This document shows positions 1 through 33,314 of a stretch of DNA of 33,314 nucleotides, in pieces (positions within the stretch are counted from its first letter, which is position 1; each line of letters begins with the position of its first letter). The DNA is taken from positions 1 to 33,314 of the forward strand of contig CAHJWP010000008.1 in assembly GCA_903642255.1 (NCBI GenBank). Reading direction: 5' to 3'. The notes under the pieces were generated by a model that saw only the letters and a program-made list of their open reading frames with translations, was not told the DNA's origin and made no database searches. This stretch comes from Sphingomonadaceae bacterium (GTDB taxonomy: Bacteria; Pseudomonadota; Alphaproteobacteria; Sphingomonadales; Sphingomonadaceae). Both the position numbers and the translations under genes were made by a program.

Positions 1-2
1 GC

Positions 3-998
3 TGGGACACGGTGCTCGCGCTGCTGGGACCGGCCGCCAGTGCCGGCCAGCGCGCGGCCGCCGCGGCCGCCGGCGTTCGTCTGGTCGATACCGGTCACGC
101 GCTGGACTGGCTCGCCGCCGACGCGACCGCCGTGCGGGAAGCCAGTGCCGCACTGGCGGCACTGGCCCAGACGGAGCACGTCGACGTGGTCCAGCTCAAC
201 CAGCCGGCGCTCGCCGCGGGTTTCGCCGTCGGCATTCCGCTCGTCGTCGCGGTCCACTCCTGCGTCGCGACGTGGTGGGAAGCCGTTCATAGCGGGCCGC
301 TGCCGGCCGACCTCGCACGGCAGGCCGAACTGACGGCACGCGGCCTTGTCGCGGCCGATGCGATCGTCGCGCCGAGCGTCGCCTTCGCCGCGACGATCGC
401 CGCGCGCTACGACGTCACGCCGTCGGTCGTCCACAACGGGCGCTCGGCGCTGATCGCGCCGCCAGTGCCGATCGCCGATTTCGCCTTCACCGCCGGGCGG
501 CTGTGGGATGCGGGGAAGGACATCGCCACGCTCGATCGCGCGGCGGCGCGGCTGGCGGTGCGGTTCGAGGCGGCGGGTCCGCTCGCAGGGCCGCACGGCG
601 AAACGGTCGCGCTGCGTCACCTGCAGGCGCTCGGCCGGCTCGAAGAACCGGCGCTCGCCGCCTGCCTCGCCGCGCGGCCGGTATTCGTCAGCGCGGCGCG
701 CTATGAGCCGTTCGGGCTGGCCGTTCTCGAAGCGGCGCTCGCCGGCTGCGCACTGGTGCTGAGCGACATCCCAACCTTCCGCGAGCTATGGGACGGGGTC
801 GCGACCTTTGTCGCGCCTGGCGACGACGCCGGCTTCGCCGCCGCGATCGAGACCCTGATCGGCGATACGACCGAGCGTTACGCCAGCGGCGCGCGGGCAC
901 GTCGTCATGCCGCGCGCTACGCGCCCGCGGTGATGGCCGCCGGCATGGACACGATCTACCGCCGCCTGCTCGCCGCCGAGACACGGGCCGCCGCATGA
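3..998 (+). CDS. GT4-like glycosyltransferase, 5'-truncated by window edge
   Basis: Probable cytoplasmic glycosyltransferase of the GT-B fold that would transfer a sugar from a nucleotide-sugar donor to a glycan or lipid acceptor. The frame is open to the first bases of the window (the residues before the GTG at 12 read W-D-T and continue naturally), so the true start lies outside and the N-terminus is missing. The C-terminal donor-binding region is recognisable: 'YEPFGLAVLEAALAG' followed by 'SDIPTFRELW', the usual E-x7-E arrangement of family GT4 (Glycos_transf_1). The stop overlaps the start of the next gene (ATGA at 995-998), so it is the first visible member of a translationally coupled cluster. 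The acceptor and sugar cannot be read from sequence. Confidence 0.8.
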   Translation, partial: WDTVLALLGPAASAGQRAAAAAAGVRLVDTGHALDWLAADATAVREASAALAALAQTEHVDVVQLNQPALAAGFAVGIPLVVAVHSCVATWWEAVHSGPLPADLARQAELTARGLVAADAIVAPSVAFAATIAARYDVTPSVVHNGRSALIAPPVPIADFAFTAGRLWDAGKDIATLDRAAARLAVRFEAAGPLAGPHGETVALRHLQALGRLEEPALAACLAARPVFVSAARYEPFGLAVLEAALAGCALVLSDIPTFRELWDGVATFVAPGDDAGFAAAIETLIGDTTERYASGARARRHAARYAPAVMAAGMDTIYRRLLAAETRAAA

Positions 999-2098
999 AG
1001 ATCGTCTATTTCACCCACTCGCTGCGATCGTGCTGGAACCACGGCAACGCGCATTTCGTCCGCGGCGTGCTGAGCGAACTGGTCAGCCGGGGTCACGCCG
1101 TGCGTGCGCTCGAACCGGCCGGCAACTGGAGCCTGAGCCACCTGCTCGCCGACCAGGGCGACGCAGGGCTCGCCGCGTGGCGCGCCGCCTATCCCGAACT
1201 GATCGCGACGGAGTACGACCCGGCGAGCGACCCGGCCACGCTGATCGGCGACGCCGATCTCGTCATCGTCCACGAATGGAACGCGCCCGCGCTGGTCGCC
1301 GCGATCGGCCGGGCGCGGGTCGGCGGCGGGCGCTTCACCCTGTTGTTCCACGACACCCATCACCGCGCGGTCAGCGATCCGCACGCGATCCGCGCCTTCG
1401 ACCTGTCGGGTTATGACGGCGTGCTGGCGTTCGGCGCGGCGCTGACCGAGGTCTATCGCCGCTGGGGGTGGAGCAACGTCTGGACGTGGCACGAGGCGGC
1501 CGACACGCGCCGCTTCCATCCGCCTGCCGTCGAGCAAACCCGCGCCGGGCTGGTGTGGATCGGCAACTGGGGCGACGGCGAACGCACGGGGGAAATCGAA
1601 CAGTTCCTGCTGCGGCCAGCTCGGAGCGCCGGGTTGCCCCTCGACATCTACGGCGTTCGTTACCCCGCGGAGGCGCAGGCGATGGTCGCCGGCCATGGCG
1701 CGCGCTATCGCGGCTGGGCGCCGAACGCGACCGCGCCCGAAATTTTCGCCCGCCATCTTGCGACGGTTCACGTCCCTCGCCGCTATTATACGACCGTCCT
1801 GCCCGGCATCCCGACGATCCGCGTGTTCGAGGCGCTGGCGTGCGGCATCCCCCTGGTGTCGGCCCCGTGGGACGATGCCGAAGGGCTGTTCCGGCCGGGC
1901 GATTACCTGATGGCGGCCGACGGCGCGGCGATGACGCGCCAGCTGATCGCGCTGCGCGACGATGCGGCCCTGCGCGCGGCGACCGCGGCGGCCGGCCTCG
2001 CGACGATCCGCGCGCGCCACACCTGCGCGCATCGCGCCGGCGAACTGCTGGCGATCGTCGCGTCGCTGGCCGCTCCTGCACAGCGGAGTGTCGCGTGA
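995..2098 (+). CDS. CgeB-like glycosyltransferase, copy 1 of 3
   Basis: A 367-residue protein resembling the CgeB / Glyco_trans_1_2 group of GT-B glycosyltransferases. The N-terminus 'MKIVYFTHSLRSCWNHGNA' is a Rossmann strand plus loop. The C-terminal third carries 'RVFEALACGIPLVSAPWDD', the donor-site block typical of the family. The ATG at 995 was chosen because it begins the Rossmann strand and overlaps the preceding stop by ATGA; the open frame runs further upstream but that part is shadow sequence of the preceding gene. The next two genes have the same length and the same N-terminal pattern, so this is one of three tandem paralogues. Likely role is surface or secreted polysaccharide assembly. 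No signal peptide or membrane segment is visible. Confidence 0.8.
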   Translation: MKIVYFTHSLRSCWNHGNAHFVRGVLSELVSRGHAVRALEPAGNWSLSHLLADQGDAGLAAWRAAYPELIATEYDPASDPATLIGDADLVIVHEWNAPALVAAIGRARVGGGRFTLLFHDTHHRAVSDPHAIRAFDLSGYDGVLAFGAALTEVYRRWGWSNVWTWHEAADTRRFHPPAVEQTRAGLVWIGNWGDGERTGEIEQFLLRPARSAGLPLDIYGVRYPAEAQAMVAGHGARYRGWAPNATAPEIFARHLATVHVPRRYYTTVLPGIPTIRVFEALACGIPLVSAPWDDAEGLFRPGDYLMAADGAAMTRQLIALRDDAALRAATAAAGLATIRARHTCAHRAGELLAIVASLAAPAQRSVA

Positions 2099-3180
2099 GG
2101 ATCGCCTTTTACGGGTCGAGCCTCGTGTCGTCCTACTGGAACGGCGCGGCGACCTATTACCGCGGCATCCTCGGCGAACTGGCGCGGCGCGGCTACGCGA
2201 TCACCTTCTACGAGCCCGATGCGTTCGACCGGCAGCAGCATCGCGACATCGAGCCGCCGGACTGGTGTCGCTCGGTGGTCTACCCGGCGACCGCCGCCGG
2301 TTTGGCAAGCGTGCTCGCCGAAGCCGGCGATGCCGACATCGTCGTCAAGGCCAACGGCGTCGGGGTTTACGATCGCGAGCTTCTCGAAGGCATCGTCGCG
2401 CGCGCCCGGCCCGGCGCGCTCCGGGTATTCTGGGATGTCGACGCCGCCGCGACGCTCGACGAGATGCGGAGCGACCCCGGCCATCCGGTGCGCGCCGCCT
2501 TACCGGACCTCGATCTCGTCCTGACCTATGGCGGCGGCGCGCCGGTGGTCGACGCCTATCGCGGCTTCGGTGCGGCGGAGTGCGTGCCGGTCTACAACGC
2601 GCTCGATCCGGCGACGCATTTCCCGGTGCCGCCGGACGATCGTTTCGCCTGCGACCTCGCCTTCCTCGGCAACCGCCTGCCCGACCGCGAGGCGCGGGTC
2701 GAGGAGTTCTTCCTCAAGCCCGCGGCCGCGCTGCCGGAGCGCCACTTCCTCATCGGCGGCAACGGGTGGGAGACCAAAGCGATGCCGGCGAACGTCCGCC
2801 ACCGCGGCCACGTCTATACCGCCGAGCACAACGCGTTCAATTCGACGCCGCTCGCCGTGCTCAACGTCGCGCGCGACAGCATGGCGTCGGTCGGCTTCTC
2901 GCCGGCGACGCGCGTGTTCGAGGCGGCGGGCGCGGCGGCGTGCCTGATTACCGACGCGTGGGAGGGCATCGAGCTGTTCCTGACACCCGGAATCGAGGTC
3001 CTCGTCGCCCGCGACGGGCAGGACGTCACCGAGCATCTGTCGACGCTGACGCCGGAACGCGCGCGGGCGATCGGCGCGGCGGCGCTGACGCGGGTGCAAC
3101 GCGAGCACACCTACGCCCTGCGCGGCGCGCAGGTCGACGCGCTGTTCCGGGCGCACGAGCGGCAGCGGCGCGCGGCATGA
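2095..3180 (+). CDS. CgeB-like glycosyltransferase, copy 2 of 3
   Basis: A 361-residue paralogue of its two neighbours. It starts with GTG at 2095, overlapping the previous stop (GTGA), which fits the conserved N-terminus 'RIAFYGSSLVSSYWNGAA'. The middle contains 'DLAFLGNRLPDRE', aligning with 'DLSYLGTYSPDRQ' of copy 3, and the C-terminal donor block reads 'RVFEAAGAAACLITDAWEG'. The 'SVGFSPATRVFEA' segment matches 'AAGWSPSVRLFEA' in copy 3, so copies 2 and 3 look closer to each other than to copy 1. Family knowledge indicates an inverting or retaining GT-B enzyme; the substrate is unknown. Coupled expression with the rest of the cluster is inferred from the overlaps on both sides. Confidence 0.8.
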   Translation: MRIAFYGSSLVSSYWNGAATYYRGILGELARRGYAITFYEPDAFDRQQHRDIEPPDWCRSVVYPATAAGLASVLAEAGDADIVVKANGVGVYDRELLEGIVARARPGALRVFWDVDAAATLDEMRSDPGHPVRAALPDLDLVLTYGGGAPVVDAYRGFGAAECVPVYNALDPATHFPVPPDDRFACDLAFLGNRLPDREARVEEFFLKPAAALPERHFLIGGNGWETKAMPANVRHRGHVYTAEHNAFNSTPLAVLNVARDSMASVGFSPATRVFEAAGAAACLITDAWEGIELFLTPGIEVLVARDGQDVTEHLSTLTPERARAIGAAALTRVQREHTYALRGAQVDALFRAHERQRRAA

Positions 3181-4247
3181 GGCTCGTCGTCCTCGGCCTC
3201 AGCCTGTCGTCCTCATGGGGCAACGGCCATGCGACGACCTTCCGCGCGCTGCTCAAGGCGTTCGCCGCGCGGGGCCACGAGGTGCTGTTCCTCGAACGCG
3301 ACGTGCCGTGGTACGCCGGCCACCGCGATCTGGTCGATCCCGACTGGTGTCGACTGGCGTTCTACGACGGCGTCGACGGCCTCGCCGCGTGGCGGCAGGA
3401 GATCGCGACGGCCGACGCGGTCATCGTCGGGTCGTACGTCCCCGACGGTATCGACGTCGGGCGGCTCGTGCAACGGACGGCGCAGGGCGTCACCGCCTTC
3501 TACGACATCGACACGCCGGTGACGCTCGCTGCCCTGGTTCGTGGCGACTGCGCCTATCTGTCGCCGGCGCTGATCCCCGGCTACGAGGTCTATCTGTCGT
3601 TCACCGGTGGCCCGACCCTCGACCTGATCGAGCGGACCTACGGCTCGCCGACGGCGCGGGCGCTGTACTGCTCGGTCGACCCGGTACTCTACGCCTCAAC
3701 CGGCGCAGCGCAGCGCTGGGACCTGTCGTATCTCGGCACCTACAGCCCCGACCGGCAGCCGACGCTCGACCGCCTGCTGCTCGCCGTCGCGCGGGCGCTG
3801 CCGGAGCGCTCCTTCGTCGTCGCCGGACCGCAGTATCCCGCCGGTATCGACTGGCCGGCGAACGTCGAGCGGATCGACCATCTGCCGCCATCGGAACACG
3901 CCGACTTCTACTCGGCGTCGCGCTTCACCCTCAACGTGACGCGCGCCGACATGATCGCGGCCGGCTGGTCGCCGTCGGTGCGGCTGTTCGAGGCGGCGGC
4001 GTGCGGCACGCCGATCGTTTCGGACATCTGGGACGGCCTCGGCGAGCTGTTCGTGCCGGGCCGCGAGATCGTGCTGGCGGCGACCACTGCCGACGTCGTT
4101 GCCGCGCTTGACGGCGACGGCACGGCGATCGGCACGGCGGCCCGCGCCCGGGTGCTGGCCGCCCATACCGCCGCGCATCGCGCCGCCGAACTCGACGCCT
4201 GCCTCACCGCGGCCCGCGCCGCGCCCGCCCGCGCGGCGGTGGCATGA
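3177..4247 (+). CDS. CgeB-like glycosyltransferase, copy 3 of 3
   Basis: A 356-residue paralogue. The ATG at 3177 overlaps the preceding stop (ATGA) and opens the Rossmann motif 'MRLVVLGLSLSSSWGNGHA'. Internal landmarks are 'DLSYLGTYSPDRQ', 'NVERIDHLPPSEHADFYSAS' and the donor block 'VRLFEAAACGTPIVSDIWDG', all characteristic of CgeB-type glycosyltransferases with a Glyco_trans_1_2 C-terminal domain. It ends in an Ala/Arg-rich low-complexity tail. The following gene begins within its stop region. Its job presumably resembles that of copies 1 and 2, with each copy adding a different residue or using a different linkage; this is inference from tandem duplication and not from motif differences. 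Confidence 0.8.
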   Translation: MRLVVLGLSLSSSWGNGHATTFRALLKAFAARGHEVLFLERDVPWYAGHRDLVDPDWCRLAFYDGVDGLAAWRQEIATADAVIVGSYVPDGIDVGRLVQRTAQGVTAFYDIDTPVTLAALVRGDCAYLSPALIPGYEVYLSFTGGPTLDLIERTYGSPTARALYCSVDPVLYASTGAAQRWDLSYLGTYSPDRQPTLDRLLLAVARALPERSFVVAGPQYPAGIDWPANVERIDHLPPSEHADFYSASRFTLNVTRADMIAAGWSPSVRLFEAAACGTPIVSDIWDGLGELFVPGREIVLAATTADVVAALDGDGTAIGTAARARVLAAHTAAHRAAELDACLTAARAAPARAAVA

Positions 4248-4249
4248 CC

Positions 4250-4255
4250 AAGGAG
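4250..4255 (+). promoter_or_regulatory. Shine-Dalgarno AAGGAG deciding the start of the decarboxylase gene
   Basis: A full AAGGAG sits 6 nt before the ATG at 4262. The upstream in-frame ATG at 4244 overlaps the previous stop and has no such site. The strong site favours initiation at 4262. Confidence 0.7.
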
Positions 4256-4261
4256 AACATC

Positions 4262-5256
<995 letters not shown>

Positions 5257-5257
<1 letters not shown>

Positions 5258-6219
5258 TGGCGGCGACGATGCGCGCGGCGGTGCTCGCCGCGCCGGGCCG
5301 GATCGAGCTGGCCGACGTCGCCGTGCCGCAGCCGGGGCCGGGCGAGGTGCGCGTCCGGCTCGAGGGCTGCGGCGTCTGCGCGTCGAACCTCGAGCCGTGG
5401 GCGGGGCTCGAGTGGCTGACCTATCCCGGCGACGCGGGCGGGCTCGGCCACGAGGGCTGGGGGACGGTCGACGCGGTCGGCGAGGGCGTGACCGGGCTGA
5501 CCCCCGGCGACCGCGTGGCGACGCTCGGCACGCGCAGCTTCGCCGAGTTCGACATCGCCCCCGCCGCGGCCGTCGTCAGGCTGCCGTCCGGGGTGGTCGG
5601 ACCCTTTCCCGGTGAGCCGCTCGGCTGCGCGTTCAACATCTTCCGGCGCAGCGACATCCGGGCGGGACACACCGTGGCAATCGTCGGCATCGGCTTCCTC
5701 GGCGCGGTGTTGACGAAGCTCGCCAGCGATGCCGGCGCGCGGGTCATCGCCATCTCGCGCCGGCAGGAGTCGCTCGACCTCGCGCGCCTTTATGGTGCGG
5801 CCGAGACAATCGCGATGGAGGACCACTGGGCGATCATCGAGCGGGTCACGACGCTGACCGAGGGTGCCCTGTGCCCGCGCGTGATCGAGGCGGTCGGCAA
5901 GCAGTGGCCGCTCGATCTGGCCAGCGCGCTCGTTGCGCCCGGCGGCCGGCTGGTCATCGCCGGCTATCATCAGGACGGGCCGCGGCAGGTCAACCTGCAG
6001 GACTGGAACTGGAAGGGTATCGACGTGATCAACGCGCACGAGCGGGATCCCGCCGTCTGCCGGCGCGGTGTCGAGGAGGCGGTCGACGCCGTCGCCAGTG
6101 GCCGGCTCGACCCGACGCCGCTCTACACCCATGTATATCCACTCGACCGGCTGGCCGACGCGCTCGACGCGACACGCGACAAGCCGGGCGGCTTCGTCAA
6201 GGCGCTGGTCACGCTGTGA
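5257..6219 (+). CDS. Short zinc-type MDR alcohol dehydrogenase
   Basis: Medium-chain dehydrogenase/reductase of 320 residues. The GroES-like catalytic half shows 'GCGVC' (Cys41) and 'GHEGWGTV' (His65, Glu66), the expected ligands of a catalytic zinc. The Rossmann half shows 'VAIVGIGFLGAVL' for NAD(P) binding. The four-cysteine structural-zinc lobe of classical alcohol dehydrogenases is absent, which explains the short length. Its start overlaps the previous stop (TGATG, 5255-5259). Its position between a UXS-like gene and a Gfo/Idh/MocA gene suggests oxidation or reduction of a sugar or cyclitol hydroxyl. The substrate is unknown and a general alcohol substrate remains possible. Confidence 0.8.
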
Positions 6220-7184
6220 TCCGGCTCGGGTTTCTCGGGGTGGGGTGGATCGGACGTCACCGGATGGCGGCGATGCTGGCGACCGGCGCGCAGGCCGTCG
6301 CGGTCGCCGATCCATCGCCGGAGGCGGTCGCCGCCGCTCGCGACCTCGCGCCTGCTGCCGTGGTCGTCGACTCGCTCGACGCCATGCTGGCGCTCGGGCT
6401 CGACGGTGTGGTCATCGCCACGCCGAGCGCGCTCCACGCCGCGCAGTCGATCCGGGCACTCGATGCCGGCGTGGCCGTGTTCTGCCAGAAGCCTCTCGGG
6501 CGGACCGCCGCGGAGACGCGGGCGGTCGTCGCGGCCGCGCGCGCGGCCGACCGGCTGCTCCGCGTCGACCTGTCGTACCGCTTCACCGCCGGCATGATCG
6601 CGATCCGCGATGCCATCCGGCACGGCGAGCTGGGCGAGGTGTTCGCCGTCGACCTCACCTTTCACAATGCCTATGGGCCCGACAAGCCGTGGTTCTTCGA
6701 CCCCGCGCAGTCGGGCGGCGGCTGCGTCATCGATCTCGGCGTCCACCTCGTCGATCTCGCCCTGTGGGTGCTCGGCGGCGACACGACGGGCGCGGTATCG
6801 GCGACGCTGAAGCATGTGAGGCGACCGGTGGGGGCGGGCGAGGTCGAAGACTTCGCCGTTGCCGAGTTCAGGGTCGGGCAGGCGACCGTCCGCCTCACCT
6901 GCTCGTGGAACCTGCACGCCGGGCGGGACGCCGAAATCGCGGCGGTGTTCTACGGCACCGCGGGCGGCGCGGCGTGGCGGAACGTCGGCGGCTCATTCTA
7001 CGACTTCACCGCCGAACGCTTCACCGGAACCGTTGCCGGGATCCTTACCGACGGACCCGACGATTGGGGCGGCCGGGCGGCGGCCGACTGGGCGGCTCGT
7101 CTGACGGTGGCCAGGGGTTTCGACGACGAGGCGGAAAGCGTCATCCGCGTCGCCGAGGTGCTCGACCTGATCTATGCAGCATGA
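6216..7184 (+). CDS. Gfo/Idh/MocA family oxidoreductase
   Basis: NAD(P)-dependent sugar or cyclitol dehydrogenase of 322 residues. The N-terminal Rossmann domain starts with 'GVGWIG' at residues 8-13. The family's E-K-P cofactor/substrate motif appears as 'CQKP' (residues 90-93), so the usual Glu is a Gln while the catalytic Lys92 is kept. The C-terminal domain carries 'GGGCVIDLGVHLVD' with Asp173 and His177 in the expected active-site positions. It starts with GTG at 6216, overlapping the preceding stop as GTGA, and closes the seven-gene run. Pairing with the MDR enzyme suggests sequential redox steps on one nucleotide sugar or free sugar; that is inference. Confidence 0.85.
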   Translation: MIRLGFLGVGWIGRHRMAAMLATGAQAVAVADPSPEAVAAARDLAPAAVVVDSLDAMLALGLDGVVIATPSALHAAQSIRALDAGVAVFCQKPLGRTAAETRAVVAAARAADRLLRVDLSYRFTAGMIAIRDAIRHGELGEVFAVDLTFHNAYGPDKPWFFDPAQSGGGCVIDLGVHLVDLALWVLGGDTTGAVSATLKHVRRPVGAGEVEDFAVAEFRVGQATVRLTCSWNLHAGRDAEIAAVFYGTAGGAAWRNVGGSFYDFTAERFTGTVAGILTDGPDDWGGRAAADWAARLTVARGFDDEAESVIRVAEVLDLIYAA

Positions 7185-7266
7185 GGCGGCTCCGGCGGCG
7201 ATAGGCGAGCAGCGTCGTCAGCAGGCGGTGCATGGCACGATCGCGGCCGGCGTCGGTTTCCCCCGC

Positions 7267-9144
7267 ATGAAATTGTTCGACGCGATCTTCGGCCGCCGCC
7301 TCGCCAATCGCGAGCACGGCGACCAGAAGATCGGCTGGCTCGCCGGTGTCCCGGCGATGGGGCTCGATGGCCTCGGCTCCTCGTCGTATGGGCCCGAGGC
7401 GGCGCTGGCGATCATGATTCCGGCGGGAGCGGCCAGCCTCGCGTGGATCGGCTGGGTCATGGTGCCGGTCGTCGCCCTTCTCGCGATCCTGTATCTGTCG
7501 TACCGGCAGACGGTCGTCGCCTATCCGAGCAACGGCGGTGCCTACACCGTCGCCAAGGAAAACCTCGGGATAAACGGCGCGCTACTGGCGGCCGCGGCCC
7601 TGATGATCGACTATGTCCTGAACGTCGCGGTCGGCATCTCGGCCGGCGTCGGCGCGCTGACGTCGTCGGTTCCGGCGCTGCAACCGTACACGCTGTGGCT
7701 CTGCCTCGGCGTCCTGCTCGCCGTCGCGCTCGCCAACCTGCGCGGCACGCGGGAGGCGGGGTTGCTGTTCGCCCTGCCCACCTATCTGTTCATCCTCTCG
7801 TTTCTCGCGATCATCGCCGTAGCCATCACCCGGCTGGCGTTCGATCACGGGCCGCCGCACGTGGTCATCGCCCCGCCGCCGCTCGGCCGCGCGACGCAGG
7901 CGGTCGGCTGGTGGCTGCTGCTGCGTGCCTTCGCCGCCGGCTGCACGGCGATGACCGGCGTCGAGGCGGTGTCCAACGGCGTCAATGCCTTCAAGGAGCC
8001 AGTCGTTCGTCAGGCGCATGCGACGCTGACGGTGATCTGCGTCGTCCTCGGTCTTCTGCTGGCCGGCGTCGCCTATGTCGCGCGGGGCTACGGTCTCGGC
8101 GCGATGGACCAGACGAAGCCGGGGTATCAAAGCGTGATGTCGCAGCTGGCGGGTGCCGTCGCCGGTCATGGGACTATCTATTATGCGGCGATGGCCAGCC
8201 TGCTAGCGGTGCTCTGCCTGTCGGCGAATACCAGCTTCGTCGGCTTTCCCCGCCTCTGCCGGCTGGTCGCACTCGATGGATATCTGCCCAAGGCGTTCGC
8301 GGTCGCCGACCGCCGCCTCGTGTTTTCTGCCGGGGTGCTGTTCCTGACGGTGACCGGCGGTGGCCTGCTGATCGTCTTCGGCGGGATCACCGACCGGTTG
8401 ATCCCGCTGTTCGCGATCGGCGCCTTTCTCACCTTCACGATCAGTCAGCTGGGCATGGTCGTGCATTGGCACCGGCAACCGGGACGCACCGCTTGGCGGC
8501 TGGGCATCAACGCGCTGGGTGCTGCCACCACCATCGTGTCGCTGGTCGTCATTCTGGCGGCGAAGTTTCTCGATGGCGCGTGGATCGTGGTTCTGGCCAT
8601 TCCGTTGTCGGTGGCCGGTCTGATCGTCATCCGGCGATATTATCGGCGCATGGCGGACAGGCTTGCCGCCCCGGGCGATTTTACGGCCGACGAGATGGAG
8701 GCACCGACCGTTCTCGTCGCCTACGAGGCGCGCAGCCGGATGACGGACCGCGCGCTCCGCTTCGCCATGAGCCTGTCGCGCAATGTCGTTGCAGTGCACC
8801 TGCTGCGCCTCTCCGACCCCGATCAGGACGAGGATTGCCGCACGATTCGCGAACAGTTCGAGCAACAGGTGGCGACACCGCTCGTCGCGCAGGGCATTGA
8901 GCCGCCGCGGTTGATGCTGGTGCCGGCGCCGCGCCGCCGGATCCACGAACCATTGCTCGAACTCGTCCGCAAGCTCGACGCCGCGACGCCGGGCCGTTCG
9001 GTGGCCATCCTCATTCCCGAACTCGTCCTGCGACACTGGTGGGAACGCCCGCTGCACGGCCGCCAGGCGCAACGCCTTCGCACGGCACTGGTGGAGCACG
9101 CGGGGCCGCGGTTGATGATCATCACCTCGCCGTGGCGGGCCTAG
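7267..9144 (+). CDS. APC-superfamily permease, KimA-like potassium importer candidate
   Basis: A 625-residue membrane protein with about twelve hydrophobic segments in residues 25-455 and a soluble C-terminal domain (about 470-625) containing 'PELVLRHWWERPLH', the usual layout of the KimA (YdaO) branch of the KUP superfamily. 'LDGLGSSSYGPEA' (Asp34, Tyr41), 'IDYVLNVAV' (Asp115, Tyr116) and 'TGVEAVSNG' (Thr230, Glu233) fall at the spacing I recall for the potassium-site residues of Bacillus subtilis KimA. Asn119 and Gly123 replace the Thr and Ser expected there. The ATG at 7267 begins the conserved part; an in-frame ATG at 7174 would add 31 residues overlapping the previous gene and is less likely. 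Convergent with kup. A general amino-acid permease is the alternative. Confidence 0.75.
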   Translation: MKLFDAIFGRRLANREHGDQKIGWLAGVPAMGLDGLGSSSYGPEAALAIMIPAGAASLAWIGWVMVPVVALLAILYLSYRQTVVAYPSNGGAYTVAKENLGINGALLAAAALMIDYVLNVAVGISAGVGALTSSVPALQPYTLWLCLGVLLAVALANLRGTREAGLLFALPTYLFILSFLAIIAVAITRLAFDHGPPHVVIAPPPLGRATQAVGWWLLLRAFAAGCTAMTGVEAVSNGVNAFKEPVVRQAHATLTVICVVLGLLLAGVAYVARGYGLGAMDQTKPGYQSVMSQLAGAVAGHGTIYYAAMASLLAVLCLSANTSFVGFPRLCRLVALDGYLPKAFAVADRRLVFSAGVLFLTVTGGGLLIVFGGITDRLIPLFAIGAFLTFTISQLGMVVHWHRQPGRTAWRLGINALGAATTIVSLVVILAAKFLDGAWIVVLAIPLSVAGLIVIRRYYRRMADRLAAPGDFTADEMEAPTVLVAYEARSRMTDRALRFAMSLSRNVVAVHLLRLSDPDQDEDCRTIREQFEQQVATPLVAQGIEPPRLMLVPAPRRRIHEPLLELVRKLDAATPGRSVAILIPELVLRHWWERPLHGRQAQRLRTALVEHAGPRLMIITSPWRA

Positions 9145-9194
9145 CCGGCAGTCCGAGATGCCTGGGCCACGGTGCCCGCTTCATCGCCCGTCGA

Positions 9195-9213
9195 GCAGCA
9201 GGCCGCCTGCTGC
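9195..9213. terminator. Hairpin between two convergent transporter genes
   Basis: A perfect 8-bp inverted repeat (GCAGCAGG / CCTGCTGC) with a 3-nt loop lies in the 72-bp gap between the stops of the KimA-like gene and kup. There is no clear T-run on either side, so it is at best a weak or bidirectional terminator. Confidence 0.4.
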
Positions 9214-9216
9214 ATC

Positions 9217-11073
9217 TCAAATCTCGACCTGCGAGCCCAGCTCGATCACCCGGTTGATCGGCAGGCGAAAGGCGGACATCGGCGTCTCGGCGTTGCGGAC
9301 CATCGCTGCGAACAGATGCTCGCGCCACAACGCCATGCCAGGCTTGGCGCCCGGAACGAGGGTCTGGCGGCTGAGGACATAGGTGACGGTGACCGGCGGC
9401 GGAACCGGCAGGCCGGCCAGCGCGGCAGGAACGTCGGGCGTTTCCATGAAGCCGTAGCGGATCGTCACGCGCGACACACCACGGCCGAGGTCGTCGGCCG
9501 TGATCCGCTCGGCCGGCGGCACCGCCGGCACCAGCCGCGTCGTCACGGTGGCAAGGATGACGCGTTCGTGGAGGACGCGGTTATGCTTGAGGTTATGGAG
9601 CAGCGCGGGCGGTACGCCGCTCGTTCGGCTGGTCAGGTAGACCGCCGTTCCCTCGACCCGCGGCACCCCGGCGGTCGACGCGAGGAACGTCTCGACCGGC
9701 ATGCTGTCGGCCGCCAGCGCCGCGCCGATCAATTTCTGCCCCGTGCGCCACGTCGCGAAGACGAAGCCGAGCGCGGCGGCGACGCCGACGGGCAGCCAGC
9801 CGCCGTCGACGAACTTCGTCGACGACGCCGCGAACAGCCCGAGATCGAAGGCGAGCACGACGAGGTACAGCGGCACCGCCCATAGCGGGTTCCACCGCCA
9901 GATGCGGAAGATGACGAAGCCGACCATCAGCGTCGTCAGCACCATCGTCGTCGTCACCGCCAGCCCGAATGCCGCGGCCAGCGCCGACGACGAGCCGAAG
10001 CCGAGGACCAGCCCGATCACTGCGACGAACAGCAGGGCGTTGACCGCTGGCGCATACACCTGGCCGAGCGTCGTCGCCGAGGTCTGGCGAATCTCGAGGC
10101 GCGGCAGGTAGCCGAGGCGGATCGACTGCTGCGTCACCGAGAAGGCCCCCGAGATGATCGACTGCGACGCGATCACCGTCGCCACCGACGACAGCAGGAT
10201 GAGCGGCACGAGCAGCAGCGGCGGGGCCATGCGATAGAACGGGTTCTCGATCGCCGCCGGGTCGGTCAGGACCAGCGCCGACTGGCCGGCGTAGCACAGC
10301 AGCAGCGCCGGCAGCGCCAGCCACAGCCACGCCCGGGCGATCGGTCGCCGGCCAAAGTGCCCCATGTCGGCGTACAGCGCCTCGGCCCCCGTGATGGCGA
10401 GGACGACGGTCCCCAGCGTCAGGAAGGCGCGAACCGGATCGCGGGCGACGAAGGCGAGGGCATAGTGCGGGCTGAGCGCGGTCAGCACGACGGGCGCGCG
10501 GACGAGCTGCGTCAGGCCGAGGACGGCGATGGTCACGAACCACCCGACCATGACCGGCCCGAACCACACCGCGAGCGCATCGGTGCCGCGCCGCTGGATG
10601 GCGAACAGGCCGACGACGATGACCAGCGTCGCCGGGATGACGATGGCGGTCGCGCGGGGATCGACCAGCTCGAGCCCCTCGACCGCCGACAGGATCGAGA
10701 TTGCCGGGGTGATCATCGCGTCGCCGTAGAACAGCGCCGTCGCCAGCAGTGCGGCGACGCTGATCCACCCCAGCGCGCGGTCGCCCGGGCGCAGCCGCTC
10801 GACGAGCGCGAGCAGCGCGAACGACCCGCCCTCGCCGTCGTTGTCGGCGCGCATCGTGACGAGGACGTACTTGACCGTGACGACGATGATCAGCGCCCAG
10901 ACCAGCATCGACAGGACGCCGAGGACGTGCGCCGGATCGAGCGGCAGCCGATGGACGCCGATGAAGCTTTCGCGGAAGGCATAAAGGGGCGACGTACCGA
11001 TATCGCCGAAGACGACGCCGGTCGCGCCGACCATCAGCCGCCAGCTACCGCGCTGCTGATGCGTCACGACCAT
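9217..11073 (-). CDS. kup: Kup low-affinity potassium uptake protein
   Basis: Inner-membrane K+/H+ symporter of the KUP/HAK/KT family, 618 residues, close to the usual length. The diagnostic N-terminal signature 'GVVFGDIGTSPLYAF' is present, followed by about twelve membrane segments, including 'GEGGSFALLALVERL' after the second and 'FYGDAMITPAISILSAVEGL', both classic Kup blocks. The soluble C-terminal part contains 'GTAVYLTS' and 'LHNLKHNRVLHERV', also typical. The ATG at 11073 was chosen because the conserved region starts about 13 residues later; an in-frame GTG at 11118 would overlap the upstream MarR gene. It lies 31 bp downstream of that regulator on the same strand, so partial read-through transcription is possible. 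Confidence 0.95.
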   Translation of the reverse strand: MVVTHQQRGSWRLMVGATGVVFGDIGTSPLYAFRESFIGVHRLPLDPAHVLGVLSMLVWALIIVVTVKYVLVTMRADNDGEGGSFALLALVERLRPGDRALGWISVAALLATALFYGDAMITPAISILSAVEGLELVDPRATAIVIPATLVIVVGLFAIQRRGTDALAVWFGPVMVGWFVTIAVLGLTQLVRAPVVLTALSPHYALAFVARDPVRAFLTLGTVVLAITGAEALYADMGHFGRRPIARAWLWLALPALLLCYAGQSALVLTDPAAIENPFYRMAPPLLLVPLILLSSVATVIASQSIISGAFSVTQQSIRLGYLPRLEIRQTSATTLGQVYAPAVNALLFVAVIGLVLGFGSSSALAAAFGLAVTTTMVLTTLMVGFVIFRIWRWNPLWAVPLYLVVLAFDLGLFAASSTKFVDGGWLPVGVAAALGFVFATWRTGQKLIGAALAADSMPVETFLASTAGVPRVEGTAVYLTSRTSGVPPALLHNLKHNRVLHERVILATVTTRLVPAVPPAERITADDLGRGVSRVTIRYGFMETPDVPAALAGLPVPPPVTVTYVLSRQTLVPGAKPGMALWREHLFAAMVRNAETPMSAFRLPINRVIELGSQVEI

Positions 11074-11104
11074 TATCTCGGTCCGGCCACGCGCTCGGCG
11101 GCGA

Positions 11105-11629
11105 TCACGATTGACCACAGATGCTGGAAGAGTCCGGTCGCTCGCCGCGCGCCGCGTCGCGGACGCGGGCGAGCAGGGTGGCCAGTTGGACGCGTTCGGC
11201 GGCGCTCAGACAGTCCGCAATGCGGCGTTCCAGCGCCTGCGCGGCGGGCACCACGGTGCGGTACAGCGCCTCGCCCGCGGCGCTCAGCTCGAGCCGGTGC
11301 GACCGTCGGTCTCGCGGCTGCGCCCCGACGACGATCAGCCGGCGGGCGAGAAGCGCCGCCACGGCGCGGCTCACCGTTATCTTGTCGAGTTCGGCGCGGC
11401 GCGCGATCGCCTGGCTCGCCAGCCCCGGCGACTGCGCGACGATCGCCAGCACGCGCCATTCGGGAACGCGCAGGTCGAACAGGTCGCGGTAGGCGGTGGC
11501 GATCAGCTCGCTGACCGCATTGGCGGTCACCGACAGCTGGAACGGCAGGAAGCCGTCGAGGTCGAGGACCATTGCCGACCTGTCGGGCGTTTCCGGCTTG
11601 TCAGCCACGGCGTCGGCAGATAGTTTCAT
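11105..11629 (-). CDS. MarR-family transcriptional regulator of the homogentisate genes
   Basis: A 174-residue winged-helix regulator. The recognition region 'SQAIARRAELDKITVSRAV' is followed by the wing 'QPRDRRSHRLELSAAG', typical of MarR/HpaR-like proteins. It is transcribed away from hpd with only 30 bp between the two start codons, which strongly suggests it controls hpd-tfoX-hmgA-fahA and itself. The ligand is probably an intermediate such as homogentisate or 4-hydroxyphenylpyruvate (inference). An alternative start, ATG at 11572, would give 155 residues beginning 'MVLDLDGFLPFQLSV', closer to the normal MarR N-terminus, and would leave the operator and promoter at 11598-11641 wholly non-coding. 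I regard both starts as open. Confidence 0.85.
   Translation of the reverse strand: MKLSADAVADKPETPDRSAMVLDLDGFLPFQLSVTANAVSELIATAYRDLFDLRVPEWRVLAIVAQSPGLASQAIARRAELDKITVSRAVAALLARRLIVVGAQPRDRRSHRLELSAAGEALYRTVVPAAQALERRIADCLSAAERVQLATLLARVRDAARGERPDSSSICGQS
11598..11626 (+). promoter_or_regulatory. Predicted sigma70-type promoter of hpd
   Basis: TTGTCA (11598-11603), a 17-nt spacer, and TAGTTT (11621-11626). Transcription would begin near 11633 and leave a leader of about 27 nt before the hpd ATG at 11660. The elements overlap the 5' end of the MarR gene if that gene starts at 11629. Confidence 0.5.
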
Positions 11630-11641
11630 TTGCAACGATCT
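11618..11641. promoter_or_regulatory. Candidate MarR operator, 24-bp imperfect palindrome
   Basis: The left half reads AGATnGTTnCA and the right half TGnAACnATCT, with 9 of 12 positions in each half symmetric. It covers the -10 box and the expected transcription start of hpd and, at its centre, the ATG of the divergent MarR gene. Binding there would block hpd and probably the regulator itself. Size and position are those expected of a MarR dimer site. Confidence 0.6.
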
Positions 11642-11659
11642 TGGCGGAGGATGGCGACG

Positions 11660-12733
11660 ATGGCAACCGATGCGGGAGACAATTTCATGGGGCTCGACGG
11701 CTTCGAGTTCGTCGAGTTCACCGGTCCCGACCCCGCCGCGCTGGCGTCGCTGTTCGAGGCGATGGGCTTCACCCATGTCGCGACGCACCGGTCGAAGGAC
11801 GTCCGCCGCTACGCGCAAGGGCAGATCAACTTCCTGCTCAACATGGACACGCAGGGGCAGGCGGCGGACTTCCGCAACGCCCATGGGCCGAGCGCCAACG
11901 CGATGGCGTTCCGCGTCGCGGACGCGGGACGGGCGCTGACCATGGCCGTCGAACGCGGCGCGACCGCGGTCACCGGCCCCGTCGGGCCAATGGAGCTGAA
12001 CATCTCGGCGATCGAGGGGATCGGCGGGTCGAACCTCTATCTCGTCGACACGGCCGGCGAACACGAGATCTACGACATCGACTTCCGTCCGACCGGCGCG
12101 GGGGTAAACGACCGGTCGGTCGGCCTCCATACGCTCGATCACCTGACCCACAACGTCAACCGCGGGCGGATGGCGCACTGGGCCGAATTCTACGAGCGCA
12201 TCTTCGGCTTCCGCCAGATCCGCTATTTCGACATCGAGGGCCAGTCGACCGGGCTGTTCAGCAAGGCGATGACCGCGCCCGACGACAAGATCCGCATCCC
12301 GCTCAACGAATCGCAGGACGAGCATAGCCAGATCGAGGAATTCCTTCGCGCCTACCAGGGCGAGGGTATCCAGCACCTCGCGCTGGCGACCGACGACATC
12401 TTCGCGACCGTCGACGCGCTGCGGGCCAACGGCGTTCGCTTCCAGGATTCGCCCGAGACCTATTTCGACCTGATCGACGCGCGTCTGCCCGGCCACGGCC
12501 ATTCGGTCGACGAGATGCGCAAGCGCCGCATCCTGATCGACGGCGCGCCCGAGACCGGCGGCGGGCTGCTGCTCCAGATCTTCACCGAGAACATGGTCGG
12601 CCCGATCTTCTTCGAGATCATCCAGCGCAAGGGCAACGACGGCTTCGGCGAGGGCAATTTCAAGGCGTTGTTCGAGAGCCTCGAACTCGACCAGGTTAGG
12701 CGTGGGGTGATCCCCGGCAAGGTGGACGCATGA
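11660..12733 (+). CDS. hpd: 4-hydroxyphenylpyruvate dioxygenase
   Basis: Converts 4-hydroxyphenylpyruvate to homogentisate with Fe(II) and O2, the second step of tyrosine catabolism. The 357-residue product has the two vicinal-oxygen-chelate halves. The iron ligands are at the expected places: His161 in 'HTLDHLTHNV', His239 in 'GIQHLALATDD' and Glu319 in 'FFEIIQRKGNDGFGEGNFKA', matching the H161/H240/E322 pattern of the Pseudomonas enzyme. Start chosen at ATG 11660, because GGAGG at 11646-11650 lies 9 nt upstream; the in-frame ATG at 11651 directly abuts that site. The stop overlaps the next gene (ATGA, 12730-12733). Probably controlled from the operator at 11618-11641. Confidence 0.97.
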   Translation: MATDAGDNFMGLDGFEFVEFTGPDPAALASLFEAMGFTHVATHRSKDVRRYAQGQINFLLNMDTQGQAADFRNAHGPSANAMAFRVADAGRALTMAVERGATAVTGPVGPMELNISAIEGIGGSNLYLVDTAGEHEIYDIDFRPTGAGVNDRSVGLHTLDHLTHNVNRGRMAHWAEFYERIFGFRQIRYFDIEGQSTGLFSKAMTAPDDKIRIPLNESQDEHSQIEEFLRAYQGEGIQHLALATDDIFATVDALRANGVRFQDSPETYFDLIDARLPGHGHSVDEMRKRRILIDGAPETGGGLLLQIFTENMVGPIFFEIIQRKGNDGFGEGNFKALFESLELDQVRRGVIPGKVDA

Positions 12734-13071
12734 CCGAGACCGTTCCAACCGACCTGCAGGCGCAGATGCTCGCCGCCGCGCCGGACATCGAGCTGTCGTT
12801 TCGCAAGATGTTCGGCGGCATCATGGGCTATGCCGCCGAGGTGCCGTTCGCGTCGCTGTCGAACGTCGGGCTGGCGCTCAAGTTCACGCCGGCCGAGCGC
12901 GAGAAGGCGCTGGCGCTCCCCGGTGCGAAGCCGCTCCAGTACGACCCAGCCTCGCCGCCAAGCAAGACCTACGTCGTCCTGCCGCCCGAGATCGTCGCCG
13001 ATGGCGCGTCGCTGCACGAATGGATCGTGGCGAGCGCCAACGGGCTGAAGCCGAAACCGAAGGGCCGGTGA
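12730..13071 (+). CDS. TfoX/Sxy N-terminal domain-like small protein
   Basis: A 113-residue protein resembling the N-terminal domain of TfoX/Sxy. Evidence is 'FRKMFGGIMGYA' near residues 24-35, the family's 'R-K-M-F-G' signature, followed by 'LKFTPAERE' and a C-terminal 'KTYVVLPPEI'. The TfoX C-terminal helical domain is absent, so this is a stand-alone N domain as commonly seen in alphaproteobacteria. It is translationally coupled to hpd by an ATGA overlap and lies before hmgA, but no role in homogentisate degradation is established. A Lys-rich tail ends the protein. Competence regulation, the role of full-length Sxy in gamma-proteobacteria, should not be assumed. Confidence 0.8.
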   Translation: MTETVPTDLQAQMLAAAPDIELSFRKMFGGIMGYAAEVPFASLSNVGLALKFTPAEREKALALPGAKPLQYDPASPPSKTYVVLPPEIVADGASLHEWIVASANGLKPKPKGR

Positions 13072-13078
13072 GGAGTGA

Positions 13079-13221
13079 TTGTCTCCTTTCCCCTTCAGGG
13101 GAGGGGTCGGGGGTAGGGAAGGACGCCTCGGCCGTTGCGACGGCCCCACCCCCGGGCCGCGCTCCGCGCGTGTCTCGCCCCTCCCCTGAGCCGCAGGCGG
13201 CGGAACGCCAACGGGAGGGGA
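13079..13221. repeat. GC-rich intergenic inverted-repeat element
   Basis: The gap between the TfoX-like gene and hmgA is filled with G-runs and C-runs: CTTCAGGGGAGGGGTCGGGG near 13092-13114, and its imperfect inverse in the C-rich stretches near 13145-13190 (CCACCCCCGG, CGCCCCTCCCCTGAG). A third copy, GGGAGGGG, near 13214-13221, lies just before the hmgA ATG and would serve as its ribosome-binding site. This resembles the short palindromic mosaic repeats often scattered between alphaproteobacterial genes. Other copies cannot be checked from this window. Confidence 0.55.
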
Positions 13222-13225
13222 AACC

Positions 13226-14488
13226 ATGCTGACTGGCTTCGGCAACCACTTCGCCTCGGAAGCCGTCCCCGACGCCCTCCCCGTCGGCCGCAACTCGCCG
13301 CAGCACGTGCCGTTCGGCCTCTACGCCGAGCAGCTCAGCGGGACCGCCTTCACTGCCCCGCGCGCCGACAACCGGCGGAGCTGGCTCTATCGGCTGCGCC
13401 CGACGGCGCAGCACGCCGCCTTCACGCCGTCCGATGCCGCTCCCGGCTGGGCGAGCGCCCCCTTTGCCGGGCCACCGTCACCGAACCGCCTGCGCTGGAA
13501 CCCGTTGCCCATAGCCGACGGTGACTTCGTATCCGGCCTGACGACCTACGCCGGCAATGGCGACGTCGCGACCGCCAGCGGCGTCGCCGTCCACGGCTAC
13601 ACGGCAACACGGTCGATGATCGCGGCCCTGAGCAACGCCGACGGCGAGCTGCTGATCGTCCCGCAGTCGGGGGCGCTGACGCTGGTCACCGAGTTCGGTG
13701 GCTTCACCGTCGCCCCACGCCAGATCGCACTGATTCCGCGCGGTGTCCGCTTTCGCGTCGAGGTCGACGGGCCGGTCCGCGGCTATGTCGCCGAGAACTA
13801 CGGCGCGCCGTTCCGCCTGCCCGACCTCGGCCCGATCGGTTCGAACGGCCTCGCCAACCCGCGCGACTTCGAGAGCCCCGAGGCGGCGTTCGTCGACGAC
13901 GATGACGCCACCTTGCTGCTCCACCGCTTCCAGGGGCGACTGTGGACGACGACGCTTGGCCACTCGCCGTTCGACGTCGTCGCGTGGCACGGCAACCTCG
14001 CCCCGTGGCGCTACGACCTCTGCCGGTTCAACACGATCGGCAGCATCAGCTTCGACCATCCCGACCCGTCGATCTTCACCGTCGTCACGTCGCCGAGCGA
14101 CACGCCAGGCACGGCCAACGCCGACTTCGTCGTCTTTCCGCCACGCTGGCTGGTCGCCGAGGACACGTTCCGCCCGCCGTGGTTCCACCGCAATGCGATG
14201 AGCGAGTTCATGGGGCTGATCGAGGGGACCTACGACGCCAAGGCGGGCGGCTTCGCGCCGGGGGCGGCGAGCCTGCACAACGCGATGAGCAGCCACGGCC
14301 CCGACGCCGCGAGCTACGCCGCCGCGGTCGCCGCCGACCTCAGGCCGCACAAGCTCACCGACACGATGGCGTTCATGGTCGAGAGCCGCCACGTCTTCCG
14401 CCCGACCGCCGCCGCCCTGGCGTCCCCGGCGCTCCAGCCGGATTACGACAGTGTCTGGTCAGATTTTCCGAAAGCCCGCCTGCCATGA
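13226..14488 (+). CDS. hmgA: Homogentisate 1,2-dioxygenase
   Basis: Opens the ring of homogentisate to maleylacetoacetate with Fe(II) and O2. The 420-residue product begins with the family hallmark '[16 protein letters not shown]'. The iron ligands are visible: His321 and Glu327 in '[16 protein letters not shown]' and His351 in '[11 protein letters not shown]', corresponding to H335, E341 and H371 of the human enzyme. Length is slightly short of the typical 430-440 but complete at both ends. The ATG at 13226 is preceded by GGGAGGGG. The stop overlaps fahA (ATGA at 14485-14488), so the two are coupled. Expected to be induced together with hpd, although the 154-bp repeat-filled gap could hold a separate promoter. 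Confidence 0.97.
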
Positions 14489-15762
14489 TCGACGCGACCC
14501 ACGACCCTGCGCTGACCAGCTGGGTCGACGTGCCGGACGGCCACGACTTCCCGGTGCAGAACCTGCCGCTGGGCATCTTCAGCGGTGGCGACGCCCCCCG
14601 GGGCGGCATGGCGATCGGCGAGCGGATCGTCGACCTCGCCGCGCTCAGCGCCGCCGGGCTGATCGATGTCGCTCCCGCGCTCGTTGCCGGGCCGACGCTC
14701 AACGCGCTCCTCGCCGACACCGCCGCGCGCCGGCGACTGCGCGTGCAGGTTTCGGCGCTGCTCGCCGACCCTGCGCATCGGACGGCGGTCGAGCCGCACC
14801 TCGTTGCCGCCGGCGACGTCACCCTCCATCTGCCCGCCGCGATCGGCGACTACACCGACTTCTACGTCGGCATCCATCACGCGACGGCGATCGGCCGGCT
14901 GTTCCGGCCCGACCAGCCGCTGCTGCCCAACTACAAGTACGTGCCGATCGGCTACCACGGCCGCGCCTCGACCGTCCGGCCGAGCGGCATGCCCGTCGTG
15001 CGCCCCGCCGGCCAGCGCAAGGCCCCGGCGGACGCCGAACCGACCGTCGGCCCCAGCCGGCGGCTCGACTACGAACTCGAGATGGGCGTGTGGATCGGTG
15101 CCGGCAACGATCTGGGCCGCCCCATCCCGATCGCCGCCGCCGCCGACCACATCGCCGGGCTCAGCCTGCTCAACGACTGGTCGGCGCGCGACCTGCAGGC
15201 GTGGGAATATGTCCCGCTTGGCCCGTTCCTTGCCAAGAGCTTCCTCACCACCGTCAGTTCATGGATCGTCACCGCCGAGGCGCTCGCGCCGTTCCGCATC
15301 GCCCAGGCCCCGCGTCCCGACGGTGACCCGCAGCCGTTGCCCTATCTGCTGGACGCCGCCGATCAGGCGGCGGGGGCGTTCGCGATTCGACTGACCGTCG
15401 ACCTGACGACCGCGGCGATGCGCGCCGCCAGCACCGCGCCGGTGCGGCTGGCGACGAGCGCGGCGCGCCATATGTACTGGACCGCGGCGCAGATGGTCAC
15501 CCATCACGCGTCGAACGGCTGTGCGCTCAACCCCGGCGATCTGCTCGGCACCGGCACGCTGTCGGGGCCCGACCTGGGCAGTTGCGGCAGCCTGATCGAA
15601 CTCAGCGCCGGCGGCACGAACCCCGTCGCGCTGCCGAACGGCGAGACGCGGACCTTCCTCGACGACGGCGACGAGGTGACGCTGCGCGGCACGGCGCATG
15701 CGCCGGGCTTCGTGGGGATCGGCTTCGGTGAATGCCGCGGCCTAGTTGTAGCGATGCTCTAG
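14485..15762 (+). CDS. fahA: Fumarylacetoacetase
   Basis: Hydrolyses fumarylacetoacetate to fumarate and acetoacetate, the last step of the pathway. The 425-residue protein has the FAH N-terminal domain and the catalytic FAH fold. Visible residues are Asp in '[16 protein letters not shown]' with the catalytic His, the metal-binding Glu pair in '[11 protein letters not shown]', and Asp in '[19 protein letters not shown]', all as in the mammalian enzyme (D126, H133, E199, E201, D233). It starts at the ATG overlapping the hmgA stop. Maleylacetoacetate isomerase (maiA), which supplies its substrate, is not in the window, so it must lie elsewhere or the step is non-enzymatic or glutathione-driven. 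Confidence 0.96.
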
Positions 15763-15946
15763 CCCCGCCCGCGACTGGTCGCCACGCCGAAATCTTCAAC
15801 CGTCCGTCGCATTCGTTCCCGGCCTTCGCGATGGCTACCGTCGACCGAAGCGGTGGAGAACAGGCATCAGCAATGACACTAGCTTTTATTGCCCCTATGA
15901 CAGCATAGTATGGCGACGGTTCTGGGGGCGAACTGGTTCGCGCGAC

Positions 15947-18130
15947 ATGGTCAAGATCATTCTCTTCGCCGACGGCACTGGTAATGCCCGCACGGCACAG
16001 TTCCGCACCAACGTGTGGAAGCTTTACACGGCGATCGACAGTCGTCCCGAAAGTGGCCAGATCGCCTATTATCACGACGGCGTCGGCACCTCGGCATTCG
16101 CTCCGCTGCGCCTGCTCGGCGGGATCTTCGGCCTCGGCCTCGGGCGCAACATCCAGGCGCTCTACGCCTTCCTGTGCCGCAACCTTGGTGCCGAAGACGA
16201 TGAGATCCACCTGTTCGGCTTCAGCCGTGGCGCGTTCACCGTCCGCATCCTCGCCGGGCTGATCCACCACGAGGGCGTCCGGCACATCTACGACGAGGCC
16301 GAACTCGACCGGTGGGTGCGCGACGCCTATCGCCGCAACCGCCTGCGGCTGGCGCTGGCGCAGATGGGCCTCGTTCGCCGGGCGATCGTGTCCGCCGGGG
16401 CGGCGCTTCTCGGCGTGGACCGCAAGCGTGAGTGGTCGGCGACACGGCTGAAGCCGCACATCACGCTGGTCGGTGTGTGGGACACGGTCGCGGCTTATGG
16501 CGGCCCCATCATCGAGATGGTGCGCGGCTTCGACCGCTGGGTCTGGCCGCTGTCGATGCCCGATTACAAACTGGCGGGCAGCGTGCGCCGCGCCCGCCAT
16601 GCCCTGTCGCTCGATGAAGAGCGCGAGGCGTTCCTGCCATTGCCGTGGGACGAGGTCGGCTCCGATCAGCCGGAGCGGATCAGGCAGGTGTGGTTTGCCG
16701 GCGTCCATAGCGATGTCGGCGGCGGCTACGCCGACGACGGGTTGAGCAGCATCGCACTCGCCTGGATGCTCGACGAGGCCAAGGCCGCCGGCCTGACGTT
16801 CCTCCCCGCCGCCGAAGCGGCCATCCGCGACAATGCCAACGCGTGGGGACCGATGCACGATTCGCGCTCGGGCCTTGCGGTGGCCTATCGCTATCAGCCG
16901 CGCAGCATCAACGCGCTGATGGGCCTGACGCCGAACTCGCCGCTGCGCGATCCGGAAAGCGGCAACCAGCCGCTGATGACCGACATAATCGTCCACGACA
17001 GCGTGATCGCGCGTATTCGCGACCCCGACGGCTATGCGCCGATCGTCCTGCCGACCGAGTTTCGCGACGACCGGGGCCGCCACGTGTCACTGCCGGCCGA
17101 CACGCGCGACGCGATCTGGGCGGGTGTCCGGACCCGTCAGCTGTTCCAACGGATGCTGCTGATCACCCTCGCGGCCGCGCTGTTCGCCCCGCTCTACCCG
17201 AAGCCGCCGTGGGTGGTCGTCGGCGACCAGCTACTCGCGCCGCTGCTCGGCACCGTGCTTGGGCTCGTCCCGTTCCTGCCGGACTGGCTGCGCACCGCTT
17301 ATGGCGGAGCCGGATCGTGGCTGTCGATCTGCGCCGTCGCGATGGCGCTGTGGCTCGGGCTCGGCGAGCGGGCGCGAACACGGATCGACCGGCTGTCGGC
17401 CGATATGTGGGCGCGAGGTTCCATTGGCGCGACGAATATCGTCGAGCCCGCCGCGGCCGGGTCGCGAAGCGACTGGCTGCTCAGTCTCACGCTGGCGATA
17501 CGCCGCCGGCTGCGCTGGGACATCCTGCCAGGGGTCTTCGGGCTGGGCTTCTACTTCGTCGCGGCGCTGGTCCTCATCACGGCGATCAGCCAGGGCGCGC
17601 TGATCCGACGTGAGATGGGCGGCGACCTATGCCCGGCGACGGCCCCACCGACCCCGAGCTTCGCCACCGCCGAGCCGTGCCACCACCTTGGCTTCCATGT
17701 CCTCGCGGCGCATCGCTACCGCGTCCGGCTGACCGTCGAGAACCCATGGCGCGACGACGCGGTGGCAACCTCGCCGCTCGGCTTCACCTATGTCGACAGC
17801 CTGAAGCAGGGGTGGCGCGCCGGCGGCACCCTCGGCGCGATTGACGGGGCCGTGGCGCACTTCTTCGGCATCGCCGTCCGCCGTGACCTTGCCGCCCACT
17901 GGTTCCAGCCGGTCATCGCCATCCGCAGCCCGGGCAGCAGCTGGCTGTACAAGGTCGACCTGTCGCCGCAGCTCGCCACCGACGGCAGCTTCTATGCCCA
18001 TTTCGTCGCGCCGGTCGACGGCGACACGGCGATCTACGTCAACGACGCAGTCGTTCCGGGGCAGCCAGCCGACGCCTTTTACGCCAACAACCGGGGCTCG
18101 GCCCGGGTGGAGATCGTCGAAGAATATTGA
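15947..18130 (+). CDS. DUF2235 alpha/beta-hydrolase with membrane segments
   Basis: A 727-residue protein. Residues 1-390 form a DUF2235 (Tle1-like phospholipase) domain: 'FADGTGN' at 7-13, 'YYHDGVGT' at 41-48, the nucleophile elbow 'GFSRGAF' with Ser93, 'GVWDTV' with Asp179, and 'GVHSDVGGGYADDGLS' with His254, the family's probable catalytic triad. The second half has about four hydrophobic stretches (around 'LLITLAAALFAPL', 'APLLGTVLGLVPFLP', 'LSICAVAMALWLGLG' and 'FYFVAALVLITAIS'), then a C-terminal soluble region, so the protein is probably anchored in the inner membrane. DUF2235 enzymes include type VI effectors, but no T6SS genes or immunity protein are adjacent. Lipase or esterase activity is inferred. 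It is 13 bp upstream of the cytochrome gene. Confidence 0.8.
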   Translation: MVKIILFADGTGNARTAQFRTNVWKLYTAIDSRPESGQIAYYHDGVGTSAFAPLRLLGGIFGLGLGRNIQALYAFLCRNLGAEDDEIHLFGFSRGAFTVRILAGLIHHEGVRHIYDEAELDRWVRDAYRRNRLRLALAQMGLVRRAIVSAGAALLGVDRKREWSATRLKPHITLVGVWDTVAAYGGPIIEMVRGFDRWVWPLSMPDYKLAGSVRRARHALSLDEEREAFLPLPWDEVGSDQPERIRQVWFAGVHSDVGGGYADDGLSSIALAWMLDEAKAAGLTFLPAAEAAIRDNANAWGPMHDSRSGLAVAYRYQPRSINALMGLTPNSPLRDPESGNQPLMTDIIVHDSVIARIRDPDGYAPIVLPTEFRDDRGRHVSLPADTRDAIWAGVRTRQLFQRMLLITLAAALFAPLYPKPPWVVVGDQLLAPLLGTVLGLVPFLPDWLRTAYGGAGSWLSICAVAMALWLGLGERARTRIDRLSADMWARGSIGATNIVEPAAAGSRSDWLLSLTLAIRRRLRWDILPGVFGLGFYFVAALVLITAISQGALIRREMGGDLCPATAPPTPSFATAEPCHHLGFHVLAAHRYRVRLTVENPWRDDAVATSPLGFTYVDSLKQGWRAGGTLGAIDGAVAHFFGIAVRRDLAAHWFQPVIAIRSPGSSWLYKVDLSPQLATDGSFYAHFVAPVDGDTAIYVNDAVVPGQPADAFYANNRGSARVEIVEEY

Positions 18131-18137
18131 GGGGGAG
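18131..18137 (+). promoter_or_regulatory. Ribosome-binding site of the di-heme cytochrome gene
   Basis: GGGGGAG starts immediately after the stop of the DUF2235 gene and ends 6 nt before the ATG at 18144. It fixes the start in front of the signal peptide and argues for co-expression of the two genes. Confidence 0.7.
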
Positions 18138-18143
18138 ACTGTC

Positions 18144-19874
18144 ATGCGCCGTCTACATCTGACGCTTGCCGCTGTTGTTGCCGGGGCGGGGCTGGCCACC
18201 GGCGGCATCGTCCTGACGGGCGCTGCACCCGCCGGGCCGCGCTACCTCGATCAGGGCAGCCAATGGGGCGCCGGCGAGCGGGCGAGCTTCTATACCATGG
18301 ACCAGGGCTCGGAGATCATGCCGCTGGCGTGGGCGCGGGCGCTGAGGGCCCCGGACGGCACCCCGTTCCTCGGCGACCGCCTCACCCGCTACGGCTATCT
18401 GCCGCTCGACGACGCCGCCGAGCTGCCGGTCGGCTTCGTCGCCGCGGAACGGGGCGGCGTGACCCGGCTCGGGATGACCTGCGCCGCCTGCCATACCCGC
18501 CAGATCGAGGTCGGCGGTGCGCCGATCCGCATCGACGGCGGCCCCGCGCTGAGCGACTTCCAGTCGTTCCTCGCCGATCTCGACCACGCCGTCGGTCATA
18601 TCCTCGCCGACGAAGCGGCGTTCGCGCCGTTTGCCGATCAGGTGCTGGCGCACCCGGCGACCGCCGACGAGCGGGCGGCTTTGCGGCAGGAGGTGGCCGC
18701 CTGGTATTATCGCCAGCACACTCTGTTCGCCCGTGCGCTACCGGCCGACCCGTGGGGCGTCGGGCGGCTCGATGCGGTCAGCATGATCCTGAACCGCGTG
18801 TCCGGCCTCGACATCGGCACCGCCGACGACGGCATCATCGCCGACAACATCAAGCCGGCCGACGCACCGGTCCGCTACCCGTTCATCTGGGATGCGCCGC
18901 GGCAGGAACGGACGCAATGGCCGGGCTTCGCCGACAACGGCGACGTCGTCCTCGCCAGCGCGCGCAACCTCGGCGAAGTCTATGGCGTGTTCGCTGCCTT
19001 CCATCCCGTCAAGAACGGCAGCCTGCTCGGCTACGACTATCTGACGGAGAACTCGGCCAACTTCACCGGGCTCGACCGGCTCGAGGGGCTGGTCCGGAAG
19101 ATCGGCGCGCCGACGTGGCCGTGGCCGACCGACCCCGACCGCGTCGCGCGCGGGGCGCAGCTGTACGACCAGAACTGCAGCAGCTGCCACGCGATCCGCC
19201 CCGGCGCGCTGCGCCTGTTTCCCGTATCGACGACGTGGAAGACGCCGCTGGTCGACGTCGGCAGCGATACACGCGAGTACGACGTCATGGGCCGCACCGG
19301 CGACACGGGCGTGCTGCAGGGCGCGGTCTATGGCCTTGGCGGCCGGCTGCGCGCGCAGGACCGCGAGTTCAACATCCTCGCGGCGTCGGTCGTCGGCACG
19401 CTGGTCGACCGTTTCGCTCACAACGGCCTGCCGGTCGACGCGCTGATCCAGCCGATCCATCTCGCGCTGCCGCACCTCGGCGGGACCACGGTCAAGACGC
19501 CGCAGCGCGAGCTCGCGGAGGCCTACCACAGCGATGTCGCGGAGCGTGCCGCCAACAGCGTCGCGCACCCCTACGAGGCGCGCGTCCTGCACGGCATCTG
19601 GGCGACCGCGCCCTATCTCCACAACGGGTCGGTCGCCTCGCTCGCCCAGCTGCTCGAGAAGCCCGCGGCGCGGCTGCCGGTCTTCGCCGTCGGCCCCGCC
19701 TACGATCTCGACGCCGTCGGGCTGGCGCCGGTTCAGCCAGGCGTGCCCCACCTGCGCCGGACGACCGGCTGCGACGACCTGAACTCGGGCAACAGCCGCT
19801 GCGGGCATGTTTATGGCACCGATCTTTCGGCGGCCGAGAAGCGCGATCTGCTCGAATATCTGAAGCTGCTGTGA
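18144..19874 (+). CDS. Di-heme RoxA-like cytochrome c
   Basis: A 576-residue exported protein. An N-terminal signal or anchor ('LHLTLAAVVAGAGLATGG') is followed by two c-type heme sites, CAACH at residues 113-117 and CSSCH at 345-349. The C-terminal block 'LHGIWATAPYLHNGSVASL' is the conserved distal part of the RoxA / di-heme cytochrome c peroxidase-like group. Members of this group include the rubber oxygenase RoxA, but many are of unknown function, so polyisoprene cleavage should not be assumed. It would act in the periplasm and need the cytochrome c maturation system. It follows the DUF2235 gene with a strong RBS, suggesting a shared function. Confidence 0.85.
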   Translation: MRRLHLTLAAVVAGAGLATGGIVLTGAAPAGPRYLDQGSQWGAGERASFYTMDQGSEIMPLAWARALRAPDGTPFLGDRLTRYGYLPLDDAAELPVGFVAAERGGVTRLGMTCAACHTRQIEVGGAPIRIDGGPALSDFQSFLADLDHAVGHILADEAAFAPFADQVLAHPATADERAALRQEVAAWYYRQHTLFARALPADPWGVGRLDAVSMILNRVSGLDIGTADDGIIADNIKPADAPVRYPFIWDAPRQERTQWPGFADNGDVVLASARNLGEVYGVFAAFHPVKNGSLLGYDYLTENSANFTGLDRLEGLVRKIGAPTWPWPTDPDRVARGAQLYDQNCSSCHAIRPGALRLFPVSTTWKTPLVDVGSDTREYDVMGRTGDTGVLQGAVYGLGGRLRAQDREFNILAASVVGTLVDRFAHNGLPVDALIQPIHLALPHLGGTTVKTPQRELAEAYHSDVAERAANSVAHPYEARVLHGIWATAPYLHNGSVASLAQLLEKPAARLPVFAVGPAYDLDAVGLAPVQPGVPHLRRTTGCDDLNSGNSRCGHVYGTDLSAAEKRDLLEYLKLL

Positions 19875-20176
19875 GCTGACCTGCTGACCGGTAAAATCGG
19901 CTGCGGCGAGCGTGCTCTGAGGGCGCGAATGTGGCGTTGAGGCCTGCGGTGGTAAAGTCGTTGGTGCCGCGCGCCGGAGCTGTCGACAGGCGGGCGGCGG
20001 CCGTGCGCTGCAGCGCCTGCGCTTTGATCAGGCGTTCAGACAGGTTCGTAACTGGCGAATACCGCGGTGGAGCAGCAGCGACAATTCTACGCGACACGGG
20101 CGCGACTTGTACGAAATGAGTCCAGTTCGGCGAATGTGGTCAGTCGCCTCTGCCGATCGCCTGAACTGTCATCAAG
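19875..20176. other. Intergenic stretch, no gene recognised
   Basis: About 300 bp after the cytochrome stop. Open frames exist on both strands but none has recognisable motifs, a plausible ribosome site or consistent codon use, and I see no convincing hairpin terminator. It probably continues the decayed region described from 20177 onward. Confidence 0.5.
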
Positions 20177-20254
20177 GGCGAGTTCGACCCGCATCGCGCC
20201 GCGCAGCGCCGCGTCGAGGTTCGACAGCGGCTCGTCGAAGAGGAAGACATCGGC
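20177..20254 (-). pseudogene. Fragment of sugar ABC-transporter ATPase (Walker B and D-loop)
   Basis: Translating the minus strand gives 'DVFLFDEPLSNLDAALR', then 'MRVELA'. This is the Walker B/D-loop block of MalK/SmoK-type ATPases, where it reads almost identically. Similarity stops after 'VELA'. The signature motif that should precede it is missing, as is everything between Walker A and this block. It is a remnant, not a gene. Confidence 0.75.
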
Positions 20255-20265
20255 TTGAGCCGGAC

Positions 20266-20391
20266 GATCATGCGGATCAAGGTCGACTTGCCGCACTCCG
20301 CCATCAGGAAGATCGGAAAGAACAGCGCCAGCGCTACTCCCCAGCCGAGAACGGCGACACTGGCGCGGCCGAGCGCGACCCGTGCGCTCAT
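20266..20391 (-). pseudogene. Fused fragments: ABC permease N-terminus joined to ATPase Walker A
   Basis: From an ATG at 20391 the minus strand reads 'MSARVALGRASVAVLGWGVA', then 'LALFFPIFLMA' (20391-20299), the N-terminal first membrane helix of a MalG/SmoG-type permease. It runs directly into 'ECGKSTLIRMI' (20298-20266), the Walker A core of the partner ATPase. The rest of the permease and the ATPase N-terminus are deleted in between. The frame is then lost before the Walker B fragment, which is in another frame. Confidence 0.75.
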
Positions 20392-20392
20392 A

Positions 20393-20545
20393 CCCGAATC
20401 GCCGCGACACAGTGCGGGCCAGCTCCATCGCGACTAGGTTGGCGACAACGATCGCCACCACCTCGCCGGCCGCCACGCCGCCGATGTCGAACTGCAGCAG
20501 CGCGCGACCATGGATCAGGAAGGAGGCGGTTGCCGGGGGCACGCC
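20393..20545 (-). pseudogene. Fragment of sugar ABC-transporter permease C-terminus (MalF/SmoF type)
   Basis: The minus strand reads 'ATASFLIHGRALLQFDIGG', then 'EVVAIVVANLVAMELARTV', the C-terminal periplasmic loop and last helix of a MalF/SmoF-like permease. No upstream part of the gene remains. The stop that should follow is out of frame: the next gene's ATGA overlap is present at 20391-20388 but a frameshift carries this frame past it. Permease, permease, ATPase order is kept as in polyol transporter operons. Confidence 0.7.
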
Positions 20546-20679
20546 AGCTTTAGCGCGAACAACTCGCGGGCACACGGCTAGGCCAATAGAATTGATCGAG
20601 CGTTACATGGATCTGGGTCAGCGACTCATAAAACGCATCCAGATTTTAGTAGCGGCAGGATCTTCGGTTCAGATTCTAC

Positions 20680-23600
20680 TCAATGGAAATCTCGCGACTT
20701 GGGCAGGATGCGGACGCTGCGCGGGTGCCCGTAAGTGCGCGAGTAACCAGGGTGGAGGTCTTCATCGGCTTGCGTTTTCTGAGGAGTGGCATCGTGAGTC
20801 TTTGACAGGAGGTCGAGTTCTGCCGTGCGGTCGTGTATATGAGTCGCCATTAGATGGACCACCCCTTCCGAACTGCGCTGCAGCTCGCCTTCGACCAGCA
20901 TCAGACGCGATGCCATGATATTTTTGCGGTAGCTTTCAAACAGCCGCGCCCAAATGATGACGTTGGTTACGCCGGTTTCATCCTCAAGCGTGACGAAGAT
21001 GGCGTTGCCCTTACCGGGACGCTGCCGGACGAGGACGATGCCGGCGGTTTTAACCTGATCCCCATGTCTGGCGTTGGATGTACCGGCGCAGGTCTGCACG
21101 GCTTCATGGTCGAAAATCGGCCGCAGAAATTGCATCGGATGCGCTTTAAGCGACAGATGTATAGTCTGATAGTCCGCCGCGACCTCCTCGGCTTTCGACA
21201 TGACCGGCAGATTGACATTCGGCTCAATGCCAAGTTCGCTGGCGTCGGCGGCGGCAAATAGCGGCAGGACATCAGACGGTGTTCGACGCGCTTCCCAGAG
21301 TGCGGCGCGACGGTAGAGACCGATCGAGCCGTATGCATCGGCATCGGCAAGCAGGCATAGTGCGCGCTGGGGTAATTTGCCTGTTCGCGCCAGTTGTTCG
21401 ATACTCGTGAAGAGTCGGTTGGCTATGATGTCTTGGCCCCATGCTGCCCGAAAACCATCGATCTGACGAAAGCCGAGACGCAAAGCGAAATCGCCCTTTC
21501 CACGGCATTCAAGGCTATTGTCCCAGTCGCTGAAGTTCACGTCGACGGGCAGCACCTCGACACCATGATCGCGCGCGTCTCTCACGATCTGCGCCGGAGC
21601 GTAGAAACCCATCGGCTGGGCATTGAGCAGCGCGGCTGCAAACACCGCCGGATAGCGGCATTTGATGTACGACGATACCCAGACCAGTCGCGCGAAGGCC
21701 AGTGCGTGGCTTTCGGGAAAGCCGTAACTGCCGAAGCCCTCGATCTGCCTGTAGCAGCGCCGGGCGAACGCCTCATCGTAGCCCCGCCGTACCATGCCGC
21801 CGACCATCTTGGCCTCGAACTGCTCCATGGTTCCGAGATTGCGGAAGGTCGCCATCGCGCGGCGCAGTTGATTAGCTTCCGAGGGGGTGAAATCGGCAGC
21901 GACGATGGCGAGCTTCATCGCCTGTTCCTGAAACAGTGGGATGCCCAGCGTCTTGCCGAGCACGTCCCGCAGTTCGTTCGGGTCATGCGGCGACGCCGGT
22001 GAGGGGAAATCGTGCGACTCGAGACCCTGCCGTCGCCGCAGATAGGGGTGGACCATGTCGCCTTGGATCGGGCCGGGCCGGACAATTGCGACCTGAATGA
22101 CTAGATCGTAGAATTCTCGCGGACGCAGGCGCGGCAGCATGTTCATCTGCGCTCGGCTTTCGACTTGAAACACACCGACACTGTCACCCCGGCACAGCAT
22201 GTCAAAGACATCGGAAGCATCTTCAGGTACGTTATCAAGTGAGTATTGCTTGCCTACATGCGTTTCGATCAGTTCAAACGCCTCGCGGATGCATGACAAC
22301 ATACCGAGTGCCAGCACGTCGACCTTCATCAGGCCCAGTGCATCAATGTCGTCCTTGTCCCATTCAATGAAGGTGCGGTCAGCCATCGCGGCGTTGTGGA
22401 TCGGCACAGTTTCGTCGAGCCGATCCTCGGTTAGTACGAAGCCGCCGACGTGCTGCGACAGGTGGCGTGGGAATTTGAGAATTTGGCCGACTAAATCTGC
22501 GAGCCGGGCGATTTCCGGTGAGTCAGGATCGAAGCCGGTTTCGGTGAAACGCTCGCGCTCCATCTTGTCGGAAAAACTGCCCCAGATGGTGGTACTCAGC
22601 CGTGTCGTGACATCTTCGGTAAGACCCAACGCTTTGCCGACTTCGCGGACCGCGCTGCGCGGACGATAGTGGATCACGGTGGCAGCGATTCCTGCACGCT
22701 CGCGACCGTAGCGGCGATAGATGTACTGCATGACCTCCTCGCGCCGTTCGTGTTCGAAATCGACATCTATATCGGGCGGTTCGCGGCGTTCCTCCGAGAT
22801 GAAGCGGGAAAAAAGCAGATTATTCTTAAGTGGATCGACTGCTGTTATGCCAAGCACGTAACAGATCGCCGAATTGGCCGCCGATCCTCGTCCTTGACAT
22901 AGGATGCCTTTGCCTCGTGCAAACGCGACAATATCGTGAACAGTAAGAAAATACGTAGCGTATTGCTGCCGTTCGATTATGGCGAACTCGTCGGCGAGCA
23001 ATGTTTTCAGCCTGTTCGGAATGCCCTCCGGCCAGCGTTCGTGCGCCTTGTCTAAAGTCAACGTTTCAAGCCAGCCTTGCGGCGTGTATCCCGGCGGAAC
23101 TGGCTCATGCGGGTATTCATACCGCAACTGGCCAAGGTCGAACTGGATGCGCCCAAGCAGTGTCTGCGTCTCGCCGATGGCATGTGGCGCATCGGCAAAC
23201 AGCCTTGCCATTTGTTCAGCGGATTTCAGATGGCGCTCTGCATTGGCAGCAAGCAGACGTCCGGCGCACTGGATGGTGCGCCTTTCGCGAATGCAGGTCA
23301 GGATGTCATGGAGCCGACGTCGATCGGGCGTTGCGTAAAGTGCGTCGTTCACGGCGATCAGCGGCAGCAATGCGGCGCGGGCCTGAGCCAAGCGCTGCTG
23401 AAGCAGCCGTCGGTCGCGCCCGCCATGATCCATGGTGGCGCCAAGCCACACTCGTCCAAGTGCGGCTTGGCGTAATATATTTAACAATGAAGCGGAGCCG
23501 CCTGCCCCCGGCATGACGATCAGCAACAAATCATCACAATGGTCGAGCAGATCGTCGAGATGCAGGATGCAGCCGCCCTTTTCGGCGCGCAGATTGCCGA

Positions 23601-23919
23601 GAGTCAGCAGTCGCGTCAGCCGCCCCCAGCCACGCCGCGTTACCGGATAGGCAACGATGTCCGGAGTGCCGTCCCCGAAAATCAGCCGAGCGCCAGTGAT
23701 GAGCTTGAAGTCGACCTTGCCTAGCCCGGCTTTGGCAGCGTTCTCACTCGCTTCTTTCAGCGCCGACCATGCGCGCACCACCCCAGCAACTGTGTTACGA
23801 TCCGCAATACCTATGCCGCTGTGACCGAGCGACAATGCCTCTCCGATCATATCGGATGGATGCGATGCGCCGTGTAGGAATGAGTAGTTAGTCGTAGCGG
23901 CAAGTTCGGCGAAGATCAC
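20680..23919 (-). CDS. dnaE2: Error-prone DNA polymerase III alpha subunit DnaE2 (ImuC)
   Basis: The translesion polymerase of the ImuABC mutasome, 1079 residues, normal for the family. In order: an N-terminal PHP domain in which the usual His-x-His is replaced ('TTNYSFLHGASHP', residues 9-21), so its metal centre is probably inactive, as in other DnaE2; the polymerase core with 'GRGSAANS' (343-350) and the catalytic Asp383/Asp385 in 'PPDIDVDF'; a third acidic residue in 'MKVDVLALGM'; and a C-terminal OB fold ('GIVLVRQRPGKGNAIFVTLE'). It starts with GTG at 23919, overlapping the imuB stop as GTGA. It works with ImuB after SOS induction to copy damaged templates. Base composition is lower in GC than the flanking genes. 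Confidence 0.95.
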   Translation of the reverse strand: MIFAELAATTNYSFLHGASHPSDMIGEALSLGHSGIGIADRNTVAGVVRAWSALKEASENAAKAGLGKVDFKLITGARLIFGDGTPDIVAYPVTRRGWGRLTRLLTLGNLRAEKGGCILHLDDLLDHCDDLLLIVMPGAGGSASLLNILRQAALGRVWLGATMDHGGRDRRLLQQRLAQARAALLPLIAVNDALYATPDRRRLHDILTCIRERRTIQCAGRLLAANAERHLKSAEQMARLFADAPHAIGETQTLLGRIQFDLGQLRYEYPHEPVPPGYTPQGWLETLTLDKAHERWPEGIPNRLKTLLADEFAIIERQQYATYFLTVHDIVAFARGKGILCQGRGSAANSAICYVLGITAVDPLKNNLLFSRFISEERREPPDIDVDFEHERREEVMQYIYRRYGRERAGIAATVIHYRPRSAVREVGKALGLTEDVTTRLSTTIWGSFSDKMERERFTETGFDPDSPEIARLADLVGQILKFPRHLSQHVGGFVLTEDRLDETVPIHNAAMADRTFIEWDKDDIDALGLMKVDVLALGMLSCIREAFELIETHVGKQYSLDNVPEDASDVFDMLCRGDSVGVFQVESRAQMNMLPRLRPREFYDLVIQVAIVRPGPIQGDMVHPYLRRRQGLESHDFPSPASPHDPNELRDVLGKTLGIPLFQEQAMKLAIVAADFTPSEANQLRRAMATFRNLGTMEQFEAKMVGGMVRRGYDEAFARRCYRQIEGFGSYGFPESHALAFARLVWVSSYIKCRYPAVFAAALLNAQPMGFYAPAQIVRDARDHGVEVLPVDVNFSDWDNSLECRGKGDFALRLGFRQIDGFRAAWGQDIIANRLFTSIEQLARTGKLPQRALCLLADADAYGSIGLYRRAALWEARRTPSDVLPLFAAADASELGIEPNVNLPVMSKAEEVAADYQTIHLSLKAHPMQFLRPIFDHEAVQTCAGTSNARHGDQVKTAGIVLVRQRPGKGNAIFVTLEDETGVTNVIIWARLFESYRKNIMASRLMLVEGELQRSSEGVVHLMATHIHDRTAELDLLSKTHDATPQKTQADEDLHPGYSRTYGHPRSVRILPKSRDFH

Positions 23920-25436
23920 GCGAAAAGCCCATGCAGGTACCAGTCCGGCATTGACTTTTCGACGCCATACAGTCCATGCCGAAATAGCCAGAACCGCCGT
24001 CCCCGCTTATCCTCGACGCGGTAATAATCACGGGTCAGCCCTTTACCGCTGCGGCGTTTCCACCACTCGGCAGCGATACGCTCCGGGCCTTCGGCGCGTA
24101 TCACATCATGGTACAGCCGTCGCCACTTGAACCACAACGGCGACCCATCCGGAACGGCAGCCATCACTTCGATGCGCTGCGGGGGATCGAACATATGAAG
24201 CGGGCGCAGCGGCGGTTCGCCAGTTTCGAGCACCGGCCACGACACAGGGGGAGACTGTACTGCCAATTGCAGCTCGAACGCAGCCTGTTCGGGGATGTGG
24301 CTGTCACCGGCTGCGAAACGCCGTATCCGGTTATGTCCCAAGCGTGTTGTTAGCCGATTGATCAGGGCGGCTAATTGGGCATCAGTAGCCGTACTTTCTT
24401 CCAATGGCAGCTGGTGCGGAATCATCGGTTCGGTCAGCGGTATGGCAAGTCGGATCAGGTCATAGCCGAAGCCAGGGTCGAGTGGATCGCTTAGCGTATC
24501 GATCCGTTCACGGAACAGGCGAGCAATGACCTTGGGATCACGTGTCGGCTGGACGGTTTCAACCGTAAGGCGCGCGACATGGCCATCGCTCCGGAACAGC
24601 GCTGCCTCGAACCGCCGGCCACCGCACCCGCGTTTGAACAGGACAGCCTCGGCCTTGCACAATAGCCAATCAATTGTGCCGAGCGCCGCGTCGATATGCA
24701 ACACCGGCTCGGTAAAATGCTTTTCGACCTGCACGTCAGGCGAGTGACGACGTGGGGTGATACGGACTTCCTCGTCGCCGAGCAGTCGCGACAGCAGCAC
24801 AGGCATTGCCGCCCCGAAGCGCGCCGCCAAAGGTTCCCGCGGCCGCGCCGCCAGATGACCGATGGTTTTCAACCCAGCACGGCATAACGCTAAATGGATG
24901 TCGGCATCCAACCTGAGCGCCGTCACCGGTAGGTCATGAATGTTGTCTCCACCGAATGTGGCCAGCGCCACAGCAGCATCGGGTGTATGTGCCAACGCGG
25001 TGATGGCGCTGATGCCCTGACGAATAAGCCGACGTTGCAGATCGGCTACAAGGCCAGCCTCTTCCCTGAACTTATGCGCGCAACCGGTGATGTCGATGAC
25101 AATCCCTTGCGGCGGATGGGTCGCCACCATGGGAGAATAGCGATCACAGGCGTCTGCCAGCCAGTCGAGCAGAGCCGCATCGGCAGCCGCATCGTGCTCG
25201 AACGCCGCAAGTTCGGGGAGTCGCGCCCGCGCATCGGCCAGCGTCAACCCCGGCGCGATGCCGGCCGCGCAAGCGCGTGAGTCGACCGCCGCGAGGCGGA
25301 TCGATCCACGCACTTTTTCAGTCAGTGCAAAGGGTGTTTCAGGCGACGCGCCGCGCGCCCTCAACAGCCGTTCCGCTGCCAACAATGGCAGAAACACCGC
25401 CAGATATCGGCGCGTCCCTGAACGTTCTTCGGTCAC
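23916..25436 (-). CDS. imuB: ImuB, catalytically inactive Y-family polymerase homologue
   Basis: Hub of the SOS mutasome that links DnaE2 to the beta clamp. The 506-residue product opens with 'RRYLAVFLPLLAAERLL'; an active Y-family enzyme would have the acidic D-x-D/F-F motif there, so catalysis is lost, as expected for ImuB. 'QLPLEE' at about residues 342-347, followed by 'DAQLAALINRLTTRLG', sits where ImuB carries its clamp-binding hexapeptide. The C-terminus 'WYLHGLFA' is typical. I chose the GTG at 25436 because GGAG lies 7 nt upstream. This gives a 98-nt overlap with imuA. ATG 25457 and the upstream frame to 25523 are alternatives. Confidence 0.92.
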   Translation of the reverse strand: MTEERSGTRRYLAVFLPLLAAERLLRARGASPETPFALTEKVRGSIRLAAVDSRACAAGIAPGLTLADARARLPELAAFEHDAAADAALLDWLADACDRYSPMVATHPPQGIVIDITGCAHKFREEAGLVADLQRRLIRQGISAITALAHTPDAAVALATFGGDNIHDLPVTALRLDADIHLALCRAGLKTIGHLAARPREPLAARFGAAMPVLLSRLLGDEEVRITPRRHSPDVQVEKHFTEPVLHIDAALGTIDWLLCKAEAVLFKRGCGGRRFEAALFRSDGHVARLTVETVQPTRDPKVIARLFRERIDTLSDPLDPGFGYDLIRLAIPLTEPMIPHQLPLEESTATDAQLAALINRLTTRLGHNRIRRFAAGDSHIPEQAAFELQLAVQSPPVSWPVLETGEPPLRPLHMFDPPQRIEVMAAVPDGSPLWFKWRRLYHDVIRAEGPERIAAEWWKRRSGKGLTRDYYRVEDKRGRRFWLFRHGLYGVEKSMPDWYLHGLFA

Positions 25437-26100
25437 GGTCCCACTCCACACGGGCATCGAACCCGGCAATTCCTCCGCGATGGCGCAACAGGCTGATGTC
25501 AAACGCTGGAGGTCCCGGCGCATTGCCTACCAGCGCTCGTGAGGGCGCTCCGCTGATCCGCCACCGTGTCTGGGCTGCGCTCGGCACGGGATCGACGCCT
25601 GAGCGCACCACCAAGGTCATTACCCCTGATCGTGCCGCCGCCAACGCGAGTCGGCGAGACGTAGTCAAGTCAAGCAATGGAGCCTTACCCCACGGTTCAA
25701 GGATCACCGCGCCTACTCCACCGCAATTAATGATATCGGCACCGGCCCGTAACAATGAAAGCGTATCTGGTGCTGTCACCAGCAAAACGGCAGCGGGGTC
25801 GGCTCCCAGTTCAATTAAACCTAGAGGGTAGAGTCGCCCGTCACGCTGCTCATTTCGCTCTTCCCGGACCCAAAAGACTGGTCTCGCTAGACAGGCGCGC
25901 AAGATCAGCAGCAGAGCAAAGCCTGCTGCCGCACAGCGATCTTCGGGCAACCCGGCAAAAATCTCGTGCAACGCTGCTCGTGCCAGTCCGCCCCTCAGCA
26001 ATGCATCGCTCTTTACCGCGCCGGTTTCAACGACAGAGATTTTGCCGCTGAGCTTTGTCCTTCCGCCGAATGCGGGGTTCAATGAGGGCGAAAAATTCAT
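25339..26100 (-). CDS. imuA: ImuA, RecA-like SOS mutagenesis protein
   Basis: Small RecA-related partner of ImuB and DnaE2, 253 residues. Recognised by 'ALHEIFAGLPEDRCAAAGFA' near residues 43-62, the family's conserved entry motif, then 'VFWVREE', 'YPLGLIELGADPAAVLLV' and 'GAVILEPWG'. The start was set at ATG 26100 because the LexA box and promoter lie immediately upstream; the open frame continues to 26205 but would then contain those elements. It heads the imuA-imuB-dnaE2 operon and should be induced by DNA damage. The C-terminus is Gly/Val-rich and overlaps imuB by 98 nt. Confidence 0.9.
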   Translation of the reverse strand: MNFSPSLNPAFGGRTKLSGKISVVETGAVKSDALLRGGLARAALHEIFAGLPEDRCAAAGFALLLILRACLARPVFWVREERNEQRDGRLYPLGLIELGADPAAVLLVTAPDTLSLLRAGADIINCGGVGAVILEPWGKAPLLDLTTSRRLALAAARSGVMTLVVRSGVDPVPSAAQTRWRISGAPSRALVGNAPGPPAFDISLLRHRGGIAGFDARVEWDRDRRTFRDAPISGGVSAIVGSGTAVEGARRVA

Positions 26101-26102
26101 AT

Positions 26103-26117
26103 GTTCTTGGTGTGTTC
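26103..26117. promoter_or_regulatory. LexA (SOS) box, alphaproteobacterial type
   Basis: GTTC at 26103-26106, seven bases, GTTC at 26114-26117, an exact match to the GTTC-N7-GTTC direct repeat bound by alphaproteobacterial LexA. On the imuA strand it reads GAACACACCAAGAAC and ends 2 nt before the ATG at 26100. It overlaps the -10 element of the predicted promoter, a position suited to repression. Confidence 0.88.
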
Positions 26118-26142
26118 TTACCGCCATCCGTATGAGAGTCAA
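26115..26142 (-). promoter_or_regulatory. Predicted imuA promoter
   Basis: On the minus strand, TTGACT (26142-26137), a 16-nt spacer, and TAAGAA (26120-26115). The -10 element overlaps the LexA box. Transcription would begin about 8-10 nt before the ATG at 26100, so the mRNA would be nearly leaderless if that start is correct. Confidence 0.5.
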
Positions 26143-26529
26143 CGGCGGCACAAAGGTTGGTTTGCCTGCGCCGCATGAATGATGCTCCCTTGCCGAGGCA
26201 GGCAATCGGACGGATGATCCAGAGCTCTGCCTTGAGATGCATATCGCCTGGGCAGACGGTGCAACTCGCGTCGGGAACTCTAATCCGATACCGCTTCACC
26301 TCCGAATGCGTTGCGCGCCATCCGGCCACGCTGGACTGCATTTCAAAACGGAGATTTGGACCTCCAGCGCGCGATCCTATTTCAGCGCTTAGTCCACTAG
26401 TCGTACACAGCGGTTCTAGTTGCCTCAGCATGCCGCGTAGTTTGCCGCGCCTAACCCGAGGATTAGCCACCACGCCCGCACCGAGTTTGAAGAGTAGCAC
26501 CTAGGCGCGACCATTGCTAACGTTGGCAG
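26143..26529. other. Intergenic stretch between divergent imuA and SLOG genes
   Basis: About 390 bp. Open frames on both strands (for example 26157-26504 on +) have no recognisable motifs and Arg/Ser/Pro-rich composition. No tRNA, inverted terminal repeats or attachment-site duplication is evident. It must contain the promoter of the SLOG gene, but I cannot place one with confidence. Confidence 0.5.
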
Positions 26530-28314
26530 ATGCAAGGTCCACATACGCGGCAGGAACGTGTCTTGAGCGGCGTGCCCACGGTCCCCTTATGTCTGACCAT
26601 AGGCGTCACAGGCCATCGTGATTTGTCCGGGGCTAACGAAGGTCTGCGTCCGCGACTTGAACAGGTCCTCTGCCGCCTGCGTGATGCGGCCGGACAGGAG
26701 GGCATTGCTCAGAGCTTTGGACCAGCACCTATGCAAATCAGGCTGGTCTGCCCGCTGGCGCAGGGGGCTGACCAGATCGCCGCGGCCATCGCGCTCGACC
26801 TCGGATATGACCTGCATGCCGTCCTACCGTTTCGACGCGACGATTATGCTGCCGATTTCGTCGACACCTACCATGCTGCAACTTATGCTACGCTTCTCGC
26901 CCGCGCTTCACGTGTCCTCGAGTTGCCGTGTCGGCGCGGGGAAGTACCGTCGGCGTACGCACTTGCCGGACGCGCGACGATCGCGCACAGCGACATTCTC
27001 ATTGCGGCGTGGGACGGCCTGCCAGCCCGCGGTGCGGGTGGCACCGCGGAAGTCGTCGAGCATGCGCTTCGCCTCGGCCTACCTGTGATCCATGTCCCGC
27101 TCGATGCTAATCAGCCTATCCGACTGATATGGAGCGCGCACGAGCCCCACCTGCTGCAGACCCGAGTCGAAGAAATCTCGGCCCGGCAACTGGACGATGC
27201 GAGTTACATCGTACTGATCGACCGGCTGCTCGCGCCGCCGGTAGATATCAATGAACGAGGGCATCTGACACAGTTTCTTGCCGAGCGCCAGCGTCGGTTC
27301 AAGCTACGTATGGAATATCCATTACTGCTCGCCGCCGCCGGAGCGCGCCGCCTGAGGCGTTCGGCGCTCCTGGCGGCCCCGTATCTCACGACGGATGAAC
27401 CCTCTTCCGGCAGCCCGGGGGACGTAACAGGTGACGTGAACGTGTGGCGGGCGGCGTACTTCTGGAGCGACGGGCTCGCGGCGCACTTCGCTCAGAGCTA
27501 CCGCAGCGGTCATGTCTTCAACTTCTGCGCCGGCGCACTCGCGGTACTGCTTGGCCTGTCGGGGCTGGTGCTGCCGGAGGTCAAGCTATGGCTCGCGTTT
27601 GCCGAACTGGCGGTCATCGGTGCGTTCATTATGAACACCCGCGTCGGCGTCGCACGGAACTGGCATCGCCGCTGGCTGGATTACCGCCAACTGGCTGAGC
27701 GGTTGCGGCCAATGGCGAGCCTGTCGGCGGTCGGCATTGCCCAGCCCGACCGAGCACCTGTAACGCGCCGCGCCACCAGCTGGGTCGACTGGTACGCCGC
27801 CGGCATCTGGCGGAGCATCGGCATGCCGGCCGGGGAGCTCACCCGCGACGTTGCCGGGCTTACGCAGGCAATCGTCACGCGGGAGCTTCTCCCCCAAGTC
27901 GCCTACCACCGTACCAGTGCGGCAACTGTCCACCACCTCGATCACGCGCTGCACCGTGCCGGCACGGTGCTGTTCGCCATCTCCTGCCTTAGCTGCGCGG
28001 CGTTCATCGGCGCCTATCTCATCGATCACGCATGGACGGTCGCTCACGCGGCAGACTTCGTCGCCCTGTCGGCAGGCCTGCCGGCGATCGGCACGGCCTT
28101 CTTCGGCATTCGCGTTCAAGGCGACTTCGCCGGGACGGCCGCCCGCTCCGAAGTCACCGCCGACCACCTTGCCGCTGTCGCCGCCGCACTCGAGGCGCGG
28201 CCAACTACATTGTCGCGCACCGCCGACGGCATCGAGGCCGCGGCGCGCGCAATGTTCGCCGACCTCGGCGAATGGCGGCTGTCGCACCAGCAGCGCCAGC
28301 TAGAACTGACTTGA
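26530..28314 (+). CDS. SLOG-domain protein with SLATT-like four-helix membrane module
   Basis: A 594-residue protein. Residues 20-235 look like a SLOG/LOG-type Rossmann domain: 'IGVTGHRDL' (24-32), 'CPLAQGADQIAA' (74-85), 'LPFRRDDYAADF', and 'DILIAAWDG...GGTAEVVEHAL' (155-180), the nucleotide-binding G-G-T loop. Residues 305-560 hold four hydrophobic helices (about 328-349, 352-369, 477-498, 509-527) in two pairs, with 'NWHRRWLDYRQLAERLRP' between the pairs, as in SLATT/DUF4231 proteins. SLOG-SLATT proteins are proposed nucleotide-sensing, pore-forming immunity effectors (Burroughs, Aravind and colleagues). Start uncertain: ATG 26530 has no clear RBS, whereas TTG 26563 has AGGA 7 nt upstream and would lose 11 residues. 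Followed after 47 bp by a protease gene. Confidence 0.75.
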   Translation: MQGPHTRQERVLSGVPTVPLCLTIGVTGHRDLSGANEGLRPRLEQVLCRLRDAAGQEGIAQSFGPAPMQIRLVCPLAQGADQIAAAIALDLGYDLHAVLPFRRDDYAADFVDTYHAATYATLLARASRVLELPCRRGEVPSAYALAGRATIAHSDILIAAWDGLPARGAGGTAEVVEHALRLGLPVIHVPLDANQPIRLIWSAHEPHLLQTRVEEISARQLDDASYIVLIDRLLAPPVDINERGHLTQFLAERQRRFKLRMEYPLLLAAAGARRLRRSALLAAPYLTTDEPSSGSPGDVTGDVNVWRAAYFWSDGLAAHFAQSYRSGHVFNFCAGALAVLLGLSGLVLPEVKLWLAFAELAVIGAFIMNTRVGVARNWHRRWLDYRQLAERLRPMASLSAVGIAQPDRAPVTRRATSWVDWYAAGIWRSIGMPAGELTRDVAGLTQAIVTRELLPQVAYHRTSAATVHHLDHALHRAGTVLFAISCLSCAAFIGAYLIDHAWTVAHAADFVALSAGLPAIGTAFFGIRVQGDFAGTAARSEVTADHLAAVAAALEARPTTLSRTADGIEAAARAMFADLGEWRLSHQQRQLELT

Positions 28315-28361
28315 CGGTGCGGCGGCAGACAGCGCAGAATCGTAGCGGGGAAGGGTCTGAG

Positions 28362-30167
28362 ATGCGTTTGCTGGGGGCGATTGTCGTCGCGCTTGCCCTG
28401 CTCGTCGGCACGTCCGCTCGGGCCGACGGCGATGGGCCGTTCGGGATAAGTGGCGTCGCCCTTCCGCCGGGTGGAGCGTTCGAGGCGGCGGCGTGGCGGC
28501 GGAATGGCAAGCAGATCCTGACGATCGACGAGAACAACATGCTGCTGTTCTGGGACGCGGCGTCGCGGCGGCTGATCGACACGATGACCCTCGGCACCTT
28601 GCCGCCGCGACCGACCGGCAGCGGCGCGCCGCGGCGCGTGACGCTCCGGATCAGCCCCGATAGCATGTTCGCTGCCGTAACAGTGCTGCCCTCGGGTCGT
28701 CCGGCAGTTACCCTTCTCGTCGATCTTGTCGCCGAGAAGGTAACGGAAACAATCGACCGGCCGGCGTTATTCTGGATCCCCACGGGCGTCGTCGCGGGGC
28801 CGCACGCCGGGTGTACGGTGGCGTGCGACTTTGCTGTAATCGATCCGCGGACGACGCACGATTCGGCCCTAGGTATTGGCTTCGGCGACGGCCGGGTTGT
28901 TGCGGCCATGCCCGACGGCAGTCGCTTCGTCTCCGTCGTGGCGGTGGGCGGCAGGCAGGAACTCGTCGTCTGGACAACGACGACTTGGACGCCGCTGGTC
29001 CATGTGCCGCTCGCGTCCGATGTGGTGGTCGAGGTCGGATTCGATCAAGACGGAAGCCACGCCTTTGCCAGGCAGGCGACGCCGCAGGTGGTGGTCGTCG
29101 GCGTCGCTGACGGCCGTGTTGAAACGTCATCTTTGCCGCCCCAGGCAGCGGGTATGGCCTTCGCCACCGACGTTGATAGGCGGCGCGTCATGACGCCGCT
29201 CGGACCGATACCCTTTGACAGCAATAAGATGTCTGCACGTATGGACTTCTTCACCTTCTACGCCGCCGACCCACGATACGGCGCGATATACACCTTCAAC
29301 GACGGTTTGGCGGCGGCGATCGGGGCGCGACCCGCGGCACCAAATGCATTTCCCTGGCAGGTCGAGCTGCAGTATCGCGCGCCGCCCGGCAGTGGCTTCT
29401 CGCCGTTGGTGCTGCATAATTGCGGCGGCAGCCTGATCCGCGCCGGTTGGGTGCTGACCGCGACGCACTGTTTTCTGACCGCCGACAACCTCTTGCGCTC
29501 GGACGCCGAGGCGCAGGCGCACACCGTCGTCCGCGCCGGCTCGACTGAGCTTGATGCCGAAATGAAAAATTTCGACGTCGTTGGCGTCTACATCCGGCGC
29601 TGTACCCAAACTGCAAGCAATGACTGCTTCCACGACTATGATCCGGCCGCGCAGCCGCCGGTGCCGCCGCTCAATGACATCACGCTCCTGCGGATCGTGC
29701 CCCACGTCGAGCCGGTCGTTGGGCGCAGCTTCACCTTACAGGCGGTGCCTACCGGTCAGATCAAGCCGATCCGCCTTCCCGCGCCGAGCGTGGATATCCG
29801 CCCACCATCGCCGGTGACGATGACCGGCTGGGGTGCAACGTCGGTCGGAAATGCGCAGGAGCGCGTCATGTCGGCGTCGCTTAACCGGATCGATATCACA
29901 GTCATGCCGCGCGAGGTGTGCAGCCGCCGTCACGGGTTCGGTCCGCTAGCCCCTACCCTGATCTGTGCCGGCTCGGCCGACGATGCGCAGCTCGCGTGCA
30001 AGGGAGACAGCGGTGGTCCTCTGGTCGCCGACGTCGCCAAACGTCCGGTGCTCGTCGGCATCGTGTCGTGGGGCAACTGTACGGGCGGCCCGGCGATATA
30101 CACCAGCGTTGCTGCCTTCGTACCGTGGATCAACGCGACCATCGCCGCGGCCGAGGCGCACCGGTGA
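28362..30167 (+). CDS. Secreted beta-propeller / trypsin-like serine protease fusion
   Basis: A 601-residue exported protein. A signal peptide (residues 1 to about 21, 'LGAIVVALALLVGTSARA') precedes a WD40/propeller-like region (about 25-310) with repeats such as 'NNMLLFWDAASRRLIDT' and 'LVVWTTTTWTPLVHV'. The chymotrypsin-fold S1 domain (about 318-595) has the full triad: His369 in 'LTATHCF', Asp439 in 'LNDITLLRI' and Ser550 in 'GDSGGPLV'. The residue at the base of the S1 pocket (position 189) is Leu544, so it should not have trypsin specificity. 'AIGARPAAPNAFPWQV' stands where proteases carry I-V-G-G. AAGGG lies upstream of the ATG. It shares a GTGA overlap with the next gene. Confidence 0.85.
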   Translation: MRLLGAIVVALALLVGTSARADGDGPFGISGVALPPGGAFEAAAWRRNGKQILTIDENNMLLFWDAASRRLIDTMTLGTLPPRPTGSGAPRRVTLRISPDSMFAAVTVLPSGRPAVTLLVDLVAEKVTETIDRPALFWIPTGVVAGPHAGCTVACDFAVIDPRTTHDSALGIGFGDGRVVAAMPDGSRFVSVVAVGGRQELVVWTTTTWTPLVHVPLASDVVVEVGFDQDGSHAFARQATPQVVVVGVADGRVETSSLPPQAAGMAFATDVDRRRVMTPLGPIPFDSNKMSARMDFFTFYAADPRYGAIYTFNDGLAAAIGARPAAPNAFPWQVELQYRAPPGSGFSPLVLHNCGGSLIRAGWVLTATHCFLTADNLLRSDAEAQAHTVVRAGSTELDAEMKNFDVVGVYIRRCTQTASNDCFHDYDPAAQPPVPPLNDITLLRIVPHVEPVVGRSFTLQAVPTGQIKPIRLPAPSVDIRPPSPVTMTGWGATSVGNAQERVMSASLNRIDITVMPREVCSRRHGFGPLAPTLICAGSADDAQLACKGDSGGPLVADVAKRPVLVGIVSWGNCTGGPAIYTSVAAFVPWINATIAAAEAHR

Positions 30168-31096
30168 TCGTCCGTCTCGCCGCCACCGCAACCCTCGCCC
30201 TCGTCGCGAGCTGTGCGACGGTTCCCACCGTCGATTACCACCAGCTTGGCCCCGGTGCGCGCAACGACAAGTGGGTGCCGTTTCATCTGACCGACTCGAT
30301 CGTCGTCATCGGGGCACCTATCGCCAAGGCAGCCGACGGCGCGGCAGCGCCGCCGGTCGATCTGTCTCCCGTCGTTGTCCGCTGCCCCGGCGGCGTGTGC
30401 GGTGCGGTCGCGGTCGCGGCCATCCCGACCGACTTCCGTGGCGTGCTCTATGGCCTCGAACCGCGTAGCCGACGGCTGGTCAGCACGATTCTCGTGCCGA
30501 GCTATGTGTCGAACTCACTTCGCCTCAAGGCGTTGGCCGTCGAGGCGAAGGACCACCGACTCGAAGCGATCAACACGGTCGCCGCGCTGGCGTCGGGGGC
30601 TGCCAGGCTTGCGGACAAGGGAACCGACCTGTCCAATCCCGACCCGCTCGATCGGACGGCGCAGCTCATACTGCCGGTGACGATCGCCCTCGCCGACCTG
30701 CGGTGCACCGGCCCGACATGTCGATCGGCAGCGACCCCGCGGCTACCGCGCAACCCGACGTGGACCTATTCAATCGAGTTTCGCGACGATCCGGCGGAGA
30801 GCGGACTCCTGGCTCGGCAGGCGGTCGACACGGTCCACGCCGCAATGGTCGCGTCGGCCTGTCGGCCGGTGCGGATCATGCTCTATCAGGCCGATCAGAA
30901 AGTGACGGTCGTTCTCGACGTCGAAGTCGCAGATCCCGACTGGCTGATCACCGTGCCGTTCCCGACCAAGGGTGCGATGACTTTCCACTCCCTGTGCGGG
31001 GTCGATGTTCAGGCGCAGGCGATAACCGACATCGGCGTCGACGTGATGGCAACCGCGTTCGTCAACGGCGTCGAAGCCGTTGCCAGGCAGAAGTAG
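30164..31096 (+). CDS. Predicted lipoprotein of unknown function
   Basis: A 310-residue protein that I do not recognise. It starts with GTG at 30164, overlapping the stop of the protease gene. The N-terminus 'RLAATATLALVASC' ends in a lipobox (V-A-S-C, Cys17), so it is probably lipid-anchored in the outer or inner membrane facing the periplasm. The rest is soluble with mixed alpha/beta character and several cysteines ('RCPGGVCG', 'LRCTGPTCRS', 'SACRP', 'SLCG') that could form disulfides. Coupling to the secreted protease suggests a partner, inhibitor, substrate or membrane tether for it; nothing in the sequence settles which. Confidence 0.75.
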   Translation: MIVRLAATATLALVASCATVPTVDYHQLGPGARNDKWVPFHLTDSIVVIGAPIAKAADGAAAPPVDLSPVVVRCPGGVCGAVAVAAIPTDFRGVLYGLEPRSRRLVSTILVPSYVSNSLRLKALAVEAKDHRLEAINTVAALASGAARLADKGTDLSNPDPLDRTAQLILPVTIALADLRCTGPTCRSAATPRLPRNPTWTYSIEFRDDPAESGLLARQAVDTVHAAMVASACRPVRIMLYQADQKVTVVLDVEVADPDWLITVPFPTKGAMTFHSLCGVDVQAQAITDIGVDVMATAFVNGVEAVARQK

Positions 31097-31099
31097 CTG

Positions 31100-31339
31100 T
31101 TAGGGCTTAGCGGGAGCCGCCGTCGACTTGCTCGCCGTCGGGTCGGCGTTGTGCAGATCGCCGCCGGCCGGCGTCGCGTCCGTTGCCGGCGGGGCGGAGG
31201 CCATGGTCGTCGCGGCGGGATCGGTCGCTGGCGTCGTCTTCTGGGTAGTCATGGTCGTTCTCTTGGTCGGATCGGGATTGTGGCAGCCGGCGACGGCGAT
31301 TGCGGCCATGATGGCGACAGTCAGATGCTTGCTGTTCAT
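31100..31339 (-). CDS. Small Thr/Pro/Ala-rich lipoprotein
   Basis: A 79-residue protein. 'MNSKHLTVAIMAAIAVAGC' is a compact signal peptide ending in a lipobox (V-A-G-C). The mature part is low-complexity, rich in Thr, Ala and Pro with scattered Asp and Lys, and is probably unfolded. ATG 31339 was preferred to the upstream in-frame start at 31363 because it opens the signal peptide and has AGGGA about 10 nt upstream. It converges with the 310-residue lipoprotein, the two stops only 3 bp apart, and lies on the same strand downstream of the TIR gene. Function unknown. Confidence 0.7.
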   Translation of the reverse strand: MNSKHLTVAIMAAIAVAGCHNPDPTKRTTMTTQKTTPATDPAATTMASAPPATDATPAGGDLHNADPTASKSTAAPAKP

Positions 31340-31407
31340 AACGAATTGATCCCTGCTAGACAATCTCGTTACTTTGCCGGTTCGCGCGACAGTTGCAAGA
31401 TAAAGCG

Positions 31408-33314
31408 CTAATCTTGTCCCTCTAAGCGCCGCGCGATGGCGGCGAAGCCCGCTGCCGTCCGCACAGGATCGAGCAGGGGGTCGCTGCCGATCAGCAGGAT
31501 GCCAGCGTCGTGGGTGGCATAGGCGCGTGTCAGGGCGGCGAGGGCCGGTGCCGCTTCACCGCGCTGGGCATGGACCTGTGCCTGCTGATAGGTCGTGCTG
31601 TCGCCGCCATCGGCGACCATAGCATTGAATGCGATGGTAGAACCCGCGCGGTCGCCCAGCCGCGCGTGGGCGATCGCCTGCCCGCGCAGCCGCTCCCACG
31701 TCTCGGGCTCGGCGGCATATTCGGTGGCCGCCGCGGGAATGTCTCCCTGCAGCAACAGGGCATCGCCAATCGCCGAGTGAACGCCGATGATCGCTGGATT
31801 GAGCGTAAGCGCGCGGCGCAGCGCGACGATCGCCTCGGGATAGCTGCGGGCGACGATGAGTGATAGGCCCAGCGTCTTGAATGCCCGCGCATTAAAGGGG
31901 TCGCGCCGCACCGCCTGCTGGATCGCGGCGAGCCCGGGGCCGACCGCGCCAGTGCGGCAGGCGAACAGGCCATAGCGCAGCAGGATGTCGGCATTGCCGC
32001 TGCCGGTGCGCAGCGCGAGGTCGTATGCCCGCCGGGCACCGGCAATGTCGAAGCGTCCATAAAGCAGGACGCCGGCGAGGCTGCTCTGCGCCTCGGCCGA
32101 GTCGGGGGCCAGCGCGACGGCGCGGCGTGCGGCCGCCTCGGCGGCGTCATAGGCCGCGCGCTGCGCCTGCGACGCCGTCAGGAACTGGTTGGCCATCGCT
32201 AGCAGCGCCCGCGCCCGCGCCGCATGCGCCTCCGCGAAACGCGGGTCGGCGGCGACGGCGGTGTCGAACATCACCAGCGCCGACCTCATCCCTGCCTCGC
32301 CTATCCCGGCGTCAAGCGCCGCCCGGCCGCGGAGGTAGGCGTCGTTCGCCGCTGCGCTCGCCGTTCCCGCTCGACCGAGTGCAGCGACGGCGCGGTCGGC
32401 GAGCCGGACCCTGAGCGCTGCGGCGACTGCTTCGGCAATCCCGCGCTGCACGGCAAAGACGTCGGTCAGGTCACGGTCGTAGGTGTCGGACCAGCGCTCG
32501 AACCCCGACGCCGCCTCGACCAACTGCGCGCTGACGCGAACCCGGTCACCGCTGCGCCGGACGCTGCCGTCGAGGATGAAGGCGACGCCGAGCTTGGCCC
32601 CGATTGTGCTACTGGTGTCCCGGCTGTTCTTAAATTTGAACGACGATGTCCGTGCGGCGACCTGCAGCGTGTCAATGCCGGCCAGTGCGCTGAGGAGCTC
32701 CTCCGACAGGCCGTCCGAAAAATAGGCTTGGGCCGGATCGGCGCTGAGGTTGGCGAATGGCAGCACGGCGATGCTGTTGGCCGGCGCGACGGCGGCGGCT
32801 GGACGTCGACAGTCGATGCCGACCGAGCACAGGACCGTTCGCGGCAGCAGGATCAGGCCACCGACCGAAGCAGCGATAATCGCCAATACCACCGACCATC
32901 GGCGGCGGCGGCGGCGAGGCGTCGCGCGTGCCACTGGCGCGTCGAGGCCGGCGACCATCGCCCGCGCCGCAGCAAGGAGATCGAGTAGGCGAGGGTCGTC
33001 GCGGTCTCCGCGCCAATTCTCGAGCGGCAGCAGCTGCCGCTGTCCAAAGCCAAGCGGCGGCTCGACACGGTCGATCCGAACGGGAAGATAGACGCCGCGG
33101 CGAACGGCGTGCGCGGCCTCGTCGTGGACGAAGTGCCCTTCGGGCCCGACCGCAGATTTGCTCCACACGACGATCACGCACGCCGCGGCGTCAAGTTCTG
33201 TCTGAATCGCCTGCCGCCAGATCACGCCACCAGCGAGCGCGACATCCCACCAGACCGTCAGACCTGCCGCATCCAGTGCGTCGACGAGTGATCGTACACG
33301 CTCGCGATCTTCTC
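31408..33314 (-). CDS. TIR / TolB-like / TPR membrane protein, 5'-truncated by window edge
   Basis: The frame is open to the window end, so the N-terminus is missing. Order: a TIR domain ('RVRSLVDALDAAGLTVWWD', 'GVIWRQAI', 'CVIVVWSKSAV', then 'GHFVHDEAAHA', whose Glu at about 33118-33120 occupies the NADase catalytic position); an Arg-rich stretch and one membrane helix ('WSVVLAIIAASVGGLILL'); a TolB/FlgO-like domain ('SIAVLPFANLSADP', 'FILDGSVRRSGDRVRVSAQL'); and a C-terminal row of TPR repeats ending at the stop. This architecture recurs in alphaproteobacteria, often annotated as adenylate-cyclase-like TPR proteins. The TIR part would be cytoplasmic and the TolB/TPR part periplasmic. It could be a signalling or conflict protein; function unproven. 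Confidence 0.85.
   Translation of the reverse strand, partial: EDRERVRSLVDALDAAGLTVWWDVALAGGVIWRQAIQTELDAAACVIVVWSKSAVGPEGHFVHDEAAHAVRRGVYLPVRIDRVEPPLGFGQRQLLPLENWRGDRDDPRLLDLLAAARAMVAGLDAPVARATPRRRRRRWSVVLAIIAASVGGLILLPRTVLCSVGIDCRRPAAAVAPANSIAVLPFANLSADPAQAYFSDGLSEELLSALAGIDTLQVAARTSSFKFKNSRDTSSTIGAKLGVAFILDGSVRRSGDRVRVSAQLVEAASGFERWSDTYDRDLTDVFAVQRGIAEAVAAALRVRLADRAVAALGRAGTASAAANDAYLRGRAALDAGIGEAGMRSALVMFDTAVAADPRFAEAHAARARALLAMANQFLTASQAQRAAYDAAEAAARRAVALAPDSAEAQSSLAGVLLYGRFDIAGARRAYDLALRTGSGNADILLRYGLFACRTGAVGPGLAAIQQAVRRDPFNARAFKTLGLSLIVARSYPEAIVALRRALTLNPAIIGVHSAIGDALLLQGDIPAAATEYAAEPETWERLRGQAIAHARLGDRAGSTIAFNAMVADGGDSTTYQQAQVHAQRGEAAPALAALTRAYATHDAGILLIGSDPLLDPVRTAAGFAAIARRLEGQD

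Follow-up and report, generated by a model that had tools for sequence, protein, structure and literature searches.

Predicted compression of LexA operator, promoter and start codon at imuA in a Sphingomonadaceae genome, and candidate CcrM/GcrA sites beside the operator in relatives

Many bacteria rely on the imuA-imuB-dnaE2 cassette as their main machinery for damage-induced mutagenesis. In Caulobacter crescentus, the imuAB-dnaE2 operon (CC3213/CC3212) carries a GTTC-N7-GTTC operator and is induced by damage (PMC1839093, PMC12700426). The Caulobacter imuABC promoter is induced early, and the timing was attributed to promoter strength, not to LexA affinity (PMC12700426). No statement of the imuA leader length was found in the papers searched on this operon. 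Sphingopyxis granuli is reported to have two imu operons, with imuA and imuA2, and in strain TFA both were induced together with lexA and recA (PMC6472365). In the alphaproteobacterium Caulobacter, where 375 leaderless mRNAs were mapped, such transcripts are common and translated well; a count of 171 for S. meliloti is cited in the same paper (PMC4117421). For GANTC sites, the extended motif YGAKTCK was proposed for GcrA activation, a preference that was not found in Brevundimonas, and the conservation of GANTC at Caulobacterales imuA and ruvC was ascribed to overlap with the LexA box (PMC7987155).

The window, i.e., the whole stretch of 33,314 nt analyzed here, is from a 71% complete metagenome-assembled genome (MAG) of a Sphingomonadaceae bacterium (contig G000:C8). 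Upstream regions were read at 95 imuA-type loci, nearly all from Sphingomonadaceae and including the window; 56 were classed as canonical (better-matching) and 38 as divergent, and because of kinship these locus counts are not counts of independent events. Genera with a match in the family search numbered about 85. Features of the window locus are listed in Table 1. All three cassette genes were found in the order imuA-imuB-dnaE2 on one strand, and the true imuB start is probably somewhat downstream of the start of its open reading frame. ImuA matched the NCBIfam model ImuA_translesion with an E value of 9.8e-5, under the curated cut-off. Among 149 genomes of the family, 126 have a homologue, with identity up to 62% within the genus, and on this similarity the window protein is considered orthologous to imuA of the relatives even though it falls under the NCBIfam cut-off. 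The operator GTTC-N7-GTTC and the gene order are shared with Caulobacter crescentus, for which damage induction is known from the literature; the difference is that across Sphingomonadaceae the operator abuts or contains the imuA start codon. Adjoining imuA on the opposite strand is a gene for a protein without a Pfam or NCBIfam match (26530-28314, +), followed by one for a trypsin-like protease (28032-30167, +), and a TPR-repeat protein with a borderline TIR domain, scoring 27.9 bits against a cut-off of 28, is encoded at 31408-33225 (-).

Table 1. Features of the imuA-imuB-dnaE2 locus, in window coordinates, with the basis of each assignment.
Feature	Position	Strand	Basis
imuA, 253 aa from ATG 26100	25339..26100	-	NCBIfam ImuA_translesion and homologues
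imuB open reading frame, Y-family polymerase-like accessory factor	23916..25523	-	Pfam IMS, 27 bits
dnaE2 (imuC), error-prone polymerase	20680..23919	-	NCBIfam PRK05672 error-prone DNA polymerase, 1384.8 bits
imuA start codon ATG	26098..26100	-	2-nt box-to-ATG spacing commonest in canonical relatives, 17 of 54
Alternative in-frame upstream ATG, rejected as start	26125..26127	-	Between -35 and -10, no Shine-Dalgarno, not conserved
LexA box GTTC-N7-GTTC, imuA strand GAACACACCAAGAAC	26103..26117	.	Exact match and conservation
-35 hexamer TTGACT	26137..26142	-	Sequence; TTGAC conserved upstream of box in relatives
-10-like TAAGAA, 3-nt overlap with box	26115..26120	-	Sequence; AT-rich counterpart in relatives
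Predicted transcription start (~+/-2 nt), leader ~8 nt	26108	-	Inferred from promoter spacing
GACTC (GANTC, CcrM site) in -35 extension TTGACTC	26136..26140	.	Sequence

The plus strand at the box reads GTTCTTGGTGTGTTC, a perfect match to GTTC-N7-GTTC. Read along the minus strand, the elements are TTGACT, 16 nt, TAAGAA, the box GAACACACCAAGAAC, AT, and the ATG (26100-26098), with the last three bases of the -10 element lying in the box. An earlier note on this DNA, made from the letters and a list of open reading frames, had described a perfect SOS box 2 nt from the imuA ATG that overlaps a TTGACT-N16-TAAGAA promoter; each of these elements was found as described. The operator that identifies LexA-regulated genes in this class is thus present at the imuA promoter of the window. 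The same genome has a second LexA-type box (L001, G000:C1:8073-8087) at the gene of a putative DNA-repair radical SAM protein; it precedes the ATG by 2 nt, which is the box-start geometry of imuA.

The TAAGAA hexamer matches TATAAT at 3 of 6 positions, and a strict sigma-70 scan of 26000-26600 was uninformative, calling no promoter, TTGACT/TAAGAA included. The relatives are more regular. TTGAC, with a background frequency of 0.00034 per position, stands upstream of the box in 42 of the 56 canonical loci, at 28-31 nt before it in 34 of these, and an AT-rich TATAG or ATTAG abuts the box. In a sigma-70 promoter the distance from -35 to +1 is about 35-36 nt. The distance from TTGAC to the chosen start drops below 35 nt only at L094, whose start call is doubtful; 12 of 56 loci have values of 35-39 nt, and the window has 42 nt. 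Since this floor matches the -35-to-+1 distance, the start codon would not precede the expected transcription start and would often coincide with it. Within the genus, the ATG shifts relative to the box, lying inside it in three congeners (L037 and L038, GAACATAACATGAAC; L039, which is outside the 95-locus set, GAACAGATCATGAAC; TTGAC-to-ATG 38-39 nt) and 2 nt after it in the window, and the -35-to-ATG distance stays at 38-42 nt. A maintained distance with a shifting box position is what near-leaderless transcription predicts. For the window, the predicted start is 7 nt past the -10 element, giving a leader of about 8 nt (6-9). Strict leaderlessness is not universal among canonical relatives as judged from spacing, since many have predicted leaders of 10-20 nt and not 0-9 nt. 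Much of the divergent group of 38 loci has a TTGC about 20 nt before the box, a CATAAT-like -10 inside it and the ATG about 17 nt after it. This imuA class comprises L092-L128, and some genomes carry both classes.

Protein similarity alone does not fix the start, because in closer relatives homology to the window ImuA, counted from ATG 26100, begins only at residue ~17-27. The geometry of box and start across relatives is taken to fix it: among the 56 canonical loci, 42 have the chosen start 0-9 nt past the box and 8 have it within the box.

Three other readings of the box, promoter and start were weighed. Counted as a pattern, the box is at chance level (1.01 copies expected per window; at least one copy in 65 of 100 shuffles), so that its weight rests on position and conservation. 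These argue strongly against a chance match at an imuA outside LexA regulation: a LexA-type box is present near the imuA start in 94 of the 95 loci (in one of the 94, L062, with a single mismatch), and its N7 spacer has position-specific preferences common to the family, although the window spacer, ACACCAA, deviates at the third base, where the family has an invariant A. The chance reading was ruled out on conservation and is considered extremely improbable. Translation from an in-frame ATG that the earlier note does not mention, ATG 26127, giving a product that begins MAVRTHQEHMNF... and placing the box inside the coding sequence, is allowed by the window itself, where the frame is open upstream and runs through the box. 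That codon lies upstream of the predicted transcription start, between the -35 and -10 elements, and so would not be transcribed from the predicted promoter; it has no Shine-Dalgarno (dG +0.7), and homology in closer relatives covers only the shorter protein from residue ~17-27. At 60 of 91 loci such an extension is impossible, because a stop codon in frame beside the box closes off any start in the 40 nt upstream of it. This makes the window ATG 26127 very unlikely as a start, and it was rejected. The third reading places an unrecognized promoter further upstream, with a normal leadered mRNA, TTGACT/TAAGAA being incidental and the LexA box acting as a roadblock within a longer 5' UTR. The weak -10, which the scan passed over, is compatible with it, and the intergenic stretch to the next gene exceeds 400 nt and therefore has room for another promoter. 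Against this stand the near-fixed TTGAC-box spacing in most relatives and the finding of no other promoter-like site in 26000-26600; a long leader would moreover still be without a ribosome-binding site, since the family has no Shine-Dalgarno before the ATG. A leadered transcript is thus unlikely, and the promoter abutting the box is preferred.

The imuA start is without a Shine-Dalgarno across the family. Median duplex energies with the anti-Shine-Dalgarno sequence were -2.9 kcal/mol for canonical and -2.5 for divergent imuA loci, against -2.6 for shuffled sequences and -0.5 for the window, which has no Shine-Dalgarno by this measure. The family controls gave -7.4 (lexA) and -8.4 kcal/mol (recA), and all passed -4.5; these are two control genes only, both well expressed. 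A Shine-Dalgarno carried by the box itself (AGGAAC, present in some relatives) was rejected as a general rule by the duplex energies. The earlier note had made a leader of about 10 nt, and hence almost leaderless translation of imuA without a Shine-Dalgarno, conditional on the promoter and start being right. The family comparison supports both conditions, through the near-fixed TTGAC spacing and the start codon pinned to or inside the box. With the spacing floor at 35-39 nt and shuffle-level pairing set against the strong lexA and recA sites, the near-leaderless start without a Shine-Dalgarno is a well-supported prediction. It resembles the alphaproteobacterial leaderless mRNAs (PMC4117421) in having the AUG at or near the predicted 5' end and no Shine-Dalgarno; it differs in that the imuA leader is predicted from sequence (~8 nt in the window, ~0-4 nt in congeners) and is linked to a LexA operator.

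A GANTC site lies within 30 nt after the box in 86 of 94 loci; the local background of 0.0016 per position predicts about 5. Shuffling of the post-box segments (1000 shuffles) gave 10.9 on average and at most 20, and the following 35-nt windows had 2-13. The GcrA form YGAKTCK was fitted by 79 of 104 GANTC heptamers. These box-side sites of relatives were beyond the reach of the earlier note. In the divergent class the site is usually between box and ATG. A further GANTC, in nearly every case GACTC, often forms part of the imuA -35: TTGAC is followed by TC, giving TTGACTC, in 30 of 58 imuA promoters versus 1 of 29 for lexA and 0 of 8 for recA. The window has no GANTC downstream of the box and only the -35 GACTC (TGACTCT), so that YGAKTCK, found in the promoter/start region of most relatives, is absent from that of the window. 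The likeness to the GcrA/CcrM promoters of PMC7987155 is the conserved GANTC, in YGAKTCK form, in the imuA start region of relatives. Unlike the Caulobacterales sites of that paper, those of this family, known here from sequence, adjoin the LexA box and do not overlap it, and the window lacks the downstream one. Because the sites stand beside the box, the published explanation by LexA-box overlap fails in this family.

The box-side GANTC of relatives might instead reflect a protein-coding constraint (Glu-Ser after the start) and not a DNA signal. Frame 0 is indeed the commonest, with 50 of the 86 loci, and often encodes Glu-Ser. The other two frames account for 36 loci (25 and 11), however; in the divergent class the site, usually before the ATG, is uncoded, and the middle base is G or T, as in YGAKTCK. 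As all three frames are used and the divergent sites mostly precede the ATG, the downstream GANTC is not simply coding, and a coding constraint is an improbable explanation of it. An SOS-wide association was not seen at lexA or recA, GANTC occurring within 60 nt at only 6 of 28 lexA and 6 of 26 recA boxes. The downstream GANTC is mostly not class-wide: it is rare in alphaproteobacteria outside the family. A TTGACTC -35 recurs there, similarly spaced from the box, and the ATG mostly follows the box by 4-30 nt.

When the family genomes were scanned for a composite of LexA box and downstream GAKTCG, the composite was also found at genes besides imuA, and the reversed control pattern was found at none. 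These genes, named by eye from translations, include a conserved small HTH-like protein, an SRAP protein, a Dam-like methylase and a 2'-5' RNA ligase-like protein (composite loci, e.g., L197, L201, L204, L208, L215, L206, L207 and L211). The only composite in the genome of the window (L017, G000:C13:14474-14508) has a GAGTCG and an ATG 1 nt after the box.

Searches of the 71% complete MAG found no lexA, recA or gcrA, and the regulators were therefore inferred from relatives: LexA is present in all 58 other family genomes searched and GcrA in 5 of 5 congeners. A CcrM-type RAMA domain was found in the MAG itself. In one congener (L039/L196; G005 contig 228), genes for a CcrM-type methylase and an endonuclease III-like protein and imuA are co-directional within a few kb.

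The reading put forward, to which a probability of about 0.78 is given, is a LexA-repressed imuA-imuB-dnaE2 operon with a compressed promoter and start, a leader of about 8 nt, leaderless-like translation without a Shine-Dalgarno and, in relatives, a probable input from GANTC methylation. The -10 element, LexA operator, transcription start and imuA start codon would be packed within about 25 bp, and LexA bound to the box would block RNA polymerase at the -10 and +1 positions. After damage and LexA cleavage, transcription would begin about 8 nt upstream of the ATG, as the spacing suggests. The resulting mRNA would be translated in a leaderless-like manner from its 5'-proximal AUG, as the conserved absence of a Shine-Dalgarno and the -35-to-AUG distance indicate. 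In most relatives, the CcrM/GcrA-type GANTC just downstream of the box, often with another in the -35, would probably let methylation act as an added input; of these sites the window has the -35 GANTC alone. The locus is an SOS operon with a possible cell-cycle input.

More tentatively, imuA of Sphingomonadaceae, including Erythrobacter-type genera, may be governed by a three-way element that combines a LexA operator, a leaderless or near-leaderless start without a Shine-Dalgarno, and adjacent CcrM sites. Synthesis of the mutagenic polymerase might then respond to DNA damage and, in addition, to how the DNA behind the replication fork is methylated, and the window would be a member without the downstream methylation site. 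The compressed layout and CcrM/GcrA-type sites at imuA in this family were not found described in the literature searched, which does not prove their absence from it. What appears new is the family-wide conservation, as read from the upstream regions, of the compressed layout together with CcrM/GcrA-type sites beside the operator. Such sites would undercut the published account of imuA GANTC conservation as a by-product of LexA overlap, and they open a link between replication state and mutagenesis to direct test. If the imuA mRNA lacks a Shine-Dalgarno and is nearly leaderless family-wide, its translation may follow other rules (70S or AUG-first initiation) than that of lexA and recA, and the timing of mutagenesis would then gain a translational layer.

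Follow-up and report, generated by a model that had tools for sequence, protein, structure and literature searches.

Conflict systems that contain SLATT domains were reportedly predicted by Burroughs in 2015 by means of comparative genomics. The SLATT domain itself is predicted to be a nucleotide-responsive, pore-forming effector of systems with TIR domains (PMC7159879, PMC9503650; consulted excerpts of both). A coupling of SLOG and TIR domains is established for Thoeris type I, in which the SLOG domain of ThsA binds 3'cADPR (PMC11204291, excerpt). We have analyzed a locus of a Sphingomonadaceae bacterium whose neighbouring genes, judged from their sequences, look like an envelope-facing immune or cell-death system of putative function. 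Our preferred reading, tentative at a probability of roughly 0.45, is a Thoeris-like module in which a TIR protein signals to a SLOG/SLATT protein and to which an exported protease arm is attached. Demonstrated here are the SLOG fold of one protein and its SLATT-like match, the presence of protease and TIR domains, and the association of their genes across genomes.

The window analysed here is a complete contig of 33,314 nucleotides (CAHJWP010000008.1, assembly GCA_903642255.1), from a genome estimated to be 71.3% complete. Three ORFs, P1 (26530 to 28314, 594 aa), P2 (28362 to 30167, 601 aa, ATG at 28362) and P3 (30164 to 31096, 310 aa, GTG at 30164), lie on the plus strand; all three were confirmed, as were the 47 bp between P1 and P2 and the GTGA overlap of P2 and P3 that a first-pass annotation had described. 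That annotation closed the locus at 26530-31096 and so left out what proved to be the key partner, P4, which lies just outside these boundaries on the minus strand (31408 to 33312). The 5' end of P4 is missing because the contig ends there, and 634 residues can be read. Downstream of P4, also on the minus strand, is a small lipoprotein-like ORF of 87 aa (31100 to 31363). Across 20-31 kb the G+C content drops from about 0.70 to 0.56-0.68.

P1 is modelled by AlphaFold with high scores (pLDDT 90.5, pTM 0.89), and its best structural match is YpsA (2nx2; Foldseek E 1.4e-4; VIA Z 16.0, 2.4 A over 156 residues, spanning 20-196). Below YpsA the fold ranking lists DprA (VIA Z 13.6 over about residues 19-236), ShosA (Z 12.3), LOG and PpnN entries, with TRPM channels further down. 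The SLOG-type domain proposed in the first-pass annotation is thereby borne out: P1 has the Rossmann-like fold of the SLOG superfamily at about residues 20-235 (26587 to 27234), where the GxTGHR, GAD and GxGGT motifs are kept among 31 relatives. Family searches with the P1 sequence returned no SLOG match, and a profile of the 31 relatives, run against solved structures, gave a single chance match; the assignment rests on structure. The membrane part occupies residues 303-593 (27436 to 28308). Within it, residues 311-393 match DUF4231 with E 1.3e-3 and 19.6 bits, under the Pfam cut-off of 24.7, and SLATT_1 with 18.3 bits, under the NCBIfam cut-off of 41. A relative from Caballeronia exceeds the Pfam SLATT/DUF4231 cut-off with 30.9 bits, and the member in locus L063 scores 20.7 bits, under the curated cut-off. 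The earlier proposal that a SLOG domain is joined to a SLATT-like membrane part is supported, though P1 itself scores under both SLATT cut-offs; the four membrane helices proposed there correspond to four long helices in the model (303-347, 349-376, 441-498 and 507-531), whereas hydropathy, at a threshold chosen here, yields three membrane segments. On its model, P1 is a SLOG fold with a SLATT-like membrane part, for which pore formation is predicted.

P4 begins with a TIR domain whose start is missing (33001 to 33312; TIR_2 E 5.3e-14 at residues 1-104) and also has TPR matches; a TM segment at 139-157 is preceded by a run of Arg. Among its relatives, those of L057 and L062 fall under the TM threshold used, and those of L059 and L054 have no TM stretch in the alignment. 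P1 and P4 are like Thoeris type I in pairing a TIR protein with a SLOG-fold partner (PMC11204291, excerpt), and like type II in pairing it with a membrane partner of nucleotide-binding type (PMC11204291, PMC12847820, excerpts). They are unlike either type in their details. The ThsA of type I is a SIR2-SLOG protein and that of type II a TM-macro protein, whereas P1 has SLOG and a membrane part and gave no match to SIR2 or macro in a Pfam family search. A further difference from type I is that P4 has a TM segment and TPRs and that a trypsin gene lies nearby.

This trypsin, P2, matches Pfam Trypsin with E 5e-40 at residues 320-590 (29319 to 30131), and the His369, Asp439 and Ser550 triad is invariant in eight aligned trypsins, which places P2 in family S1. 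Its N-terminus is hydrophobic and suggests export; by a home-made rule 20 of 29 trypsins have signal-like N-termini and the remaining nine do not. The first-pass annotation took P2 for a secreted beta-propeller/S1 protease. The S1 protease is there, with all three triad residues, and is putatively exported, but the propeller (residues 23-318; 28428 to 29315) is only partly supported. A profile of this region resembles the N-terminal part of a propeller-caspase protein (E 1.7e-9, against 0.56 for the best of 200 shuffles), a similarity that may be generic to propellers because the TIR protein L131_00 scores about equally (2.6e-9). With a whole-protein profile the match is weak (8.0 bits), and the structure model is poor (pLDDT 61.7), with two sheet blocks at 40-121 as its only confident part in this region. 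Trypsin-like proteases are also added to immune systems in the nuclease-protease pairs of Hachiman, AVAST, Lamassu and DRT, where, in the part of the source consulted, the protease is part of a fusion with the immune enzyme and has an MBL-type nuclease as its partner, in contrast to P2, which is separate and has a signal-like N-terminus (PMC12799240).

Relatives of P1 were found in 60 of 249 genomes of the family. All 60 have a TIR_2 match, as against 77 of 189 P1-negative genomes (Fisher P 1.4e-19, relatedness ignored), and at 42 of 63 loci P1 has a TIR gene no more than 8 kb away, where about one such locus was expected. In the other 21 loci, some on short contigs, there is no TIR gene inside 8 kb. 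The conflict-system setting proposed earlier is likely. P1 also pairs with a TIR-FHA protein plus a kinase, or with another TIR type, and gene order, strands and neighbours vary across loci while the partners recur. P2-like trypsins occur in at least 26 family genomes, a lower bound since the first search missed trypsins in G204, G120 and G116, which were found by profile (L058, L063, L067). P1 is present in 23 of these 26 and within 7 kb in 17, so that the association of P1 with the trypsin in the first-pass annotation holds beyond chance; a TIR-TPR gene lies within about 5.2 kb of the trypsin in 21 of the 26. Several neighbourhoods stop at contig ends, and the association counts ignore kinship of the genomes. 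Locus genes were called with a home-made G+C-frame caller. It fails where the G+C content is low, and plain ORFs were used for such loci instead; it also missed the L071 trypsin, later found. Profiles were made from these same loci, so founder sequences match by construction. Potassium-channel-like genes adjoin P1 in 13 of the 63 loci.

Beyond the family, P1 relatives were found in 9 of 289 genomes of a class sample and 15 of 349 of a phylum sample, the latter count taking in this genome and family members; a scan of genome contigs gave one relative, plasmids gave three records, and phage records gave no match. In the 17 loci examined outside the family (which leave out G752, a phylum-sample match), TIR and P1 are paired in five and a trypsin is found in none. 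PADLOC searches gave no match to P1, P2 or P3 at E up to 1, and P4 matched only the TIR parts of models. When 71 of 122 non-system neighbours (loci L032-L053) were compared with PADLOC, seven models were matched by one member each; on these grounds the loci do not look like obvious defence islands, the neighbours not being rich in known defence genes.

These distributions bear on the reading that two separate systems share a neighbourhood, namely a cytoplasmic TIR-SLOG/SLATT system and an independent exported trypsin or caspase, with no signalling between them. It would account for the trypsin being near P1 in only 19 of 63 loci, for TIR-P1 pairs without a trypsin outside the family and for the alternative TIR-FHA and other partners of P1. 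Against it, the trypsin stays by the TIR-TPR type even where P1 is elsewhere: in the trypsin loci with no P1 nearby (L143-L147) it adjoins the TIR-TPR gene, often at about 0.2-0.4 kb (L143, L145, L146, L147), which suggests a link between trypsin and receptor. We regard separate systems as rather unlikely. Taken together, the distributions indicate that the SLOG protein is tied to the TIR protein and the exported protease to the TIR-TPR receptor; since most P1 copies and all 17 outside loci have no trypsin near them, the module does not depend on the protease arm.

Caspase-fold genes, which appear to be exported, stand with the trypsin in operon-like runs in L043, L052, L057, L058, L105, L107, L110 and L147; by the home-made rule, signal-like N-termini are present in 8 of 8 CASP1 and 6 of 10 CASP2 proteins. 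The combination of TIR proteins with proteases, including caspase-fold ones at some related loci, is reminiscent of Thoeris type IV (PMC12847820, excerpt). It differs in that all eight CASP1 proteins look exported, and no Peptidase_C14 match, as expected of the caspase-like effector of type IV, was found in the present genome at its 71.3% completeness.

P3 is a predicted lipoprotein with a VASC lipobox, whose Cys17 aligns with a Cys in its relatives. Profile searches of the Pfam, PADLOC and NCBIfam type gave no family match within cut-offs. It had been described as a Cys-rich lipoprotein; the lipobox is present, but with seven Cys in 310 residues 'Cys-rich' is generous. Strong matches to P3 occur in only 3 of 249 family genomes, each time directly 3' of the trypsin (window, L057, L110), and none was found at the remaining trypsin loci. 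P1, a P2-like trypsin and P3 occur together in just two loci (window and L057), so the three genes do not form the unit first proposed, and the constant partner is the TIR gene. Independent occurrence of the three genes, named beforehand as evidence against such a unit, is seen for P3 and for most P1 copies, but not for the trypsin. Small ORFs with a lipobox-like Cys adjoin the TIR-TPR gene in L057, L101, L106, L109 and L147.

The position of P3 also bears on the reading that the exported protease is a weapon against invaders or competitors outside the cytoplasm, with P3 as its inhibitor or anchor and with the TIR-SLOG pair controlling it or backing it up by cell killing. The placement of P3 directly behind the trypsin in all three strong cases would suit this, as would an R-IVGG-type activation site, of the kind found in zymogens, in five trypsins. 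However, the other trypsin loci lack P3, the window trypsin is without an R-IVGG site, and nothing indicates secretion beyond the envelope; a protease weapon is distinctly unlikely.

We have also considered that the TIR domain is a scaffold that makes no messenger, and that the SLOG domain of P1 senses another nucleotide, for instance as part of a stress-controlled channel. The SLOG superfamily binds varied ligands, and the potassium-channel-like neighbours of the 13 P1 loci would fit a role in ion homeostasis. On the other side, TIR_2 matches are present in all P1-positive genomes of the family, and Glu65 of the P4 read frame, which belongs to a [WF]VxxE motif, does not vary among the 10 proteins aligned. 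In the TIR-FHA protein of L050, the corresponding Glu lines up with those of SARM1 and AbTIR (the alignment was seen for L050 rather than for P4 itself), and we take the residue to be the catalytic one of TIR NADases. P4 has the TIR domain and the conserved Glu of such enzymes, and this Glu is predicted to be catalytic. A lack of the catalytic glutamate in P4-type TIR domains had been suspected because the WWDxxIxGG motif has none; that motif was the wrong position. A purely scaffolding TIR is quite improbable. Chance or shared ancestry of unrelated genes P1, P2 and P3 in a lower-G+C island is very improbable: the G+C dip at 20-31 kb is as in islands, and the sampled genomes are related and were counted without tree correction, but the partners recur while orders, strands and neighbours differ, and TIR neighbours were found at 42 of 63 loci against about 1 of 63 expected.

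In the preferred reading of a TIR-SLOG/SLATT module with a protease arm, the module probably senses envelope events. P4 would cross the inner membrane, its TIR domain facing the cytoplasm and its TPR part lying on the outer side, a topology predicted from sequence. Exported P2 would share a compartment with the TPR part, P3 would hold or regulate P2, and in other genomes exported caspase-fold proteases would accompany the trypsin. P2 may report an envelope event, such as damage or an attack by a phage or toxin, perhaps through cleavage of the receptor or of a ligand. The TIR domains of P4 would then cluster and make an NAD-derived messenger, which would bind the SLOG domain of P1 and change its membrane part, such that a pore opens or the membrane is damaged, and growth would stop or the cell die.

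SLOG/SLATT/TIR systems have already been predicted in print, and no description of an exported protease arm of such a module was found in the literature searched. As far as the consulted excerpts go, the described SLATT conflict systems encode the SLATT membrane domain close to genes for TIR proteins, trypsins or caspases, as here, and are GTPase-centred or phage TIR-SLATT pairs, in contrast to an exported trypsin or caspase with a TIR-TM-TPR protein (PMC7159879, PMC9503650). The present layout invites a further, unlikely, reading: an exported trypsin, which in other genomes is preceded by exported caspase-fold proteases and bears a zymogen-type R-IVGG site, would sense trouble at the envelope and trigger a membrane-spanning TIR receptor, whose NAD-derived messenger would gate a SLOG-controlled pore. 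In Drosophila Toll signalling, trypsin-family proteases act outside the cell, the ligand is cleaved, and the TIR domain, on the inside of a membrane-spanning protein, is a scaffold. The likeness is one of layout only (proteases outside, TIR inside); no homology is claimed, and it would be convergence with animals, not descent. If true, an extracytoplasmic protease cascade would be coupled across a membrane to TIR nucleotide signalling. A TIR protein with its sensor part and protease partners outside the cytoplasm would also offer a bacterial comparison for protease-to-TIR signalling and a compact system in which to test the pore prediction for SLATT, which in the excerpts consulted is so far a predicted pore-forming effector. 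The described TIR systems, in the portions of the literature consulted, make or use their messengers inside the cell, and the triggers named are mostly phage components met there. If the sensor part of the TIR protein and its protease partners do lie outside the cytoplasm, these bacteria would be watching their envelope, with the alarm passed inward by an NAD-derived messenger.

The three genes that the first-pass annotation placed at 26530-31096, and read as one candidate envelope conflict system, are all present as open reading frames on the plus strand. They are P1 (26530-28314, 594 aa), coding for a SLOG-SLATT-like membrane protein, P2 (28362-30167, ATG start at 28362, 601 aa), coding for a predicted exported protease of the trypsin (S1) family, and P3 (30164-31096, GTG start at 30164, 310 aa), coding for a lipoprotein. 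Adjoining this set, just outside it and on the opposite strand, is P4 (31408-33312), which encodes a TIR domain (E 5.3e-14), a transmembrane segment and TPR repeats, and whose start is lost at the contig end; the interval between P3 and P4 holds a small lipoprotein-like ORF on the same strand as P4. The window is an entire contig of an assembly estimated to be 71.3% complete, and in the stretch from 20 to 31 kb its G+C content is 0.56-0.68, down from about 0.70. Upstream of P1, on the minus strand (20680-26205), DnaE2-like polymerase and ImuB-like genes were identified by Pfam; a possible ImuA-like ORF in this cassette had no Pfam match. At one other locus (L036) a P1 gene is found near genes that cluster with the DnaE2 and ImuB of the window. 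A close relative of P1 (68% identity) is present in a Polymorphobacter sp. record.

Of 249 Sphingomonadaceae genomes, 60 carry a P1 relative. All 60 have a TIR_2 match, versus 77 of the 189 P1-negative genomes (Fisher P 1.4e-19, ignoring kinship of the genomes). Within 8 kb of P1 (63 loci in the 60 genomes) a trypsin gene is found at 19 loci, a TIR gene at 42 and both at 17, while 13 loci have none of the tested partners; about one TIR neighbour would be expected by chance, a comparison made among related genomes with no tree correction. P2-like trypsins are present in 26 of the 249 genomes, with P1 lying within 7 kb in 17 of them and a TIR-TPR gene at most about 5.2 kb away in 21; the five trypsin genomes without a nearby TIR-TPR gene are G001, G020, G072 (at a contig end), G186 and G232. 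Strong P3 relatives were found in only two other genomes of the 249, in each case directly after the trypsin. The gene order at L057 matches that of the window: trypsin, P3 and, facing them, the small lipoprotein and the TIR-TPR gene. A distant P3 relative in G190, of the same genus as the window, lies on a 6.3 kb contig that carries no trypsin, TIR or P1 gene. The proposed link between P1 and the trypsin holds (23 of the 26 trypsin genomes have P1), but P3 is rare and the TIR gene had been missed, and the system has to be delimited anew with TIR at its centre. The idea of a conflict system survives, and the earlier interpretation as a whole is partly supported.

A structure model of P1, built from an alignment of 31 relatives, is confident (pLDDT 90.5, pTM 0.89). 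Residues 1-235 match YpsA (Z 16.0, 2.4 A over 156 residues), followed by DprA (Z 13.6) and ShosA (Z 12.3); LOG-type, molybdenum-cofactor-carrier and PpnN entries come after these, and TRPM channels rank lower (Z near 7.7). YpsA is also the top Foldseek match (E 1.4e-4). By this model P1 has the SLOG fold predicted for it in the first-pass annotation. SLATT, likewise proposed, is the sole sequence-search match (SLATT/DUF4231), but it is weak and below cut-offs. The remainder of the model consists of long helices, four of them membrane-like as had been claimed, but hydropathy gives three clear segments. TPR-S proteins weakly similar to the P1 profile were seen at L054:6341-7918, L058:10861-12504 and L070:7741-9531, the TPR-S match of the L058 copy being below cut-off.

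P2 has a hydrophobic N-terminus, then a propeller-like region, then a trypsin domain with an intact catalytic triad; of the supposed secreted propeller-protease, the protease domain is confirmed and the propeller supported in part. In the ACKGDSGGP stretch of P2, the position two residues ahead of the Cys is occupied by Leu, not Asp, which by the usual trypsin numbering argues against strict trypsin specificity. The R-IVGG activation motif is absent in P2 and present in five relatives. P3 has a lipobox, as expected of the lipoprotein it was called. In P4-type TIR domains one glutamate, presumably the catalytic residue, is invariant (10 of 10 aligned). An Arg run precedes the transmembrane segment of P4, which by the positive-inside rule would put the TIR domain inside and the TPR part outside, where the trypsin would share its compartment. 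Five of the ten P4 relatives in alignment A3 have an SRR motif just before the transmembrane stretch; it resembles a twin-arginine signal, which in these proteins would be internal.

Several loci (L043, L052, L057, L058, L105, L107, L110 and L147) have an operon-like run of the trypsin and two caspase-fold proteins (Peptidase_C14 matches) with predicted export, the larger having a propeller-like N-terminus. Some other P1 loci have a different TIR type. At 6 of the 63 loci a TIR-FHA protein and a Ser/Thr kinase, often with PP2C, are encoded near P1, possibly as a phospho-signalling input to the same module; P1 or P1-like genes beside TIR-FHA and kinase genes were noted at L045, L047, L050, L060, L061 and L070. 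A potassium-channel-like gene is near P1 at 13 of the 63 loci, and small Ion_trans_2 genes of this kind lie beside P1 at, for example, L042:7760-8209 and L047:8030-8548. Proteins of family c24 (about 355-730 aa) are encoded near P1 at L066, L067, L118, L138 and L139. Beyond Sphingomonadaceae, 17 loci were examined: a TIR gene lies near P1 at 5 of them, the trypsin at none. Consecutive genes on Caballeronia plasmid pSBC2-4 encode a P1-type DUF4231 protein, a TIR protein and an nSTAND1-WD40 protein, and a TPR-S/cyclase-like gene is close by.

In Thoeris, according to passages of two papers (PMC11204291; PMC12847820), a TIR enzyme makes a nucleotide that a SLOG or macro protein receives; the conserved pair here, a TIR protein and a SLOG-membrane protein, would follow the same logic. 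Passages of PMC7159879 and PMC9503650 predict that SLATT domains near TIR genes act in the membrane as nucleotide-responsive effectors. In the open-licence literature that was searched, passages treat SLATT, TIR, trypsin and caspase domains together, but none was found that describes a TIR-TM-TPR gene and a SLOG-SLATT gene accompanied by genes for exported proteases of the trypsin and caspase types. Protease action or protease binding would trigger the P4 receptor, the order of events in such a pathway being a guess. Relative to the Thoeris-like TIR/SLOG pair, the exported arm, with export predicted from sequence, would be a new element.
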